DNA from: Deltaproteobacteria bacterium
GTDB taxonomy: Bacteria > Myxococcota > JADLHZ01
Direction of reading: 5' to 3'
DNA: 64,000 bases
Assembly (NCBI GenBank): GCA_020848545.1
Contig: JADLHZ010000006.1
Coordinates: 1 to 64,000, forward strand
The position numbers were made by a program, and so were the translations under genes. This document shows, piece after piece, positions 1 through 64,000 of this stretch. A model generated the notes under the pieces. The model worked only from the letters and a program-made list of their open reading frames with translations, was not told the origin of the DNA and did no database searches. How positions within the stretch are numbered: the first letter of the stretch is position 1; each line of letters opens with the position of its first letter.

Positions 1-198
1 CAGCACATCGACAAGCGCAGCTTCGCGATCCCGTTCGTGTGCGGGTGCCGCGATCTCGGCGAGGCGTTGCGGCGGATTCACGAAGGCGCGGCGATGATCA
101 GGACGAAGGGCGAAGCTGGGACCGGGAACATCGTCGAGGCCGTGCGCCACTTGCGCGCTTTGGGTCGCGAGATGCACGAGACGCAAAGGCTCCGCGGC
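1..198 (+). pseudogene. pdxS: pdxS fragment, C-terminal third missing
   Basis: Reading from base 1, the translation matches the middle of PdxS, the lyase subunit of pyridoxal 5'-phosphate synthase. It contains [29 protein letters not shown] and [12 protein letters not shown], which include the phosphate-binding loop of this TIM-barrel enzyme. The match stops after about residue 60 of the visible part. The frame then runs into unrelated Arg/Ser-rich sequence and ends at a stop near base 408. PdxS normally continues for roughly 130 more residues. The start of the gene lies outside the window. The break abuts a piece of pdxT, so the gene looks like the left side of a deletion junction. An assembly error could give the same picture. 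Confidence 0.8.
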
Positions 199-201
199 GC
201 G

Positions 202-437
202 GCGCCCGCGCGCTCGTGTTCATCCGCGCGCCGCGGATCGTGCGGGTGGGTGCCTCAGTCGAGGTCTTGGATCGCCATCGCGGTGAGCCGGTGCTCGTGC
301 GGCAGCGGAACGTCACCGCGGCGACGTTTCATCCTGAGCTCAGCGCGGACGCGGCGTTCTTTTACGCGAGCCTGCCGTTCAGCGAGAGCGCGGCGGACCA
401 GCTCATGATCGGCGTCGGCTCGTCTGCGCCCTTGTAG
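202..437 (+). pseudogene. pdxT: pdxT fragment, N-terminal part missing
   Basis: This frame encodes the C-terminal end of PdxT, the glutaminase subunit that feeds ammonia to PdxS. Visible motifs are [21 protein letters not shown] and [13 protein letters not shown] carries the His and Glu of the glutaminase catalytic triad. The first two thirds, including the nucleophile Cys, are absent. The fragment is in a different frame from the pdxS piece immediately upstream, so no fusion protein is made. The last 25 or so codons overlap the 3' end of the convergent creatininase-family gene, so the present stop may not be the ancestral one. Confidence 0.75.
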
Positions 438-1294
438 AGGACGGCTTCGCTGACCTCGGCGAAGCGACGGGTGATCTCTCGGGCGAAGAACGCGCCGGCT
501 TCCTTTGTCGCGAGCGCGGGCTCAGAGGTGTAGCCCGGGTAGCCTGGGATCGCGTGCCAGCCTTTGCCGCGCGCGGCGAACGCGAGCTCCTGGCTCAGGG
601 TCTTCGCGCCGAGCTTCCCGGCGACCTTGCTCGCGAGCTGGAAGGCCCGCTCGTTCGTGATCTTCGGGCACGGCGGCAGCGACGTGTAGTTCTTGCTCAC
701 GGTCTCGGGCGCGTAGTGCAGCGTGAGGCTCGTCTCGAAGAAGCCGGCGTGGAAGTCGAACTTCAATTCGCGAAGCATGGCGCTCCGCTTCGGCTGGGCC
801 ACATGCGCGAGGGCAGGCGCGAAGCGTTCAGGCTCGAGCGCGAGCATCTCCGCCAGAAGATCGTTGAACGGCGACAGCGCGACGACCCCGCGCTTCTTCA
901 GCGCCTTCACGCCGGCGGTGACCGCGAGGTTGTGCAGCGGATCGCCGTGGAAAGTGATGAGCACGACGCGCTTGGCGCCGAGATCGGCGAGGCGGTCGCA
1001 GGCGTCTATGACGAGCGCGCGCACGGTCTCGAAGGGCGTGTGGCGGCTGCCGGGGCCGGGCGCGGGACCCACGCCGACCTCGAGATCGTCGGCGACGAGG
1101 AGCTCCGCGGGGTGGCCCTTGGCGGCGAGCGCTCGGTGCACGTCTTTGACGATGCCCCGGCTGATGTGGAGGTCGTTGTGGAGCGACAGGTGCGGGCCGT
1201 GGAACTCGACCGGGTTGACGGTCATCCACACTGGGGCGCCCGTCGCGAGGAGCGCCCTGAGGTCCTGTTGGGGGAGATCGAAGAGCCGAATCAT
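362..1294 (-). CDS. creatininase family amidohydrolase
   Basis: The 310-residue protein belongs to the creatininase/creatinine amidohydrolase family of metal-dependent amide hydrolases. The family signature is near the N-terminus: [13 protein letters not shown] fits the E-x-HGxHLP-x-x-x-D pattern of metal ligands. Later segments [10 protein letters not shown] and HAGFFETS also match family positions. It is somewhat longer than typical members of about 250 residues. No signal peptide is visible, so it is probably cytoplasmic. Members act on creatinine, on flavin or mycofactocin precursors, or on other small amides, and the sequence does not show which. It lies 45 bp downstream of rph on the same strand and may be co-transcribed with it. 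Confidence 0.75.
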
Positions 1295-1339
1295 GCCGGC
1301 CTTATCGAACGAAAACGCGCAAAGTTGCTGCCAGAAACG

Positions 1340-2059
1340 TCAACCGGTGATCGCCTTCACCTGCGCCGCGAACAAATTCGCCATCGCCGCCTGGCCGGCC
1401 TTCACCATCTGCGCGAGCTCATCGGTCGAAAACGGCGCGCCCTCGGCCGTTCCTTGCACTTCGATCAACTTCCCGGACGCCGTTCCGACGAGGTTCATGT
1501 CGGTCTCCGCCGAGGAGTCTTCGCTGTAATCGAGATCCACGAGCACCTGTCCGCGGATCACGCCGACGCTCAGCGCCGCCACGGCCTCGCGAAACGGCAG
1601 CGCCTTCATCGTGCCCTTGGCGATGAGCTTCTTGCACGCGAGCGCCGCCGCCACGTACGCGCCGGTGATCGACGCCGTCCGCGTGCCGCCGTCCGCCTGC
1701 AAGACGTCACAGTCGATCGACAACGTGCGTTCGCCGAGCGCCTTCAGATCGGTGACGCCGCGCAGCGCCCGGCCGATCAAGCGTTGGATCTCTTGCGAGC
1801 GCCCGTTCGTGCCCTTGCCTGCGTCGCGCTGCGTGCGTTGTTGGCCCGAGCCCGGCAGCATCGAGTACTCGGCGGTCAGCCAACCTTGGCCGCGCCCCGT
1901 CATCCACCCGGGCACCTTCTCTTCGATGTTCGCCGCGCAGATGACGCGCGTGTCGCCGAAGCTCACGAGCACGCTGCCGAGCGAGAATTTTTGGATGCCG
2001 ATTTCGATCGAGACCGGCCGCATCTCTGCGGCCGAACGGTTGAATGAGCGCGCTGCCAT
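1340..2059 (-). CDS. rph: ribonuclease PH
   Basis: RNase PH is a phosphorolytic 3'-5' exoribonuclease that trims tRNA 3' ends. The 239-residue length is normal for the family. Diagnostic stretches are all present: FGDTRVICAANIEEKVPGW, GRGQGWLTAEYSMLP, RSQEIQRLIGRALR, DCDVLQADGGTRTASITGA and DLDYSEDSSAETDMN. The last carries the conserved acidic residues of the active site. The MAARSFNR start is a little shorter than the usual RxDGR-type N-terminus but keeps RSAAEMRPVSIE. It is on the same strand as the di-haem peroxidase gene, whose 3' end is 15 bp upstream. Confidence 0.95.
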   Translation of the reverse strand: MAARSFNRSAAEMRPVSIEIGIQKFSLGSVLVSFGDTRVICAANIEEKVPGWMTGRGQGWLTAEYSMLPGSGQQRTQRDAGKGTNGRSQEIQRLIGRALRGVTDLKALGERTLSIDCDVLQADGGTRTASITGAYVAAALACKKLIAKGTMKALPFREAVAALSVGVIRGQVLVDLDYSEDSSAETDMNLVGTASGKLIEVQGTAEGAPFSTDELAQMVKAGQAAMANLFAAQVKAITG

Positions 2060-2073
2060 GACGTCGGCCCCTA

Positions 2074-3501
2074 TCAGGGCTTGGTCACCAATTCTATGGG
2101 CAGCGCTTCACCGGTGAGCGAGCGCAAGAACGCGATGATCGCCCGCTGCTCGTCGTCGCTGAGATGCAAGGGCGCGATGTGTACGCTCTTCTGACCGACG
2201 GTCGGCCCCGCGATCGCGCCGCCTTGGGCGTAATGCCAGAGCACGTCTTCCAGGGTCGCGTAGACCCCGTTGTGCATGTACGGCGCCGTCAGCTCGACGT
2301 CGCGCAGGCTCGGCGTGCGCCAGGCGCCTTTGTAGCGATCGTCGACCGGCAGATCGTAAAAGCTCGCGCGCGAGGTGTCGCTCGGATCGTCGCTCCATTC
2401 GGAGGTGCGGCGAAAGCCGTTCGCTCGCAGCTTGGTGAGCCCGTCCCACGCGCCCCACGGCAGACAATTCTTCCCGTTGACGCAGTCGCACACGCCGCCT
2501 TGCGGACAATCGTTCTCGGTGGGCACCGCGTCTCCTTGCTGGGCGATGCCGATGTTGTGAAAGCCGTTGTCCGAAAAGAGCGGCGTATTGTGACAGTCGA
2601 TGCAGTTCGCCTTGCTGACGAAGAGCTGCGCGCCGCGCTTCTGCTCGGGCGTCAACAGGTCCGACTTCGGCCCAGCCGCGACGAAGCGATCGAAGAGCGC
2701 GTTCTTGCTGACCAGGCGGTGCTCATAGGCGGCGATCGCCTTGGCGAAGTTCACGTAGATGCGCGTGATGGTGTGCTGATCGGCCGTCGTCATGCAGTCG
2801 AACGCGTCGCCGAAAGGCTCCGTTGGATCGCCGGCTTGGCAGCCCTCGTGCGCGCCCGGCCGGCCTTGCAACGGAAAGCGCGCCGAAGCGTCGGCGGCGT
2901 CGAAGGGCAGCGGATACTCGGGAAACACCGCGTCGTACTCGGCGCGGTAAACCGTGTACAAACGCCACGCGACCTTCAACCGATTCGACGCCATCGACAC
3001 GAAGCTCTCGGTGACCGCGACGATCTGCGACCACACCGAGTCGTTGCGGCCGTTCCAGTACATCAGCGTCCAAAACCCGGCGTTCAAGGTCTGCTGGCTG
3101 TTGACGTCGTACCAGCCGGCGCCGATCGACACGTGCGCAGGCGTGGAGGTGAAGTCGGCGCCGGCGCGAGCAGGGTTGTGGCAGGTGGCGCACGAGATCG
3201 CCGTCGGCATGCCCTTCGGCGCGCGCGCGTAGGGGGCCGGCCTGCGCAGCATGTCGAGGAGCGTCGCGTCGCCCGAAAATCCGGGGTCGAAGTAGAGCCG
3301 CTGCCCGAGCTTCTCAGCCAACGGATGACCGGCGTATTTGTTCGACGGATCCGGCGGCGGGTCGCCCAAATCGGCCAGGCTCTGCAGCCGCTTCCACTCA
3401 CTCGCGGTGAACAGGCACGTGCCGTCTGCGCACGGGTCATTGCATCCAACGAGGCCGGCGGCGAGCAGCGAAATCGCGCAGGTGAAAAGAGCGAGGCGCA
3501 C
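2074..3501 (-). CDS. di-haem cytochrome c peroxidase (CcpA/MauG family) lipoprotein
   Basis: The protein has 475 residues and begins with a lipoprotein signal whose probable lipidated Cys is residue 20 (LVGC). Two haem c attachment motifs are visible, CATCH at about residues 104-108 and CIDCH at about 300-304. This spacing is typical of bacterial di-haem cytochrome c peroxidases and MauG-like proteins. TPSLRDVELTAPYMHNG near the C-terminus holds a likely axial Met. It probably acts on the periplasmic face or outer membrane, reducing peroxide or oxidising a partner protein. Cys-rich inserts around residues 220-240 and before the second half are unusual. The gene is divergent from aceE with only 38 bp between the starts. 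Confidence 0.85.
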   Translation of the reverse strand: MRLALFTCAISLLAAGLVGCNDPCADGTCLFTASEWKRLQSLADLGDPPPDPSNKYAGHPLAEKLGQRLYFDPGFSGDATLLDMLRRPAPYARAPKGMPTAISCATCHNPARAGADFTSTPAHVSIGAGWYDVNSQQTLNAGFWTLMYWNGRNDSVWSQIVAVTESFVSMASNRLKVAWRLYTVYRAEYDAVFPEYPLPFDAADASARFPLQGRPGAHEGCQAGDPTEPFGDAFDCMTTADQHTITRIYVNFAKAIAAYEHRLVSKNALFDRFVAAGPKSDLLTPEQKRGAQLFVSKANCIDCHNTPLFSDNGFHNIGIAQQGDAVPTENDCPQGGVCDCVNGKNCLPWGAWDGLTKLRANGFRRTSEWSDDPSDTSRASFYDLPVDDRYKGAWRTPSLRDVELTAPYMHNGVYATLEDVLWHYAQGGAIAGPTVGQKSVHIAPLHLSDDEQRAIIAFLRSLTGEALPIELVTKP

Positions 3502-3539
3502 TCGTCGTCAACTTGCCATTCTGCTAGCCTTTCGCACCT

Positions 3540-6248
3540 ATGTTTGAACCCTTCGACCGCCGCGGCCAGGACTCGGGCTCACCAGAGAGCGACATCGACC
3601 CCGAAGAGACCAGCGAGTGGATCGATGCGCTGAAGAGCATCGTCAAAGTCCACGGCAAAGATCGGGCCGCGTACATCCTCAAGCATCTGCAAACGCAGGC
3701 GCAGGCGCAGGGCGTGCCGCTCCCGTTCGAGCCGACCACGCCGTACATCAATACGATCCGGCCGGAAGATCAGCCGGAGTACCCGGGCGATCGCAAGCTC
3801 GAGGCACGCATCCGCGCGATCATCCGCTGGAACGCGATGGCGATGGTGGTGAAGGCGAACAAGCACTTCAACGGCATCGGCGGCCACCTCTCGACGTACG
3901 CGAGCGCGGCGCACCTCTACGAGGTCGGCTTCAACCACTTCTTCCGCGGCAAGTGGAAGGACTTCACCGGCGACCAGATCTACTTCCAAGGCCACGCGTC
4001 GCCCGGCATCTACGCACGCGCGTGGATGCTCGGCCGCTTGACCGACCAGCACCTCGAGAACTTCCGGCGCGAGTTGCAGCCGGGCGGTGGCCTCAGCTCG
4101 TATCCGCATCCGTGGTTGATGCCGGATTTCTGGGAGTACCCGACGGTGTCGATGGGCCTAGCGCCGCTCATGGCGATCTACCAGGCGCGCTTCAATCGCT
4201 ACTTGCAGGACCGCGGCATCCGCGACACGAGCCACGCGCACGTCTGGGCGTTCTTGGGCGACGGCGAGACCGACGAGCCCGAGACGCTCGGCGCGATCAG
4301 CTTGGCGGCGCGCGAGCAGCTCGACAATTTGATCTTCGTCATCAACTGCAATTTGCAAAGGCTCGACGGCCCCGTGCGCGGTAACGGCAAGATCATCCAA
4401 GAGCTCGAGGCGAACTTTCGCGGCAACGGCTGGAACGTCATCAAGGTGATCTGGGGCAGCGACTGGGACGAGCTCATCGCGAAGGACTCGACGGGTGAGC
4501 TCGTGCGGCGTGCCGGCGAAGTCGTCGACGGTGAGTATCAGAAGTACGTCGTCGAAGGCGGCGCCTACATCCGCGAGCACTTCTTCAACACCGACACCTT
4601 GAAGAAGATGGTCGAGCACATGAGCGACGAGCAGCTCGCGCACCTCTCGCGGGGCGGCCACGACGAGGCCAAGCTCTACGCCGCGTATCAGAACGCGGTC
4701 GAATGCAAAGGCCGCCCGACGGTCATCTTGGCGAAGACGATCAAGGGCTTCGGCCTCGGCGACGCCGCCGAAGGCAAGAACGTCACGCACCAGCAGAAGA
4801 AGCTCGACGTCGCGCAGCTCAAGAAGATGCGCGACCGTTTTCAGATCCCCGTGCCGGACGACAAGATCGAAGATCTGCCGTTCTACAAGCCGGCCGACGA
4901 CGCGCCGGAGATGGTGTACCTGCGCGAGCGCCGCTTGCGCCTCGGCGGTTACGCGCCGGCGCGGCACATCAAAGCGAAGCCGCTCGAAGCACCGGGCCGC
5001 GAGATCTTCGCCGAGTTCTACAAGGGATCGACGGGCCGTCCAGTGTCGACCACCATGGCCTACGTGCGCATGCTGACGATCCTCTTGCAGGACAAGAACC
5101 TCGGCAAGCTCATCGTGCCGATCGTGCCGGACGAAGCGCGCACCTTCGGCATGGACGCGCTCTTCCGTCAGATCGGCATCTACTCGCACATCGGCCAGCG
5201 CTACGAGCCGGTCGATAAGAGCCAGCTGATGTATTACCGCGAGGCCAAAGACGGGCAGCTGCTCGAAGAAGGCATCACGGAAGCGGGCTCGATGTCGTCG
5301 TGGATCGCTGCGGGCACGGCGTGGTCGACGCACGGCGTGAATACGATCCCGCTGTTCATCTACTATTCGATGTTCGGCTTCCAGCGCATCGCCGATCTCA
5401 TTTGGGCCGCCGCCGACGCACGCGCGAAGGGCTTCTTGCTCGGCGCGACGGCCGGACGAACGACGCTCCCGGGCGAAGGCCTGCAGCACCAAGACGGCCA
5501 CTCGCACGTCTTCGCGCTGACGGTGCCGAACTGCATGGCCTACGATCCGGCGTACGCCTACGAGATCGCGATCATCATCCAAGATGGCATCAAGCGGATG
5601 TACCAGAACGGCGAAGCGATCTTCTATTACATCACCGTGATGAACGAGAACTACGAGATGCCGGCGATGCCCGAGGGCGCCGAGGACGGCATCCTGCGCG
5701 GCATGTACCTCTTGCGCGCAGTCGACGCGCAAAAGCCGGCGAAGAAGAAGAAGCTGCACGTGAACCTGATGGGCAGCGGCACGATCTTGAACGAGGTCGT
5801 CAAAGCCGCGCAGATCCTCGCCGAGAAGTTCGGCGTCGCCTCGAGCGTCTACAGCGCCACGAGCTACAAAGAATTACGCCGCGACGCGATGGAGTGCGAG
5901 CGCTGGAATATGCTGCACCCGGAGCAGGAAAAGAAGCGCTCCTACCTCGCGAAGCTCTTCGACGGCGCCGAAGGTCCGTTCGTCTCGGCGAGCGACTACA
6001 TGCGCACCTTCGCGGAGCAGATCGCGCCGTACCTGCCGGGCAAGCTGACCACGCTCGGCACCGACGGCTTCGGCCGCAGCGAGACGCGCGAAGCCTTGCG
6101 GCGCTTCTTCGAGGTCGACGCCGCCGCGATCGTCGTTGCGGCGCTGCACGCGCTTGCGGAGGAAGACAAGATCGCGCGCTCGGTCGTCACGCACGCGATC
6201 GCCGAGCTCGGGATCAACCCGGAGCAGCCCGCGCCGTGGACGGTTTGA
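3540..6248 (+). CDS. aceE: pyruvate dehydrogenase E1 component, homodimeric type
   Basis: AceE catalyses thiamine-diphosphate-dependent decarboxylation of pyruvate and acetylates the lipoyl group of E2. The 902-residue length suits the single-chain E1 of Proteobacteria (about 890). GHASPGIYARA and the TPP/Mg motif GDGETDEPE at about residue 240, followed by NCNLQRLDGPVRGN, are diagnostic. The C-terminal transketolase-like half has TAGRTTLPGEGLQHQDGHS and ends SELGINPEQPAPW-like. No E2 or E3 gene follows, so the complex is encoded in pieces. The gene ends within a perfect inverted repeat that includes its stop codon. Confidence 0.97.
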   Translation: MFEPFDRRGQDSGSPESDIDPEETSEWIDALKSIVKVHGKDRAAYILKHLQTQAQAQGVPLPFEPTTPYINTIRPEDQPEYPGDRKLEARIRAIIRWNAMAMVVKANKHFNGIGGHLSTYASAAHLYEVGFNHFFRGKWKDFTGDQIYFQGHASPGIYARAWMLGRLTDQHLENFRRELQPGGGLSSYPHPWLMPDFWEYPTVSMGLAPLMAIYQARFNRYLQDRGIRDTSHAHVWAFLGDGETDEPETLGAISLAAREQLDNLIFVINCNLQRLDGPVRGNGKIIQELEANFRGNGWNVIKVIWGSDWDELIAKDSTGELVRRAGEVVDGEYQKYVVEGGAYIREHFFNTDTLKKMVEHMSDEQLAHLSRGGHDEAKLYAAYQNAVECKGRPTVILAKTIKGFGLGDAAEGKNVTHQQKKLDVAQLKKMRDRFQIPVPDDKIEDLPFYKPADDAPEMVYLRERRLRLGGYAPARHIKAKPLEAPGREIFAEFYKGSTGRPVSTTMAYVRMLTILLQDKNLGKLIVPIVPDEARTFGMDALFRQIGIYSHIGQRYEPVDKSQLMYYREAKDGQLLEEGITEAGSMSSWIAAGTAWSTHGVNTIPLFIYYSMFGFQRIADLIWAAADARAKGFLLGATAGRTTLPGEGLQHQDGHSHVFALTVPNCMAYDPAYAYEIAIIIQDGIKRMYQNGEAIFYYITVMNENYEMPAMPEGAEDGILRGMYLLRAVDAQKPAKKKKLHVNLMGSGTILNEVVKAAQILAEKFGVASSVYSATSYKELRRDAMECERWNMLHPEQEKKRSYLAKLFDGAEGPFVSASDYMRTFAEQIAPYLPGKLTTLGTDGFGRSETREALRRFFEVDAAAIVVAALHALAEEDKIARSVVTHAIAELGINPEQPAPWTV

Positions 6249-6480
6249 CGTCAGAGCGCGCTTCGCTCCTCTGACGTCTCCGTCACTTCCTTGGAAACAA
6301 CGCGCGCTTCGCTCCGTTGTTTCCTCGTCACTTGCTCGCGCTTCGCGCTCGTCGTGACTGTTGTTTTACCCCAACCCGCTCGCTGCGCTCGCTCCGGCCC
6401 CGCAAGCGGGCCCTGTAGGGCGCATGCGCGCCGGGATCTGCGAACGCCGGGCGCAAGCGCCCTGGCTCGCTGCGCTCGCG
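6247..6480. repeat. palindrome-rich convergent intergenic region with three related hairpins
   Basis: This gap separates the 3' ends of aceE and the beta-helix gene. Bases 6247-6278 form a perfect 10-bp stem (GACGTCAGAG/CTCTGACGTC) around a 12-nt loop, CGCGCTTCGCTC. Bases 6293-6324 form a second perfect 10-bp stem with a different stem sequence and the identical 12-nt loop. Bases 6327-6358 form a third, weaker hairpin around CGCGCTTCGCG. Further right, CTCGCTGCGCTCGC occurs at 6379-6392 and again at 6466-6479, and GGGCGC-AA-GCGCCC lies at 6449-6462. The hairpins may act as a bidirectional terminator or mRNA 3'-end stabiliser. Only a short T-rich run follows (near 6360). Confidence 0.7.
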
Positions 6481-6483
6481 CTT

Positions 6484-9400
6484 TTAGAGGGAGCGACGGC
6501 GAGTTCGTTGGGAGATTCGGAGAGAGAAATGCGTCAGGGCTGCGAGCAAGAGCCAGAGTGGGGAAGGCGTTGATGCGGCGCAGCCGTCGGTCGGAACGGC
6601 GTTCGTCGGAGCCTCGCCTGCGTTGTTGTCGGGCGGCGGTGCGGTCGCTGTGATCGTCGCGGCGTCGTTCGTCGATGTTGGATCGCTCTCGGAAGCGTCG
6701 ACGCTGAACGCGGCGCTCGCCTCGCTGCTCGTGAAGCGCAAGACGAGCACGACGTCGGTCGAGGCGCCGTTGCCGAGCGGTCCGAGCGCGCAGGAGAAGT
6801 CGGTGCCAACGAGCGTGCAGGTGCCGGCGCTCGGCGTCGCGTGGACGACGGTGAAGCCGGTGAACGCGCCGTGCCAGACGACGTTGGTGGCGGTGTCTGG
6901 TCCGGCGTTGCTTGCGCTGATCACGTAGCGCACGAGGCCGTCGCCGAGCTCCGCCGGCCCTGAGACGGCGATGCCAACGTCCGCCGCGACGGCAACAGCC
7001 GACGTCGTGACGGTGCCGGTGAGCGTGGTCGCGTTGTCGGCGGTGTTTGCGTCGATCTCGATCATCGTGACGCTGATCCCTCTCGCGACCGCGCCGCCGG
7101 CGGTGGGCGTGAGCTGCAGGTTGATCGTGCCGACGGCCGCGGGCGCGAGCTTCGAGAAGGTGCAAACGACGTTCGGCTTCGGCGTGCAGGCGGCCTGGCT
7201 CTGGATCATGGTCAGATCCGGCACGCCCGGGATCGCCACCGCGATGCGGTGCGCGTCGATGGCGCCGGTGTTCGTGACGTTGATGACGTATGAGAGCGAG
7301 CCGCCGAGCGCGATCGGCGCCGCGGGAGTGGAGGCGGTGACCGCCACGTTCGTCGTGCCGAGCTCGATGGCGCCGGCGTCGCACCGCCCGTTCAGCGGCC
7401 GCGCGACGCCGCGTTGATCCGCGGTGAGTAGCGCGCCGAGCTCGTCGACGCAGCCGCCGCTGCCGACCGGCGTGCCGGCGTCGCGCGCGGGGCTCGCTTG
7501 GGTGACCGGCTGCGAGGGCGTGGGCCCGCCGTAGTCGTCGAGCGGCGCGAGCATCAGCGCTTGGTCGACGACGTTTCCAGTGCCGGCCTGCGTGACGGTG
7601 CATCCGGCGCTCGCGCCGAGGAACGCGTAGCCGTTGAGCGTGAGCGCGCCGCCGCAATCTTGGGTGGTGTTGCTCGCGAGGATGCTGTTCTTGGCTTCGC
7701 CGAAGCCGCTCGCGATCGCCACTCCGCCGCCGCTCGCCGCGTTGTTGCCGGCGATCGTCGCGTTGTAGAGCGCGAGCCGCCGGCCGCCGCCCGGGCTCTG
7801 CACGAAAACGCCGCCGCCCGTGCCGCCCGCCACGTTGCCGCTCACCGTCGAGTTGACGAGGTCGACCGTGCCCGAGAGGTTGGCGATGCCGCCGCCGCTG
7901 CCGGCGCTCGTCGAGCACCCGGTCACCGCCGAGTCGACGAGCTTCAAGGCGCCCGTCGTCGCGATGCCGCCGCCGTGGCCCGCGCCGGTGATCGTGCTCG
8001 CTGTGACGAGCGCGCGGCGCAAGGTGAGCGTGGGCGAGCCTGCTTGCACCTCGAGGCTCAACGCGCCGCCGGGCGTGGCGCCGTTCGTGTGGCCGCCGCG
8101 AAGCGTGAGGTCGCGCCACTCGGCGGTCACCGGCCCGCGGATCCGCGCCACGCGCGAGAGCCCGTTGGCGTCGATGATGGTGGTGTTCGCCGCGGCGCCT
8201 CTGAGGTCGAGCTCGTCGGTGATGTCGAGCTCGCCGGCGCTGAGTGTATAGGTCGCGGCGCCGATCGCGATCGTCTCGTAGCCGGCCCACGCGCTCGCTT
8301 GCAGCACGGCCGCGCGCAGCGTGCAGCCGCCGCTGAACGAGGAGCACAGGCCATCGCTCGTGTTCGTGTCGGGGGAGTCGAGCGTCGAGTCGACGACATA
8401 GTGTCCGGACTCGACCGCGCCGATGTCGCAGCGGCCGCGTTGCACGCGAGGCGAGCTGCGTTGATCTTTGTCGGAGTGCGGCTCGGCGTCGGTGTCCAAG
8501 ATGAAGGTGCTGTCGATGCAGCCGTCAGGAGCGCCGGCGTCGATGAGCAGGCTGGCGCGCCCGAGCGGGCGATACTTCGATGCGTCGCCGGTGCGCAGCG
8601 TCAGCGGGCCGAGGCCATGGACGCCGCCGTTGATGTTGCCGGTGTTGTCGTCGGCGATCGTGCACCCTGTCAGGTCGCCGAAGAAGTTGTAGCCGTGCGA
8701 GGTGAGCTCGCCGCCGTTCGTCGCGCAGTCCGGGGCCTGGCCGCCGTTGTCGACGTTCGCCGCGATCACCGAATTCTTCACGTACACGGTGCCGGTCATC
8801 TCGTTGTAGACGCCGCCGCCGTTGCCCGCGGCCATCGTCGTGTCGTTGTTCGCGACGGTGGCGTTGAACAGGATGACGGTGCCGCCGCTCGCGTTGTAGA
8901 CGCCGCCGCCGTGGCCGGTCGCGTGGTTGTCGCTGATCGTCGTGCCGAGCGCCGTGAAGATCGTGCCCATCGCCACCGCGACCCCGCCGCCTTTTTGCGC
9001 GGTGGTGTTCTCGGTGAACGAGCTCTCCCAGACGCTGGCCGTGACGCCGGAGGTGGCGAGGCACAGGCCGCCGCCGCCGGCGCCCGCGCCCGTCGTCGTG
9101 TTGAGCTCGACGCGGCTCGCGAACATCACCATGCGGCCGAGGCCGATGTGGATGCCGCCGCCGGCGCCGGCCGCGGTGTTGCCGGTGACGACCACGTGGT
9201 CGAGGTCGAGGTTGCCGCTCACTTGCGCGATGCCTCCGCCGGGGCCGGTCGAGCTGCCGCCGGTGATCACCAAGTTGCGCAAGAAGACGCGCTCGCCGCC
9301 GCCGGGGCGCGAGTCGATCACGCGCTCGCCGGTGGCGCCGGCGGTGATCGTGGCGGGCGGGCCGGTGAGCACTTCGATCACCACGCTGCGCAAAAGATCG

Positions 9401-9687
9401 AGATCGCCGGTGAGCGCGAAGTCTTCGGCGCCGCTGAGCGAGAGCGTGTAGGTCGTGCCGCTCATCAGATAGATGACGGGGATGCCGGCCGACAGCGTCC
9501 ACGTGCAGCCGCTGTCGGCCTCGGTGATCGTCGTGTTGGCGGCGCGGATGGCGTTGCGCAGGCTGCACACGCCGGTTCCCGGAGGGCCCGAGACATTCGA
9601 GTCGGCGCCGCTCGTCACGGTGGTGAAGTTCGCCGAGGCGACGCGGGCGGTCAGCAGGACGATCATCGACAACAGCACGCGCGTCAT
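6484..9687 (-). CDS. secreted CSLREA/parallel beta-helix protein with DUF11-like repeats and MYXO-CTERM-like tail
   Basis: The 1067-residue protein starts with a cleavable signal (about residues 1-19). It has a CSLREA-type motif, VCSLRNAIRAAN, near residue 41. Repeated G-G-G-I/V and asparagine-ladder units follow, as in right-handed parallel beta-helices. A second CSLREA-like motif (GGCTLRAAVLQA) and second helix domain begin around residue 450, so the architecture looks duplicated. Two DUF11-like adhesin repeats follow at about residues 800-1020. The end has DGCAAS, a hydrophobic stretch (LWLLLAAL) and an Arg-rich tail, resembling the myxobacterial MYXO-CTERM surface-sorting signal. It is probably surface exposed or shed. 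No enzymatic function is evident. Confidence 0.8.
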   Translation of the reverse strand: MTRVLLSMIVLLTARVASANFTTVTSGADSNVSGPPGTGVCSLRNAIRAANTTITEADSGCTWTLSAGIPVIYLMSGTTYTLSLSGAEDFALTGDLDLLRSVVIEVLTGPPATITAGATGERVIDSRPGGGERVFLRNLVITGGSSTGPGGGIAQVSGNLDLDHVVVTGNTAAGAGGGIHIGLGRMVMFASRVELNTTTGAGAGGGGLCLATSGVTASVWESSFTENTTAQKGGGVAVAMGTIFTALGTTISDNHATGHGGGVYNASGGTVILFNATVANNDTTMAAGNGGGVYNEMTGTVYVKNSVIAANVDNGGQAPDCATNGGELTSHGYNFFGDLTGCTIADDNTGNINGGVHGLGPLTLRTGDASKYRPLGRASLLIDAGAPDGCIDSTFILDTDAEPHSDKDQRSSPRVQRGRCDIGAVESGHYVVDSTLDSPDTNTSDGLCSSFSGGCTLRAAVLQASAWAGYETIAIGAATYTLSAGELDITDELDLRGAAANTTIIDANGLSRVARIRGPVTAEWRDLTLRGGHTNGATPGGALSLEVQAGSPTLTLRRALVTASTITGAGHGGGIATTGALKLVDSAVTGCSTSAGSGGGIANLSGTVDLVNSTVSGNVAGGTGGGVFVQSPGGGRRLALYNATIAGNNAASGGGVAIASGFGEAKNSILASNTTQDCGGALTLNGYAFLGASAGCTVTQAGTGNVVDQALMLAPLDDYGGPTPSQPVTQASPARDAGTPVGSGGCVDELGALLTADQRGVARPLNGRCDAGAIELGTTNVAVTASTPAAPIALGGSLSYVINVTNTGAIDAHRIAVAIPGVPDLTMIQSQAACTPKPNVVCTFSKLAPAAVGTINLQLTPTAGGAVARGISVTMIEIDANTADNATTLTGTVTTSAVAVAADVGIAVSGPAELGDGLVRYVISASNAGPDTATNVVWHGAFTGFTVVHATPSAGTCTLVGTDFSCALGPLGNGASTDVVLVLRFTSSEASAAFSVDASESDPTSTNDAATITATAPPPDNNAGEAPTNAVPTDGCAASTPSPLWLLLAALTHFSLRISQRTRRRSL

Positions 9688-9712
9688 TGCAGGGCCCGAA
9701 GGAGATTGTACA

Positions 9713-10369
9713 ATGCGCTCAGTGCGCGCACGAACAATCTATGCAGCGACCGCGCTCATGCTCCTGGCGCAAGCGTGCGTGTCGTTCAAGACGCTCGAGC
9801 CCGACGTCGTCACCTTGACCGCAGCGCCAGTGCCGGCGGTGATCACGCAGGCTGACATCGCCGGCGGGCGCTACGTCTTCTCGGGCACCCTCACGCGCCA
9901 GTCGCCGAAGGCCAAGCTCGGCGCCACCGTCGAGGTGCGCGACAACGGCGTGCTCATCGGCGCGATCACCGTCACTGACGAGACCACGTGGGCGATCGAA
10001 TGGCGCGTGCCGCAGGACCGCGACGCCGAGCCGCACACGATCGCGATCGGCGGCCAGGACTCGCTCGGCCGCACGCTCGACGGCGCGGTGAGCGTCGACA
10101 TCGTGCTCGCGAGCGCCGGGCCGAAGCTCGTCGCCTTCGAAGCGACGCCGGCGGCGACCGCCGGCAGCGTAGATGTCGCGTGGGCGATCGCCGGGCCGGT
10201 GGCGTACCAGGAGATCGAGCTCGGCGAGCTGCGCTGGTTCTTCCCTGCAGACGTGCGAACCGCGCAGCTCGTCGGGCTGCCGCTGCACGCGACGCATCGG
10301 CTCGCGCTCAGGGCGTCGCTCGAAAACGGCAACCTGACGACGCTCGAGAAGGACGTGACGCTGCCGTGA
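9713..10369 (+). CDS. hypothetical lipoprotein with Ig-like domains
   Basis: The 218-residue product starts at an ATG 12 bp after a GGAG box. The first 24 residues form a signal ending in a degenerate lipobox (LLAQAC). The rest is beta-rich and resembles two Ig-like or Big-type modules: GRYVFSGTLTRQSPKAKLGATVEV, TWAIEWRVPQ, then HTIAIGGQDSLGRTLDG. No catalytic motif is visible. It is divergent from the beta-helix surface protein with 25 bp between the starts, so the two probably share a promoter region. Its 3' end is 2 bp from the convergent TPR-like gene. The specific family is not recognised. Confidence 0.65.
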   Translation: MRSVRARTIYAATALMLLAQACVSFKTLEPDVVTLTAAPVPAVITQADIAGGRYVFSGTLTRQSPKAKLGATVEVRDNGVLIGAITVTDETTWAIEWRVPQDRDAEPHTIAIGGQDSLGRTLDGAVSVDIVLASAGPKLVAFEATPAATAGSVDVAWAIAGPVAYQEIELGELRWFFPADVRTAQLVGLPLHATHRLALRASLENGNLTTLEKDVTLP

Positions 10370-10371
10370 TT

Positions 10372-11118
10372 TCAGGGCTCCCCGAAGGCGCCGTCGAGGA
10401 GCCCGGCGACGAGCGCGCCGGCGAGGCCGAAGAAGCCGACGTCCATCATGATCTGCGCAGCGCGGGCGCGCTCGACGTCGCGAAAGTAACCGTTCGGGCG
10501 CAGCTCGCGAAAGTAAAGCACGGTGCCGACGACGTTGAGGGCGCCGAGCAGGACCTCGGCGGCGAGAAAGATCGCACCGCGCACGGGCGAGCCGGCGAGG
10601 AATTGGCCGATGCCGAGCGGCACGAGATACGCCGCGCTCCACTTGCGCGCCGGCGCTTCTTGCACGAGGCGCGGCGCATCGCTCGACGCAGCTTGCGGCG
10701 CGGGCTCCACGGTCGGTTGCGACGCGGGCTCGATGCTCGGGGTGATCGCAGCCGGCACGGCGGTCTCTGCTGGGCAGCGGCTCGCGAAGAACGCGCGCGC
10801 GTCCGGCATGACCTCGTCCGGGTTGAAGACGTGATCGGGGAAATGCGCGCGCAGCTTGCGGCACGCGTCGGCGGCGTCGTTCTTCTTGCCGGCGTTGTAG
10901 AGGGCGAGCACCAAGTGCTCCCGCGCTTCGCGCTCGATCGCCGTGCCCTGCTCGCCGCTGTCGAGGTGCGCGAGGTAGCGCTCGAAGAGCGGGATAGCGC
11001 GCTTGAACTCGCCTTCTTTGAACGCCGCGAACGCGCGCTGCTTGAGCGAGTCCTTCGACGCCGCAAGAGCGGACTGCGTCACGAGCAGGCAGAACACGAG
11101 CGTGAAGAGCGCGCGCAT
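10372..11118 (-). CDS. TPR-like/membrane protein paired with a Ser/Thr kinase (copy A)
   Basis: The 248-residue protein has a signal peptide (about residues 1-19) and a helical TPR-like segment (AFKEGEFKRAIPLFERYL, LVLALYNAGKKNDA). A Pro/Ala-rich linker and a hydrophobic C-terminal domain with two or three membrane helices follow, starting YLVPLGIGQFLAGSPVRG. It is divergently transcribed from the adjacent Ser/Thr kinase, with 29 bp between starts. The gene near 47.5 kb has the same organisation and shares LALYNAG(K/R)K, FN-x-DEV and YLVPLG-x-GQFLAGSPVRG, so they are paralogues. I infer an envelope protein tied to the neighbouring kinase. No biochemical role is known from the sequence. Confidence 0.65.
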   Translation of the reverse strand: MRALFTLVFCLLVTQSALAASKDSLKQRAFAAFKEGEFKRAIPLFERYLAHLDSGEQGTAIEREAREHLVLALYNAGKKNDAADACRKLRAHFPDHVFNPDEVMPDARAFFASRCPAETAVPAAITPSIEPASQPTVEPAPQAASSDAPRLVQEAPARKWSAAYLVPLGIGQFLAGSPVRGAIFLAAEVLLGALNVVGTVLYFRELRPNGYFRDVERARAAQIMMDVGFFGLAGALVAGLLDGAFGEP

Positions 11119-11147
11119 CTCGCTTCATTCTACCCGCGGAGCCGCCC

Positions 11148-12530
11148 GTGAGCGAACGCTTGCTCGCCGATCGTTACGCGCTCGAAGAAAAGGTCGCCGA
11201 CGGCGCCCTCGGGGTCGTGTATTCGGCGCGCGACGTGCACTCGAAGCAGCTCGTCGCGGTGAAGATCGCGAAGATCCCGGACGGCGAGGCGGGCGAGCGC
11301 TACCGCGCGGCGTTCAAACGGGAGACGCGCGCGTTGATGATGGTCGATCACCCGGGCGTTCTGCGGATCCTCTTCGCCGGAGAAGACACCGCGGGATCGC
11401 CCTACGTCGTCACCGAGCGCCTCACGGGCGCCGATGTGGCCGCGATCATCGAGCGGCACGGTGCGCTCAGCGCGCCTGCGGCGACGTTGATCGCTGATCA
11501 TGCCTTGGCCGCGCTCGAGGCGGCGCACGAGCGCGGCGTCGTTCACGGGGATCTGCAGCCACAGAACTTGTTCTTGTGCGAGAGCGGCCGCGTGGTCATC
11601 CTCGACTTCGGGCTCGCGCGCGCTGACTGGTTGGCCCGCGGGCAAACGCTCGCCCAGCGCGTCGACACGCAGCTCATCGGCGTGCCGCACTATTTGGCGC
11701 CGGAGCAGCTCGGCGCGGGCCACGCCGACGCGCGCAGCGACCTCTATGCGCTCGGGGCGTCGCTCTTTCACGCGCTGAGCGGCGCGCCGCCCTTCGCCGG
11801 AAAGACGCCGCTCGAAGTCTTCGATCGCCTCGCGCGGAACGAGCGGCGTCCGTTGCGCGAAGCAGCGCCCGCAGTCGCCGAGCCGTTGGCGGCGGCGGTC
11901 GAGGCGTTGATGGCGGCGGCGCCCGCGGACCGTCCGCAGTCGGCGACCGCTGCGCGTGCGCTGTTTCGCAAGCTCGCGGGTGCGATCGCGGAGCCGACCG
12001 ATGTGCTCGAGAACGCGCTTGGGAATCAGCGCACGCAGATCTTTCGCGACACGGCGCGGCCGCGCGCTCCGACGCCGGAGGTCACGGCGCGGACGCAGCT
12101 CGGCGCGCCGTCGCGCTGGTGGATCGGCGTCGTCTTCTTGGTCCTCGTCGCTGGCGCTGCGGTCTTGATCGTCCGTCCGGCGAAGACGCCGGTGTCGCCG
12201 CCGCCGCCGATCCCGGTGACGGAGCTGCCGCCGCTCGAGCAACCGTCATCGGTCGAAGTTCCGGCGGTGCCGGCGGTGCCGCCCGTCGTCGGGAGCGAAG
12301 CGCGCACCGTGACCGTCAAGTGCAGCCTCGCGCAGTGGGCCGAGATCACGATCGACGACAAGCCGCGCGGGCGCTTCCAACACGCCACGCGCTTCGAGCT
12401 CTCACCGGGCAAACATGAGCTCGTGTTCAAGAACCCGATCTATCCAGAGCAGAGCGTGAAGGTGAACCTCCGCCGCGCGACGACGATCGACGTCGACTTC
12501 AAGAGCGGCGGCGCTCCGGTGGTGAAGTAG
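11148..12530 (+). CDS. transmembrane Ser/Thr protein kinase with PEGA-like tail; variant catalytic loop
   Basis: The 460-residue protein has an N-terminal Hanks-type kinase domain (about 8-280), one transmembrane helix near residues 322-341, a Pro-rich linker and a C-terminal PEGA-like domain (about 385-455). The invariant Lys is in VAVKIAK (residue 39) and DFG is at 153-155. The catalytic loop reads HGDLQPQN at 133-140 instead of HRDLKPxN. The catalytic Asp and Asn are kept, but the Arg and the phosphate-contacting Lys are Gly and Gln. The glycine loop is also weak (ADGALG). The kinase may have low activity or be a pseudokinase. It is divergent from a TPR-like membrane protein, as is its paralogue near 46 kb. 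Confidence 0.88.
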   Translation: MSERLLADRYALEEKVADGALGVVYSARDVHSKQLVAVKIAKIPDGEAGERYRAAFKRETRALMMVDHPGVLRILFAGEDTAGSPYVVTERLTGADVAAIIERHGALSAPAATLIADHALAALEAAHERGVVHGDLQPQNLFLCESGRVVILDFGLARADWLARGQTLAQRVDTQLIGVPHYLAPEQLGAGHADARSDLYALGASLFHALSGAPPFAGKTPLEVFDRLARNERRPLREAAPAVAEPLAAAVEALMAAAPADRPQSATAARALFRKLAGAIAEPTDVLENALGNQRTQIFRDTARPRAPTPEVTARTQLGAPSRWWIGVVFLVLVAGAAVLIVRPAKTPVSPPPPIPVTELPPLEQPSSVEVPAVPAVPPVVGSEARTVTVKCSLAQWAEITIDDKPRGRFQHATRFELSPGKHELVFKNPIYPEQSVKVNLRRATTIDVDFKSGGAPVVK

Positions 12531-12546
12531 GGCTCAGCGCGGCGAG

Positions 12547-13785
12547 TCAGCGCGAGAAGGCCGGGCCCGGGAAGAACGCGACGTCGATCGGCGGCAGATC
12601 GGTCGCGAGCGCGGCGCCGAGCTCGTTTCCGGTCGCGGTCTCGTACATGCCGATCTTGGTGCCGGCGCGCAGCGGCAGCCCGATGTAGGCCTGGCCGCGA
12701 TCGTTCACCTCGACGAAGCTCGCCGAGGTGAACGCCTTCGGCCCCGGCGCGAGCAGCGGCTCCGCGACGAGGCCGCTCTTCGTGAAGCGGCGGATCTCGT
12801 AGGTTGGCGCCAGGTAGTCGCCGTCGGTGAAGACGAAGGCGACGCCGTTCTGCTTGCTGTCGAGGTCGAAGGACATGACCGAGCCGCCGATCTCTTGCTC
12901 GGTGAACAAGTAGCCTTTGTGCTCGAGCGTGACCTGATCGATGCGCTCGACGCCGCCGCACGCTTCGATGCTCGCCGGCGCGAACGGGCCGGGCGTAGAG
13001 ATCAGCACGTTGTTGGTGTTCGGCTCCGGCACCCAGCGCGCGGGCGATGGCGCTGGGTTCGTGCCCTTCAGCTTGATGATCTTCACCACCTTGTCGGTGT
13101 CGAGATCGATGACGGCCACGCGGCCCGCGACGAAGCCACACTCGCCGGTCGTCGGGTACAGCGCGAAGTAGCTCTTGCTGTCGAGCGCCGAGATCGCCAC
13201 GAACAAGTGCTCGTTGTCTGCGTAGAGCGCGCCGAGCTCGTGCCAGCCGTCCGGGTCTTCGCTGGCGAGGGTGTCACCGGCCGCGAGCAGCGCTGCGGCG
13301 ATGTCGATGCGCGCCGTGATCGCGCCCGTCGTTGGGTTGATCACGCTCACCTCGTTGCGGTGCTCGTACGATGGCGCCGTCGTCAAGCCGGGCTGTGTTG
13401 TCATGTACGCCTTCGTCTTGCTGACGGCCCAGAAGTCTTGCACGTTCGTCGCTTCGCCGAGCGCCCATTGGCACTCGGGGCAGGCGAGCGCGTAGCCGTT
13501 CTTCGGATCGATGACGGTCAGGGTGTTCTTCGTGCCGTTGAACTCGCGGCCGATGATGTAGAGCACTTCGCCGAAGACGCGGACGAGCGAGTCCTCGCTG
13601 ATCGCGTCGGCGCCGAGCACGCGGCCGGCTTCGCGCGTCTTCACGTCGATCGCTTGCAGCTCGCTGCCGCCGCCGAAGTTGGCCGCGAAGACGAAGGCGG
13701 TCGTCGACGTCGGTGCGGGCGGTGGCGAGTTCTTCGGCTGCACGCAAGCGGTGAACGAGATGAAGAAGAGGGGCAGATATTTCAT
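12547..13785 (-). CDS. propeller-like surface lipoprotein, candidate BtuG-type cobalamin-binding partner
   Basis: The 412-residue product has a clean lipoprotein signal (SFTAC, Cys at about 14). The body has repeated short beta units with small-residue turns, such as LQAIDVKTREAGRVL, NTLTVIDPKNGYAL, NEVSVINPTTGAITARI and GRVAVIDLDTDKVVKIIKL. This is the pattern of YVTN/WD-like beta-propellers. Its ATG overlaps the stop of the upstream TonB-dependent receptor (ATGA), and an AGGAG box lies within the end of the receptor gene. Both lie downstream of a cobalamin riboswitch. In Bacteroides, BtuG is a beta-propeller lipoprotein that caps the B12 receptor BtuB. I infer a similar role from architecture and context, not from detected homology. 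Confidence 0.6.
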   Translation of the reverse strand: MKYLPLFFISFTACVQPKNSPPPAPTSTTAFVFAANFGGGSELQAIDVKTREAGRVLGADAISEDSLVRVFGEVLYIIGREFNGTKNTLTVIDPKNGYALACPECQWALGEATNVQDFWAVSKTKAYMTTQPGLTTAPSYEHRNEVSVINPTTGAITARIDIAAALLAAGDTLASEDPDGWHELGALYADNEHLFVAISALDSKSYFALYPTTGECGFVAGRVAVIDLDTDKVVKIIKLKGTNPAPSPARWVPEPNTNNVLISTPGPFAPASIEACGGVERIDQVTLEHKGYLFTEQEIGGSVMSFDLDSKQNGVAFVFTDGDYLAPTYEIRRFTKSGLVAEPLLAPGPKAFTSASFVEVNDRGQAYIGLPLRAGTKIGMYETATGNELGAALATDLPPIDVAFFPGPAFSR

Positions 13786-15911
13786 GACGGAGTCTCCTGA
13801 AGGTTCAGCATTTCGCCAAAGGCGTAGCTCAAGGTGAAGAAGACGCTGCGACCAGGCAGCGGAAAGCCGATGAAATCGACGATCGAGACGTTCACGCGAT
13901 CGCCCGCGGCCGACGCGACCAAGCTCTGCGTCCGTTGGTCGAGCAGGTTGCGCAGATCCAAGGTGAGGCGCACCGGGCCCGACCACGGACGCACGCTCAG
14001 CGTGGCGTTCAGCACGTAGCGCGAGGGCGCCGAGCGCAAGGCCGTGGTGTCGAGGTAGGTGGCGGCGATGTATTGAAATTCGAACATGACGCGGGCGTCC
14101 ACTGGGCGCGGGATCAGGAAGGTCGTCTCGATCCGCGCTTGGTGCGGCGGCCGGCCGGGGAGCGGCTTGTTCAGCGCGATGCCGTCCGAGAGGTTTGCGG
14201 TGTGCTGGAAGGTGTAGGTGGCTGCGAGCCGAAGAAACGATACCGGCTCCGCGCGGGCGCTCAGCTCGACGCTGCGCACGATCGCGCGCCCGATGTTCTC
14301 GGCGCGCGGCAGCTCGATGCCGGCGTAGACGAGCGCGATCAGTTGATCGAGGCGACCCTCCGAGTAGACGGCGTCGGCGGCGATGAAGCGGCGGTGAAAG
14401 AAGTGCGCGCCGGCGTCCCACGTCCACTGCTGCTCCGGGCGCAGCGCCGGGTTGCCGCGCACTTGCCCGTCGCTGCCGAAGAGCTCGTAGAAGTTCGGCA
14501 CACGCTCGCGCCGGCCGACGTGCGCAGCCAGCGAGAGGCCCGGCAACGGAGCGCCGCGCATGCCGAGCGCCGGTTGCAGCCAAACGCGCGAGGCGTCGAT
14601 CGCTTCGAGCACGTCGCGCTGAAAGAGGCTCGGCGCCGAGCGGCCACGATCGCGCAGGCCGTCGATGCGGCTCGCCGCCTCGAGCTCGATGCGATCGTCG
14701 AGCCACGCGCCGCGCAGCGAGAGCGATCCGCCGGCCAAGAAGCGCTGCCGCTCTTGAGCCGAGAACGAGGGCGAGCGCGCGTCGAAGATCGTGCCGCCGG
14801 CGTTTAGGCTCGCGGCGGCGGTGAGCCAGTCGGTCGCGAGCCAAGTGAGCACGTGGTTCGCCCGCAGCTCGAGCTCGCGCGTCGTCTGCTCGGTGGTGCC
14901 GCTATAGAACGAGGGCAAGAGGTCGCTGAAGTGGGCCACGTTGCCGGCCGCGCTGAGCAAGACGTCGAGGCGTACGCGCGGATGCAGGAAGCAATCGTCG
15001 AGGCGCGCGCGCAGCACCGGTCGCCACTGCGCGAAGCGCGCGTTCTGCTGCACGATCGACGACGGACCAGGCGAGCCTTGCTCCTTCGTGAAGAAGTCGG
15101 CGACGACGGCGAAGCGCGCGCGTCCGAGCACTTCCCGCTGCAGTGTGAGGGTAAACGCGCCGGCGTTCTGATCGTTGTTCGGCCGCGCGATCGTGCGGTC
15201 ATCGGCGGTGGCGAGCGGCGTGCCGCCGTCGTCGGCGTAGGGGAAGTCGCCGGTCTTGCCGAAGTAGACGGCCGAGCCGGCGAGGGTCCACGCTCCGAGC
15301 GTGAGCGCGGCGCGCAGCCCGACGTGGCGGGTGGCGAACGATCCGGCGCCGACGTGGGCCACGCCTCCGGTCGCGATTCGGCGCGGCGTCTTCAATACGA
15401 GCGCGCCGAGGAAGCCGTCGGGGCCGAGCGTGACCGGCGCGAGCCCGCGGTAGACGTCGAGGCTTGCGAGATCGAAGAGCCACAGCGTCGACAGATCGAC
15501 GGTGCCGATGCTCGTCGGCGAGAGCGGGGCGCCGTCCAAGTACACGCCGATCTGCGCCGAGCTCGAGCCGCGGATGGCGACGGTGCTGAAGTCGCCGATG
15601 CCGCCGAGCGAGCGCACCGCCGTGCCAGCGCTCTGGCGCAGCGCTTCGGCCGCGCTCGGATCGGCGGTCGTCCTTTGCGTCGGCGTGAGATCGATGTGCG
15701 AAGAGAACGCCGCCGTCGTGTCGGCGTCAGGCGCGAGCGCATCCGCGGCGACGGCGATCGGCGCCACGTCGACCGGCGCGGACGCTGGCGCAGACGTCTG
15801 GGCGACGACGCAAAGCGCGGCAAGGGCGGAGACGCTGGGCACGGACGGGAGCCTCAGGCGCTCGATTCGCGGAGCACCAATCGAAAAGTGATCGTGCGCC
15901 TTTTTTGGCAC
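13782..15911 (-). CDS. TonB-dependent receptor, probable cobalamin/corrinoid importer
   Basis: The 709-residue protein has the plug-plus-barrel layout of TonB-dependent outer membrane receptors. The plug is at about residues 75-170 (SLGGIGDFSTVAIRG, GVYLDGAPLSP, LDVYRGLAPVTLG) and barrel strands follow. It ends near an aromatic strand (VFFTLSYAF) with a short extra tail. A cobalamin riboswitch lies immediately upstream, so vitamin B12 or another corrinoid is the likely substrate. The chosen start is a GTG located in a 7-bp stem next to the riboswitch. A GTG 23 codons downstream is a weaker alternative. It overlaps the downstream lipoprotein gene by 4 bp, so the two are probably translationally coupled. 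Confidence 0.88.
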   Translation of the reverse strand: MPKKAHDHFSIGAPRIERLRLPSVPSVSALAALCVVAQTSAPASAPVDVAPIAVAADALAPDADTTAAFSSHIDLTPTQRTTADPSAAEALRQSAGTAVRSLGGIGDFSTVAIRGSSSAQIGVYLDGAPLSPTSIGTVDLSTLWLFDLASLDVYRGLAPVTLGPDGFLGALVLKTPRRIATGGVAHVGAGSFATRHVGLRAALTLGAWTLAGSAVYFGKTGDFPYADDGGTPLATADDRTIARPNNDQNAGAFTLTLQREVLGRARFAVVADFFTKEQGSPGPSSIVQQNARFAQWRPVLRARLDDCFLHPRVRLDVLLSAAGNVAHFSDLLPSFYSGTTEQTTRELELRANHVLTWLATDWLTAAASLNAGGTIFDARSPSFSAQERQRFLAGGSLSLRGAWLDDRIELEAASRIDGLRDRGRSAPSLFQRDVLEAIDASRVWLQPALGMRGAPLPGLSLAAHVGRRERVPNFYELFGSDGQVRGNPALRPEQQWTWDAGAHFFHRRFIAADAVYSEGRLDQLIALVYAGIELPRAENIGRAIVRSVELSARAEPVSFLRLAATYTFQHTANLSDGIALNKPLPGRPPHQARIETTFLIPRPVDARVMFEFQYIAATYLDTTALRSAPSRYVLNATLSVRPWSGPVRLTLDLRNLLDQRTQSLVASAAGDRVNVSIVDFIGFPLPGRSVFFTLSYAFGEMLNLQETPS

Positions 15912-15913
15912 AC
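15894..15913 (-). promoter_or_regulatory. hairpin enclosing the TonB-receptor start codon
   Basis: On the minus-strand RNA, GUGUGCC and GGCGCAC can pair as a 7-bp stem (one G-U pair) around a six-A loop. The GTG start of the receptor is inside the 5' arm. Its position directly after the riboswitch suggests sequestration of the start site, but no ribosome binding site is obvious upstream. This is an inference from the sequence. Confidence 0.4.
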
Positions 15914-15918
15914 GGCTC

Positions 15919-16106
15919 GAGGCAGGTTTCCTGACTCATCGGGCGGTGACTCTCGTCACCCGCGTGCTCGCCTTCCCAAAGTCCGCTTTTTTGGCGCTTC
16001 AGTGGCTTGGCTCAGCGCTCTCGCACTGAGGAGCACGCGCAACCGATTTACAGTGGCGCGTCCGTGCCGGATTCTCACCGGCTTCCCTTGGCACACGCAG
16101 GACCAT
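15919..16106 (-). ncRNA. cobalamin (AdoCbl-type) riboswitch
   Basis: Read on the minus strand, the leader contains the conserved boxes of the B12 element in order. These are AAGGGAAGCCGGTG near the 5' end, AATCCGGCACGGACGCGCCACTGTAA, and the 3' box GAGTCAGGAAACCTGCC at 15921-15937. The 3' box ends about 8 nt before the receptor start codon, which itself lies in a hairpin. There is no U-tract terminator between the switch and the gene, which favours control at translation initiation. I assigned the ends from the conserved boxes, so they are approximate. Confidence 0.93.
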
Positions 16107-16243
16107 CCCGCGCGGACCTCGAAACGGCGCCGGGCTTGGCACGCGCTCTGGCGCGGTGTCAACGCCGCCGCGAAATCACCCGTCGTCCTGACCGAGCGGA
16201 CAGTTTGTCGCAACCTTCGCGTTGGCCGGCCGAAAAGGTGGAT

Positions 16244-17992
16244 ATGGCCCGAATCAACCGCGGCTCCTTGGTCCTTTCCACGCAGTCTCTGACCTATTGG
16301 ACAGGTCTGGACGAGGACGAAGCTCTGCTCCTTCGGGCTTGCGCGGCGACCGATGCCCGGGTGCGTGCGCGCAGGCCCGAAGACGCAGAGGGCCTCCTCG
16401 GGCCGAGTCACGTCGCGCGCTGTCGTGACGCCATCGCGAGGATGCCGGCGGCCGATCGGCGGCTCTGCGGGGCGACGTTCTTGGCGCTGGCGAGCGAGAC
16501 GAAGCGCGATCTCTATCTGAAGGCGATGGCGGCGACGGCGTCGCGGTGGATCGCCGAAGACAACGCTGCATCCCTGCGCGAGGAGCTCCAGCGCTACGCT
16601 GCCGCGATCTCTCCGATGAGCGACGCCGACGCTGCGCGCGCGTCGTCGATCGCCGCGCGGCCGGCGGACGGCACGCTGCGCGAGCCGCGGCTCTACCAAC
16701 AGTACCTGACGACCTGCGTGCCGAGCGCGGTGCTCGTCGCCGAGAGCGAAGCGAGTCCGGCGCGTGGGCTCGCCCTGTCGGATTACCGGACGCGCGGCGC
16801 CGCGCAGATCGATCTGCTCGAACGCTACGGGGGTGCCGCGACCGCGCGCGCCGATCTCTCGCTCGGCTACGACGTGGCGAGCTGGGTCACGTCCGAGCGC
16901 GCGAGCGTGCACCGCTGGCTGCTCGACGTGCTCGTCGAGGTCGTGTCCTTCGGGCGCGTGACGACCTTCTCGTTCAACGGCGATCGCGCGTTGACCGAGC
17001 GCCTCGCGCAGCGCTTGCTTGCGGACGAACGCGTCGCCTTGGCGTGGGCCGACGCCGGACGCGCGCCCTCGGCCACCGAGCTCACGGCGTTGCGCGCGGT
17101 CTACGCGGCGGCGCCGGCAGACCACGCAACGTTCGAGGCGTTCCTCGCGGCGGCGCACAAGCGGCCCGAGATGGTCCACCGCACGGTCCTCGACGCGATC
17201 GCAAAGGACGCGGGGGCGATGCTCTCGTTTCACGCCAATCCCTACAGCTCGCTCGACAGCGAGGCCGCCGATCGCTTGTTCGAGCGGCTGAGCGAGGAGC
17301 GTAAGGCGCAGCTCGACGTGCGTTCGCCCGAAGCGCTCGTCGAGCACATGCGCGCCGACGACACTGGCCGGCGCACGCTCGCCTATATTCGCGCGCGGGC
17401 GTTGCTCCCTCGCGCCGGTCGCGACGATCGCCGAGTGCTCGCCGACATCTCCGCCGGCCGCGATCCGATCCCGGACGAGCAGCAAGTGGCCGCGGCGCGG
17501 CGGGTGCTCGCCGAGACCGGAGGCGCGCTCGGCCTGCACGACGAACGCGCGCTGCTCACCGCGCTGTCGTTCCGCTACGGGAAGAAAGGCATGAAGATGG
17601 AGGAGCTGGTGCCGCGGCTCTCACCGACCACCGGCGCGCAGTACGAGACGGCGTCCTTCACTGGCCGCGCGGCGCAGATGGACAGGATCACGCGCGCGCT
17701 TCGCGAAGGGTACGACGTGCCCTTCGTCGTCGAGAATCCGGCGCACGCGATGATCTTCACCGATGTGCGAACCACTCCAGCAGGCCGTTCGTTCCTCATT
17801 CAGGATCCGTGGACCGGCGTCGCCACGTGGGCGAGCGAGACCGACGTGACGAGCGGCAGGTTCGCGCTCCGCATTGGCCTCGGACAGCCGACGCCGCTCG
17901 CGCAGCTCTCGGCCGTGCTGCCCGCGTTCCTCCGCGGCCACGCCGGGACTTCGGCGACGCGCCTGACCTACGTCTGGCTGCCCGCGAGCTGA
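16244..17992 (+). CDS. putative papain-like (C39-like) cysteine peptidase with long helical insertion
   Basis: The 582-residue protein starts at the ATG preceded by AAGGTGG; reading further upstream enters the riboswitch region. No signal peptide is visible. Three elements fit a papain/C39-like fold in the expected order: Cys158 in QYLTTCVPSAVLV, His501 in ENPAHAMIF, and Asp521 in FLIQDPWTG. His plus a DPWTG segment about 20 residues later is a hallmark of C39-like domains. The Cys and His are separated by about 340 residues of mostly helical, charged sequence, much longer than usual. It might be a processed protease or effector-like protein. Family assignment is by motif only. Confidence 0.45.
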   Translation: MARINRGSLVLSTQSLTYWTGLDEDEALLLRACAATDARVRARRPEDAEGLLGPSHVARCRDAIARMPAADRRLCGATFLALASETKRDLYLKAMAATASRWIAEDNAASLREELQRYAAAISPMSDADAARASSIAARPADGTLREPRLYQQYLTTCVPSAVLVAESEASPARGLALSDYRTRGAAQIDLLERYGGAATARADLSLGYDVASWVTSERASVHRWLLDVLVEVVSFGRVTTFSFNGDRALTERLAQRLLADERVALAWADAGRAPSATELTALRAVYAAAPADHATFEAFLAAAHKRPEMVHRTVLDAIAKDAGAMLSFHANPYSSLDSEAADRLFERLSEERKAQLDVRSPEALVEHMRADDTGRRTLAYIRARALLPRAGRDDRRVLADISAGRDPIPDEQQVAAARRVLAETGGALGLHDERALLTALSFRYGKKGMKMEELVPRLSPTTGAQYETASFTGRAAQMDRITRALREGYDVPFVVENPAHAMIFTDVRTTPAGRSFLIQDPWTGVATWASETDVTSGRFALRIGLGQPTPLAQLSAVLPAFLRGHAGTSATRLTYVWLPAS

Positions 17993-18055
17993 GCCGAATT
18001 TCCTGGCGCATTTCCCTTGCGCCGCGCGCCAGCATCGAGGACAGTCCCACCCCTT

Positions 18056-18601
18056 ATGCTCTTTGCCCTGTCGCTGGCTCTTCTCACGGCAGCACCGACG
18101 CCACACGACCGCCTCGTGACGGTCCTCAGCCGCATCGAGGACTGGCCGACGCAGAAAGATCTCGCGAAGATCACGCCGGAGCCGGCCGGTCTGCTCGCCG
18201 ACGTGGCGGCAGATCAGCGCGAGCACGCCTACGTGCGTGAACGCGCGATCGCGCTCCTCGGCGCCTACCCGAGCAACGCCGTCGCTCTCGAGCTCATCCG
18301 TCTGACGAAGGATCGCACGCCGGCCATTCGGCAGAGCGCCGCCGCCGTGCTCGGCCGCCACTTTGGCGCGTCGCAGCCGGACGAGGTGCTCGTCGCGTTG
18401 AAGCCGCTGTTGAAGGACACGAACAAGAGCGTGCGCAAGCAGGCGATCCGCGCGATCTCGTATGTGCACAAACGCGAAGTCGTCGGCGTGCTCACGCAGC
18501 GGCTCGCGCTCGAGAACGATCCGGCGCTGCGCGAGTTCCTCTATCACCGCGCGCTACAGCTCGAAGCGACCTTCGAGAAGAACACCGTCGCCGCGCGGTA
18601 G
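18056..18601 (+). CDS. secreted HEAT-repeat protein
   Basis: The 181-residue product starts with a short signal peptide (MLFALSLALLTAAPTP). About four helical pairs with HEAT/PBS-lyase character follow: AYVRERAIALLGAYPS, PAIRQSAAAVLGRHFG and KSVRKQAIRAISYVHKREVV. Such repeats usually form a protein-protein interaction solenoid. The export signal places it in the periplasm. An upstream in-frame start 13 codons earlier would bury the signal, so the MLFAL start was preferred. It lies 36 bp ahead of mutL on the same strand and may share its transcript, although no functional tie is apparent. Confidence 0.65.
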   Translation: MLFALSLALLTAAPTPHDRLVTVLSRIEDWPTQKDLAKITPEPAGLLADVAADQREHAYVRERAIALLGAYPSNAVALELIRLTKDRTPAIRQSAAAVLGRHFGASQPDEVLVALKPLLKDTNKSVRKQAIRAISYVHKREVVGVLTQRLALENDPALREFLYHRALQLEATFEKNTVAAR

Positions 18602-18637
18602 ACGATCGCAATCCGTCTCTGCTAGCAACGCCGGCCC

Positions 18638-20410
18638 ATGACGGTCGCGCGCCTCCCCGACACGCTGATCAGCCAAATCGCCGCCGGAGAAGTGATCGAG
18701 CGGCCCGCGAGCGTCGTCAAAGAGCTCGTCGAGAACGCGATCGACGCCGGCAGCAAGCGCATCGAGGTCGAGCTCGAAGAGGGCGGCCTGCAACGCATCG
18801 TCGTCACCGATGACGGCAGCGGCATGACGCCGGAGGACGCGGCGCTCGCGGTCGAGCGGCACGCGACGAGCAAGCTCCAGAGCCAAGACGATCTCTTCCG
18901 CATCGCGACGCTCGGTTTTCGCGGCGAGGCGCTGCCGTCGATCGCGAGCGTCAGCCGCTTCGAGCTGTGTACGCGGCCGATGGCCCGTGACGCGGCGTTC
19001 GTCCTGCGCATCGACGGTGGCGAAGTGCGGGCGCCGGAAGAGCGGGGCGCGCCGGTTGGGACGCGGATGAGCGCCGCCGATCTCTTCTTCAACCAGCCGG
19101 CGCGCAAGAAGTTCCAAAAGACGCCGGCCACCGAGCAGTCGCACTGCGTGAACGCCGTGCTGCGCATCGGCCTCGCTTATCCCGACGTGCGCATGATCGT
19201 GCGCGCGAAGAATCGTACCTTGCTCGACTTGCCGCGCGCGGCTGCCGATCCAAGGGAGCGCATCGCCGCCGGGCTCGGCGCCGGGATCGCGCCGAAGCTC
19301 TATCCGTTCTCGCTGGAGCAAGACGGCGTACGGGTGCACGGTTTTGCCGGGGACCCCGAGCTGCAGGCCTCGGACGCCAGGAACCTCTATATATATGTCA
19401 ACGGCCGCTTCGTGCGGGACCGGCTGCTGCAACGGGCGGCCTTGGAAGGGTATCGCTCGCTGCTCCCGCACGGGCGCTTTCCGACCCTCGTGCTCTTCGT
19501 GGACGTGCCGGCGGCGACGGTCGACGTGAACGTGCACCCGCAGAAGTTCGAGGTGCGCTTTCACGAGGGGCAGCGGATCTTCGGGCTCGTCCTCAAGGCG
19601 ATCGGCGAGACGCTGGCGAAGACGCCGTGGCTAGAGCGCGGTGGCGGGCGGGTGTATCGGCTCGAAGATTCGGCGGCGAGCAGGGTGGGGGTCGTGAGGC
19701 CGGCGGCCGGGCTGTTCGAGCGGCCGGCGGTGAGCAGCGACCGCGGGGAAAGACCGGCGACGGCGGTGTCAACGGCGACGGCGGTGTCAACGGCGACGGA
19801 AACGAACGACACCTTGCTCGGGCGCGGGTTCTTTTCGTCGCTGCGGATTCTGTCGCAGTTCTCGAACCTCTATATTCTCTGCGAAGGCGACGGCAGCGAG
19901 CTCATCGTCGTCGATCAGCACGCGGCGCACGAGCGGATCACCTTCGAGCGGCTGTTGAACGCGTGGGACGCCGGCCGTGTGCCGCAGCAGCGCTTGCTCT
20001 TTCCTCTGACTTTGAAGGTGCGCCCGGACGTCGTCGCGCTGGTCGAGGAGAACGCCGAGACGCTCGCGCGTGTCGGGCTCGACCTGCAGGCCTTCGGTGA
20101 GGACACGATCGCGATCAAAGCCGTGCCGGCGATCGTCAAAGAGTCGCGCGCCAAGGCCTACGCCGAAGAGACGATCGCCGAGCTGACCGAGTCCGGGAAG
20201 ACGGCGCCGCAAGAGCTCGCGCACGGGATCCTCGCGCGCATCGCCTGCCACGCCTCGGTGCGCTCTGGCGATTCGCTGACGATGCAAGAGATGCAAGCGT
20301 TGCTCGTCGAGCTCGACGGCGTCGATTGCGGCGTTCGTTGCCCGCACGGCCGGCCGGTCGTCGCGCGGGTGTCTCGCGACGCCGTCGGCCGCTGGTTCGA
20401 GCGCGGATGA
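18638..20410 (+). CDS. mutL: DNA mismatch repair protein MutL (endonuclease type)
   Basis: MutL couples mismatch recognition by MutS to strand processing. The 590-residue protein has the GHKL ATPase motifs at the N-terminus (ELVENAIDAG, TDDGSGM, TLGFRGEALPSI). The C-terminal dimerisation/nuclease domain has DQHAAHERITFE from about residue 426, which fits the metal-binding DQHA(X)2E(X)4E motif. It also has CPHGRP near residue 568. MutL of this type nicks DNA itself, unlike the E. coli protein, and so does not need MutH. The linker contains a small tandem repeat. The stop overlaps the start of the downstream dipeptidase gene (ATGA). Confidence 0.96.
   Translation: MTVARLPDTLISQIAAGEVIERPASVVKELVENAIDAGSKRIEVELEEGGLQRIVVTDDGSGMTPEDAALAVERHATSKLQSQDDLFRIATLGFRGEALPSIASVSRFELCTRPMARDAAFVLRIDGGEVRAPEERGAPVGTRMSAADLFFNQPARKKFQKTPATEQSHCVNAVLRIGLAYPDVRMIVRAKNRTLLDLPRAAADPRERIAAGLGAGIAPKLYPFSLEQDGVRVHGFAGDPELQASDARNLYIYVNGRFVRDRLLQRAALEGYRSLLPHGRFPTLVLFVDVPAATVDVNVHPQKFEVRFHEGQRIFGLVLKAIGETLAKTPWLERGGGRVYRLEDSAASRVGVVRPAAGLFERPAVSSDRGERPATAVSTATAVSTATETNDTLLGRGFFSSLRILSQFSNLYILCEGDGSELIVVDQHAAHERITFERLLNAWDAGRVPQQRLLFPLTLKVRPDVVALVEENAETLARVGLDLQAFGEDTIAIKAVPAIVKESRAKAYAEETIAELTESGKTAPQELAHGILARIACHASVRSGDSLTMQEMQALLVELDGVDCGVRCPHGRPVVARVSRDAVGRWFERG
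19755..19799 (+). repeat. mutL: 18-bp tandem repeat in the mutL linker
   Basis: An 18-bp unit (CGGCGACGGCGGTGTCAA) occurs twice in tandem with a 9-bp partial third copy. It encodes a repeated Thr-Ala-Val-Ser unit in the flexible linker between the ATPase and C-terminal domains. Copy-number change would stay in frame. Confidence 0.85.
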
Positions 20411-21573
20411 AGCGGCGCGTCGCGATCGCCGCCGCGACGATCGTGGCGCTCTCGGCCGCCGGCTTCTTCGTCCTCGCCGCGCCGATCACGGATCGCCAGA
20501 TGAACCGCGTCGTGCGGCCGAAGCTGATTCCGAAGCCGAGCGCCGCGGCCGAAGCGTTGATGAAGGCGCAGCCGATCGTCGATCTGCACGCCGACACGTT
20601 GCTCTGGGGCCGCGATCTGCTCGCGAAGAACGCGCACGGCCACGTCGACTTGCCGCGCTTGGAAGCCGGCGGCGTCGGCCTCCAGATCTTCGACGCCGTC
20701 ACGAAGACGCCGCGCCACCTGAACATCGAGAAGAACGACGACTCGACCGACAACGTGCGCTTGCTCGGGATCGCCGAGCACTGGCCGCCGCGCGCGTTGA
20801 CGAGCTTGCTCGCGCGCGCCGAGCTGCAGGCCGATCGTCTTCACGAGGCCGCCGCCGCGTCGGAGGGTCGGCTCCGCGTCATCGGCACGCGCGCCGAGCT
20901 GCAAGCGTTGCTCGACGCGCGCAAGAACGGCGCGCGCACAACCGGCGCCATGCTCGGGATCGAAGGTGCGCATGCGTTGGAAGGCGAGGTCGCGAACCTG
21001 GCCAAGCTCAGGGACAAAGGCTTTCGCGTCATCGGCCTGGCGCACTTCTTCGACAACAGCTTCGCCGGCTCCGCGCACGGCGTGAAGAAGGGCGGGCTCA
21101 GCGCCGATGGCCGCGCGCTCGTCAAGGCGATCGAAGAGAACGCGATGGTCGTCGACCTCGCGCACAGCTCGCAGCAGACGATCGCCGACGTGCTCGCGCT
21201 CGCGACGCGGCCGGTGCTCGTCTCGCACACCGGCGTGCGCGGCACCTGCAGCAATGCGCGCAACTTGAGCGACGAGCAGCTCCGGGCGATCGCCAAGAAC
21301 GGCGGCTTGGTCGGCATCGGCTTCTGGTCGACGGCGGTGTGCGGCGACGATCACGCGGCGATCGTGCGCGCGGTGAAGCATGCCATCGCGATCGCCGGCG
21401 TCGATCACGTCGCCTTCGGGAGTGACTACGACGGGACCGTGATCGTGCCCTTCGACGCGAGCGGTTTACCCGAGCTCATCCAAGCGCTGCTCGACGCCAA
21501 CATTGCCTCCGAGCACGTGGCGAAGATCATGGGTCAGAACGCGCTGCGCTTCTTCGCTGCCGCGTTGCCTTAG
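20407..21573 (+). CDS. membrane dipeptidase (peptidase M19, renal dipeptidase family)
   Basis: This 388-residue zinc dipeptidase family member has an N-terminal hydrophobic segment (about residues 5-25) that is either a signal or a membrane anchor. Metal-site motifs are in place: DLHADT (His61, Asp63), GIEGAHAL with its metal-bridging Glu, VLVSHTGVRG and HVAFGSDYDG. The family cleaves dipeptides including those with D-residues at the C-terminal position. In bacteria it is thought to take part in dipeptide or cell-wall peptide salvage. The ATG overlaps the mutL stop, implying translational coupling, although no functional link to mismatch repair is obvious. Confidence 0.9.
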   Translation: MKRRVAIAAATIVALSAAGFFVLAAPITDRQMNRVVRPKLIPKPSAAAEALMKAQPIVDLHADTLLWGRDLLAKNAHGHVDLPRLEAGGVGLQIFDAVTKTPRHLNIEKNDDSTDNVRLLGIAEHWPPRALTSLLARAELQADRLHEAAAASEGRLRVIGTRAELQALLDARKNGARTTGAMLGIEGAHALEGEVANLAKLRDKGFRVIGLAHFFDNSFAGSAHGVKKGGLSADGRALVKAIEENAMVVDLAHSSQQTIADVLALATRPVLVSHTGVRGTCSNARNLSDEQLRAIAKNGGLVGIGFWSTAVCGDDHAAIVRAVKHAIAIAGVDHVAFGSDYDGTVIVPFDASGLPELIQALLDANIASEHVAKIMGQNALRFFAAALP

Positions 21574-21992
21574 GCGCTCTTCTTTTCCTCGTCGTAGGCC
21601 TCTTTGTCGCCCGCGCTCGGTCGTGCCAGCACCATCGCGAACATTGCGACCGCGCAAAACGCGCCGAGCACTTCGAGCGCCGCGCCCATGAAGAAGAGGA
21701 CGAGGCCGAACACCGCGACGGACTCGCAGAGCGCCCAGCGTACGAGGCAGTAGGCCTGATAGGGCAGCGTCTTGGCGAGCACGCCGCGCAGCCCGAAGAC
21801 GGCGCCCACGTTGGCGAGCGCGATGACGCCGATGACTTGCGTCATCGTTCTCAAGAGCTCGGGGTCTCCGGGCTCGCGCTTCAAGGGACCGTAAACACCG
21901 AGCGCGGCATAGATGAGCACGCTCGCGAAGAGCGCGATCCACAACATCCAGAGCGTCTGCGGCTGAGGGTCTGCGGGTGATGGGTCTGCCAT
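21570..21992 (-). CDS. small integral membrane protein (about four helices)
   Basis: The 140-residue protein has four hydrophobic stretches: WMLWIALFASVLIYAALGV, VIGVIALANVGAVFGL, WALCESVAVFGLVLFFMGAAL and AFCAVAMFAMVLA. A short charged tail follows (DKEAYDEEKKSA). I chose the MADPSP start; an in-frame ATG six codons upstream is possible. The 3' end overlaps that of the convergent dipeptidase gene by 4 bp. The family is not recognised and no function can be proposed. Confidence 0.6.
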   Translation of the reverse strand: MADPSPADPQPQTLWMLWIALFASVLIYAALGVYGPLKREPGDPELLRTMTQVIGVIALANVGAVFGLRGVLAKTLPYQAYCLVRWALCESVAVFGLVLFFMGAALEVLGAFCAVAMFAMVLARPSAGDKEAYDEEKKSA

Positions 21993-22084
21993 GGCGTCGC
22001 ACCATGCCACCCTTGTGGTTTCGGGTCACCAGGCGAACCTGACCATTGCACATCGCGTCAGACATTGAGTAATCGGCGCCCCTT

Positions 22085-23887
22085 ATGTCGAATCTCCTAG
22101 AACGCGGCCGCTCGCACACGTGTAACGATCTCACCGGCGCCGATGAAGGCAAGAAGGTCGTCCTCTTCGGCTGGGTCGATTCGCGCCGCGATCACGGCGG
22201 CTGCGTGTTCGTCGACTTGCGCGATCGCTTCGGCAAGACGCAGGTCGTCTTCGATCCGCAGGTGGAGCAAAAGGCGCACGGGCTCGCCGGTGACCTTCGC
22301 AACGAGTACTGCATCGGCATCGAAGGCGTGGTGAAGAGCCGCGGCGGCAACAAGAACCCGAAGCTGCACACCGGCGAGATCGAAGTGCACGCCACGGCGC
22401 TCGACATCTTCAACAAGAGCGAGCCGCCGCCCTTCCTCATCCAGGACGACATCGACACCAACGAGGAGAAGCGGCTCGAGTTCCGCTACCTCGATCTGCG
22501 CCGGCCGCAGCTGCAGAAGAACTTCATCATGCGCCACAAGGCCGCGCAGATCGTGCGCCGGCACCTGGACAGTCATGGCTTCCTCGAGATCGAGACGCCC
22601 TTCCTCGTGAAGTACACGCCGGGCGGCGCGCGGAACTTCTTGGTCCCGCACCGCGTCTATCCTGGAAAGTTCTACGCGCTCGCCGAGAGCCCGCAGCTCT
22701 TCAAGCAGCTGTTCATGGTCGCCGGCTTCGATCGCTACTTCCAGATCGTGCGCTGCTTTCGCGACGAAGATGGCCGCTTGGATCGCCAGCCGGAGTTCAC
22801 GCAGATCGACATCGAGATGTCGTTTCCGACGCAGGATCGCATCTTCGAGATCGTCGAGGGTCTGGTGACCACGGTGTGGAAGGAGTGCCTCGGCGTCGAG
22901 ATCAAGAAGCCTTTTGCGCGCATGGAGTTCGACGAGTCGATGCGCCGCTTCGGCAACGACAAGCCCGACGTGCGCTTCGGCATGGAGCACACCGACCTCA
23001 CCGAGCTCGTCAAGCAGCACGACGGCGGCGGCGTGCCGCTGTTTGCTGACACCGTGAAGAACCCTGCGAACCTCATCAAGGCGCTCGTCGTCCCGGCCAG
23101 CGCGAACCTGAGCCGCACCGAAGCCGACAAGCTCGAAGAGCTCTGCAAAGGCATGGGGAGCAAAGGCCTCGCCCGCGCCAAGCTCGACGAGGCCGGCAAC
23201 TGGACGCAGTCGCCGCTCGCCAAGACGATCAGCGAGGGCATGCGCAGCGCGATCAACCAGGCGACCGGCGCCAAGCCCGGCGACTTGCTCTTGTTTCAGT
23301 TCGGGCGCGCGTCTTTGGTCCACACGGTCATGGCGAACTTGCGCCTGCACCTCGGCAAGAAGCTCGGCCTGATCCGCGACAAGGAGTGGGCGTTTCTCTG
23401 GGTCGTGAACCCGCCCTTGTTCGAGTACGACGAAGACACGAAGACCTGGGCCGCCGCGCATCATGCGTTCACGAAGCCCGTCGATGCGGACTTGCAGCAC
23501 ATCGAGACCGACCCGGGCAAGGTGAAGTGCTTCCGCTACGATCTCGTGTTGAACGGCTTCGAGATCGCCGGTGGCAGCGTGCGCCTCCACGACCCCATCG
23601 TGCAAGGCAAGGTGTTCAAGGCGCTCGGCATCAGCGCCGAAGAAGCGCAGCAGAAGTTCGGCTTCTTGCTGCAAGCGCTGAAGTACGGCGCGCCCCCGCA
23701 CGGCGGCATCGCGCTCGGCTTCGATCGCTTGAACATGCTGCTCACCGGCACCGATTCCTTGCGCGACGTCGTCGCCTACCCGAAGACGCAAAAGGGCGTC
23801 GACCTCATGACCGACGCGCCGAACGAAGTGTCGGCGAAGCAGCTGGAGGAGCTGCACGTCCGGGCGATCATTCCGGCGAAGGCCTAG
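22085..23887 (+). CDS. aspS: aspartyl-tRNA synthetase
   Basis: AspS charges tRNA-Asp and has the class II synthetase fold. The 600-residue length and order of domains match the bacterial type: an N-terminal OB-fold (VVLFGWVDSRRDHGGCVFVDLRDRFG), then motif 2 (FRDEDGRLDRQPEFTQID). An inserted GAD-like domain follows (about 290-420), and motif 3 is near the end (GGIALGFDRLNMLLTG). The loop FLVKYTPGGARNFLVPHR differs slightly from the usual TPEGARDFLVPSR. The sequence does not show whether the enzyme discriminates tRNA-Asp from tRNA-Asn. Confidence 0.97.
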   Translation: MSNLLERGRSHTCNDLTGADEGKKVVLFGWVDSRRDHGGCVFVDLRDRFGKTQVVFDPQVEQKAHGLAGDLRNEYCIGIEGVVKSRGGNKNPKLHTGEIEVHATALDIFNKSEPPPFLIQDDIDTNEEKRLEFRYLDLRRPQLQKNFIMRHKAAQIVRRHLDSHGFLEIETPFLVKYTPGGARNFLVPHRVYPGKFYALAESPQLFKQLFMVAGFDRYFQIVRCFRDEDGRLDRQPEFTQIDIEMSFPTQDRIFEIVEGLVTTVWKECLGVEIKKPFARMEFDESMRRFGNDKPDVRFGMEHTDLTELVKQHDGGGVPLFADTVKNPANLIKALVVPASANLSRTEADKLEELCKGMGSKGLARAKLDEAGNWTQSPLAKTISEGMRSAINQATGAKPGDLLLFQFGRASLVHTVMANLRLHLGKKLGLIRDKEWAFLWVVNPPLFEYDEDTKTWAAAHHAFTKPVDADLQHIETDPGKVKCFRYDLVLNGFEIAGGSVRLHDPIVQGKVFKALGISAEEAQQKFGFLLQALKYGAPPHGGIALGFDRLNMLLTGTDSLRDVVAYPKTQKGVDLMTDAPNEVSAKQLEELHVRAIIPAKA

Positions 23888-23944
23888 CCCGAGATCGACA
23901 AATGCGATGACAAAACGCCGACGGCCGCTCGTATCGGGCCCCAA

Positions 23945-25852
23945 ATGGACACGTGTCGCTTGTCGAAGGCCGTCGCCGGGGTCTACTCGCCCGCTACCTT
24001 GAGAACGCTCGCTTGCGCCGCTGTCTTGCTCGCTGCCTGCACGCCGGCGGCGCCGGCACCGGACCCGAACGCTTCGCTCGCCGCGGAGAGCGACGCGCCA
24101 GCATTCACCGCAAGCTGCCGGCGCAGCGAGACCAGCTGCGACAACCGCTGCTTCAACTTGCAGACCCACCTGCGCAACTGCGGCGCCTGCGGCAACGCGT
24201 GCCGTTCGGGCGAGCTGTGCCAGGCCGGCAAGTGCGTGGCGCCGGGCAGCACCAACGTGACGACCTTCTGCGAGAAGGACACGATCAACTGCGACGGGAA
24301 CACGAAGAAGATCTGCGACGGCGCGGGCGGCTTCTCGGCAAGCGAAGACTGCGGCAGCAACACCTGCGTACCAGGAAAAGGCTGCGTGCTGTGCTTCCCT
24401 GGCACCGGCCGCTGCAACGGCAGCACGTCCGAAGTGTGCAACGAGGACGGCATGGGGCGAACGCCCATGTTCTGCGACCCGGACCAACAGCTCACCTGCC
24501 TCCCGTCGACGGGCCTCTGTGACGGCGCGTGCGCCACCGCGCGCATCGGCTCGAGCTACGTCGGCTGCGAGTACTATCCGACGGTGACGGCCAACGTGGT
24601 GCCGGCGCAGTTTCACTTCGCGGTCGCGGTCGCCAACACGAAGAGCGATCCGGCGAACGTGAAGATCACGCGCGGCGCGGCGACGGTGGCGACGGTGACG
24701 GTGCCGCCGAACGAGATGAGCATCGTTCAGTTGCCGTGGGTGAGCGAGCTGAAGGACGCGTCGGCTTCGGCGCTTCTGCAGGGCGGGGCGTACCACTTGC
24801 GGTCGGATCAGCCGATCACCGTGTATCAATACAACCCGATCGAATACACGCTGAATGGCACCTTCTCGCAGACGAACGACGCGTCGTTGCTCTTGCCGGT
24901 CAACGCGTGGACCGGCGACTATCGCGTGGCGTCGCGCAACCACTATGGCTCGCCGGGCTTCTACGCGATCACGGCGAGCCGCGACGACACGCACGTGACG
25001 GTGACGCCGTCGAAGACCGCGAAGCTCGTGGCGGCGGGCGGCGGCATCAAGGCCGACGGCACCGGCACGATCACGATGAAGGCGGGCGACGTGCTGCAGG
25101 TGATGACGAGCAGCGGCGGCGGCTCGCCGGACGCGTCGGATCTCACGGGCACGCTCATCGCGTCGGACAAGCCGGTGCAAGTCATCGGCGGCCACAAGTG
25201 CACGAACGTGCCGTGGGACGCGTTCGCGTGTGATCACTTAGAGGAGTCGATCCCGCCGCTGCAGAAGCTGTCGTCGCAATATCTCGTGACGGCGCCGCTG
25301 ATCCCGACCGGCGGCGCCGTGCCGAAGGTGCAGATGGTGCGCATCGTCGCCACGGCCGACAACACGACGCTGACCTACGAGCCGCCACAAGCCGGCGCGC
25401 CGACGACGATCGCCTTCGCCGGGGACTACGTCGAGATCGCGAAGTCGGCCACCGACTTTCGCGTCACCGCGAGCGCGAAGGTGATCGTCGCGCAGTACAT
25501 GACCGGGCAATCGCTCGGCGGCAACTCGGGCGATCCGGCGATGATGATCGCGGTGGCGACGCAACAGTACCGCGGTTCCTACCTCTTCCACGCGCCGACG
25601 AACTACGAGAAGAACTTCGTCAACGTCACCGCCCCGGACGGCGCCGCCGTGACCCTCGACGGCAAGCCCGTCACCGGCCTGACGCCGATCGGCACGACCG
25701 GCTTTTCCGTCGCGCGCGTCGAGCTGTCGAACGCCGGCACGGGCAACCATACGATCAGCTCGCCGAAGAAGTTCGGCGTCACCGTCTACGGCTATGGCCA
25801 ATATACGAGCTACTGGTACCCCGGTGGGCTCGATCTCGCTGACGTCTTTTAG
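23945..25852 (+). CDS. IgGFc-binding-type lipoprotein
   Basis: The 635-residue protein has a lipoprotein signal (LLAAC, Cys at about 32). A Cys-rich module follows with CDNRCFNLQTHLRNCGACGNAC, a pattern common in myxobacterial secreted proteins. From about residue 215 it resembles the N-terminal domain of the IgGFc-binding protein family: FHFAVAVANT, PVTVYQYNP-like (QPITVYQYNPI), LLLPVNAWTGDYRVAS and DKPVQVIGGHKC. In myxobacteria these proteins are abundant at the cell surface and are thought to be adhesins. The function remains unproven. It stands alone on its strand, 57 bp after aspS and convergent with the OsmC gene. Confidence 0.78.
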   Translation: MDTCRLSKAVAGVYSPATLRTLACAAVLLAACTPAAPAPDPNASLAAESDAPAFTASCRRSETSCDNRCFNLQTHLRNCGACGNACRSGELCQAGKCVAPGSTNVTTFCEKDTINCDGNTKKICDGAGGFSASEDCGSNTCVPGKGCVLCFPGTGRCNGSTSEVCNEDGMGRTPMFCDPDQQLTCLPSTGLCDGACATARIGSSYVGCEYYPTVTANVVPAQFHFAVAVANTKSDPANVKITRGAATVATVTVPPNEMSIVQLPWVSELKDASASALLQGGAYHLRSDQPITVYQYNPIEYTLNGTFSQTNDASLLLPVNAWTGDYRVASRNHYGSPGFYAITASRDDTHVTVTPSKTAKLVAAGGGIKADGTGTITMKAGDVLQVMTSSGGGSPDASDLTGTLIASDKPVQVIGGHKCTNVPWDAFACDHLEESIPPLQKLSSQYLVTAPLIPTGGAVPKVQMVRIVATADNTTLTYEPPQAGAPTTIAFAGDYVEIAKSATDFRVTASAKVIVAQYMTGQSLGGNSGDPAMMIAVATQQYRGSYLFHAPTNYEKNFVNVTAPDGAAVTLDGKPVTGLTPIGTTGFSVARVELSNAGTGNHTISSPKKFGVTVYGYGQYTSYWYPGGLDLADVF

Positions 25853-25858
25853 GGCGTC

Positions 25859-26275
25859 TCACGAGCTCGTTTCGTAGCGAAAGCGCCACTCGATGCGCAC
25901 GTCGCTGCCGACGCTGCGCGCCACCGGACATCCGCGGGCGATGGCCTCCAAACGCGCGCGGTGCTCCGCCGACAGGCTCGCCGGCAGCTCGATGTCGAGC
26001 GCGAGGCGGCCGATGCGGCGTGGATCCGAGAGCATCTCTTTGGTGACCGTCGCGCTCCCGGTCGTGAACGGCAGGCCTTCGCGCTTGGCGACGAGGGCCA
26101 TCGTCGTCACGGCGCACGACATGAGCGCCGCCGCGACGAGATCGGTCGGTGAGAACGCGCTGCCTTTGCCGCCGTTGTCGATCGGCGCGTCGGTCATGAT
26201 CTGCGTCCCGGACGGGCCGTGGTGCAGCCGCGCGCGAAACTCGCCTTCGTACGTGAGGCTCATTGAAACGCTCAT
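25859..26275 (-). CDS. OsmC family peroxide reductase
   Basis: The 138-residue product has the OsmC/Ohr fold with its two redox cysteines at Cys54 (LMSCAVTTMA) and Cys116 (ARGCPVARSV). Family members reduce organic hydroperoxides using thiols. The ATG overlaps the stop of the thioredoxin-like gene (ATGA). A start two codons upstream is possible, but the overlap favours this one. Co-expression with a thioredoxin-fold protein would fit a thiol redox role. The operon also carries a VWA lipoprotein and a membrane protein of unknown role. Confidence 0.85.
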   Translation of the reverse strand: MSVSMSLTYEGEFRARLHHGPSGTQIMTDAPIDNGGKGSAFSPTDLVAAALMSCAVTTMALVAKREGLPFTTGSATVTKEMLSDPRRIGRLALDIELPASLSAEHRARLEAIARGCPVARSVGSDVRIEWRFRYETSS

Positions 26276-26619
26276 GGGCATCCCGCCTTGTCTTTGAGGG
26301 TCGCGAGGGTCTGCTCGCCGACGAGCCGGGCGCCGTCGGCGAAGATCCACGTGGGGTAGCCAGCGATGTCTTCGGCGCGGCAGACGTCGTTCTGCGAGTG
26401 ATCGGCGTTCGAGCACTCGACGTAGATCGCGCTCGGAAACGCGTCGCCGAAGAGCTCCATCTGCGCTTTGCAGTGCGGGCACCAAAACGCGCCGTACATC
26501 TTGACGCCGGAGCTCTCGAGGCAGGGTCCCACGACCAACGCGTCGGCGCTGGTCCCGGCTGCGGCGCGCGGGGTGGCCGACCCGCAGGCGCAGAGCACGA
26601 GGAGCAGGGCGAGCTTCAT
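26272..26619 (-). CDS. thioredoxin-fold lipoprotein with CPHC motif
   Basis: The 115-residue protein has a short lipoprotein-like signal (LVLCAC). A thioredoxin-like domain follows with MYGAFWCPHCKAQM (Cys47 and Cys50), a cis-Pro segment GYPTWIF and a further Cys pair (CSN, VCRAE). This arrangement resembles the thioredoxin domain attached to VKOR-type enzymes, here as a separate protein. It probably acts in periplasmic thiol redox chemistry. It is translationally coupled to the downstream osmC-like gene and lies 50 bp after the VWA gene. Confidence 0.75.
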   Translation of the reverse strand: MKLALLLVLCACGSATPRAAAGTSADALVVGPCLESSGVKMYGAFWCPHCKAQMELFGDAFPSAIYVECSNADHSQNDVCRAEDIAGYPTWIFADGARLVGEQTLATLKDKAGCP

Positions 26620-26669
26620 CGCGTCCTTCGCTCGGTCATCGCTGCCACCGGCGTCAAGCCCATGCGACC

Positions 26670-27326
26670 TCAGTTCGCGCGCAGGTCATCCAGATAGGCG
26701 ACGAGGCGCTCCGGCTCGATGATCACCTTCCACTCGGGCGCGCCCTTCGCTTTGACCACGTGCTCCCACTCGGCGAGCCGCGCACGGTACTGCGCCGGCT
26801 GCGCGCTGTCTTGCTTCAGGCGCTTCACGTTCATCGCGAGCACGCGCATGTTCTGCAGCTCGTGGTCGTCGAAGCGGCGCGCCACGCCCGGCGGCAGATC
26901 CTCGCGCATGTCCGAGAACGCGATCATCACCTTCTTCCCGGCGCGCATCTCGGAGAGATACTCGGCGCAGAGCATCATGCCGCCGCTGATGTCGGTATAG
27001 CGCGCCCGGCCGGAGCGGTCGCCGAGCGTTCCGAGCGTGTTGGCGAGCTCGGCCTTTTGCTGATTCGCGCGCAGCGGCCGGTTGTCGAGCGTCAGCGCGA
27101 AGTCGACGTTTTGCTTCTCGTAGGTGTTGTCGTCGACGCGCACGACCACGAGGCTGTCGCCGGGGCGCATGCGCGGCAGCACCGCGGTGCGCAAGACCGC
27201 CGCCGCGTCGTCGATCTGATCGCGGTAGGTGCCCGAGGTGTCGACGAGCGCGCAGATCGCTTGGGCGTGATCGCGGCCGTCGTCGCAGGCGGTGAACAAG
27301 AGCGCGAGGCAGAGGATGCGTTTCAT
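26670..27326 (-). CDS. VWA-like lipoprotein
   Basis: The 218-residue protein has a lipoprotein signal (LLFTAC, Cys14). A von Willebrand A-like fold follows: ICALVDTSGTYRDQ provides a MIDAS DxSxT motif (Asp29, Ser31, Thr33), and RYTDISGGMMLCAEYL and VMIAFSDMREDLPPG fit later strands. VWA domains bind partners through a metal ion. Its ATG overlaps the stop of the upstream large membrane protein by 4 bp, so the two are probably made together. The partner and purpose are unknown. Confidence 0.7.
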   Translation of the reverse strand: MKRILCLALLFTACDDGRDHAQAICALVDTSGTYRDQIDDAAAVLRTAVLPRMRPGDSLVVVRVDDNTYEKQNVDFALTLDNRPLRANQQKAELANTLGTLGDRSGRARYTDISGGMMLCAEYLSEMRAGKKVMIAFSDMREDLPPGVARRFDDHELQNMRVLAMNVKRLKQDSAQPAQYRARLAEWEHVVKAKGAPEWKVIIEPERLVAYLDDLRAN

Positions 27327-28753
27327 GGCTTGCTCCGTTTCAGGTTGGGGACGGTGAGCGCTTCAGTCGGGCCCTGCGGCAGCGCGCGTTGCGGTTGCTG
27401 GCGCACGTACATCCGCTCGAAGAGCAGCGGCACGGCGATGTAGACGTCGAAGATCGCCGAGAGCCCCTTCGCCATGAACCACAGGCAGCGGCCCAAGATG
27501 CGCGAGGCGAGGCCGAGGAAGCCGAGCACGAACGCGACGGCGATGGTGCCGACGTGGCGGCCGCTCGTTACGAGCATCTCCAGCGGCACGGCGACGAGCG
27601 CGAGCAGCCACGGCAAGACGAAGCCGAGCACCGCTTGGCCGACGACCGGGATCAGCGACAACGACGAGCGCTCGGGCTTGTGTCCGGAGAGCGTCGCCTT
27701 CAACGCCATGTCGGCTTCGACGATCTGCTCGCGCAAGATCGCGAGCGACGCTTCGATCGCGGCGAAGATGAACAGCGACAGAAACGCCATGCCGAAGATC
27801 AGCCGCCGCTTGTCGCGCGTCAGCGTCTGCAGGCGTGGGAACAGCTCGGTGATGCCGATGGCCTCCATGAGGAAGAGGCCCGCCGCCGCTTCCATCAACA
27901 CGAGCACGAGCGCGGCGATCTGCGCCACGCCCATGCCGCCCACGCGCGACGTCGTCGGCACCAGCTCGGCCATCGGCAGCGCGATCAATTGAAAGTTCAC
28001 GAAGGCTCCGCCGATCGCCACGAGCGTGACGATGAGCGAGATGATGAAGGTGACGACGGCGTCGGCCGCGATTGACCGGCGCGCGGCTTCGTCGCCTTGG
28101 CGGATCTGCTCGTAGCGCTCGATCTGCGCGTCGACCTTGTTCGTCACGTCGAGCACGCGGCTGACGGCGCCGTGCGTTTGCCGGAGCGTGCCGTGGATGT
28201 CTTTCACCACCGGCGCGAGCCCATGAAGCACTTTGTGCCTCTCGGCCGCCGCGTCCTGATACTCCCGCTGCGCCTTCTTCTCGGCGCTGATCGCGTGACT
28301 CTTGATCTCCTCCAAGATCTTGCGGCTCGACTTGTCGGGCAGCTCCGGCAGCTTGGCGATGCTCTCGACGGCGGCAGACCACCCAGGCGGAGGCGGTGGC
28401 ATGTCCTGACTCCTTTCGAGATCGGCGTTGAGCTTCTCGGCGCCGGTCGCGAGCTTTTGGTGCAGCTCGGGATAGTGGCGCAGCTCGCGCGAGAAGCCTT
28501 CCTTGATGCGCACGAACTCGCGCTCGATCTTGCGCTCCTGCGCGGCGCGCCCGGCTTCGAGCAAGAGCTCCTTCGAATGCGCGACCAAGGCCTGCGCGTG
28601 CTTCTTGCACCACATGCCGAACGCGCGCAGCGGACCCGACGCGGCCTGGCCGAAGCTCCTGAGCGCGCGGCGGATCGCGTCGCGGCCGGCGAAGAGCACG
28701 ATTTGGCTCAGGAGGATGAGCAGGAAGATCTGAAACGGGGTGATCGACGTCAT
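27323..28753 (-). CDS. multi-pass membrane protein with coiled-coil region
   Basis: The 476-residue protein has an N-terminal membrane helix (ITPFQIFLLILLSQIVLFAG). A charged helical or coiled-coil stretch follows at about residues 25-215. Five or so membrane helices come from residue 225 onward (VVTFIISLIVTLVAIGGAFV, IAALVLVLMEAAAGLFLM, LIFGMAFLSLFIFAAIEASL, LPWLLALVAVPLEML, IAVAFVLGFLGLASRIL). No catalytic motif is visible. It is the first gene of a coupled group leading into the VWA lipoprotein. A membrane scaffold for the VWA protein is plausible. The family is not recognised. Confidence 0.65.
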   Translation of the reverse strand: MTSITPFQIFLLILLSQIVLFAGRDAIRRALRSFGQAASGPLRAFGMWCKKHAQALVAHSKELLLEAGRAAQERKIEREFVRIKEGFSRELRHYPELHQKLATGAEKLNADLERSQDMPPPPPGWSAAVESIAKLPELPDKSSRKILEEIKSHAISAEKKAQREYQDAAAERHKVLHGLAPVVKDIHGTLRQTHGAVSRVLDVTNKVDAQIERYEQIRQGDEAARRSIAADAVVTFIISLIVTLVAIGGAFVNFQLIALPMAELVPTTSRVGGMGVAQIAALVLVLMEAAAGLFLMEAIGITELFPRLQTLTRDKRRLIFGMAFLSLFIFAAIEASLAILREQIVEADMALKATLSGHKPERSSLSLIPVVGQAVLGFVLPWLLALVAVPLEMLVTSGRHVGTIAVAFVLGFLGLASRILGRCLWFMAKGLSAIFDVYIAVPLLFERMYVRQQPQRALPQGPTEALTVPNLKRSKP

Positions 28754-28818
28754 GAATGACTCCTTGCGTGATCACCGGATTGCGCTCGGCGAAGCGGACG
28801 AAGTATTTTGCGGAACGT

Positions 28819-29805
28819 ATGACGGCGTCCGACATCGACGATCCGCTCGAGCTCTACGATGAGCTCTATATAAACGGTGAGCGGCCGGATCCCGTCGCGT
28901 TTGCGGCGAAGTATCCAGGCACTCCGGATCTGCTCGCGCGGATCCGCCGGCTCGATGCCGTGCACGACGAGCTCGACCTCGCGGTGAGTCGGCCAGCGGC
29001 GCGCGCTTGGCCAAAGGCGATCGGCGGCTACACGCTCGGCGCGATGCTCGGCGAAGGCGGCATGGGCGCGGTGTTCGAGGGCGTGTCAGCCGCTGGCGTG
29101 AAGTGCGCGGTGAAGCTCATGCGCAGCGAGACGCAGATCGCGCTGCAACGCTTCGAGCGCGAGGCGGCGATCGCGAAGACCCTGACGGGGGACGGCATCG
29201 CGCGCTTGCTCGACTTCGGCATCGAGCGCGGGCGGGCGTACCTCGTCAGCGAGCGCATCGAAGGGCACACCTTGAAGGACCTTTGCGCCGGGCCGCTGCC
29301 AGATGCGGTGGAGGTGGCGCGGCGGGTCGGTTGGATCTGGGTGGCGGCGCGCGCGATCGCCGAAGCGCACGCGCAGGGCATCGTGCACCGCGATCTGAAA
29401 CCGTCGAACCTGATGCTCGACGCGCGCGGCCGCGTGAGGGTGATCGACTTCGGCCTGGCGGCACAGTCGGACGCGCTTGCTCTCACGCGCTCCGGCATCT
29501 TCATCGGCTCACATTCTTACGCGGCGCCGGAGCAGCTGCTCGGCGAGCGCCGCGCGATCGGGCCGCATACCGACGTGTTCGGGCTCGCGGCGACTTTGTT
29601 CGAGCTCCTCACCGGCGAAGCGCCGTTTCGCTACCCGACCTTCGCCGCGCGGCTCGAGCACGCGACCGACAAGCCGAAGCACTCCGCGCGGGATCTCAAT
29701 CCGGCGGTGTCGGCGAAGCTCAGTAAGGCGATCGGCAAAGCGCTCTTGCCGCAGGTGAAGAAGCGGACGCCGAGCGCGGAAGAGTTCGCCGCGGCGATCA
29801 AGTAG
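28819..29805 (+). CDS. cytoplasmic Ser/Thr protein kinase
   Basis: The 328-residue protein carries an N-terminal leader of about 65 residues with an acidic DELYINGERPDP-like element. A complete Hanks-type kinase domain follows: glycine loop GEGGMGAVFEG, Lys99 in CAVKLMR, catalytic loop HRDLKPSN at about 190-197 and DFG at about 210-212. SYAAPEQ and TDVFGLAATLFELLTG lie in the C-lobe. There is no transmembrane segment or sensor domain. It converges on a sigma-factor gene with an 8-bp overlap. Such leaders and pairings occur in planctomycete and myxobacterial kinases linked to sigma factors. I infer that the two may work together. Confidence 0.9.
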   Translation: MTASDIDDPLELYDELYINGERPDPVAFAAKYPGTPDLLARIRRLDAVHDELDLAVSRPAARAWPKAIGGYTLGAMLGEGGMGAVFEGVSAAGVKCAVKLMRSETQIALQRFEREAAIAKTLTGDGIARLLDFGIERGRAYLVSERIEGHTLKDLCAGPLPDAVEVARRVGWIWVAARAIAEAHAQGIVHRDLKPSNLMLDARGRVRVIDFGLAAQSDALALTRSGIFIGSHSYAAPEQLLGERRAIGPHTDVFGLAATLFELLTGEAPFRYPTFAARLEHATDKPKHSARDLNPAVSAKLSKAIGKALLPQVKKRTPSAEEFAAAIK

Positions 29806-30373
29806 CATCGACGATCTTCCGGTGCGCCCGCGACACCATCTTCCGCGCCGCCTCCGCGCTGCAATCGAGCGCGTCGCCGATCTCTTGGTGCGTGAAGCCG
29901 TGGTGGTGCATCAACAGCGCCGCCGCGAGATCGGGCTTCAGCTCAGCGACCTGCGCCATCACCGCTTCGGCGCGCCGGCGATCGTCGAGCTGTGACTCGA
30001 GCGATTTCTTCAGCGCCTGCTCTTCGGCGCGCGAGAGGCTGGTGTCGGCGCCGGCGTTGCGCTTCTCGGCGTGGTGATGGCGGTAGCGATCGATCACCTC
30101 GAGCGAGGCGAGCTTCTTCACCCACGCCGCGAACGCCGTGCTGCCTTGCCACTCGTGCTTCGGCAGCTCCTCCAAGATCTTGATCGCCGCGGTCTGCTCG
30201 ATGTCGTCGGTCTCTTCGCGACGGCCGAGCGCTTTGCCAACGCGAGCCTTGCGTCCCCGTACAGCGATCCTGATCAGCGGCCAGTAGTGCGCGAGCACCT
30301 CTTGTTGCGCGTCGCGCTCGCCGGCTTTGGCACGCGCGATGAGCTCTTGCAGGAACGTGGACGTCTGCGGCAC
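29798..30373 (-). CDS. ECF-type RNA polymerase sigma factor
   Basis: The 191-residue product begins at a GTG preceded by GGCAGGG. Region 2 is visible as ETDDIEQTAAIKILEELPKHEW, with WVKKLASLEVIDRYRHHHAEKR beyond it. Region 4 has LMHHHGFTHQEIGDALDCSAEAARKMVSRAHRKI, the promoter -35-recognising helix-turn-helix. There is no region 1 or 3. Its 3' end overlaps the convergent Ser/Thr kinase gene, and no anti-sigma factor gene is adjacent. Kinase-linked regulation of the sigma factor is therefore an attractive inference. Its start is divergent from glpA. Confidence 0.82.
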   Translation of the reverse strand: MPQTSTFLQELIARAKAGERDAQQEVLAHYWPLIRIAVRGRKARVGKALGRREETDDIEQTAAIKILEELPKHEWQGSTAFAAWVKKLASLEVIDRYRHHHAEKRNAGADTSLSRAEEQALKKSLESQLDDRRRAEAVMAQVAELKPDLAAALLMHHHGFTHQEIGDALDCSAEAARKMVSRAHRKIVDAT

Positions 30374-30428
30374 CGAACGACCCTGCCGAAATTGCACGCA
30401 AGTGTCGAGGCGGGGTACACGACGGCAG

Positions 30429-32057
30429 GTGTATGACGTAGCGATCATCGGCGGCGGCATCAACGGCCTCGGGGTGGCGCGTGACTTGGCCAAGCGCGGC
30501 CTCAGCGTGTACCTGGCCGAGAAGAGCGACTTCGGTGTCGGCGCCACGGGCAACTCGAGCGGAATGTTCCACGGCGGCGCGCGCTACCTGCTGAGCGATC
30601 CCCACGTCGTGTCGGACTCGTGCAAGGACTCGGGCTACGTGCAGACGATGGCGCAGAACCTCGTGTTCCGCATTCCGTTCTTCATCCCGATCTACGAAGG
30701 TCGGAGCCCGTCGAAGAACAACGTCTTGCTGATGGACGCGTTCTTCTCGGCCTACGACGACTATCAGCCGCTCAAGCACGGCCTGCCGCACCAGCGCCTG
30801 AACGTGGGAGAAGCGCTGCGCATCGAGCCGGGCATCGCGCGTGAAGGTCTGCTCGGCGCTCTGACCATGGACGAGTGGGGCGTCGACACGTTTCGGCTGT
30901 GCACGCTGAATGCGCTCGATGCCCGCGCGCATGGTGCCGTCATCGCGAATCACACGGAGGTGCTGCGGCTCGCGCGGGACGAGCACGGGCGCATCATCGG
31001 CTTCGACGTGCGCGACGCGAGCGGCAAAGAGGAGGCGATCCGCGCGCGGCTCGTCGTCAATTGCACCGGCGCGTGGAACAACAAGCGCGAGCGCGGGTTC
31101 GGGATCGAAGCGAAGGTGCGGCCGGGAAAAGGCATCCACCTCGTCTACGACGGCCGCATCAGCGACTTCGCGATCGTCACGTTTGCGGTCGACGGGCGAC
31201 AAGTGTTTTTGATGCCGCATCAGAACGAGACGTGGTTCGGCACCACCGACGACGACTACTTCGGCGATCCCGACGCGTTGACCGTGAGCGAAGACGACGT
31301 CGCCTATTGTCGTGTCGCCGCCGCGCGCGTGTTTCCGAAGATCGCCGAGTACCGCTGTTTCGCGACTTCGGTGGGACTGCGCCCGACGATTCATGCGTGG
31401 GGCCCGAACGAAGACGATCTCAGCCGCGATCACGCGATCATCGATCACGCGGTCGAAGGCAGCCCGGGCGTGGTGTCGATGATCGGCGGCAAGCTCGCGA
31501 GCTATCGCACGATGACCGCCGAGCTCGCCGACGAAGTGCTGCGCCTGCTCGATCGGCCGGTGGTCGCTTGCCGCACCCACCTCGATCCGCTGCCTGGGCA
31601 CGAGAAGCTCGTCGATGCCGAGGCGCTGGCACGAGAGTCCGGCGCGGAGGGAACGGCGGTCCGGCGGCTGGTGCGCCGGCACGGCACGCGCGCGCAGCAG
31701 ATCCTGCAGCAGGGCGCGCGAACGCCAGGCGGGCTCGCGACGGCTTGCGCGTGCGAGCCCGTGCTCGAGTGCGAGGTGCGGCACGTGCTCCAGAACGAGT
31801 GGGTCGCGGCGCCGAGCGACCTCGTGCGGCGATGCCGGGTGGGCGTCGGCCCGTGCCTGGGCCTCAGGTGCGCGCAGCGCGTCGGGCAGATCTACGCCGA
31901 AGAGAAGGGCGGCGATCACACGACGGCGATCGCTGCGGCGATCGAGATCTTCACGCACGCAAAGCGCCGGGCGCTGCCGGTGCTCGATGATGCGCTCGAT
32001 CGGCAGCTCGCCCGCGTCGAGCGCGCCCTCGTGGACAATGGCGGGGCGCCTCCTTGA
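30429..32057 (+). CDS. glpA: glycerol-3-phosphate dehydrogenase, anaerobic GlpA type
   Basis: The 542-residue flavoprotein oxidises glycerol 3-phosphate to dihydroxyacetone phosphate. It has the FAD-binding IIGGGINGLG motif at residues 7-15 and ATGNSSGMFHGGARYLL. The C-terminal DAO_C domain includes EVRHVLQNEWVAAPSDLV and CRVGVGPCLGLRC, a cysteine-containing ending typical of GlpA rather than GlpD. GTG is the start; upstream in-frame codons run through the sigma-factor gene. The downstream gene resembles glpB. After an insertion, a GlpC-like iron-sulfur protein follows, consistent with a quinone-linked complex. It is divergent from the sigma-factor gene with 55 bp between starts. Confidence 0.88.
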   Translation: MYDVAIIGGGINGLGVARDLAKRGLSVYLAEKSDFGVGATGNSSGMFHGGARYLLSDPHVVSDSCKDSGYVQTMAQNLVFRIPFFIPIYEGRSPSKNNVLLMDAFFSAYDDYQPLKHGLPHQRLNVGEALRIEPGIAREGLLGALTMDEWGVDTFRLCTLNALDARAHGAVIANHTEVLRLARDEHGRIIGFDVRDASGKEEAIRARLVVNCTGAWNNKRERGFGIEAKVRPGKGIHLVYDGRISDFAIVTFAVDGRQVFLMPHQNETWFGTTDDDYFGDPDALTVSEDDVAYCRVAAARVFPKIAEYRCFATSVGLRPTIHAWGPNEDDLSRDHAIIDHAVEGSPGVVSMIGGKLASYRTMTAELADEVLRLLDRPVVACRTHLDPLPGHEKLVDAEALARESGAEGTAVRRLVRRHGTRAQQILQQGARTPGGLATACACEPVLECEVRHVLQNEWVAAPSDLVRRCRVGVGPCLGLRCAQRVGQIYAEEKGGDHTTAIAAAIEIFTHAKRRALPVLDDALDRQLARVERALVDNGGAPP

Positions 32058-32950
32058 GCAAGCGCCTCTTCGTGCTCGGGCTCGACGCGCGCGCGACGAC
32101 CTTTGCGCTCCGCTTGCGCGATCGCGCCGAGCTGACGCTGGTTGCCGACGCCGCGGATGAGCTCGTCGCGTTCGGGGGCGCGACGACGTTTCGCGACGCG
32201 GCCGATGTGGCGAACGTGGCGGCCCTCCTTGCACCGTTGGATGACGCGCTCGTGTTCGGTCGCGCGCGCGTGGTGACGGCGCTCGGCGTCGTGCGCGACG
32301 TGGACGTGCGGCCGGCGCGGGCCTTGGCGTTCCCGGGGCCGAAGCGGGTGCTCTGCGTGGGCTTCGCCGGATGGCGCGAGTGGTCGGCGGCGCGCGTCGC
32401 TGACGGTCTTCGCAGCGCGGGCGTTCCGGCGGAGGCGGTCAACGTTCAGCTCTTCGGCGCGGCGCCGGATGCGTCGTGGCCCCAGATGCGCGAGCGGTTG
32501 ATGGACACGGCGTTTCGCGGCGAGCTGGTCGACGCGTTGAAGCCGAAGCTCGACGGCGGCGCGCTCGTGCTGATGCCGCCGCTGCTCGGCGAGACGACGA
32601 CCGGGCTGTCGATGACGCAGGCGCTCGGCAACGAGTGCGGCATCGACCCCGCCCGCGTGGGCGAAGCGATCGCGACGGCGCCGGCGTTGTTCGGCGAACG
32701 GCACGCCGAACGTGTGGCGCGCGCGTTGATGGCGCGGTCGCCGATCTCGGAGCTCGCGGACGCGCTGAAGGACGGCGACGTGCATGTGTTCACGACGCGG
32801 GCGAAGGGATGGCTCAGCGCGCGCGCGAGCAGCAAGGTGACCTTTCACGGCGCCGCGATCGATCGCCGCCTCGCGCGCCTTTCGTTCGCAGATGCGTGGG
32901 TCGCGGGCCTGCGTGACGCCGAAGCCGTGGAGCGATCATGGGCGCTGTGA
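32054..32950 (+). CDS. GlpB-like subunit
   Basis: The 298-residue protein is shorter than E. coli GlpB (about 420). Its best recognisable segment is ALVLMPPLLGETTTGLS, similar to the GlpB central region. No GxGxxG nucleotide-binding loop is visible at its N-terminus, so the assignment relies partly on its position between glpA and a ferredoxin-like gene. The start is a TTG overlapping the glpA stop (TTGA). GlpB normally anchors the flavin-containing dehydrogenase to electron carriers. Here the reduced size suggests a streamlined or divergent subunit. Confidence 0.5.
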   Translation: MSKRLFVLGLDARATTFALRLRDRAELTLVADAADELVAFGGATTFRDAADVANVAALLAPLDDALVFGRARVVTALGVVRDVDVRPARALAFPGPKRVLCVGFAGWREWSAARVADGLRSAGVPAEAVNVQLFGAAPDASWPQMRERLMDTAFRGELVDALKPKLDGGALVLMPPLLGETTTGLSMTQALGNECGIDPARVGEAIATAPALFGERHAERVARALMARSPISELADALKDGDVHVFTTRAKGWLSARASSKVTFHGAAIDRRLARLSFADAWVAGLRDAEAVERSWAL

Positions 32951-33339
32951 GCGTACGCAATCTCGAGGCGTTGACGAAGCTCGCTTGGAAGCTGGTCCTG
33001 CGCGCGGCATCGCGGCCCTTCGTGCGCCCGGCGAAGGCCGACGCAGTGCTTGCCGCGTATGCCGCCGATGGCGTGGCGCTCGTGACGGCGAAGGAGCGCG
33101 CGGCGGCGCCGTTCGTGCGCCGGTGCACCGGCTGCGGTCGCTGCGACGGGCTCGACACCCGCGGTCCGGCGCCGTCGCTGCTCGTCTTGCGGCTCGGGCG
33201 CGAAGGGCAGGACGCGAAGATCGCGGAAGGCAGCGTCGACCGCTTGCGGCCGATCGCCAAGGCGATCCTGCAAGTGTGCCCCGAGCGCGTCGACGTGCCG
33301 GCGATGATCGCGGCGATCGATCGGCGGGCGGCGCGGTAG
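32938..33339 (+). CDS. ferredoxin-like 4Fe-4S protein
   Basis: The 133-residue protein has one cluster-type motif, CTGCGRC (Cys63, Cys66, Cys69), with a fourth Cys in VCPERV (Cys114). This could hold a single [4Fe-4S] cluster. The rest is helical. Its ATG lies 13 bp inside the preceding gene, so the two are coupled. It is likely to pass electrons from GlpA/GlpB to a downstream carrier. It ends at the left flank of the transposase insertion, after which the cluster resumes with other oxidase subunits. Confidence 0.65.
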   Translation: MGAVSVRNLEALTKLAWKLVLRAASRPFVRPAKADAVLAAYAADGVALVTAKERAAAPFVRRCTGCGRCDGLDTRGPAPSLLVLRLGREGQDAKIAEGSVDRLRPIAKAILQVCPERVDVPAMIAAIDRRAAR

Positions 33340-33550
33340 GGTGGGTGCGAAAGCGGGGACGGAGAGCCTTTGGCGCGGTTGGTCATTGCATGTCCGACCT
33401 TCGTGGTGGAATCGCGCCCATTGCTCCTGCGAGTTCCGATCGCGGCTCCTGCGTGCTTCGGCCGGAGTGAGGCTTGGCGGCTGCGCATGCGACGTTGGTG
33501 GCGGCCTTCTATGCGCAACGCAGGGGCGATCGGAAACGATCGAAGCGTCG
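33340..33550. other. flank of the first transposase with a degenerate element end
   Basis: This stretch has no gene. The part at about 33430-33520 resembles the outer inverted repeat of the second transposase element, read from outside in. Shared blocks are around GAGTTCCGATCG, GCGTGCTTCGGCCGGA and GTGGCGGCC. A short hairpin, CGATCG-GAAA-CGATCG, is at 33527-33542. I infer a decayed element end. The similarity is by eye only. Confidence 0.4.
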
Positions 33551-34360
33551 TCATGCGCGTGCGGCCCAGCCTTTCTTGCGTAGCTCGCGCTCCAACCGTG
33601 AGCCGCGTGGGCGCACGATCGGTGGGTCGGCGCTGGTGTGGAGCTCGGCGAAGGAGGTGAAGGCGTCGATGTCGACGTAGCGCGCACGGCCTTTCTCGAT
33701 GCGCAGTTTGCATCGCACAGCATTGATGGTGCCGAAGTGCTTCGCCGCATTGGTGAAGAGGTACTCGAGGCAAGCAGCGATCTCGGTCGGCGTCTCGAGC
33801 GCATGCAGATGGTAGCGTTCGACGAACACTGGGCCAATCCACCCCTGCCGATCGCGCATCGCACCGCCGCGCGGATCCAGTGAGCCGCCGGCCTCGCGCA
33901 CGCTGGCGGCGTTGAGTGAGCGCGCAAGGCTGATCGCGATCTTCTGCACACCGCGCGCGAGCCACTTCGCGCCGTCGACCTCGCACAGCATGTGCACGTG
34001 GTCGCCGAGCACAGCGTAGTGCACCACGCGAAAACCGTCGCCATCGCGTGCTGCATCCTGTGGCTCGATGACCCGCGGCACAGCACGAGACACGAGACGA
34101 AAGCGCGAAAAAGCGCGTTTCACGAGCGCGTACTTCTTACGGTTCCGAAGATTGGGCGCGGAACGGCGCAGCTTCAACGTCACATGCACAGCGCTTTGGG
34201 TTCCGAGAGATGGGCGCGGGATGTGCGGCGCCACCTTCTTCGCTCCCGGCGGCTTCGGTGGTCGCCCCGGACCACGCTTGATGTCGCGCGCCTTCTTCCC
34301 AGCCAAGCGCTCGGCGATTTGCCGATTCACCGAACGCTCGAAGCGTCCGAACGGCAACAT
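33551..34360 (-). CDS. REP-associated (Y1/HUH) transposase, copy 1
   Basis: The 269-residue protein belongs to the Y1_Tnp/RAYT group. The metal-binding HUH motif is in HYAVLGDHVHMLCEV and the likely nucleophile Tyr is in CLEYLFTNAAKHF. An N-terminal basic GPGRPPKPPG segment is shared with the second copy. It shares the overall pattern but many residues differ, so the two copies are not recent duplicates. It lies between the ferredoxin-like gene and the AGPS-like oxidase, opposite in direction, and appears to have split that operon. Only its downstream flank shows an element-end sequence. Confidence 0.82.
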   Translation of the reverse strand: MLPFGRFERSVNRQIAERLAGKKARDIKRGPGRPPKPPGAKKVAPHIPRPSLGTQSAVHVTLKLRRSAPNLRNRKKYALVKRAFSRFRLVSRAVPRVIEPQDAARDGDGFRVVHYAVLGDHVHMLCEVDGAKWLARGVQKIAISLARSLNAASVREAGGSLDPRGGAMRDRQGWIGPVFVERYHLHALETPTEIAACLEYLFTNAAKHFGTINAVRCKLRIEKGRARYVDIDAFTSFAELHTSADPPIVRPRGSRLERELRKKGWAARA

Positions 34361-34441
34361 CGCTTGGCGAACGTCACGAAAGCCACGCCCGCACCGACGT
34401 GCCCAGTGGCTGTACCCGTTCTCGCGCCGGCCTCTGAGACC

Positions 34442-34765
34442 CTACTCGTCGCCCGCCACCTTCTTGAAGCACGCGACATAGCGCAGGTACGCGTTCGTAT
34501 CGTTGTTGCTCGGCCCGGGCGCCGCCATGACGACCGGTGACACGGTGATCATCTCCCAGCCCTGCTCTTCCCTCGCTTCGATCACCCGCGTGAGCTCGTC
34601 GAAGTTGAACGGCCGTTCGCACTTGTGCTTCCACTTCAACGCCTTCGGCGCGGCGGCGGCGTTCGCCCGCATCTGCGCGCGCGACGCGGCGCCGACCAAG
34701 AATCCGAAGCCGATGCCAACGAAGAGCAAGAGCGCGTAGCGCGGGACGCGTGGCGTGTGCAGCAT
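34442..34765 (-). CDS. small membrane-anchored protein, DUF4177-like
   Basis: The 107-residue product has an N-terminal membrane helix (YALLLFVGIGFGFLVG). The C-terminal part runs FDELTRVIEAREEQGWEMITVSP and then LRYVACFKK. The EGWE-type turn followed by a final basic strand is typical of DUF4177-like proteins. It sits next to the transposase on the same strand, so it may be cargo or an older gene. It is not clearly related to the oxidase cluster. The function is unknown. Confidence 0.5.
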   Translation of the reverse strand: MLHTPRVPRYALLLFVGIGFGFLVGAASRAQMRANAAAAPKALKWKHKCERPFNFDELTRVIEAREEQGWEMITVSPVVMAAPGPSNNDTNAYLRYVACFKKVAGDE

Positions 34766-34815
34766 GGTGAGATTCCTCGCTTGGCGCAGATAGTCGGTGT
34801 AGAACGCCTTTGCAA

Positions 34816-36378
34816 ATGGGCGCCGCAGTCGTTCGAGATCTCGCCGATAAGCTCTCGTCCGATCAGGTCTCGGTCCGCGCGATCGATCGCCGCCACGTCG
34901 CGACCGATCAATGGCCGGCCGCGCTCCTCGCGTATCGCCAGCACGCCCCGCTCGATCTGCCGATCTGCGTCGTCTCGCCCGAGAGCGCAGCCGACGTGCA
35001 GGCGATCGTGGCGATCGCGATCAAGCACAAGATCGGCATCGTCCCTTATGGCACCGGCTCGGGCGTCGTCGGCGGCGCTTGGGCAGAGCCGGACGCGATC
35101 ACCGTCGACTTCAAGCGCATGAGGAAGGTGCTGTCGATCGATCGCGATCGCCTCGTGTGCGAGGCCGAGGGCGGCATCGTCGGCATTCACCTCGAGAATC
35201 ACCTGCGCCGTCACGGTCTCACGCTCGGGCACTTTCCGAGCTCGATCATCTGCAGCTCGCTCGGCGGTTGGCTCGTCGGCCGCAGCGCCGGTCAGTTCTC
35301 GTGTCGCTACGGCAAGATCGAAGACATGGTGCTCTCGCTGCGCGCCGTCGACGGCAAGGGCGAGCTCTGCACCTTCGCGTCGGATCCGCTGCCGAAGCCC
35401 GGCGCCGACGATCTGCAGCTCGTCGTCGGCTCCGAAGGCACGCTCGCGCTCGTCACCGACGCCCGCTTGCGCGTGTGGCCGAAGCCCGAGGCCGAGCACT
35501 ACTGGGGCTTCGAAGTGAACGGCGTCGCCCACGGCCTCGAGGTGATGCGCACGCTGCTCCGCGCAGGTTACGCGCCGACGGTGCTTCGCCTCTACGACGA
35601 GTTCGACTCGCGCGTCGCCAAGCGGAAGGCCGACGGCAGCGAAGAGGATCCGGACGCCCTGTCGAGCCAAGTCGAGCGCATCGCCCGCGATCTGCCGGTG
35701 CCCGAGCGCCGCGGCCTGCTCATGCAGCTGAAGAGCGCGTTGAAGCGGCGCTCGCTCGCGGTGGCGTTGTTGAACCCTTCGGCGATGCGTTTCGCGATCG
35801 ATCGCTTGCCCGAGAAGTGCACGCTGATCATCGGCTGCGAAGGCAGCGAACGCTTGAGCCAAGCGATGATGGAAGGCATGCGCCAGCATTGTACGCGGCA
35901 GGGCGCGAGCGATCTCGGCAAGGGCCCGGGCGTCGCGTGGTACCACGGGCGCTATCATGTCTCGTACAAGCAGTCGCCGGTGTTCATGCTCGGCGCTTAC
36001 GTCGACACGATGGAAGTCTCGGCGCCGTGGCCGAAGGTCGTTGCGCTCTACGATGCGGTGCGCGACGCGCTGAAAGACCGGGCGTTCGTCATGGCGCACT
36101 TCTCTCACGCGTACCTCGACGGCTGCGCGCTCTACTTCACCTTCGCGAGCATGGCCCCGCAGAACGCCGGGCAGGACGAGCTCGCACATTACAAGGAGAC
36201 ATGGCAGCGCGCGCTCGAAGCGGTGACGACCCACGGCGGCGCCGTCTCGCATCACCACGGCGTCGGCCTCGCCAAGCGCGCGTTTCTCTCCGCGCATCAC
36301 GGGCCGCTGTGGGAGCGCTTCTCCGATGTCAAGGCGCGCTTCGATCCGCACGGCCTGTTGAACAGAGGGAAGTGGTGA
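34816..36378 (+). CDS. FAD-linked oxidase, alkyldihydroxyacetonephosphate synthase (AGPS)-like
   Basis: The 520-residue flavoprotein is of the VAO/AGPS superfamily. The FAD loop is PYGTGSGVVGGA (about residues 78-88). SEGTLALVTDARLRVWP is further along. A triple-His motif, SHHHGVG (His479-481), matches the AGPS active site rather than the GEHGVG of glycolate oxidase. AGPS makes the ether bond of plasmalogens from acyl-DHAP, and AGPS homologues occur in myxobacteria that make ether lipids. The neighbouring genes look like electron-transfer subunits, which is unusual for AGPS. A D-lactate/glycolate-type oxidation remains possible. An earlier TTG start is less likely than this ATG. Confidence 0.72.
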   Translation: MGAAVVRDLADKLSSDQVSVRAIDRRHVATDQWPAALLAYRQHAPLDLPICVVSPESAADVQAIVAIAIKHKIGIVPYGTGSGVVGGAWAEPDAITVDFKRMRKVLSIDRDRLVCEAEGGIVGIHLENHLRRHGLTLGHFPSSIICSSLGGWLVGRSAGQFSCRYGKIEDMVLSLRAVDGKGELCTFASDPLPKPGADDLQLVVGSEGTLALVTDARLRVWPKPEAEHYWGFEVNGVAHGLEVMRTLLRAGYAPTVLRLYDEFDSRVAKRKADGSEEDPDALSSQVERIARDLPVPERRGLLMQLKSALKRRSLAVALLNPSAMRFAIDRLPEKCTLIIGCEGSERLSQAMMEGMRQHCTRQGASDLGKGPGVAWYHGRYHVSYKQSPVFMLGAYVDTMEVSAPWPKVVALYDAVRDALKDRAFVMAHFSHAYLDGCALYFTFASMAPQNAGQDELAHYKETWQRALEAVTTHGGAVSHHHGVGLAKRAFLSAHHGPLWERFSDVKARFDPHGLLNRGKW

Positions 36379-37055
36379 TGCCCTTGATCGATCCGAACAG
36401 CATGCTGCTCTGGGCCGACGCGAGCGCCTTCGTCTCCGAGATCGAGCACAGCGCTCAGAAGGCCGACCTCACGCTCGGGCCATGCGCCTGGTGGAACCGT
36501 GATCGCCGTGTGCGTGACGTCGTCGCCGAACGCACCGGCTTTCGCTTGAATCCGGTGCTCTGCCGCATTGAAGAGGTGACTGGCGCGTTCGAATACAGGG
36601 CTCACGGGCGCACGCATCGAACGCTCAGCACGCCGCGCGAAGCCTGCGGTCCGGAGCTGCGCACCTTGCTCACCGAGGATCTCGACGCGGTGACAGCGGT
36701 GGAGCTGCGCTTGTTGCCGCTCGGCGAGGAGCGGTGGCTGAAGGCGCAGGGGCGTGACCCAGGCGACGCGCATTCCTTCATTCGCGCGCTGGTGCGGGAA
36801 GGCGTGGCGATGCGGCACGTGTGGACGGAGCTGTCGGCGGCGTGGGTGGGCTTCGTCGGCGCGCTCTCTCACGCGAGCTTGCACATCGCCGAGAGCGTGG
36901 CGCGCGAACGTGGGCTCGACGTGCAGCCTTCGCAGGCGCCACGAGGGCCGGAGCTCGCCTCGGGCTTTGTGCCGCAGACGAAGACGTGGGAAAACCTCGG
37001 CCCGCGCGACGCCATCGTGCTCGCGGATCCGTGGGCCGTCTTGGTGATGCCATGA
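36378..37055 (+). CDS. unrecognised subunit between AGPS-like and GlpC-like genes
   Basis: The 225-residue protein overlaps the upstream stop (TGATG) and the downstream start (ATGA), so it is coupled on both sides. In glcDEF operons this slot holds GlcE, the second flavin subunit, but no FAD-binding loop is visible here. A central VTAVELRLLPLGEERW fits the strand pattern of an FAD-oxidase cap domain. It may be a shortened GlcE-like subunit. This is an inference from position and size. Confidence 0.5.
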   Translation: MPLIDPNSMLLWADASAFVSEIEHSAQKADLTLGPCAWWNRDRRVRDVVAERTGFRLNPVLCRIEEVTGAFEYRAHGRTHRTLSTPREACGPELRTLLTEDLDAVTAVELRLLPLGEERWLKAQGRDPGDAHSFIRALVREGVAMRHVWTELSAAWVGFVGALSHASLHIAESVARERGLDVQPSQAPRGPELASGFVPQTKTWENLGPRDAIVLADPWAVLVMP

Positions 37056-38119
37056 AGTCGACCGACAGCGCGACCGGCCACTGCACCTATTGTCCGCGCC
37101 TTTGTCGCCACGCGTGCCCGGTGGAGACCGCGTCCGGCCGCGAAGCGCTGACGCCCAAAGCGAAGATGCAAACGGCGGGCGAGCTCTCGGGCAAGAACGT
37201 CGCGCTCGATCGTGAAGACGTCGAGGTGCTCTGGGGTTGCTCTCACTGCGGCGCCTGCGAGGACGAGTGCCTGCACCACAACCCGGTGGGGCAAACGCTC
37301 TACGCTGCGCGCGCGCACGTCGCCGACCTCGGGCTGACGCCGGAGCCGATGCACGCTGCGGCGAAGCGCTTCTCTGCGTTCGGCAACGCGCTCGGCGTCT
37401 CGCTCGCCGAAGCGCAGCTCGCGATCCACGACGACACGCGCGCGTTCGCGGGAGCGCCGGCGTTGATCCTCGGCTGCCACGCGCTCGGAGACCCGTCTGG
37501 CCTCGCGGCGCTCGCCTACGATCTCGCGCGCCGCATTCGCCCCGACGTGTGGCTGCCGCTCTACCGTGATCCAAACGGCGCGCGCGCGATCTGCTGCGGC
37601 CGGACGTTGAACGAGGCGGGCTACCGCACGACGCTCGAGAAACACCGCGCGAAGATGAACGACGCGCTCGCGCACTCGACCGAGTGGTGGATCTTGGAGA
37701 CGACGTGCTTCGAGGACTTCGTGGCGATGGCCGACGCGCACCCGAACAAGCCGCGCGTGCGAACCTTCGCCGAAGCGCTGGCCGCGAGCGACCTGAAGCC
37801 GAAGCGCCGCCTGTCGTCGATCACTTTGCACCTCGGCTGCGGCGTGCGCCGGCATGCCAAAGGCGAGGAAGCGCTCGTCGCCTTGGCGCAGCGCGCGAGC
37901 GACGACGTGCGCATTCCGCCGGCAGACATGCCGTTCTCAGGCTGCTGCGGCGGCCGTGGCGGGATTCAAGAAGTGATGCCGAAGGTGGCGCGCGAGATGG
38001 GCGAAGGGCGCCGCCAAGAGCTCGAAGAATTCAAATCCGAAGAAGCGGTGCACTTCTCGACGTGCTGCGGTTCCCAACTCGAGAAAACCGCCGTACACCT
38101 GTTGTCTCTCTTCGCGTAG
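37052..38119 (+). CDS. GlpC/GlcF-like iron-sulfur oxidoreductase subunit
   Basis: The 355-residue protein has two N-terminal [4Fe-4S] motifs: CTYCPRLCRHACP (Cys11, 14, 18, 22) and CSHCGACEDECLHHNP near residue 65. Two CCG-type domains follow: CGRTLNEAG with LILGCHALG, then LHLGCGVRRH, FSGCCGGRGG and STCCGSQ. This is the layout of GlpC, GlcF and heterodisulfide-reductase-like subunits. These subunits pass electrons to quinone or to a partner. The gene ends the cluster, which starts with glpA. Confidence 0.82.
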   Translation: MKSTDSATGHCTYCPRLCRHACPVETASGREALTPKAKMQTAGELSGKNVALDREDVEVLWGCSHCGACEDECLHHNPVGQTLYAARAHVADLGLTPEPMHAAAKRFSAFGNALGVSLAEAQLAIHDDTRAFAGAPALILGCHALGDPSGLAALAYDLARRIRPDVWLPLYRDPNGARAICCGRTLNEAGYRTTLEKHRAKMNDALAHSTEWWILETTCFEDFVAMADAHPNKPRVRTFAEALAASDLKPKRRLSSITLHLGCGVRRHAKGEEALVALAQRASDDVRIPPADMPFSGCCGGRGGIQEVMPKVAREMGEGRRQELEEFKSEEAVHFSTCCGSQLEKTAVHLLSLFA

Positions 38120-38163
38120 CCGTTGACGTCGCCGTCGCCGTCGCCGGTCTCTTCCGAACTGAA

Positions 38164-38622
38164 CTACGCCGGCACTTCCTTCGCCCACTTGATCCCGAGC
38201 AAGCCCATCGGAATATCCTCGTACGGCTTGTTCACGATCTTGGTGATCGCCGCCTTAATCTTCTCCTGATCCTCATACATCGACACGATGAACTTCTGCG
38301 TCTTCCCGGCGCCGTTCATCACGCAGACGTTGACGCCGTGATCGCCGCCGACCTTCATCTTCGCCAGCGCGCCGCCGATGCCCTTCGCCGCGATCGGCAC
38401 CAGGCAGATGCCGATGCGCTTGACGTCGTGCAGGTTGATCGTCGTCGTCAGCAGGCCCTTCGCCTTCACCTCGGTCGGCGAGACGATGACCTTGCCGCCG
38501 GCGGCGCGCAGGATCATCCACAGGCCGATCGGCGCGGCGACGACCAAGATGAAGCAGAGCGCGCCGGCGATGTAGAGCGCCACGCGGGCGCCTTTGTGCA
38601 TCCGAAATTCCACGGTTTCCAT
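38164..38622 (-). CDS. small membrane protein with PH-like domain
   Basis: The 152-residue protein has one membrane helix pair near the N-terminus (VALYIAGALCFILVVAAPIGLWMIL). It then has a beta-rich soluble part with TEVKAKGLLTTTINLHDVKRIGICLV, resembling bacterial PH-like domains that follow two helices. No catalytic residue is visible. The METV start is preceded by no strong ribosome binding site. The direction is opposite to the flanking genes. Confidence 0.5.
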   Translation of the reverse strand: METVEFRMHKGARVALYIAGALCFILVVAAPIGLWMILRAAGGKVIVSPTEVKAKGLLTTTINLHDVKRIGICLVPIAAKGIGGALAKMKVGGDHGVNVCVMNGAGKTQKFIVSMYEDQEKIKAAITKIVNKPYEDIPMGLLGIKWAKEVPA

Positions 38623-38708
38623 GAGCGATCCTCCCGCGCAAGGTGTGACATCCGATCGGGGGGTCCGCAACCTTGGTGCGCGTGCCCGCACGTGGTAGGC
38701 GGCCGGTC

Positions 38709-39614
38709 GTGTTCGAGAGAATCACCTACATCGTCAACCCCGCGTCGCAGAACGGCAAGACCGGCCGCATGTGGACGGCGCTCGCCCGGTCGCTCCCGCG
38801 CGCGCACGAAACGCTCTTCACCCAGAAGGTGGGCGACGCGATCTCGCTCGCTCGCGCGGCGGCAGAAGCCGGGGCCGATCTCGTGGTCAGCGTGGGCGGC
38901 GACGGCACGCTGAACGAAGTGTCGAGCGGGCTCATGCTCGTGGCGAAGGACAAGCGTCCGGCGCTGGCGATGGTCCCGCGCGGCACCGGCGGCGACTTTC
39001 GCCGCACGCTCGGCTATCCGACCGAGATCGACGCCGTCGCGGCGCTGATCGATCGCGGTCACACGAAAGAGCTCGACGTGGGTGCGCTCACCTATAGGAC
39101 TCGCGCAGGCGCCGACGTCGTGCGCCACTTCATCAATATTTGTTCCTTCGGCCTCTCCGGCGTCGTCGACGAGGCGGTGAACGGCACCTCGAAGGCGCTC
39201 GGCGGCAAGCTCTCGTTCCTCGTCGGCACGCTGCGCGGGCTCGCGAAGTTTCGCCCGGTGCGGGTCGAGCTGTCGATCGATGGTTCGCCTTTTCACGAGC
39301 AGCGCGTGACCCTGGTCGCCGCCTGCAACGGGCGCGCGTTCGGCGGCGGCATGATGCTCGCGCCGACCGCTGATCCGACCGACAACCAGTTCGAGATGCT
39401 GACGTTGGCGCCGCTGGGATTGCGCGATCTCTTCGCGATGCCGAAGCTCTATCGTGGCGAGCATCTCGGCCTCGACGTGGTGAGCTATCGCACTGGCACA
39501 CGCCTCATCGCGCGGAGCATGGAGACGGTGCTCATCGACGTCGACGGCGAGCAGCTCGGGCAGCTCCCGATAGACATCGAGCTCGTGCCGCACGCCGTGC
39601 GCTGCGTGTGTTGA
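38709..39614 (+). CDS. diacylglycerol/lipid kinase family protein (YegS/DgkB type)
   Basis: The 301-residue product has the DAGK catalytic motif SVGGDGTLNEV (about residues 61-71) and the substrate-loop motif PRGTGGDF. A C-terminal beta domain follows (VRVELSIDG, CNGRAFGGGM, VLIDVDGEQLG). Family members phosphorylate lipid alcohols such as diacylglycerol in the cytoplasm, often for lipid recycling. The chosen start is GTG (VFERITYIVNPAS); an in-frame GTG 12 codons upstream is possible. The gene lies close to a helicase gene and is on the same strand. Confidence 0.85.
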   Translation: MFERITYIVNPASQNGKTGRMWTALARSLPRAHETLFTQKVGDAISLARAAAEAGADLVVSVGGDGTLNEVSSGLMLVAKDKRPALAMVPRGTGGDFRRTLGYPTEIDAVAALIDRGHTKELDVGALTYRTRAGADVVRHFINICSFGLSGVVDEAVNGTSKALGGKLSFLVGTLRGLAKFRPVRVELSIDGSPFHEQRVTLVAACNGRAFGGGMMLAPTADPTDNQFEMLTLAPLGLRDLFAMPKLYRGEHLGLDVVSYRTGTRLIARSMETVLIDVDGEQLGQLPIDIELVPHAVRCVC

Positions 39615-39621
39615 GAGCAGC

Positions 39622-41517
39622 ATGGCCAGCGCAGACGACATCTTAGAGAAGCACAGGCAGTGGCTCGCGCTCGAGGAAGCGGCGCAGCGCGAGGAGTGGG
39701 AGCGCGCGAAGAAGCACGGCATCAAGGTGCTCGAGAGCGAAGGCTACGCGATCCGCGGCTTGCTCGCGCGCGACGATCGCAGCGGCTTTCTCGGCCGCAG
39801 CCTGATCATCTTCGAGCGCACTTATGGAGCCGAACGCGGCGGCTTTCGGATGAGCGCGTCGGACCCGGTGATCGTGCGCCACCAAGCCGAGCCGGAGCAG
39901 AGCTCGATGAAGGCGGTGCTGCATCGGATCACGCCGCGCTCGGTCGAGCTCCTGATCGACGACGCGCCCGAGGCGTGGCTCGTCGACGAAGTGTGCTCGA
40001 TCGAGCTCGGGCCGAACGACGTCACCTTTCAACGCCTGCGCGCCGGCATCGAAGCGGCGGCGCAGCTCGAAGGCGCCAAGAAGACCCTGCGCGATCGGGC
40101 GCTCGGCATCGTCGCCGCACCGCCGCCGAAGAAGATCGCGGCCGGAACAGAGATGGCCAAGCGCTCGAAGCAGCGCAAGGAGTACAACAGCAAGCAGAAC
40201 GAGGCGCTCGATCGCATCGCAGAGGAGCCGTCGCTTTTTTTGCTCCATGGTCCGCCAGGCACCGGCAAGACCACGGTGCTGGCACAAGCGATCAAAGAAG
40301 CCGTCGATCGCGGCGAGCGCGCGCTCGTCGGCACGCCGTCGAATCAGGCCGTCGACAACATGGCGCATGCGCTCATCGCGCGCGGCATCGATGTGTTGCG
40401 CCTCGGTCATCCGGCACGCATCGATCCCGCGCTGCACGCCCACACGCTCGAAGGGAAGCTCGAGGCGCATCCGCAAAAGAACGTCGCCGACGATCTCTTC
40501 AAGCAGGCGCGCAAGCTCTTCCGCGAAGCGAGCCAGAAGAAGCTGCAGGGCCGCTCGCTCGACGCGCGCGAGCAAGCGTTCGCGCTCCGGCGTGAGGGCA
40601 AGCAGCTCGTCGAAGAGGCGCGCCAGATAGAGAAGCGCGCGCTCGCCCACGTCTTGCAAGAAACACCGGTCGTCTGCGCGACGCTCACGGGCTTACGCGA
40701 GGATCTGCTCGAGGAGTCGTCGTTCCAGCTCGGCGTCATCGATGAAGCGACGCAAGCGGTGGTGCCGGCGATCTATCCCTTGCTCACGCGCGTCGATCGC
40801 TTGGTGCTCGGCGGCGACCATCGCCAGCTCGGCCCGACCGTGCTTTCGCAGAAGGCCGAGCAGGACGGTATGGGCAAGAGCGCGTTCGAGCGGCTGATGC
40901 AGTCGAAGACGCCGCCGCCGTCGGTGATGCTGGAAGAGCAGTACCGCATGCACGAAGACATCATGCGCTACCCGTCGCAAGCGCTCTACGAAGGCAAGCT
41001 CGTCGCGGCCGCAAGCGTCAAAGCCCGCAAGCTCGACGGCGACTGGCCGGCGCTGCTCTTCGTCGACACCGCCGGCCGCGGCTTCGACGAGGCAAAAGCG
41101 GGCGAGCAAGGTTCGACGCTCAACGAGGGCGAGGCGGCGCTCGCGATCGATCTCGCGCGGAAGATCGCCGCGACCGGCCTTGCACCCGAGCACATCGGCA
41201 TCCTCTCTCCCTACGCCGCGCAGGTGCAGCAGCTGCGCGGCTTGGCCGGCGACGACGCGTTTGAGATCAACTCGATCGACGGCTTCCAAGGCCGCGAGAA
41301 GGACGCGATCATCGTCACGCTGGTGCGCAGCAACGAAGACCGCGACATCGGCTTCCTCTCGGAGCTGCGTCGCCTGAACGTGGCGCTGACGAGGGCGAAG
41401 AAATCGCTCGTCGTCATCGGCGACTCGGCGACGATCACGGCGCATCCGTTCTACTCGGGCTTCGTCGACTTCGCGATCGCGCTCGGCGCCCACAAATCGG
41501 CGTGGGATTTTTCGTGA
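39622..41517 (+). CDS. superfamily 1 (Upf1/IGHMBP2-like) DNA/RNA helicase
   Basis: The 631-residue protein has the Upf1-like helicase set: Walker A GPPGTGKTT at 210-218, DEAT box in VIDEATQAVVP, GDHRQLGP, and the motifs EEQYRMHEDIM, DGFQGREKDAIIVTLVRSN and RRLNVALTRAKKSLVVIGD. The N-terminal 170 residues form a helical plus beta-barrel stalk region, as in IGHMBP2. Such helicases unwind nucleic acids from 5' to 3'. The bacterial role is not known. It begins 7 bp after the lipid kinase gene and ends 10 bp before a HAD phosphatase gene, so the three may be co-transcribed. Confidence 0.92.
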   Translation: MASADDILEKHRQWLALEEAAQREEWERAKKHGIKVLESEGYAIRGLLARDDRSGFLGRSLIIFERTYGAERGGFRMSASDPVIVRHQAEPEQSSMKAVLHRITPRSVELLIDDAPEAWLVDEVCSIELGPNDVTFQRLRAGIEAAAQLEGAKKTLRDRALGIVAAPPPKKIAAGTEMAKRSKQRKEYNSKQNEALDRIAEEPSLFLLHGPPGTGKTTVLAQAIKEAVDRGERALVGTPSNQAVDNMAHALIARGIDVLRLGHPARIDPALHAHTLEGKLEAHPQKNVADDLFKQARKLFREASQKKLQGRSLDAREQAFALRREGKQLVEEARQIEKRALAHVLQETPVVCATLTGLREDLLEESSFQLGVIDEATQAVVPAIYPLLTRVDRLVLGGDHRQLGPTVLSQKAEQDGMGKSAFERLMQSKTPPPSVMLEEQYRMHEDIMRYPSQALYEGKLVAAASVKARKLDGDWPALLFVDTAGRGFDEAKAGEQGSTLNEGEAALAIDLARKIAATGLAPEHIGILSPYAAQVQQLRGLAGDDAFEINSIDGFQGREKDAIIVTLVRSNEDRDIGFLSELRRLNVALTRAKKSLVVIGDSATITAHPFYSGFVDFAIALGAHKSAWDFS

Positions 41518-41527
41518 GGGATCCTTC

Positions 41528-42343
41528 GTGAGGCCGTTGAGCGCGCTGCCGGTGCGCGGCGTCAAAGCGATCTTCTTCGACATCGACGACACGCTGACGA
41601 CGCACGGCCGGCTCACCGACGTCGCTTACCGAGCGCTGTGGCGGGCGCATGACGCCGGGCTCTTCGTCGTACCGGTGACTGGCCGGCCCGCGGGTTGGTG
41701 TGATCACATCGCGCGGATGTGGCCCGTGCACGGCGTCGTCGGCGAGAACGGCGCCTTCGCGATGTTCCATGACGGTGAGCGCCTTCGGCGCATCGACGTG
41801 CTCGACGCCGCCGCGCGCGTGGAGAACAGAAAGAAGCTCACCGCCCTCGGCGCGCGCATCTTGCAGCAAGTGCCCGGCACCGCGCTCGCGTCGGACCAGG
41901 GCTACCGCGACTACGATTTGGCCATCGATTTTTGCGAGGACGTGCCGCGTTTGCCTCGCGAAAGCATCGACGCCATCGTGCGCGAATTCGAACAGGCCGG
42001 CGCCACCGCCAAGATCTCGTCGATCCACGTCAACGGTTGGTTCGGCACCTATGACAAGCTGGCGATGGCGCAGCGCTTCATGGCCCACCTCGGGCTGAAA
42101 GCGAGCGACGGCTTCGAGGACTGCGTATTCGTTGGGGATTCGCCGAACGATCAGCCGATGTTCGCGGCGTTCTCGCGCTCGATCGGTGTCAGAAACGTGC
42201 TCGATTTTCGCGACCGATTGACGCAACCGCCGCGCTACGTCACGCGACGGCCGTGCGGCGGCGGGTTTGCGGAGGTCGTCGGCGCTTTACTGAAGGGCCG
42301 TGTCAAGCAAAATCCGAAACAGCGAAAGCGCCACAGTCGATAA
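41528..42343 (+). CDS. HAD-superfamily (Cof-type) phosphatase
   Basis: The 271-residue protein has HAD motif I, FFDIDDTLT (Asp18, Asp20), motif II PVTGR and motif IV VFVGDSPNDQPMF. A Cof-type cap (HGVVGENGAFAMF, CEDVPRLP) lies between motifs II and IV. It resembles sugar phosphatases or mannosyl-3-phosphoglycerate phosphatase. The start is a GTG 10 bp after the helicase stop. The basic C-terminal tail (KQNPKQRKRHSR) is unusual. The substrate cannot be read from the sequence. Confidence 0.82.
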   Translation: MRPLSALPVRGVKAIFFDIDDTLTTHGRLTDVAYRALWRAHDAGLFVVPVTGRPAGWCDHIARMWPVHGVVGENGAFAMFHDGERLRRIDVLDAAARVENRKKLTALGARILQQVPGTALASDQGYRDYDLAIDFCEDVPRLPRESIDAIVREFEQAGATAKISSIHVNGWFGTYDKLAMAQRFMAHLGLKASDGFEDCVFVGDSPNDQPMFAAFSRSIGVRNVLDFRDRLTQPPRYVTRRPCGGGFAEVVGALLKGRVKQNPKQRKRHSR

Positions 42344-42375
42344 CGCAACACGGCCTGAAAAGACCCCTCGGGCCA

Positions 42376-44427
42376 ATGTGGAGCACGACTATGCCCGTCA
42401 TCGGCGCCGGAAACTCTGTCATCAACACCCAAACGACCTCGAACGCCCAGGCGACCACGGGCACGGCGGCGACCACAGCCACGACCGCGACCGCGCAAGG
42501 CAACGTCACCGTCGTCGGCAACCCGAACGCGTCCGGCGCGAAGAAAGAGCAGTTCCGCGAAGTCGCCGGGCTTCCGGCCGGCTTGAACCTCGGCGACTTG
42601 ACGAAGAACAACGGCGGCGCCAACGGCGCGACCCAAGGCCTCACCGGCGAGTACATCGCGCGCCCGAGCGGCCAATCGAGCTATCTCACGGGCTACGGCG
42701 ACGTGACGCGCATCGATCCGACGATCGACGGCTTCGAAGTCGACGTGCAGATCTACGTGCAGAAGGCGACCGACGAGATCGCGCTGATCCTCCAGCTGCC
42801 GCTGCTCGACAAGAAGTCCGGCAAGCTCACCTTCGTCAACCTCGACCTGCTCACGCACGACGCGCAGAAGAAGACGAACGTCGACAACATCGCGACCAAG
42901 CCCGGCAAGTGCCCGGTCTCCGGCGCCGCCTGCAACACGGGCCGCCGCACCTATTCGTTCTCGCTGAAGCAGATCAACGAGTTCATCAAGAAGAGCGGCC
43001 TCGACGTGCAGGTGAAGCCGGGCGATCGCTTGGCGATCTCGGGCCTCGTCGCCGGCGACGGCCACCGCGTCATGAACTCGACCACCAACTCGTTCAGCGT
43101 TCCCCGTCCGCTCGCCGCGGCCACGCCGCAATCGCCGATCAGCGTGCAGACCGGTAAGACGCAGACCGTCAAGGCGCAGGACCTGCCGCTCGACATCAGC
43201 ATCAAGCTGTCGCCGGAAGTGCTGAAGGAGAAGATCTACCTCGGCTACGACTACAAGCTCGGCCGCTCCGAGAGCATCACCATCGGCGACGTCATCGAAG
43301 GCGACGTCACCACGCGCTTGGAGTCCGAGTACAAAGGCTCGGTCAGCAAGTCGCAGATGGACGAGATGGTCACCCGCGCGTACGAGCTCACCGAGCTCAG
43401 CGAGAAGGCGCTCAAGGGTGACAAGGCGGCGCGCAAGGAGCTCGACAAGAAGCTCGGCAAGGACCTCGTGCTCACGGCCGTCAAGCGTCACTGGATGGCG
43501 GACGACGGTCAGCCGCTCGGCTCGCGCGATCCGAGCACGGTCAAGATCGTGCGCGACCAGCTTGGCCGCCCGACGCTCGATCCGATGAAGGACGGTTACT
43601 CGGACGACAAGGCGCTCACCTTCTCGAACAACTCCGGCGCCGCCCGCGTCCGCGGCAACGCGCAGAAGATGGGCCACGCCGAGTTCAAGCTGAACGGCGG
43701 CGTGCTCGATCCGAAGACCGGCATTCGCCAGCGCGTCGAAGTCGGCATCTCGATGAAGGCGGGGGCGACCGAAGACCAGCTCGTGAAGATCTTGAAGTAC
43801 ATGCGTGACAACCCGTCGAGCAAGCTCGCGCTCTCGCCGCTCGGCCACCTGATCCGTGACGCGGAGAAGGCCGGCGTGTCGAAGGCGCTGATCGAGGACC
43901 GCACGCCGTGGGCCGACGTCACGCAGATCCGCCACAAGTTCGAGCTCAAGAACCTGAAGACGGGCACGGCCGGCGAGCTCTCGCTCGACAAGGTGAACGC
44001 CCGCACGCTGCGCAAAGAGCACGAAGTGAACGGTCAGCCGCAAGAGAAGGAATACTACGTCATCGAGACCGAGCTCGATCACTTGCAGATCAACTCGGCG
44101 AACGTCACCGAGATGCAAGAAGCGAAGACGAAGTCGGCGCTGCTCACGCAGAAAGATCAGGACGCGTTCTTCACCCAAGCGAAGCAAGACTTGGACGCCG
44201 GCAAGGCCGAGTTCGAAGTCATGAGCGCGCCCCAGCTGCACAGCGTCGAGCACGTCAAGGAAGGCTCGTTCCGCCAGACCGCGTCGTACAAGGACTTCGA
44301 AGGCATGAACGACGCGCTCTTGGAGGCGCTCTGCGGCACGAAGCTCCCGGGACCGGCGCGCCAGAAGTCGGCGCACTTCGCCGAGCTCTTGGGCCTCGTG
44401 AAGCCCGAGAAGACGACGACCGTCTGA
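42376..44427 (+). CDS. large unrecognised protein with low-complexity N-terminus
   Basis: The 683-residue product has no obvious signal peptide. Residues 15-45 are rich in Thr/Ala/Asn (ATTGTAATTATTAT). Beyond this it appears globular: an early beta-rich region (YGDVTRIDPTIDGFEVDVQIYVQ) and a middle with several Lys-rich helices. A final region has HAEFKLNGG, IRQRVEVGISMKAG and YYVIETELDHLQINS. The spacing of the acidic and basic strands vaguely recalls CYTH/VTC tunnel enzymes, but this is weak. An alternative ATG five codons in is possible. It precedes the second transposase element and may be a secreted or contact-delivered protein. The function is unknown. Confidence 0.55.
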   Translation: MWSTTMPVIGAGNSVINTQTTSNAQATTGTAATTATTATAQGNVTVVGNPNASGAKKEQFREVAGLPAGLNLGDLTKNNGGANGATQGLTGEYIARPSGQSSYLTGYGDVTRIDPTIDGFEVDVQIYVQKATDEIALILQLPLLDKKSGKLTFVNLDLLTHDAQKKTNVDNIATKPGKCPVSGAACNTGRRTYSFSLKQINEFIKKSGLDVQVKPGDRLAISGLVAGDGHRVMNSTTNSFSVPRPLAAATPQSPISVQTGKTQTVKAQDLPLDISIKLSPEVLKEKIYLGYDYKLGRSESITIGDVIEGDVTTRLESEYKGSVSKSQMDEMVTRAYELTELSEKALKGDKAARKELDKKLGKDLVLTAVKRHWMADDGQPLGSRDPSTVKIVRDQLGRPTLDPMKDGYSDDKALTFSNNSGAARVRGNAQKMGHAEFKLNGGVLDPKTGIRQRVEVGISMKAGATEDQLVKILKYMRDNPSSKLALSPLGHLIRDAEKAGVSKALIEDRTPWADVTQIRHKFELKNLKTGTAGELSLDKVNARTLRKEHEVNGQPQEKEYYVIETELDHLQINSANVTEMQEAKTKSALLTQKDQDAFFTQAKQDLDAGKAEFEVMSAPQLHSVEHVKEGSFRQTASYKDFEGMNDALLEALCGTKLPGPARQKSAHFAELLGLVKPEKTTTV

Positions 44428-44519
44428 GACGGGCCTCTCGCGATCCCACTGTGAACCGACCCACCCACTGCGCGTTCTGATCGTGCTCCCCGCGAGTTTC
44501 CGTGATGGCGCGGACTTGG

Positions 44520-44693
44520 GTTGGCACTTGGGCGCACGCTTTCCCGCTGATCGACCTCCCTTGCTGTTTGCCTGACGATGCTGTTGCGACCTTGGGTTGC
44601 AACTCCGAGCTGCGATCGCACGCTGTTGTGCTCCGGCGGAACTGGCTCAGTGCTCCGAACGTGGCTTTCGTGGCCGCCCCATGTCGCGCGCGG
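44520..44693. repeat. left inverted repeat of the RAYT element
   Basis: It starts GGTTGGCACTTGGGCGC and matches the reverse complement of the right repeat over its whole length with scattered mismatches and small indels. The inner end is at CATGTCGCGCGCG. It may also carry the promoter for the transposase gene, which begins about 85 bp inside. Confidence 0.8.
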
Positions 44694-44778
44694 AGGGTTT
44701 TGTGCTCGTCGCGACGCTCTCGGCGCGCGCGACCGGAAGCCGGGGCGACGCGGCTAGGATTGAGCGCCGAGCACGCCC

Positions 44779-45507
44779 GTGGCGGCGGTGCAGCGCCTGG
44801 CTGGCAAAAAGGTGACGCGCGGTCCGGGGCGGCCGAAGTCGTCGACGCGCTTGCCCCACGTGGCGCGCGAGGTGTTGGCCGAGAAGACGGCCGTCCATGT
44901 CACGATGCGGTGTCGTCGCGGCGTGCCGGCGTTGCGGACGCGGCGGCACTTTGCGTTGCTGAGGCGCGCGTTTGCGAAGCACGGCGGGGCGGCAGCCGGG
45001 GGCAACGGGTTTCGCTTGATCCACTTCGCGGTGCTCGGCGACCACGTGCACCTCTTGTGCGAGGCGGATAGCAAGCAGTGGCTCACGCGCGGGGTGAGGG
45101 CGCTCGCGATCAGCGTGGCGCGCTTGCTGAACGTCGACGGTGTGCGAAGGGCGGGCGGCTCGCTCGATCCTCGGCACGGCGAGTGGAGCACGAGGCGTGG
45201 GTGGATCGGGCAGATCTTCGGGGAGCGTTATGATGCGCACGTGCTCGGGACGCCGACGGAGATGGCGAATTGCCTGAGCTACTTGTTCAACAACGCGAAG
45301 AATCACTTCGGCCAGATCAACGAAGCGCGCATCTGCGTTTGCGATGCGTCAGGCAAGAAGCGCTATCTCTTCGTCGACAGCTTCACGTCCTTCGCAACGA
45401 GCGCAACGAGCCCCGCTGACGATCGGCCTTTGGCACTGCCCAAGCCTCGCGGATACTTATTGGAACGAACGATGAACCAGTTGCCATGGGCCACGCGTAG
45501 TGCGTGA
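44779..45507 (+). CDS. REP-associated (Y1/HUH) transposase, copy 2
   Basis: The 242-residue protein has the HUH motif in HFAVLGDHVHLLCEA and a likely nucleophile Tyr in CLSYLFNNAKNHFG. It also has the GGSLDPRHG and GWIGQIFGERYDAH stretches shared with the copy at 34 kb. The start is a GTG just after an in-frame stop, so the N-terminus is about 20 residues shorter than in copy 1 but keeps GPGRPKSS. The gene is intact and centred between long inverted repeats. Confidence 0.85.
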   Translation: MAAVQRLAGKKVTRGPGRPKSSTRLPHVAREVLAEKTAVHVTMRCRRGVPALRTRRHFALLRRAFAKHGGAAAGGNGFRLIHFAVLGDHVHLLCEADSKQWLTRGVRALAISVARLLNVDGVRRAGGSLDPRHGEWSTRRGWIGQIFGERYDAHVLGTPTEMANCLSYLFNNAKNHFGQINEARICVCDASGKKRYLFVDSFTSFATSATSPADDRPLALPKPRGYLLERTMNQLPWATRSA

Positions 45508-45572
45508 GGTGGACGATGCACCACCGCGCCCGTCGCGCGCGCAAAGTGAGGCGAACGAGCAAGCAACCACAT

Positions 45573-45747
45573 CGCGCGCGACATGAGGCGGCCACGAAAC
45601 GAGCGTTCGGAGCTCCTAGCAGTCCTTCCGCCGGGCACGCGAAGCTACGATCGCAGCTCGGAGTTGCTACCCAAAGCTGCAGCAGCAACGAGACTCGGGC
45701 GGCAATGAAGGTCGATCAAAGGGAAAGCGTGCGCCCAGATGCCAACC
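45573..45747. repeat. right inverted repeat of the RAYT element
   Basis: This repeat reads, in reverse complement, GGTTGGCATCTGGGCGCACG onward and mirrors the left repeat. It lies after the transposase stop, with its inner end at CGCGCGCGACATGAGG, and ends 18 bp from the 3' end of the adjacent kinase gene. Confidence 0.8.
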
Positions 45748-45765
45748 GGCCGGTGACGCCCGCGC

Positions 45766-47403
45766 TCACTTCGTAAAGTCGACCTCGACGCGGGTCTCCG
45801 CGTTCTTCTTCACCACGACGACGAGCTTCTTCGCCGGATACTTGGTGTTCACAAACTCGAGCTCGTGCTTCCCGGGCGCCAGCGTGAAGCTCACCGCGTT
45901 CTGCTTCTTGCCCGTCGACAGGCCGTCGACCATCACCTCGGCCCACTGCTTCAGCACGCAATAGACCGTGCCGGTGCCGAGCTCCTTTGCCGGCTTCGGA
46001 TCGGCCTTCGCCTCGCTCCCTGCTTTCGGTACCACAGGCGGCGGCGCCGGCTCGCTCGGGATCGGCACCGGCGCTTCGGGCGCGGACGGCGGCGGCAGAT
46101 CGTTGGTCGCCGTTGGGACGGGGGCCGGTGCAGCGACCGGCGGCACCGGCGCGGCGATGATCGGCTGTCTGGTGCTTTGCTGCCCCGCATAGAACGCCGC
46201 GGCCGCGCCGCCAACGCCGATGGCGACGCCCGCGACCATATAAATGACAGGTGAGAAGCGCCGCGGGCCCTGTAGATTGCGCGAGGTGTCCTCGTCGCCC
46301 TTCGTCTTGATCGTCGCGATGTTGGTGACGCCGGCCTGCACACGCGTTGCGATCTGCGTCGTGTTTGTCGTCGCGTTCTTTGGGGCGCTCGCCTGCTGCG
46401 TGGCGATCGCCGTCGCGATCTGCGTCTTGTCGACCTCGGTCATCACCTCTTGGATCGCCGTGTCGTCGACGACGGCGCCTGCGATGCGGAAGAACTGCGT
46501 CTGGCCGGTGATCTTCTGCACGTAGCGTTGCAGCGCGGCGTCGGGCTGTTTGGCGGCCTTGTATAGTTTTGCGAACATCTCGAGCGCGGCGCGGGCGTCG
46601 GCCGGGCGCCGCGACGGCTCCGGCTCGAGCAGCGCGTCGATCGCAGCGACGAGCGCCTTTGAGATGTGCGGCGCCGTCTCGCCGAGGTGCGAGCGCCGGT
46701 TCATGACGATCGACGTCAGCACCTCGAGCGGCTTCTCTCCGCGGAACGCGTAGACGCCGCTGACCAAGAAGTAGAAGGTCGCCCCGAAGGAGAAGAGATC
46801 GCTCTGCAGGCTGAGCGAGACGCCGTTCACTTGCTCCGGCGACAAGAACTGCGGCGTACCGATGAGCTTCGTGCCGGCGCCGCGGGCGAGCGTCGAGCCC
46901 ACGTTCTCGCTCATCGCGCGCGCGAGGCCGAAGTCCAAGATCACGACACGGCCGTCGCGACACAGAAACAAGTTCGCCGGCTTCAGATCGCGGTGCGCGA
47001 TGCCGAGGTCGTGCGCCGCCGCGAGGCCCGAGAGCGCCTTCATGATCACCGCGAGCGCGGCCGGCTCGTCGAGCGCGCCGTGCTCTTCGACCGCGAGCTT
47101 GAGGTCGGTGCCCTCGAGGAACTCGGTGACCATGAACGGCTCCCCCTCGGGGGTCTCGCCGTGATCGATGAGGCGCAGCACGCCCGGGTGATCGAGCACC
47201 TTCAGCGCCTTGAGCTCGCGGCCGAACCATTGGCGGATGAGCTCGGCCTCGTCGCGATCGGGCGGCGTTGCGACCACCTTCAGCGCCGAGATCTCCTGCG
47301 TCTTCAGATCGCGCGCCTGATACACGCGTGCGGCGCCGCCTTTGCCGATCAAGTGTTCGAGCACGTAGCGATCGCCGAGGCGGGTGCCGATGTCGGTCGT
47401 CAT
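45766..47403 (-). CDS. transmembrane Ser/Thr protein kinase with PEGA-like tail (paralogue of the 11-kb kinase)
   Basis: The 545-residue protein has a complete kinase domain: glycine loop IGKGGAARVYQA, Lys42, HRDLKPAN at 137-144 and DFG at 157-159. A Thr/Gln-rich linker (residues about 325-390) and a membrane helix near 400-420 (VIYMVAGVAIGVGGAAAAF) follow, then a Pro-rich segment and a PEGA-like tail ending YPAKKLVVVVKKNAETRVEVDF. Unlike its paralogue at 11 kb, the catalytic loop is canonical. It is divergent from a TPR-like membrane protein, the same arrangement as the first pair. MTTDIG is the start; an in-frame extension upstream is unlikely. Confidence 0.92.
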   Translation of the reverse strand: MTTDIGTRLGDRYVLEHLIGKGGAARVYQARDLKTQEISALKVVATPPDRDEAELIRQWFGRELKALKVLDHPGVLRLIDHGETPEGEPFMVTEFLEGTDLKLAVEEHGALDEPAALAVIMKALSGLAAAHDLGIAHRDLKPANLFLCRDGRVVILDFGLARAMSENVGSTLARGAGTKLIGTPQFLSPEQVNGVSLSLQSDLFSFGATFYFLVSGVYAFRGEKPLEVLTSIVMNRRSHLGETAPHISKALVAAIDALLEPEPSRRPADARAALEMFAKLYKAAKQPDAALQRYVQKITGQTQFFRIAGAVVDDTAIQEVMTEVDKTQIATAIATQQASAPKNATTNTTQIATRVQAGVTNIATIKTKGDEDTSRNLQGPRRFSPVIYMVAGVAIGVGGAAAAFYAGQQSTRQPIIAAPVPPVAAPAPVPTATNDLPPPSAPEAPVPIPSEPAPPPVVPKAGSEAKADPKPAKELGTGTVYCVLKQWAEVMVDGLSTGKKQNAVSFTLAPGKHELEFVNTKYPAKKLVVVVKKNAETRVEVDFTK

Positions 47404-47483
47404 GGGCTGTCCAAGAGCATAGCGGCCACGGGCACGGTGCACAAATGCATGCGTGTTTTCGCCCCTCTGCCACACTCTTGCGC

Positions 47484-48167
47484 GTGAGCTACGTCATCGC
47501 GCTGCTCCTCGTCGCGGGCCCGGCCGACTTGCACAAGCGCGCCGTCGATAGCTTCGATCGCGCTGACTTTCGCCGCGCCGCTGAGCTCCTGCAGCAAGAC
47601 TTGCAGCAGCAGATCGGCGGTCGGCTCGAGCAGAAGACACGCGAGCTCTTGGTCCTCGCGCTCTACAACGCAGGCCGCAAAGACGAAGCCGTGAACGCCT
47701 ACAAGACGCTGCTCGAGCGCTTCCCAGACTACCGTTTCAACGACGACGAGGTGCTCCCGGACACCATCGCGTTCTTCGAGACGCGGGTGCCGCGCGTCGC
47801 GCCGAAGCCTCCCGACGCGATCCAAGCCGCGCCGGATCCGGTCGCCAGCGCGCCGGTCGAGCTCAAGGCCGCGCCACCCCAGAAGCGCTTCCATTGGTAC
47901 TATCTCGTGCCGCTCGGCGTCGGGCAGTTCCTCGCCGGCTCGCCGGTGCGCGGCACGATCTTCTTGGTGCTGCAGGCTGGCTTCTTGGCGATGAACCTGG
48001 CGGGCTATTACGCGCTCTACAATGCGCAGGCGCTCCCAGACGGCACCTTCGACAACGCGGCGTCGGCGCGCACCGGCATGCTGCTGACGAACATCGCGTT
48101 CGGCGGGCTGATGGGGTCGATCGTCGCCGGCATCATCGACGCCGCGGCGTTCGAGCGCGGTCCTTAG
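47484..48167 (+). CDS. TPR-like/membrane protein paired with a Ser/Thr kinase (copy B)
   Basis: The 227-residue protein has a short signal (VSYVIALLLVAG). Its TPR-like helices include VDSFDRADFRRAAELLQQDL and LLVLALYNAGRKDEAVNAYK. A Pro-rich linker and a membrane domain beginning YLVPLGVGQFLAGSPVRG follow. It matches copy A in order of domains and in several blocks. Its start is 80 bp from that of the divergent kinase, so a common promoter region is likely. The 3' end overlaps the convergent glycosyltransferase gene by 4 bp. Its role is inferred only from the repeated pairing. Confidence 0.65.
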   Translation: MSYVIALLLVAGPADLHKRAVDSFDRADFRRAAELLQQDLQQQIGGRLEQKTRELLVLALYNAGRKDEAVNAYKTLLERFPDYRFNDDEVLPDTIAFFETRVPRVAPKPPDAIQAAPDPVASAPVELKAAPPQKRFHWYYLVPLGVGQFLAGSPVRGTIFLVLQAGFLAMNLAGYYALYNAQALPDGTFDNAASARTGMLLTNIAFGGLMGSIVAGIIDAAAFERGP

Positions 48168-49327
48168 AACTTCACCCGCGCGCCAGCCTTCAGCGCCGCG
48201 ATCGGATAGAGCGTGCCACGCCAGAGCAGCCCGCCGCGCCGGCGTCCGAGCACGGCGGCGCGCAGGAGCAACACTGTCATCAAGAGGTCGCCGAAGGGCA
48301 CGGCCAAGATCATCGCCAGCGGCCGCGCGGCCAAGAAGCGCGCGACGATGACGCTGCTCAGGACGTGCGCGCCGTAGGCGATCGCCGCGATCGGCCGCAG
48401 CTCGGGGATGAAGAGCGCGAGAAAAGGGCCGAGGCTCACCGGGATCGAGAGCGCGACGAAGCCGATCGCGCGCAGCAAGCTGTAGCGGGCCATCTGCGCG
48501 AACGCGTTCTTCTCGAGCCCGCGGAAGGCGTCGCGCACGCTGCGATACCACTCGACGCTGACGAGGCTCGTGCCGATCACGACGCGGACGATCGCGCCAT
48601 GCGCCTTCAGCATTTGCGCGAGGCCGATGTCGTCGGCGACCTCCATCTTCAGCCACTCGAAGCCGGGCGTGCGATCGTACGCGCTTCTGCGAACGAGGTT
48701 GAACGCGCCTGCGCCGAGCGTCTCCTTCGCCTTCGGGTTCTTCGCCCGCCACGGCTTCTGCGACATGCCGACGACCCGCACCGCGGCCGCGACCATCAGA
48801 TCGACGACGAAGCTCTCGCTGTGCAGGCGAGGGAAGAGGCAAATGTGATCGGCCCGCTCGGCCTCGGCGTAAGCGATCGCTTGCTCGAGAGCGCCCGGCA
48901 CGAAGTGGACATCGGCGTCGGTGAAGAGCAGCCACTCGCCGGTCGCCGCTTTCACCCCGGCGTCGAGCGCGGCGAGCTTGCCGAGCCATCCGTCGGCGAG
49001 CGTCTTCACGTGGATCGCTTTGATCCGTGGATCCTCCGCGGCCATGCGATCGACGATCTCGGAGGTGCCGTCGGTCGAGCGATCGTCGACGATGATGATC
49101 TCGAGCTGAGGATAGGTCTCGGCGAGCAGAGACTCAAACGCCGGCTCGATCGTCTCGGCCTCGTTGCAGGCGGCGATGATCACCGAGAGGCGCGGCATCG
49201 TCGGCGGGCGTGGCGGCCGTTGCTGATCGAGGCGCGGGAGCTGCGTCATCATGTAGACGTTGAGCAGCGCGGCGAGCAACCACAGGATCGCCGTCGCCCA
49301 GCCGAAGATCGTCAGCGCGAGGAGCAT
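48164..49327 (-). CDS. family 2 glycosyltransferase, HpnB/ceramide-glucosyltransferase-like
   Basis: The 387-residue protein has an N-terminal membrane helix. A GT2 domain follows (SVIIAACNEAETIEPAFESLL, IIIVDDRSTDGTSEIV, DADVHFVPGALEQAI, with KMEVADDIGLAQMLKAHG in the acceptor region). A C-terminal set of membrane helices comes last. This layout is that of membrane glycosyltransferases acting on lipid acceptors, including hopene-associated HpnB. It lies 17 bp after the reductase gene and ends a three-gene minus-strand set. The acceptor lipid is unknown. Confidence 0.82.
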   Translation of the reverse strand: MLLALTIFGWATAILWLLAALLNVYMMTQLPRLDQQRPPRPPTMPRLSVIIAACNEAETIEPAFESLLAETYPQLEIIIVDDRSTDGTSEIVDRMAAEDPRIKAIHVKTLADGWLGKLAALDAGVKAATGEWLLFTDADVHFVPGALEQAIAYAEAERADHICLFPRLHSESFVVDLMVAAAVRVVGMSQKPWRAKNPKAKETLGAGAFNLVRRSAYDRTPGFEWLKMEVADDIGLAQMLKAHGAIVRVVIGTSLVSVEWYRSVRDAFRGLEKNAFAQMARYSLLRAIGFVALSIPVSLGPFLALFIPELRPIAAIAYGAHVLSSVIVARFLAARPLAMILAVPFGDLLMTVLLLRAAVLGRRRGGLLWRGTLYPIAALKAGARVKF

Positions 49328-49344
49328 TGTCCTCCCACGCTACG

Positions 49345-50520
49345 TCAACCGGCGGCGAGGCGCCAAAAGTCTCGCAAGGGCAACGACGACAGCGTGCGCT
49401 CGCCGTGGCTCACCGCGAGCCAACGCCCGAAGGTGTCCGGGTGGAGAGCGAAGCCACGCACGAGCCGCCGGCGCATCCGGGCGTCGCCGGCGATGCCGAC
49501 GAGGGCGCTCGTCAGGAGCACGTGCGCGCGGAGCAACGCGGCGCGCTCGGCCGCGTAGGTCAGGAACGCGCGACGATCGTCTTGGACGATCCAACGCTCC
49601 AACGCTCGTGCAGCCGCGGCGGCGCTGCGCAGCCCGAGGCTCATGCCTTCGCCCGTGATCGCGTCGACGTAGCCGCCGGCGTCGCCGACGAGCAGCGCGG
49701 CGCCGCGGCTCACCGCCCGAGCGCGCACGCGCAAGGGCCCGCACGCGAGCGCGTCGCTCTCGGGCTCGGCGCCGTCGAGGAGCGCGCGCAGGGCTTCGGG
49801 CGCCGCGCTCCACAAACGCGCGAGACGATCGGCCTTCGATCCTTCGCCGCCTTGCATCACGCGGCGCGCACACAACGCCGTCACGCCAACGATCTCTGGC
49901 GCCACCGGTGTGACGTAGAGCTCGTAGGGTCCGTGGAAGCTCACTTGCACGTGCGTCGGCAGCGGTGTGCCAGGCGCGAGGCGAAAGTGCCGGCGCAGCG
50001 CGTAGCGTCCTTCGCCGCGCACCGGCAGATCCAAGGAGAGCGCGTGGCGTACGAACGAACGCGGCCCATCGGCGCCGACCAACGCGCGGGCGCGGATCGT
50101 GCGACCGTCGCGCAGGGTCACGGTGGCGCACTTGTCGTCGACGGCGATGAGGCACGCTTCGCCGCGCAGCACCGTGACGCCGTCGGTGCGTGCGGCCGCT
50201 GCATGCAGGGCGGCGTCGAGGCGCAGGCGGCGTACGCCGAAGCCCTGCGCGTGCTTCGAGAAATCGCCGCGCGCGCGTGTGTGCTCATTGTAATAGACGA
50301 TGCCGGCGAGCGGCTGCGCGTCCGAGGCCGCGAGCGTGCCGTGGAGGCCGAGCGCACCGAGCTGCGCCACGCCGTCGGCGAGCAGCCCTTCGCCGCACGC
50401 CTTGTCGCGCGGGAAGTCGGCGCGATCGCACAGCGCCACCGCGAGCCCGCGCCGCCCGAGATCGACGGCGAGCGCGGAGCCGGTGAGCCCGCCGCCGATG
50501 ATGGCGACGTCGACCTTCAC
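49345..50520 (-). CDS. geranylgeranyl-reductase-family flavoprotein
   Basis: The 391-residue protein has the FAD-binding IIGGGLTGSALAVDLGRRG near the N-terminus. RDKACGEGLLADG, VGADGPRSFVRHAL and LLVGDAGGYVDAITGEGMSLGL follow, a set typical of the geranylgeranyl reductase and halogenase-like flavoprotein family. Family members saturate isoprenoid chains or oxidise aromatic intermediates. The GTG start overlaps the stop of the hydrolase-methyltransferase gene (GTGA). With that gene and the glycosyltransferase it forms a likely lipid-modifying operon. Confidence 0.82.
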   Translation of the reverse strand: MKVDVAIIGGGLTGSALAVDLGRRGLAVALCDRADFPRDKACGEGLLADGVAQLGALGLHGTLAASDAQPLAGIVYYNEHTRARGDFSKHAQGFGVRRLRLDAALHAAAARTDGVTVLRGEACLIAVDDKCATVTLRDGRTIRARALVGADGPRSFVRHALSLDLPVRGEGRYALRRHFRLAPGTPLPTHVQVSFHGPYELYVTPVAPEIVGVTALCARRVMQGGEGSKADRLARLWSAAPEALRALLDGAEPESDALACGPLRVRARAVSRGAALLVGDAGGYVDAITGEGMSLGLRSAAAAARALERWIVQDDRRAFLTYAAERAALLRAHVLLTSALVGIAGDARMRRRLVRGFALHPDTFGRWLAVSHGERTLSSLPLRDFWRLAAG

Positions 50521-52247
50521 GCCTTCTCCGCCGCCCCGAAGAACTCGCCGAGAAAGCCGATCGCCGCGGGCGGACGCAGCACGAAGTCGAGCGGCTTCGG
50601 ATCGCGGCGGCGGGCGTGCCAAGCGATGCGCAGCGAGTCCAGGCGGTAGATGACGCCGACGTGGCGGCCGCGGCGCATGGCGAGCGGCGCCAGGCCCTGC
50701 TCGTTGAGCAAGCGATCGATCTCGCGCGGCCGCAGGAAGCGCCGATAGTCGTGTACGTCGCTGCGCGCGCCGAGCCCGAAGAGATAGCGCGGACCGACGG
50801 CGACGAACGCGAGCCACGTGTACCAGTTGCGATCGGGCGTGATGTAGAAGAAGCGCCCGCCCGGCGTCAGCGCGCGGGCCGCTTCCTTCACGATCGCCAG
50901 GTGATCGCTCGCGTGATCGAAGATGCCGTGCGCGTAGACGGCGCCGAAGTAGTCGTGCGGAAGACAAGCGCGGACGTCGCCGGCGATCCAGCGCACGTTC
51001 GTGAGGTGGCGATGCGTGACGGCGGCGGCGAGCACCGCGTCTTCGTCCACGTCGTAGGCCTCGATCTGCCAGCGGCGCAGCTCCGGATGCCTGGCGATCA
51101 CCCGCGCGAGCCCGGTGCCGTCGCCGGCGCCGAGCACGGCCATCCGTTTGGGCACCGCGCGCGGGAGCTCGTCGATCAGCGCCGACCACGCGGCGTCGTC
51201 GATGTTGGCGACGACCGCGGTGGTGAAGCGGCCCGTGCGGGTGAGCCGCTCCTCGGCGAAGTAGGCGTTGCCCGCCCGCAGCGTGCCGTTGTTCACGCGG
51301 ATGAGCGCGCGATCGACGGCGCTGAGCGTGCGGTCGCGCTCGGCCTGAGCGCTGGCCATCTGTTCCGCGGCGTGGAAGGCGTCGAGCGTACCGTATGGCT
51401 CGAAGGGATCCGTTCGGCCCGAAAGGACAGCGTGCGCGACCCAGCCGTCGACGACGCGGGCGAAGCGCTCGGTGTGAAAGAGCATCAACTGGTGGCCGGC
51501 GCCGTCCAAGCGGTAGAAGCTCTTATTGCCGCCCATGCGATCGAAGGCGCGCTCGCAGTGCCTGGCGCTGACGATCGGATCGTTGCCGCCGCACGCGACG
51601 AGCACGGGCGTGGTGTTCTCTGCCGCGGTTCGGGGCGGAGTGTGCGCGAAGATCGACCGGTAGCTCTCGAAGCCGTAGTCCCAGACGTAGAGCGGGTCCT
51701 TCTTCTTCTCGGCGACGACGGCCGGATCTTCTCTGTAGGCGGCCGCGAAGTCGATCACGCGCGGCAACGAGATGCGCAAGCGATCGCCGACGCGCGCGCC
51801 GAGCTTCGCGGCCCATCGGGAGCGCATGAAGGTGACGCGGCGATTCAGCGCCAGCTCGCTCGCGAGCAACACGTTCATGCAAATGACGCCGGCGGCGCGC
51901 TTGGCGATCTGCGCCGCTGCGAACGCCACCTCGCCGCCTTGGCTCGCGCCGAGCAAGACGACCGGCACGGCCTCGCGCTCGCTCGCCAGCGTCACCAGCG
52001 CGTCGACGTCGGTGAGCCAGTCGCCCATGGTGAACGTGCCGCGCGCGCCGCCGCTGCGCCCGTGGCCCCAGAGGTCGATGGCGTAGACCGCGCAGCCGAT
52101 CGCCGCGAGCGTCGTCGCGAAGCGTTCGTAGCAGCCGCCATGGCCGGCCGTGCCGTGCACGATGACGACGGCGTAGCGAACGGTCGCCGCGTCCGGCCGA
52201 TAGGTGTGCACGTGGATCGTCCCGACCCGTGGCGCCGGCGCCGCCAT
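50517..52247 (-). CDS. bifunctional alpha/beta hydrolase-SAM methyltransferase
   Basis: The 576-residue protein fuses two enzymes. Residues 1-290 form an alpha/beta hydrolase of monoglyceride-lipase type: VVIVHGTAGHGGCYERF, GHGRSGG and nucleophile Ser102 in LLGASQGGEV, with His in GAGHQLMLF. From about residue 369 comes a class I methyltransferase (MAVLGAGDGTGLARV, YDVDEDAV, WIAGDVRACLP). The start is uncertain: the frame stays open to an ATG at 52502, which would add 85 residues translated through a short repeat array. I chose the internal ATG because the hydrolase fold begins shortly after it. A TetR-type operator lies just upstream of the distal ATG. Confidence 0.82.
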   Translation of the reverse strand: MAAPAPRVGTIHVHTYRPDAATVRYAVVIVHGTAGHGGCYERFATTLAAIGCAVYAIDLWGHGRSGGARGTFTMGDWLTDVDALVTLASEREAVPVVLLGASQGGEVAFAAAQIAKRAAGVICMNVLLASELALNRRVTFMRSRWAAKLGARVGDRLRISLPRVIDFAAAYREDPAVVAEKKKDPLYVWDYGFESYRSIFAHTPPRTAAENTTPVLVACGGNDPIVSARHCERAFDRMGGNKSFYRLDGAGHQLMLFHTERFARVVDGWVAHAVLSGRTDPFEPYGTLDAFHAAEQMASAQAERDRTLSAVDRALIRVNNGTLRAGNAYFAEERLTRTGRFTTAVVANIDDAAWSALIDELPRAVPKRMAVLGAGDGTGLARVIARHPELRRWQIEAYDVDEDAVLAAAVTHRHLTNVRWIAGDVRACLPHDYFGAVYAHGIFDHASDHLAIVKEAARALTPGGRFFYITPDRNWYTWLAFVAVGPRYLFGLGARSDVHDYRRFLRPREIDRLLNEQGLAPLAMRRGRHVGVIYRLDSLRIAWHARRRDPKPLDFVLRPPAAIGFLGEFFGAAEKA

Positions 52248-52319
52248 CGTGAACGCCCCGCGCACGACCCCCGCGACAGCGATCTGCCGGGGCTGCCCCC
52301 AGTCCCACGCCGTCAGCTT

Positions 52320-52434
52320 CCCCGGTCCCTTTTCGTCTGGCCCCCCCCTGTCGCCACCGAAAACGTCCCCGGTCCCTTTTCGGTGGGCGTCTCCCCGGTC
52401 CCTTTTCAGCGAAAGCTTCCCCGGTCCCTTTTCG
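52320..52434. repeat. REP-like cluster of four CCCCGGTCCCTTTTC copies
   Basis: The 16-bp unit CCCCGGTCCCTTTTC(G/A) occurs at 52320, 52367, 52393 and 52419, all in the same orientation. The spacings of 47, 26 and 26 bp are not multiples of three. The second copy lies in the loop and 3' arm of a perfect 10-bp stem, CCACCGAAAA/TTTTCGGTGG (52354-52363 and 52377-52386). The array sits between the hydrolase-methyltransferase gene and the TetR-type operator. It is probably a mobile REP-type repeat rather than coding sequence. Confidence 0.75.
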
Positions 52435-52513
52435 TTGACGGATGTTGACCCGGCGTTCAGTTGATCTTCGTCGGAGTCGTCGCCAGAAGCAACCGAGGTC
52501 ATGATAGTGATGC

Positions 52514-52527
52514 TGACCGATCGGTCA
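52514..52527. promoter_or_regulatory. TetR-type operator (TGACCGATCGGTCA)
   Basis: A perfect 14-bp palindrome, TGACC-GATC-GGTCA, lies between the divergent hydrolase-methyltransferase and LolA/LolB-like lipoprotein genes. It has the same half-sites and 4-bp spacer as the site in front of the TetR gene at 54.7 kb, and the flanks CTGACC and GGTCAAG also match. It is well placed to control both directions. Confidence 0.7.
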
Positions 52528-52566
52528 AGGCTTGTCAAGCGCGGGCTTTGTGACGAGGGCATTGCG

Positions 52567-53448
52567 GTGGTTCGCTGGCTCATCCTCCTGTCCCTGCTCG
52601 GCGCGCTCTCGGCGTGTCCCGGGAAGCCGTGGCAGCCGCCGATCGTCGCGGTCGAGCCCGACACGGAAAGCGAAGCCGACCCCGATCCGGTGATCGAGCC
52701 TCCGACCACGCCGGCGCCGCCGAACACCGCGAAGCCTGACGAGCGCCCCGAGCCGCCGCCGCCAAAGGACAAAGACAAGCCGAAGCCCGCGAAGAGGGAT
52801 CCGCCCGCGTCGAAGCCCGCGCGCGCGAAGAAGGTCGAGATCGATCCCGACGAGAACGCGAGGAAAGCCGCCCTCGCCTCGCTGCGGGTGCCGTTCGTGG
52901 CCAAGCAGCACATCGTCTACAAAACCGCCGACGACACGAAGGAGAGCACCGGCGAGCTCACGGTCTACCCAGGCAAGGGCTACCGGCTGAAGATCACCGG
53001 GCCGCTCGGCATCGTCGCGCTCGACGTGAAGGTGCGGTGCAATAAGTACAGTTACCACGTGCCGCTGAAGCTGAAGCACCTGCGGGGCCCGCTCGCGCAA
53101 GCGATCAAAGACATCCCGTACTTTCCGATCGCGGCGATCTTCAGCATGTTCGATCCGAACCTCGACGGCACCTGGCGCGGCCGCACCTTCGTCGCCAGCA
53201 AGGAGCGCCTGAAGACGAAGATGCACAAGACCTTGCCGGCGCTCGTCGAGTGGGGCGTCATCGACGGCAACGACCAGCCGATCGTCATGCGCATCCTGGC
53301 GTTCTCGAGCTACGACGACGGCGTCTACTTGCCGCAGCGCTTCCACATGACCTTCTCCGACGGCCGCACGATCGATCTCGAGGCCGAGACGATCAGCCGC
53401 GAGCCGCCCCCGGAAGACGAGGTCTTGGAAAGCGTAGAGTGCCCCTAG
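52567..53448 (+). CDS. LolA/LolB-like outer membrane lipoprotein
   Basis: The 293-residue product starts at a GTG with a lipoprotein signal (GALSAC). A Pro/Lys/Asp-rich linker covers about residues 25-100. The C-terminal 190 residues form a beta-rich domain: HIVYKTADDTKESTGELTVYPGKGYRLKI, LDVKVRCNKYSYHVPLK and RTFVASKERLKT. This resembles LolA/LolB or DUF4292-type lipid-binding folds. It probably faces the periplasm from a membrane. It converges on the beta-barrel protein gene, with a 4-bp overlap of stops. A TetR-type operator is 40 bp upstream of its start. Confidence 0.68.
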   Translation: MVRWLILLSLLGALSACPGKPWQPPIVAVEPDTESEADPDPVIEPPTTPAPPNTAKPDERPEPPPPKDKDKPKPAKRDPPASKPARAKKVEIDPDENARKAALASLRVPFVAKQHIVYKTADDTKESTGELTVYPGKGYRLKITGPLGIVALDVKVRCNKYSYHVPLKLKHLRGPLAQAIKDIPYFPIAAIFSMFDPNLDGTWRGRTFVASKERLKTKMHKTLPALVEWGVIDGNDQPIVMRILAFSSYDDGVYLPQRFHMTFSDGRTIDLEAETISREPPPEDEVLESVECP

Positions 53449-54017
53449 AAGTAGTAGCGGCCGCCCACCGAGAAGATCGCCGCGGGAAACACCGCGACTG
53501 GCGCCACGGCCGGCAAGATGTAAACCGCGATCCCGGTCTCGACGAAGGTGTCGAACGCCTGCTTCGTCCAGTGGATCGTCAGGCCGAAGGGCGCGCGGAT
53601 CGCCATCGCGAAGGTGCCGCCGAAGTAGCCGTACGAGTACCAAACTCCGCCCGGCACGACGACCACTGGCCCGCGCGGATAGGCGGCGTACCAATACGCG
53701 CCCGACCAACCGAGCTGGATGCCTGGCCCAGTATAAAGCCGCAGCGTCAGCACGTCCTCGCGCTTGTGCTTGATCTTCAAGAAGTGGAGATCGAGATCGA
53801 GCCACCCGCCGAAGCCGCCAAAGGGCCACGCGAAGCCGACGCCGAACGCGAGCGCGGGAACGTCGCCGAGGAAGACCTTGCCGGTGATGCCGGTGGGGAC
53901 GCCGACCTCGAGCCCGAGGCCGAACACGCGCCCCTTGGGACCGCCGCCTGCCTCGGCGACGCGCGCAATAGTGCACAGCAACAGCACGACGAAGAGTGAA
54001 CGAAGGATCTTGGTCAT
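53445..54017 (-). CDS. small outer membrane beta-barrel protein
   Basis: The 190-residue protein has a signal peptide (about residues 1-23). The rest is Gly- and aromatic-rich with alternating strands (GLGLEVGVPTGITGKVFLG, LRLYTGPGIQLGWSGAYWYAAYP, FGLTIHWTKQAFDTFVETGIAVYIL). It ends in the Phe of GGRYYF, typical of barrels inserted by BamA. It follows the TetR gene by 16 bp on the same strand, so it is probably in the regulator's operon. A role in lipid export or surface display would fit the neighbourhood but is not shown. Confidence 0.68.
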   Translation of the reverse strand: MTKILRSLFVVLLLCTIARVAEAGGGPKGRVFGLGLEVGVPTGITGKVFLGDVPALAFGVGFAWPFGGFGGWLDLDLHFLKIKHKREDVLTLRLYTGPGIQLGWSGAYWYAAYPRGPVVVVPGGVWYSYGYFGGTFAMAIRAPFGLTIHWTKQAFDTFVETGIAVYILPAVAPVAVFPAAIFSVGGRYYF

Positions 54018-54033
54018 GGCGAAAGAGTAAGTC

Positions 54034-54687
54034 TCACTGTCGCGATTTTCCCGTCGAGTCGAGCGCGCCCAGTTGCGTCGCCAGCGCCAGCCCTTGCGTC
54101 ACCATCGCGAACGCGCGTTCGAACACCCGCGGATCCTCGGCGAAGAGCCGGTTCGCTTCGAGCCCCACGAAGCACGCGAGGATCAGCTCGGCGATGGCGT
54201 CGGCGTCGAGCGTCTTCGCTTGCTCGGGCAGCGTGTGCTTCAAGCCTTCGCCGATGATGCGCACGAGCCGCGTGCGAAAGCGGATCAAGCGCTGCTTCAA
54301 CGGATCGTCGAGCGTGCCGGCGGCGGCCAAGCGCAAGAAGATCCCGGGCATGGCGCCGGCTTGGCGGAGCTCGTACCAGATCGCGTGCAGCGATCCGTGC
54401 AGCGCCGCGTCGCTCTTCTTGCTCATCAAGGTCAGCGTGACGGCTTCGATACGCTGGATCATGGTGCCGAAGAAGCCGTCGATGACGGCGAGCAAGAGCT
54501 CCTCTTTGTTCTCGAAGTGGTACAAGAGCAGGCTCTTCGACACGCCGGCGGCCTCGGCGATCTCGCGCATACTGAGCTGCGCCGGGTCGCTCTGGCTGAG
54601 GCACGAGAGCGCCGCATTCAGAATGCGCTCGACCGCGGGCTTGTCGTGCCTCAGTTGTGGAGCTTCGGCGGCGCGCGAGCGAGGCAT
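54034..54687 (-). CDS. TetR family transcriptional regulator
   Basis: The 217-residue protein has the TetR N-terminal helix-turn-helix: ILNAALSCLSQSDPAQLSMREIAEAAGVSKSLLLYHFENKEELL. A variable helical ligand-binding domain follows. The ATG is 12 bp downstream of a TGACC-N4-GGTCA palindrome, indicating autoregulation. The same palindrome occurs in the divergent promoter region at 52.5 kb, so the regulator probably controls the hydrolase-methyltransferase operon and the LolA/LolB-like gene too. The ligand could be a lipid or fatty acyl compound, but the sequence does not reveal it. Confidence 0.9.
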   Translation of the reverse strand: MPRSRAAEAPQLRHDKPAVERILNAALSCLSQSDPAQLSMREIAEAAGVSKSLLLYHFENKEELLLAVIDGFFGTMIQRIEAVTLTLMSKKSDAALHGSLHAIWYELRQAGAMPGIFLRLAAAGTLDDPLKQRLIRFRTRLVRIIGEGLKHTLPEQAKTLDADAIAELILACFVGLEANRLFAEDPRVFERAFAMVTQGLALATQLGALDSTGKSRQ

Positions 54688-54699
54688 CGCTCTCGATAC

Positions 54700-54713
54700 T
54701 GACCGCAGGGTCA
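54700..54713. promoter_or_regulatory. TetR-type operator (TGACCGCAGGGTCA)
   Basis: TGACC and GGTCA half-sites are separated by GCAG. The flanks CTGACC and GGTCAAG match the 52.5-kb site. The site lies 12 bp before the tetR start codon, consistent with self-repression. Confidence 0.7.
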
Positions 54714-54737
54714 AGCGCTGTCAACTTCGGTCGCCGG

Positions 54738-55322
54738 CTACTCTGCGACGGGCGCGCTCGCCGGCTTCTTGCCTTGCTCCCAGCGATCGATCGTCCCGTC
54801 GGCGTTGCTGTCGATGCCGATGCGGTCGAGCTCGCCGTTCTCGAAGTACTCGTAGCGCGTCGGCTTGCCCTTGCCCCACTCGTCGACCTCGCGGCGCACG
54901 AGCTTGCCGCGCTCGTAGTAGCGCACCGACTCGTACTTGCCGTCGAAGTTCTGATCGAGCTCTTGGCGCACGATGACGCCGCGCTCGTAGATCGACACGG
55001 CGTCGATCTTGGCGTCGAAGTCGAGGTCGAACTCTTCGCGCACGAGCGCCTCGTCTTTGTCGTAGATGCGCACGATGTCGATCTTGCCGTCCTTGTTGAT
55101 GTCCATCTCGCGGCGCGAGACGAAGAAACGTTGGCTGTGGGTGTCCGAGGGGTCGGCCTGGCGGTACTCGCCGAACTCGAAGATCTCGGGGCGCCCGTCG
55201 CGATCGAGATCGAACTCGCGCGGGGCCCGCTGCGCCGCCTTCACCGGCTTCGACGCGGGCTCGGCGCAGGCGAGCAAGACGAGCGCGCAGGCGGCGGCGA
55301 GGCGAATCATCCGGGCCTTCAT
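54738..55322 (-). CDS. lipoprotein with repeated EF-hand-like D-x-D-x-D loops
   Basis: The 194-residue protein has a lipoprotein signal (LVLLAC). It then contains five similar units of about 25-30 residues, each with a calcium-loop-like core: DLDRDGRPE, DINKDGKID, DLDFDAKID, DQNFDGKYE and DSNADGTID. The loops are followed by aromatic-rich strands (ESVRYYERG). This resembles dockerin/EF-hand-type calcium-binding repeats. It could be a surface protein folded by calcium. The third and fourth loops lack some ligand positions. It follows the tetR promoter region and is divergent from the small RHH gene. Confidence 0.7.
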   Translation of the reverse strand: MKARMIRLAAACALVLLACAEPASKPVKAAQRAPREFDLDRDGRPEIFEFGEYRQADPSDTHSQRFFVSRREMDINKDGKIDIVRIYDKDEALVREEFDLDFDAKIDAVSIYERGVIVRQELDQNFDGKYESVRYYERGKLVRREVDEWGKGKPTRYEYFENGELDRIGIDSNADGTIDRWEQGKKPASAPVAE

Positions 55323-55380
55323 TTCACGGCTTCCTCTTTGCGTCGAGGCCATATATGGTCGCCGGCCGGAAGTAGGAACC

Positions 55381-55584
55381 ATGGGTCGGCGCAAGGTCAC
55401 AACCACCGTCTATATTACGCCGGAGCAGGACGAGCTCTTGAAGGTGCTGCACGAGCGGACGAAGGTCCCCGTCGCCGAGTACATCCGTGAAGGCATCGAC
55501 ATGGTGCTGAAGAAGCACGAGCACCTCTTGCCAGGCCAGCAAATGCTTCTTCCTTTCGATGTCAAAACGCGACCGGGTGAATGA
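55381..55584 (+). CDS. ribbon-helix-helix (CopG-like) DNA-binding protein
   Basis: The 67-residue protein has the RHH pattern: strand KVTTTVYITPEQ, then helices DELLKVLHERTK and VAEYIREGIDMVLKKH. A short C-terminal tail (LLPFDVKTRPGE) follows. RHH proteins bind DNA as dimers through the strand. No toxin gene is adjacent, so it is probably a stand-alone regulator. Its start is an ATG after a GGAAG sequence. It overlaps the 3' end of the convergent lipoprotein gene by 23 bp. Confidence 0.78.
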   Translation: MGRRKVTTTVYITPEQDELLKVLHERTKVPVAEYIREGIDMVLKKHEHLLPGQQMLLPFDVKTRPGE

Positions 55585-56038
55585 TCCGCAGCTCGACGGG
55601 GTGACCTTCGGGCGCGTGGACGAAGCGCTCGCGATCGTCGGCGAGCACCGCGTTCTTCTCGCTCAAGCGGCGGCCCGCCTTGTTGATCAGCGCGATGTGC
55701 AGCGCGTCCATCCGGTAGAGCCGAACGAGGAAGATGTCGAAGAGGTCGTGGCGCTCGTCTTCGCTGAGCGGTGCGGCGTTCGCGCGCCACTCGGCGACGA
55801 AGATGATGTAGGGCGCTTCGACGCGTTGATAATGCGCGCGGATGACGCCGCCGTTCATCATCGAGATCTCGTTCTCCGCGCGGATCGCTCCGTCCGGCGC
55901 CAGCAAGTGCGGCACGATGTTGGCCGGGATTTCGGTGGGCACCGGCGCAGGTGGTCTCGGCGCTGGCTTCGGTGGCGGCTGGTTCGCACCGCCACACGCT
56001 GCCAGCACAAAGAGCAGAACGAACGGGCGTCGGATCAT
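55562..56038 (-). CDS. short proline-rich lipoprotein
   Basis: The 158-residue product has a lipoprotein signal (VLAAC, Cys at about 15), a Pro-rich linker and a compact C-terminal domain without familiar motifs (YQRVEAPYIIFVAEWRANAAPLSEDE). Its ATG overlaps the stop of the large kelch-type gene (ATGA), so it is coupled to it. It may be an accessory to that protein. The family is not recognised. Confidence 0.6.
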   Translation of the reverse strand: MIRRPFVLLFVLAACGGANQPPPKPAPRPPAPVPTEIPANIVPHLLAPDGAIRAENEISMMNGGVIRAHYQRVEAPYIIFVAEWRANAAPLSEDERHDLFDIFLVRLYRMDALHIALINKAGRRLSEKNAVLADDRERFVHAPEGHPVELRIIHPVAF

Positions 56039-59000
56039 GGCGAATACTCCACGGTGAGCTCCATGTAGTCGATGTCGACGTGCGCGAGCTCCGGGCCGTT
56101 GCCGGAGCCCTGGGTCGGCACCACGCGCGCGTAGAGCCGCTGCGTGCCCGGGAGCACGTAGCGAAAAGGCTCGAAGGTGACGACGCACGTGTTCGTTGAC
56201 GGCGCTGTGGGCGTGCAGCTCGCGAGCCGGTTCCACGATGCGCGCCGCGCTTCCCACATCGAGATGTCGGTGCCCTCGATGCGATCGCCGATGAGGTCGC
56301 CGTCGGCGCCGAGCGCCTGATCGCGCGTGTAGCCGACGCCGACCGCGTCGATGCGCAGCGTGATCTTGTCGATGCGATCGGCAGCGATTCCGGCGGTGTC
56401 CCACGCAATCTCGAAGAACCCGGCGGGCTTCACCGACGCGCGCGCGTTCAGCTCCCACGTCTCGCCGGGGCCTTGTCCGCCGACCATCGTGTAGAGCTGG
56501 CGGTCTTCGTCGTAGGCCGCCTGATGCCGCTCGCGGCTCCCCGGCGAGAAGTCGAAGGAGAGCGCTTGCCAGTCGTCGCCGTCCCACTCGAACGCGTCGC
56601 TGTGCGTCACGCGCGGTGTCGACTGCCAGTTGCCGCCGTGGACCATGACGCGCGCACGATCCGCGTCGTAGGCCATCGCAAAGTTCATGCGTGCGGGCGG
56701 AAGGTGCGCGGGCATGCGCTTCGTCCAGCCGCCACCCGGGCCGTCGACGAACTCCCACGTCTCGTTCGTGTAGCCACTGACCGCGCACTCGGCGCTGCTC
56801 GGCATCGACGGCTCGACCGTCGTGCAGCCGCCGAACATGAGCAGCTTGCCGCGCTTGCTGTCGTAGACGAGCGCGTGGCCGTAGCGCGCTGCCGGCCAGG
56901 TCCCGCTCACCGGGATCTTGGTCCACGTGATGTTTCCGAGGCCGCCGGCGGTCGTGCCCTTCCAGAGGTCATGATAGAGGCAGCGCGTGCTCGACTCGGT
57001 GGTGTCGGTGCCGGCGCTAACCGGGCAGTCGGCGCTCGTACCGCCGCCGGCGCTGCCGCCGATGCCGCCGAAGAGATAGACGGCGTCGCCTGACGCCATC
57101 GCGCTCAGCTCGCGAGGCTTCGGCGCGGTGCAGGCGGTGCCGCAGGCCAGGTGCCAATCGGTGCCGTTGAAGGTCCAGGTGTAGCTGCAGAGGCTGACGT
57201 TCGTTTCGTCGCAGGTGTTGGTGTTCGCGCGGCCGCCAAACAGCACGACGTGCTTGTTGCTCGGCCCGACCCCGTTCACCATCGCGAGACTGCCGTTCGT
57301 GCGATAGCACGGCATCGTCGTGATGCTCTGTCCAGTCGGGCTGGTTGGACCGGTCGGGCCGCACGCGCTCAACAATGGCAACGGATGCTTCTTCCAACTG
57401 CCGCCGCCGCCCGACATCCACGTCGAATAGCACTGGCGGGCGGCGCCGCCGTCGCACGAGGTGCCGCTGCGATTTTCGCCACCGACGAGCACGAGCTGAT
57501 TGAGCCGGGTGTCGAAGCTCATCGCGAACGCCGCGGTCGCCTCGGGCGCCGAGCTCGGCTTGAACGCGACCGTCCACGGCGACGCGGCGAAGTCGTTGGC
57601 GGTTCGGTACGCGGCGGTCGCCGCGTCGAAGCACATGCAATCGGCGCCGCCGCCTTGCGCCACGGTCGGCGCGCCGTCCGGGCAATAGACGCCGCTGCAC
57701 GGTCCGCCGCTGATGCGCTGATTGCCGCCGTGCACGACGATCTGGTTGCCAGCGCCGTCGAACGCGATGCCGGCAAACGCGCGCTTGCTGACGATCGTCT
57801 CGTCCGTTGGTTGGTGTCGTAGCTCCCACACCATGGGCGAGACCTCGGCGTTGAGCGTCCACACGTCATTGAGCGCAGTGGTGCACGTCAGCAAGTTCGT
57901 CGTCGTGTTGCAACCCATCGCGATGGCCGCGCGGTTGACGGTCGTGTCGAAGAACATGCCGTGGCCCACGCGCCGTGGCGGATCGAGCGCTGCGTTCCCG
58001 GTGATGATCTGCGTCCACGTGGCGCTGCTCGGCTCGTAGGACCACGTGTCGCCCTCTATGGTGAGCGGTGAATCGCCGAGGGCGCCGCCAAAGAGAATGA
58101 CGCGGGAGAGGGTCTGCTCGTAGACGATTCCGGGAGCGATACGCGCGGCGGGCCGAGTGGGCGTGGGTGGCCCGCCCGCGCTGACCAGGGTCCATGCGCT
58201 GCCGTCGTACTCCCAAACGTCGTTCAACACGCAGGCGCTCGCGTTGGTGAAGGTGCCGTCGAGGCAGGTCGACGCCGTCGCGCCGGGGACGGCGCCGCCA
58301 AAGAGCACAGCGCGCTGGCGCTCGGTGTCGAAGGTCATCGCCGCCATGAAGCGTCCGCGCGGCCGCGCGCTCGGATCGATCGCGATCGGGATCCACCGCT
58401 TGCCGTCGAACTCCCAGGTGTCGTCGAGCCCAGCGGTGAGCGTGTCGGTGCCGCCGAACATGATCGCGCGGTTGCGGAAGGGATCGTAGGTCATCGCCGC
58501 GCCGCCGCGTCCGGATGGCCGCGCGCCGACCGCGTCGACGAGCGACCAGGCGCGGCCGTCGAAGCGCCAGATGTCGTCGGAGAAGAGGTTGGCCAAGGCG
58601 CCGCCGAAGAAGAAGACGCTCGCGATCGCGGTCATGTCGACCATCGAGCCGAGGAGCAACGTGCTCGGCCCGGCCTGCTTGCGCTCGAACCACGGGCGCT
58701 TGGTGTCGATGCGCAGGATGCCGTTGCTTTCGCCGCTCTGCGCCAGGCGCGCCATTTGGCTCGGCGACGGCTCGGCGCCGGTCGGATCGAAGAGCGCGCC
58801 GTTGTTCTCCGCGATCGTGTTGAACACGTTCGGGTTGGCGAAGGTGTCGCCGGGCATCTTGCCGATCATCGTCGCGGTCCAGCGGCCGGTCTTGGCGAGG
58901 ACTGGCGTGCTCTCGTTGCCGGCGGTGTCGACGGCGATGAACGAGAGCGCCGGATCGTCGGCGGCGGCGAGCGGCGTGTCAGCGAACGTTCCTTCGCCGT

Positions 59001-59979
59001 CGACGCGGACGCGCGCGGCTTCGAACGCCCCAGTCAACGCGACGATGAACGCGCGCGGCTCGGTGGACTTATTGCCGGAGAAGCTGAAGCGAGCGGCGGG
59101 CTCCAGCATCGTTCCCCAGGGCACGCGGGTGTGCGTGATCCGCAGCGGTGCGGCCGGCGGCTGCCGATCGATCACAAGGTGCAGGGCGCGCGCGCCGAGC
59201 GGCGGATCGGTGACGTTACCGGCGATGTCGGTTGCGGTGATCGCGATCGTATAGTCGCCGTCTGCGGCCGCGATCTCGGGCGCCAGCGTCGCGCCGAGGA
59301 CGAAGTAGGGATTCTCGTTCGTCACCACGTCGGCGAAGGCGATGGCGGCGCCGCCCATGCCTACCGCGACGACCGCCGGCGGCCCGTCGAGCGGCTCGTT
59401 CGTCGTCAGCTCGATCTCGACGCGCGTGCCGTTGGTCACCGCTTCCACGTCAGTGAGCCGATTCGTCGCCGCCGGCAGCAGGCTCACGCGCGCGCTGCCG
59501 AGCTTCGGCGGGGTGCGATCAATGCGCACGAAGTTCTGCCGGCTGGTCACGCTGCGCCCGCCGCTCGGGTTGACGACGCTCGCGCGCAAGGTGACGAAGC
59601 CCTCCGGATCATCGTCGCTCACCGCGTACTCGAGCTCCCACGCGGCGCCTTCGCCGGCGGCTTCGAGCGTCTTCGACACGCCGTGAAAGTCGAGCGTGAT
59701 CTCGGGCGCCTTGCCGAGCGCTTGATCGGTCTCGATGGCGACTCGGAGCGTCTGACCTTTCCCGAGCAGCGTGCGGTCGGCGGCGAGGCGGGTGATCTCC
59801 GGCGGTGCAAGGGCGGCGTCGCCCTTCACGCATTGGCCGAGCGTCTCGCTGCAGGTGTATCCCGTTGGGCACTGGTTCAGGCCGGGCGTGCAGGCGACGA
59901 CGGCGCCCTTCGGCAGATCGAGGTTGACGATGCAGGACGCGAGGGGCAGGGCGGCGAGGACCCAAGAGCGGCGAAGCAT
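56035..59979 (-). CDS. giant kelch-type surface lipoprotein
   Basis: The 1314-residue protein has a lipoprotein signal (PLASC) and a small Cys-rich segment (CTPGLNQCPTGYTC). Two or three Ig-like domains follow to about residue 370. A long stretch of kelch/galactose-oxidase-type repeats comes next, with units such as GGAAMTYDPFRNRAIMFGG, DTWEFDGKRW and RFMAAMTFDTERQRAVLFGG. The repeats continue to about residue 1200 and probably form one or more beta-propellers. The last 100 residues are a beta-rich domain with GTQRLYARVVPTQG. It is probably a surface adhesin. No catalytic copper ligands were looked for in detail. Confidence 0.8.
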   Translation of the reverse strand: MLRRSWVLAALPLASCIVNLDLPKGAVVACTPGLNQCPTGYTCSETLGQCVKGDAALAPPEITRLAADRTLLGKGQTLRVAIETDQALGKAPEITLDFHGVSKTLEAAGEGAAWELEYAVSDDDPEGFVTLRASVVNPSGGRSVTSRQNFVRIDRTPPKLGSARVSLLPAATNRLTDVEAVTNGTRVEIELTTNEPLDGPPAVVAVGMGGAAIAFADVVTNENPYFVLGATLAPEIAAADGDYTIAITATDIAGNVTDPPLGARALHLVIDRQPPAAPLRITHTRVPWGTMLEPAARFSFSGNKSTEPRAFIVALTGAFEAARVRVDGEGTFADTPLAAADDPALSFIAVDTAGNESTPVLAKTGRWTATMIGKMPGDTFANPNVFNTIAENNGALFDPTGAEPSPSQMARLAQSGESNGILRIDTKRPWFERKQAGPSTLLLGSMVDMTAIASVFFFGGALANLFSDDIWRFDGRAWSLVDAVGARPSGRGGAAMTYDPFRNRAIMFGGTDTLTAGLDDTWEFDGKRWIPIAIDPSARPRGRFMAAMTFDTERQRAVLFGGAVPGATASTCLDGTFTNASACVLNDVWEYDGSAWTLVSAGGPPTPTRPAARIAPGIVYEQTLSRVILFGGALGDSPLTIEGDTWSYEPSSATWTQIITGNAALDPPRRVGHGMFFDTTVNRAAIAMGCNTTTNLLTCTTALNDVWTLNAEVSPMVWELRHQPTDETIVSKRAFAGIAFDGAGNQIVVHGGNQRISGGPCSGVYCPDGAPTVAQGGGADCMCFDAATAAYRTANDFAASPWTVAFKPSSAPEATAAFAMSFDTRLNQLVLVGGENRSGTSCDGGAARQCYSTWMSGGGGSWKKHPLPLLSACGPTGPTSPTGQSITTMPCYRTNGSLAMVNGVGPSNKHVVLFGGRANTNTCDETNVSLCSYTWTFNGTDWHLACGTACTAPKPRELSAMASGDAVYLFGGIGGSAGGGTSADCPVSAGTDTTESSTRCLYHDLWKGTTAGGLGNITWTKIPVSGTWPAARYGHALVYDSKRGKLLMFGGCTTVEPSMPSSAECAVSGYTNETWEFVDGPGGGWTKRMPAHLPPARMNFAMAYDADRARVMVHGGNWQSTPRVTHSDAFEWDGDDWQALSFDFSPGSRERHQAAYDEDRQLYTMVGGQGPGETWELNARASVKPAGFFEIAWDTAGIAADRIDKITLRIDAVGVGYTRDQALGADGDLIGDRIEGTDISMWEARRASWNRLASCTPTAPSTNTCVVTFEPFRYVLPGTQRLYARVVPTQGSGNGPELAHVDIDYMELTVEYSP

Positions 59980-60033
59980 CCGCGGAGCATACGCGCGAGC
60001 GTACGGTCGGTGTCTAGGCGCCCGCGCCTGGGG

Positions 60034-60777
60034 CTAATGCTCCTCTGTGATCTCGCGCACGAAGCGCACGAACGCCGCCGCGAGCTTCGCCTTGCCCTTG
60101 TCGCTGAGGTGACCGCCGTCGCTCGTGTAGGCAGAGAAGAGCATGGGCATCGCGCGGCCGGAGACGTCGTAGCTCACCGGGTCGCCGGCGTCGTCGCGCG
60201 ATTCGAGATCGGCGAGATCGAAGATCGCTTCGTTGCCGGCGTAGCGCGCGCGCAAAAGGGCGTTCCATTCGGCGCGCTTCTGGTTCTCGACGTAGCCCCA
60301 CGGCGCGTTGCCCGTGAGCTTCTTCAGCCACGCCTTCGGACCGCTCTGCACCACCGTCAACGGCGTGGTCACATGCGCGAAGAGGATCTTCGGGTGGGCG
60401 GCGTGCAAGCGCGCGTGGGCGGCGACGTAGGTGTCGAAGAGCGCTTTCGTGTCGGTGCCGGCGCTGAAGTCGATGTAGCAGAATTTGAACATCGCGGCGT
60501 TCAGGCCGGCGGCGTTCTCGGTGACGATGCGCTCGAAAGCGGCGATCTTCGTCAGCGGCTTCTCGTTCTCGCCGATGTCGGCCTCGGAGAGGAGCAGCTC
60601 GTTCGGGCCGGGCGTGTCTCCGATTTTGCCTACCCGCAGGTCTTTGGGCGCCGCCTCACGCACGCCTTCGAGCAGGTTTCTGCCGACCGATTGATGACCA
60701 AAGAAGACCTTCACCGGTGCGGCCTCCGCGGGCGTAGAGGCCAGCGCGCACAGAAGAAAAACGGGTGTCCAGCGCAT
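60034..60777 (-). CDS. secreted SGNH-type hydrolase
   Basis: The 247-residue protein has a signal peptide (about residues 1-19). It contains [14 protein letters not shown] (a serine-bearing block near the N-terminus), [20 protein letters not shown] and, near the C-terminus, [10 protein letters not shown] with the Asp and His expected in block V. This pattern resembles SGNH/GDSL esterases, although the standard GDS motif is not visible. The product is probably periplasmic or exported. It is divergent from lepA with 62 bp between starts. Confidence 0.65.
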
Positions 60778-60839
60778 CGCCGCAATCTAAGCCCCTCTCT
60801 TTCGCCCGGGCAAGCCGTCGTGCTAGCCCGTGCGCTCGC

Positions 60840-62647
<1,808 letters not shown>

Positions 62648-62648
<1 letters not shown>

Positions 62649-63568
62649 TGCTCACCGCCTTGCTCGAAGCCAGGAAGAACCGCCGGCGCCTGCGTGAGGC
62701 GAAGGAATTTCTGCGCGAGATCGAGCGTTCGCTGAAGCGGGCGGGCAATGCGCTCTCGGAGCCGGTGAAGAAACAGCTGAGCCAGGCGGAGCAAGCGTTG
62801 CGCATCGCCATCGAGGCGGAGAACACGGGCGACATGGAGCGCAGCGCACGCATGCTCGACGAGCTGTCGACGAAGCACTTGGCGCCGTACAAGAAGAGCT
62901 CGGTGCGCGAGTACGGCGAGAGCTTCGGCTTCGCGATCTTGGCGGCGCTCTTTCTGCGCGCGTTCGTCTTCGAGGCGTTCGTGATCCCGTCGGGTTCGAT
63001 GATCCCGACGCTCGAGATCAACGACAAGATCTTCGTCAATAAGTACATCTACGGCCTGCGCGTGCCGTGGACCTACATCAAGTTCTTCGAGTGGAATGCG
63101 CCGAAGCGGGGCGAGGTGATCGTCTTCATCTTCCCTCAGGACGACAGCAAGGATTACATCAAGCGCGTCGTCGGCGTGCCGGGCGACGTCGTGCAGATGA
63201 AGGGCGGCCAGCTCTACGTCAACGACGTCGTCGTCCAGCGCAAGGCGATCGCCGGGCCGTGCCAATTTTGGGACAAGCGCGGCGACGACTCGTGGGAGTC
63301 GAAGAAGTGCGAAGCGTACCAAGAAGCGCTCGACGATCACGACCACACGATCATCTTGGCGAGCGAGTCGAAGCAGCTCGACTTCGGGCCGGTGAAGGTG
63401 GAGCCCGAGCGCGTGTTCGTCATGGGCGACAACCGCGACAACTCGTCGGACAGCCGCTTCTGGGGCCAAGTGCCCTACAAGAACATCAAAGGCCGCGCCA
63501 TGTTCATCTGGTCCGCGTGGGGCCGCGAAGGCTTCAACGCCCGGCGCTTGTTCCAGTGGATCCGCTGA
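62648..63568 (+). CDS. lepB: signal peptidase I
   Basis: The 306-residue enzyme cleaves signal peptides from exported proteins. It has a helical, charged N-terminal leader (about 1-85), one membrane helix (about 94-112) and then the catalytic motifs: IPSGSMIPTL with the nucleophile Ser117, and DYIKRVVGVPGD with the general base Lys172. GDNRDNSSDSRFWG confirms the family. The leader is longer than in many signal peptidases and may form a coiled coil. The gene starts within the lepA stop. The downstream gap carries a riboswitch that probably belongs to the next gene. Confidence 0.95.
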
Positions 63569-63676
63569 AGCCACAGTCCCGCTCGTAGGGCGTCGCGCAC
63601 GTGCAATGGCTGCCGCCCGTCATGAGCGTCGATCATCAACTGGCGGATTCGGAGAGACGAGGTAAAATCCCCCTTT

Positions 63677-63773
63677 GAGCTAGTTGTAGGGCAAACCTCG
63701 GGTGACCGAGGGACGCAAAGCCGAGAAGCTCCCGCGACACCCATGCGAAGGAGCTCGTCCGGTTGTCTAGCTT
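63677..63773 (+). ncRNA. cyclic-di-GMP-I (GEMM-I) riboswitch
   Basis: The leader contains the conserved GGGCAAACC at 63689-63697, a stem CCTCGG/CCGAGG closed by a GTGA loop, and GGGACGCAAAGCC at 63710-63722. A second stem (GAAGCTCC/GGAGCT) follows, then CGGTTGTC. AGCTAG at 63678-63683 pairs with CTAGCT at 63767-63772 to close P1. Together these fit the GEMM-I aptamer. The AGGGC context keeps a G at the position that distinguishes c-di-GMP from 3',3'-cGAMP binders, which I read as favouring c-di-GMP. Confidence 0.88.
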
Positions 63774-63777
63774 CTGA

Positions 63778-63799
63778 AACGCGCGGATGTGTGCGCGTT
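63778..63799 (+). promoter_or_regulatory. expression-platform hairpin before the PilZ ribosome binding site
   Basis: AACGCGC and GCGCGTT form a 7-bp stem around an 8-nt loop. It lies between the riboswitch and the GAAGGAGG ribosome binding site at 63803-63810. No U-tract follows, so it is probably a translation-control element, not a terminator. Confidence 0.5.
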
Positions 63800-63815
63800 G
63801 ACGAAGGAGGCCACC

Positions 63816-64000
63816 ATGGACGTCGAGAGCAATCGATCGAACGGCCTGTCGAAGCGCGTCCCTGCCCACACCACCGCAGCGTTCGTCGACAGAGCCGGCC
63901 AGACCGCCGGTGTCCTTTATGATCTGAGCCGCACCGGCGCGCTGCTCTCGACGAGCGCGCCTTGTCGCGCTGGCGCCAAGGGCACGCTGAAGGTGAAGAG
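63816..64000 (+). CDS. PilZ-domain protein, truncated by the window end
   Basis: The visible N-terminal 61 residues begin MDVESNRSNGLSK and include KRVPAH (residues 13-18) and LYDLSRTGALL (about 34-44). The DLSRTG segment is the second c-di-GMP-binding motif of PilZ domains, (D/N)xSxxG. The first motif, RxxxR, reads RVPAH, so the second Arg is His18. The gene starts after a strong ribosome binding site and directly follows the c-di-GMP-I riboswitch. The rest of the gene lies beyond the window. Whether the protein binds c-di-GMP is uncertain because of the His change. Confidence 0.8.
   Translation, partial: MDVESNRSNGLSKRVPAHTTAAFVDRAGQTAGVLYDLSRTGALLSTSAPCRAGAKGTLKVK

Follow-up and report, generated by a model that had tools for sequence, protein, structure and literature searches.

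Does a bacterium outside the Bacteroidetes take up vitamin B12 through a TonB-dependent receptor that carries a lipoprotein lid? The question is raised by a locus in the window, the whole 64,000-nucleotide stretch of myxococcotal DNA that we analyzed, in which genes for a receptor and a lipoprotein follow a cobalamin riboswitch. The lid protein BtuG was found only in Bacteroidetes when 313 human gut genomes were searched by BlastP at 1e-10 (Wexler 2018, PMC6143338), and a later paper writes that TonB transporters with a lipoprotein cap seem to be confined to that phylum (Abellon-Ruiz 2023, PMC10404256). Both papers tie BtuG or capped transporters to competition in the gut.

A riboswitch, a receptor gene and a lipoprotein gene

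The original prediction placed a receptor gene under a cobalamin riboswitch and had it overlap a lipoprotein gene by 4 bp, and covariance-model, domain and direct readings of the DNA agree with it on each point. The operon lies on the reverse strand and has the following features:

15904..16136, reverse strand: cobalamin riboswitch aptamer RF00174 (cmscan, full model 1-189, 86.1 bits, E 8e-20)
13782..15842, reverse strand: BtuB-type TonB-dependent receptor gene, PF07715 plug and PF00593 barrel, start uncertain
13794..13798, reverse strand: AGGAG ribosome-binding site of the lipoprotein gene, read directly
13782..13785, reverse strand: ATGA overlap of 4 bp between the receptor TGA stop and the lipoprotein ATG start, read directly
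12547..13785, reverse strand: BtuG-like propeller lipoprotein, 412 aa, from AlphaFold2, Foldseek and profile matches
13744..13785, reverse strand: lipoprotein signal peptide with lipobox FTA-C (Cys14), from sequence only, without a signal-peptide predictor

The gathering score of RF00174 is 31.5 bits, and the folding of the aptamer region lies 4.1 standard deviations below that of shuffled sequences. Only one copy of this riboswitch was found in the whole 8.0-Mb genome, ahead of the receptor gene. The start of that gene could be the GTG at 15842 or the GTG at 15911, of which the second would fall inside the aptamer match, in its 3' tail. The interval first assigned to the operon, 12547-16106, holds nearly all of it, but the aptamer match extends to 16136. 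A convergent protein-kinase gene lies 16 bp from the operon end.

In the source genome, the B12-binding domain PF02310 has eleven matches, ten of them above the cut-off. The ring-synthesis enzyme CbiC had no match in this genome, so its gene content suggests that it probably imports corrinoids; CbiC is a single marker and not a test of the full pathway. Additionally, another contig encodes a BtuF/BtuC-like pair, in which a FecCD permease gene comes after a Peripla_BP_2 gene.

Relatives of the receptor and the lipoprotein

The receptor has clear plug (PF07715, 2.2e-11) and barrel (PF00593, 1e-25) domains, and as a single sequence it matches TIGR01779 TonB-B12 weakly, at 1.3e-15 and under the model's cut-off. 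A profile built from 22 such receptors at related loci was run against the PDB, and its ten best matches were all BtuB chains. The top match, Bacteroides BtuB1 (8blw_A, E 8e-57), aligned over its full length in a single stretch, whereas E. coli BtuB came behind it (E 5e-47) and aligned in two pieces. With a plug, a barrel and BtuB as its nearest relative of known structure, the receptor meets the definition of a BtuB that we applied. E. coli BtuB is also a vitamin B12 receptor under riboswitch control, but it has no BtuG lid. Bacteroides BtuB1 is the receptor that carries one. In the known BtuBG complexes, the release loop EL8 of BtuB reaches into the pocket of BtuG.

The lipoprotein begins with the signal MKYLPLFFISFTAC, whose cysteine is invariant in an alignment of nine members. 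AlphaFold2 modeled it as a single chain with a pLDDT of 85 and a pTM of 0.89, and we read the seven strand groups of the model as seven blades. In a Foldseek search of the PDB, ranks 1-11 were all BtuG (BtuG1, BtuG2 and BtuG3; TM 0.54-0.62 by query length). The propeller that had been inferred for this protein is therefore upheld by the predicted structure, and it is a BtuG-like one. Next in the ranking came XusB, the lid of the XusA-XusB xenosiderophore system (PMC13142918), in which a propeller lipoprotein likewise sits on a TonB-dependent receptor. XusB differs in its siderophore ligand, its DUF4374 annotation and its lower fold rank, and we did not assign the window lipoprotein to it, as BtuG ranks higher and a cobalamin riboswitch lies upstream.

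The lipoprotein and BtuG share only about 15% identity. When the single sequence was searched against the PDB it had no match, BtuG included, so profiles were needed to make the link. We built one from nine relatives, all of them non-Bacteroidetes, and one from 51. The nine best matches of the smaller profile were BtuG chains (best E 2e-10), with E. coli YncE behind at 3e-5; the larger profile placed BtuG first to ninth (E 2e-9 to 1e-7), with the next match at 3e-4. Comparing best with best, these non-Bacteroidetes profiles favor BtuG over all other PDB propellers by at least three orders of E-value, and their alignments to BtuG keep the same blade register through to the C terminus. Membership in the BtuG family is thus met for the seven-bladed fold and, through profiles only, for sequence homology.

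On this evidence the lipoprotein probably shares descent with BtuG. It could instead have arisen from another YncE/YVTN-type propeller that joined BtuB separately, in which case it would work similarly without being BtuG by descent. Such a history would suit the low identity, the seemingly unconserved pocket aromatics and the rank of XusB, another propeller lid, directly after BtuG, and propeller families are known to recombine and converge. Against it stand the profiles' preference for BtuG and the shared blade register, along with a partner, a gene order and a riboswitch that are common to both systems. We consider independent recruitment unlikely, but it is not excluded. The original prediction was of a parallel capture system in one myxobacterial-type genome, a term that is fair at the level of the phylum. 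The BtuG-like pair is present, but it is spread far more widely, and the profiles speak for a shared origin.

The most conserved positions of the mature protein include D52, R67, N101, D104, D164, D166, G167, N230, P231, G287 and G288. Read against the model, they lie mostly in or beside the loops that enter each blade's innermost strand, from one blade to the next. These loops share one face of the propeller, and we infer that such a pattern would suit a ligand face. For the B12 pocket we considered the aromatics Trp194, Trp272 and Tyr316 of BtuG2, whose numbering cannot be transferred to the lipoprotein with certainty. Where BtuG has one Trp of the pocket region, the family has Gln and the window lipoprotein has Ser, in a profile alignment that is unsure at such low identity. 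From this we infer that the pocket is probably not identical to that of BtuG and that its aromatics are seemingly unconserved.

Two further leads were set aside. Pfam DUF5074 scored 21.5 bits on the lipoprotein, under its gathering cut-off of 27.2, and matched 4 of the 51 family members weakly; it was rejected as a bridge to BtuG because a 231-aa BtuG3 fragment has no DUF5074 match. An accessory family had no PDB sequence match, and for its weak model (pLDDT 72) BtuG1 was the first Foldseek match at a TM of 0.33, which is too poor to rely on.

Conservation of the operon and variation of the anchor

Relatives were sought by the propeller alone, with sequence and profile searches within the phylum and with DNA patterns, based on a close set of four members, in GTDB genomes. 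Flanks were taken for 91 distinct loci. Among the 74 loci with more than 2.5 kb of upstream DNA, 73 carry a gene for a BtuB-like receptor immediately ahead of the propeller gene and in the same orientation; the exception, L131, has enough upstream DNA and no receptor was found there. Of these loci, 67 have both a receptor and over 3.3 kb of DNA on the upstream side; a cobalamin riboswitch lies ahead of the receptor at 59 of the 67, and no riboswitch was called at the other eight. The order riboswitch-receptor-lipoprotein, which the original prediction expected to recur in Myxococcota if the pairing was genuine, does so. The adjacency to btuB and the control by a corrinoid riboswitch that mark BtuG are therefore met in the window and in most testable relatives. 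The source genome itself is the sole member of its genus and family among the listed genomes.

For the named loci, we took riboswitch positions from a search of whole genomes and translated them into locus coordinates. A motif check supported 21 of the 34 listed stretches and was uninformative for the others, so that contig identity there rests on the coordinate match. These genomes mostly have one or two cobalamin riboswitches each, which makes chance adjacency to the operon negligible. Weak propeller hits, meant as a negative control for specificity, showed the same operon context. With a broader profile, a propeller match at E <= 1e-5 was present in 128 of 195 genomes and 58 of 90 genera of the phylum; neighbors were checked at only part of these. 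The propeller also occurs in records named Eisenbacteria, Latescibacterota, Gemmatimonadetes, Acidobacteria and Tectomicrobia.

Receptor and propeller distances are correlated across 40 pairs (Mantel r 0.66, 0/999 permutations), and the main groups are common to both trees. This correlation shows joint inheritance and not contact. The arrangement in the window is genuine, and the fact that it is conserved speaks for a function. It also bears on the ligand. Since XusB propellers come after BtuG in the Foldseek list, the lipoprotein might, like XusB beside XusA, serve the uptake of something else, such as a siderophore. Two points make this very improbable: most testable loci have the cobalamin riboswitch, and among solved structures the receptors match BtuB best, and we retain a corrinoid as the likely ligand.

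The anchor of the propeller varies. In the window it is a lipobox with a short linker. Members assigned by inference as Myxococcaceae- and Anaeromyxobacter-like (L080, L067) have STIG1-type Cys-rich repeats that separate the propeller from its lipid anchor. Eisenbacteria members (L092, L104 and L110) have no lipobox and end in a C-terminal FlgD_ig or Por secretion tail domain. The lipoprotein signal expected of BtuG is thus met in the window (FTA-C) and absent from the Eisenbacteria members, whose sorting domains, as annotated, argue for an extracellular site of the propeller. Locus contents vary as well: two propellers flank a single receptor in L120, a BtuF-like gene (L120) or an ExbB gene (L020) lies near the operon, and genes resembling cobT/cobS, named by inspection, stand beside it in L087, L094 and L098.

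Surface exposure of the window lipoprotein is inferred, and lipoprotein sorting is poorly known in this phylum. A periplasmic or assembly factor, such as a chaperone or a BamB-like protein, that does not bind corrinoids is consequently another candidate, and the relative L067 has a weak PQQ_2/BamB match. Such a role would not account for the extracellular sorting domains in Eisenbacteria or for conserved residues that gather on one face, in the loops that precede each innermost strand. We regard it as quite doubtful and favor a lid at the cell surface.

A proposed model of lid-assisted corrinoid capture

Taken together, we think it likely that the two genes form a corrinoid uptake operon of BtuB and a divergent BtuG-like lid, with binding, capture and hand-over inferred. 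When cobalamin is scarce, the riboswitch would permit joint production of the BtuB-type transporter and the BtuG-like lipoprotein, on the inference that B12 represses the operon. The lipoprotein would be anchored in the outer membrane and form a lid on the transporter, a complex that is itself inferred. The lid may capture corrinoids in a pocket on one propeller face and, with a presumed movement, hand them to the transporter, which would use TonB energy to pass them inward. There they would reach an importer of the BtuF/BtuC type, whose genes lie elsewhere in the genome.

Both partners in the window match the BtuB-BtuG system of B. thetaiotaomicron (PMC6143338, PMC10404256) best, by structure and by profile, and that system likewise has a cobalamin riboswitch, a BtuB-type receptor and an adjacent seven-bladed propeller lipoprotein. 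BtuG is further marked by very tight corrinoid binding and by a stable, surface-exposed complex with BtuB, traits that are only inferred for the window pair. The window family differs in its phyla, its sequence divergence, its seemingly changed pocket aromatics and its varied anchor. BtuH, BtuJ (DUF4465) and BtuK are also accessory corrinoid-binding lipoproteins of B12 loci, but none is a propeller lid, and BtuJ is a jelly roll (PMC12751083). DUF4465 B12-binding proteins have recently been shown outside the Bacteroidetes, Myxococcota included (PMC13398666), so the wider idea of B12 lipoproteins beyond Bacteroidetes is emerging. We found no report of BtuG in these non-Bacteroidetes phyla in the open-licence literature, which does not prove that none exists. 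The discrepancy with the Bacteroidetes-only claim is explained by the search behind it, as BLAST at 1e-10 in gut genomes is blind to a divergent family.

With somewhat less assurance, we lean toward the view that lid-assisted, TonB-dependent corrinoid capture is old and widespread in Gram-negatives, among them Myxococcota, Eisenbacteria, Latescibacterota, Gemmatimonadetes, Acidobacteria and others, and is not private to gut Bacteroidetes. The lid would have been re-anchored several times, by a short linker, a STIG1-type stalk or a sorting domain, and its pocket would have diverged, perhaps for other corrinoids. The pedal-bin mechanism would then gain a much wider range of natural variants, and a function is suggested for a large and mostly unannotated propeller family. 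If such lids are common in lineages of soil, sediment and groundwater, gut competition would not be the whole explanation for them, and environmental bacteria are pointed to as strong competitors for corrinoids.

Anchoring variants of the propeller

In the related loci, the BtuG-like propeller is not always attached in the same way. The Eisenbacteria propellers (L092, L104 and L110) lack a lipobox and carry C-terminal FlgD_ig/Por secretion tail domains; their anchoring route is swapped. In two lipoproteins of other loci, the propeller is joined to the lipid anchor through a stalk of STIG1-like Cys-rich repeats:

L080:6641-8254, -, propeller lipoprotein with the repeats
L067:6524-7774, +, propeller lipoprotein with the repeats

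Double propeller and additional riboswitches

At L120:1597-7029, a single receptor is flanked on either side by a BtuG-like propeller, the second with an EF-hand/dockerin-like N terminus, all under one riboswitch; a BtuF-like gene lies divergently at this locus. Cobalamin riboswitches also occur as a back-to-back, divergent pair (L016:316-715; L016 is the same locus as L107), and L080 has a second one downstream of its operon:

L016:316-444, -, one of the pair
L016:503-715, +, the other of the pair
L080:4407-4619, -, second riboswitch of L080

The window itself also holds a c-di-GMP-I riboswitch:

63680-63770, +, c-di-GMP-I riboswitch (46.8 bits)

Downstream, an ORF from 63816 begins with a PilZ domain (PF07238), apparently a protein of the c-di-GMP-binding type under c-di-GMP riboswitch control.

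A recurrent candidate accessory family

A secreted or lipoprotein family ending C-terminally in AGFDLDAVAV recurs at B12 loci, in most cases between riboswitch and receptor. Five members follow; further ones exist:

L014:6473-7477, family member
L016:904-1851, family member
L090:2860-3747, family member
L120:2873-3769, family member
L132:2196-3170, family member

The family matched nothing in Pfam; five of eight members matched the NCBIfam lipoprotein LIC_13355. We consider it a candidate new corrinoid-binding accessory.
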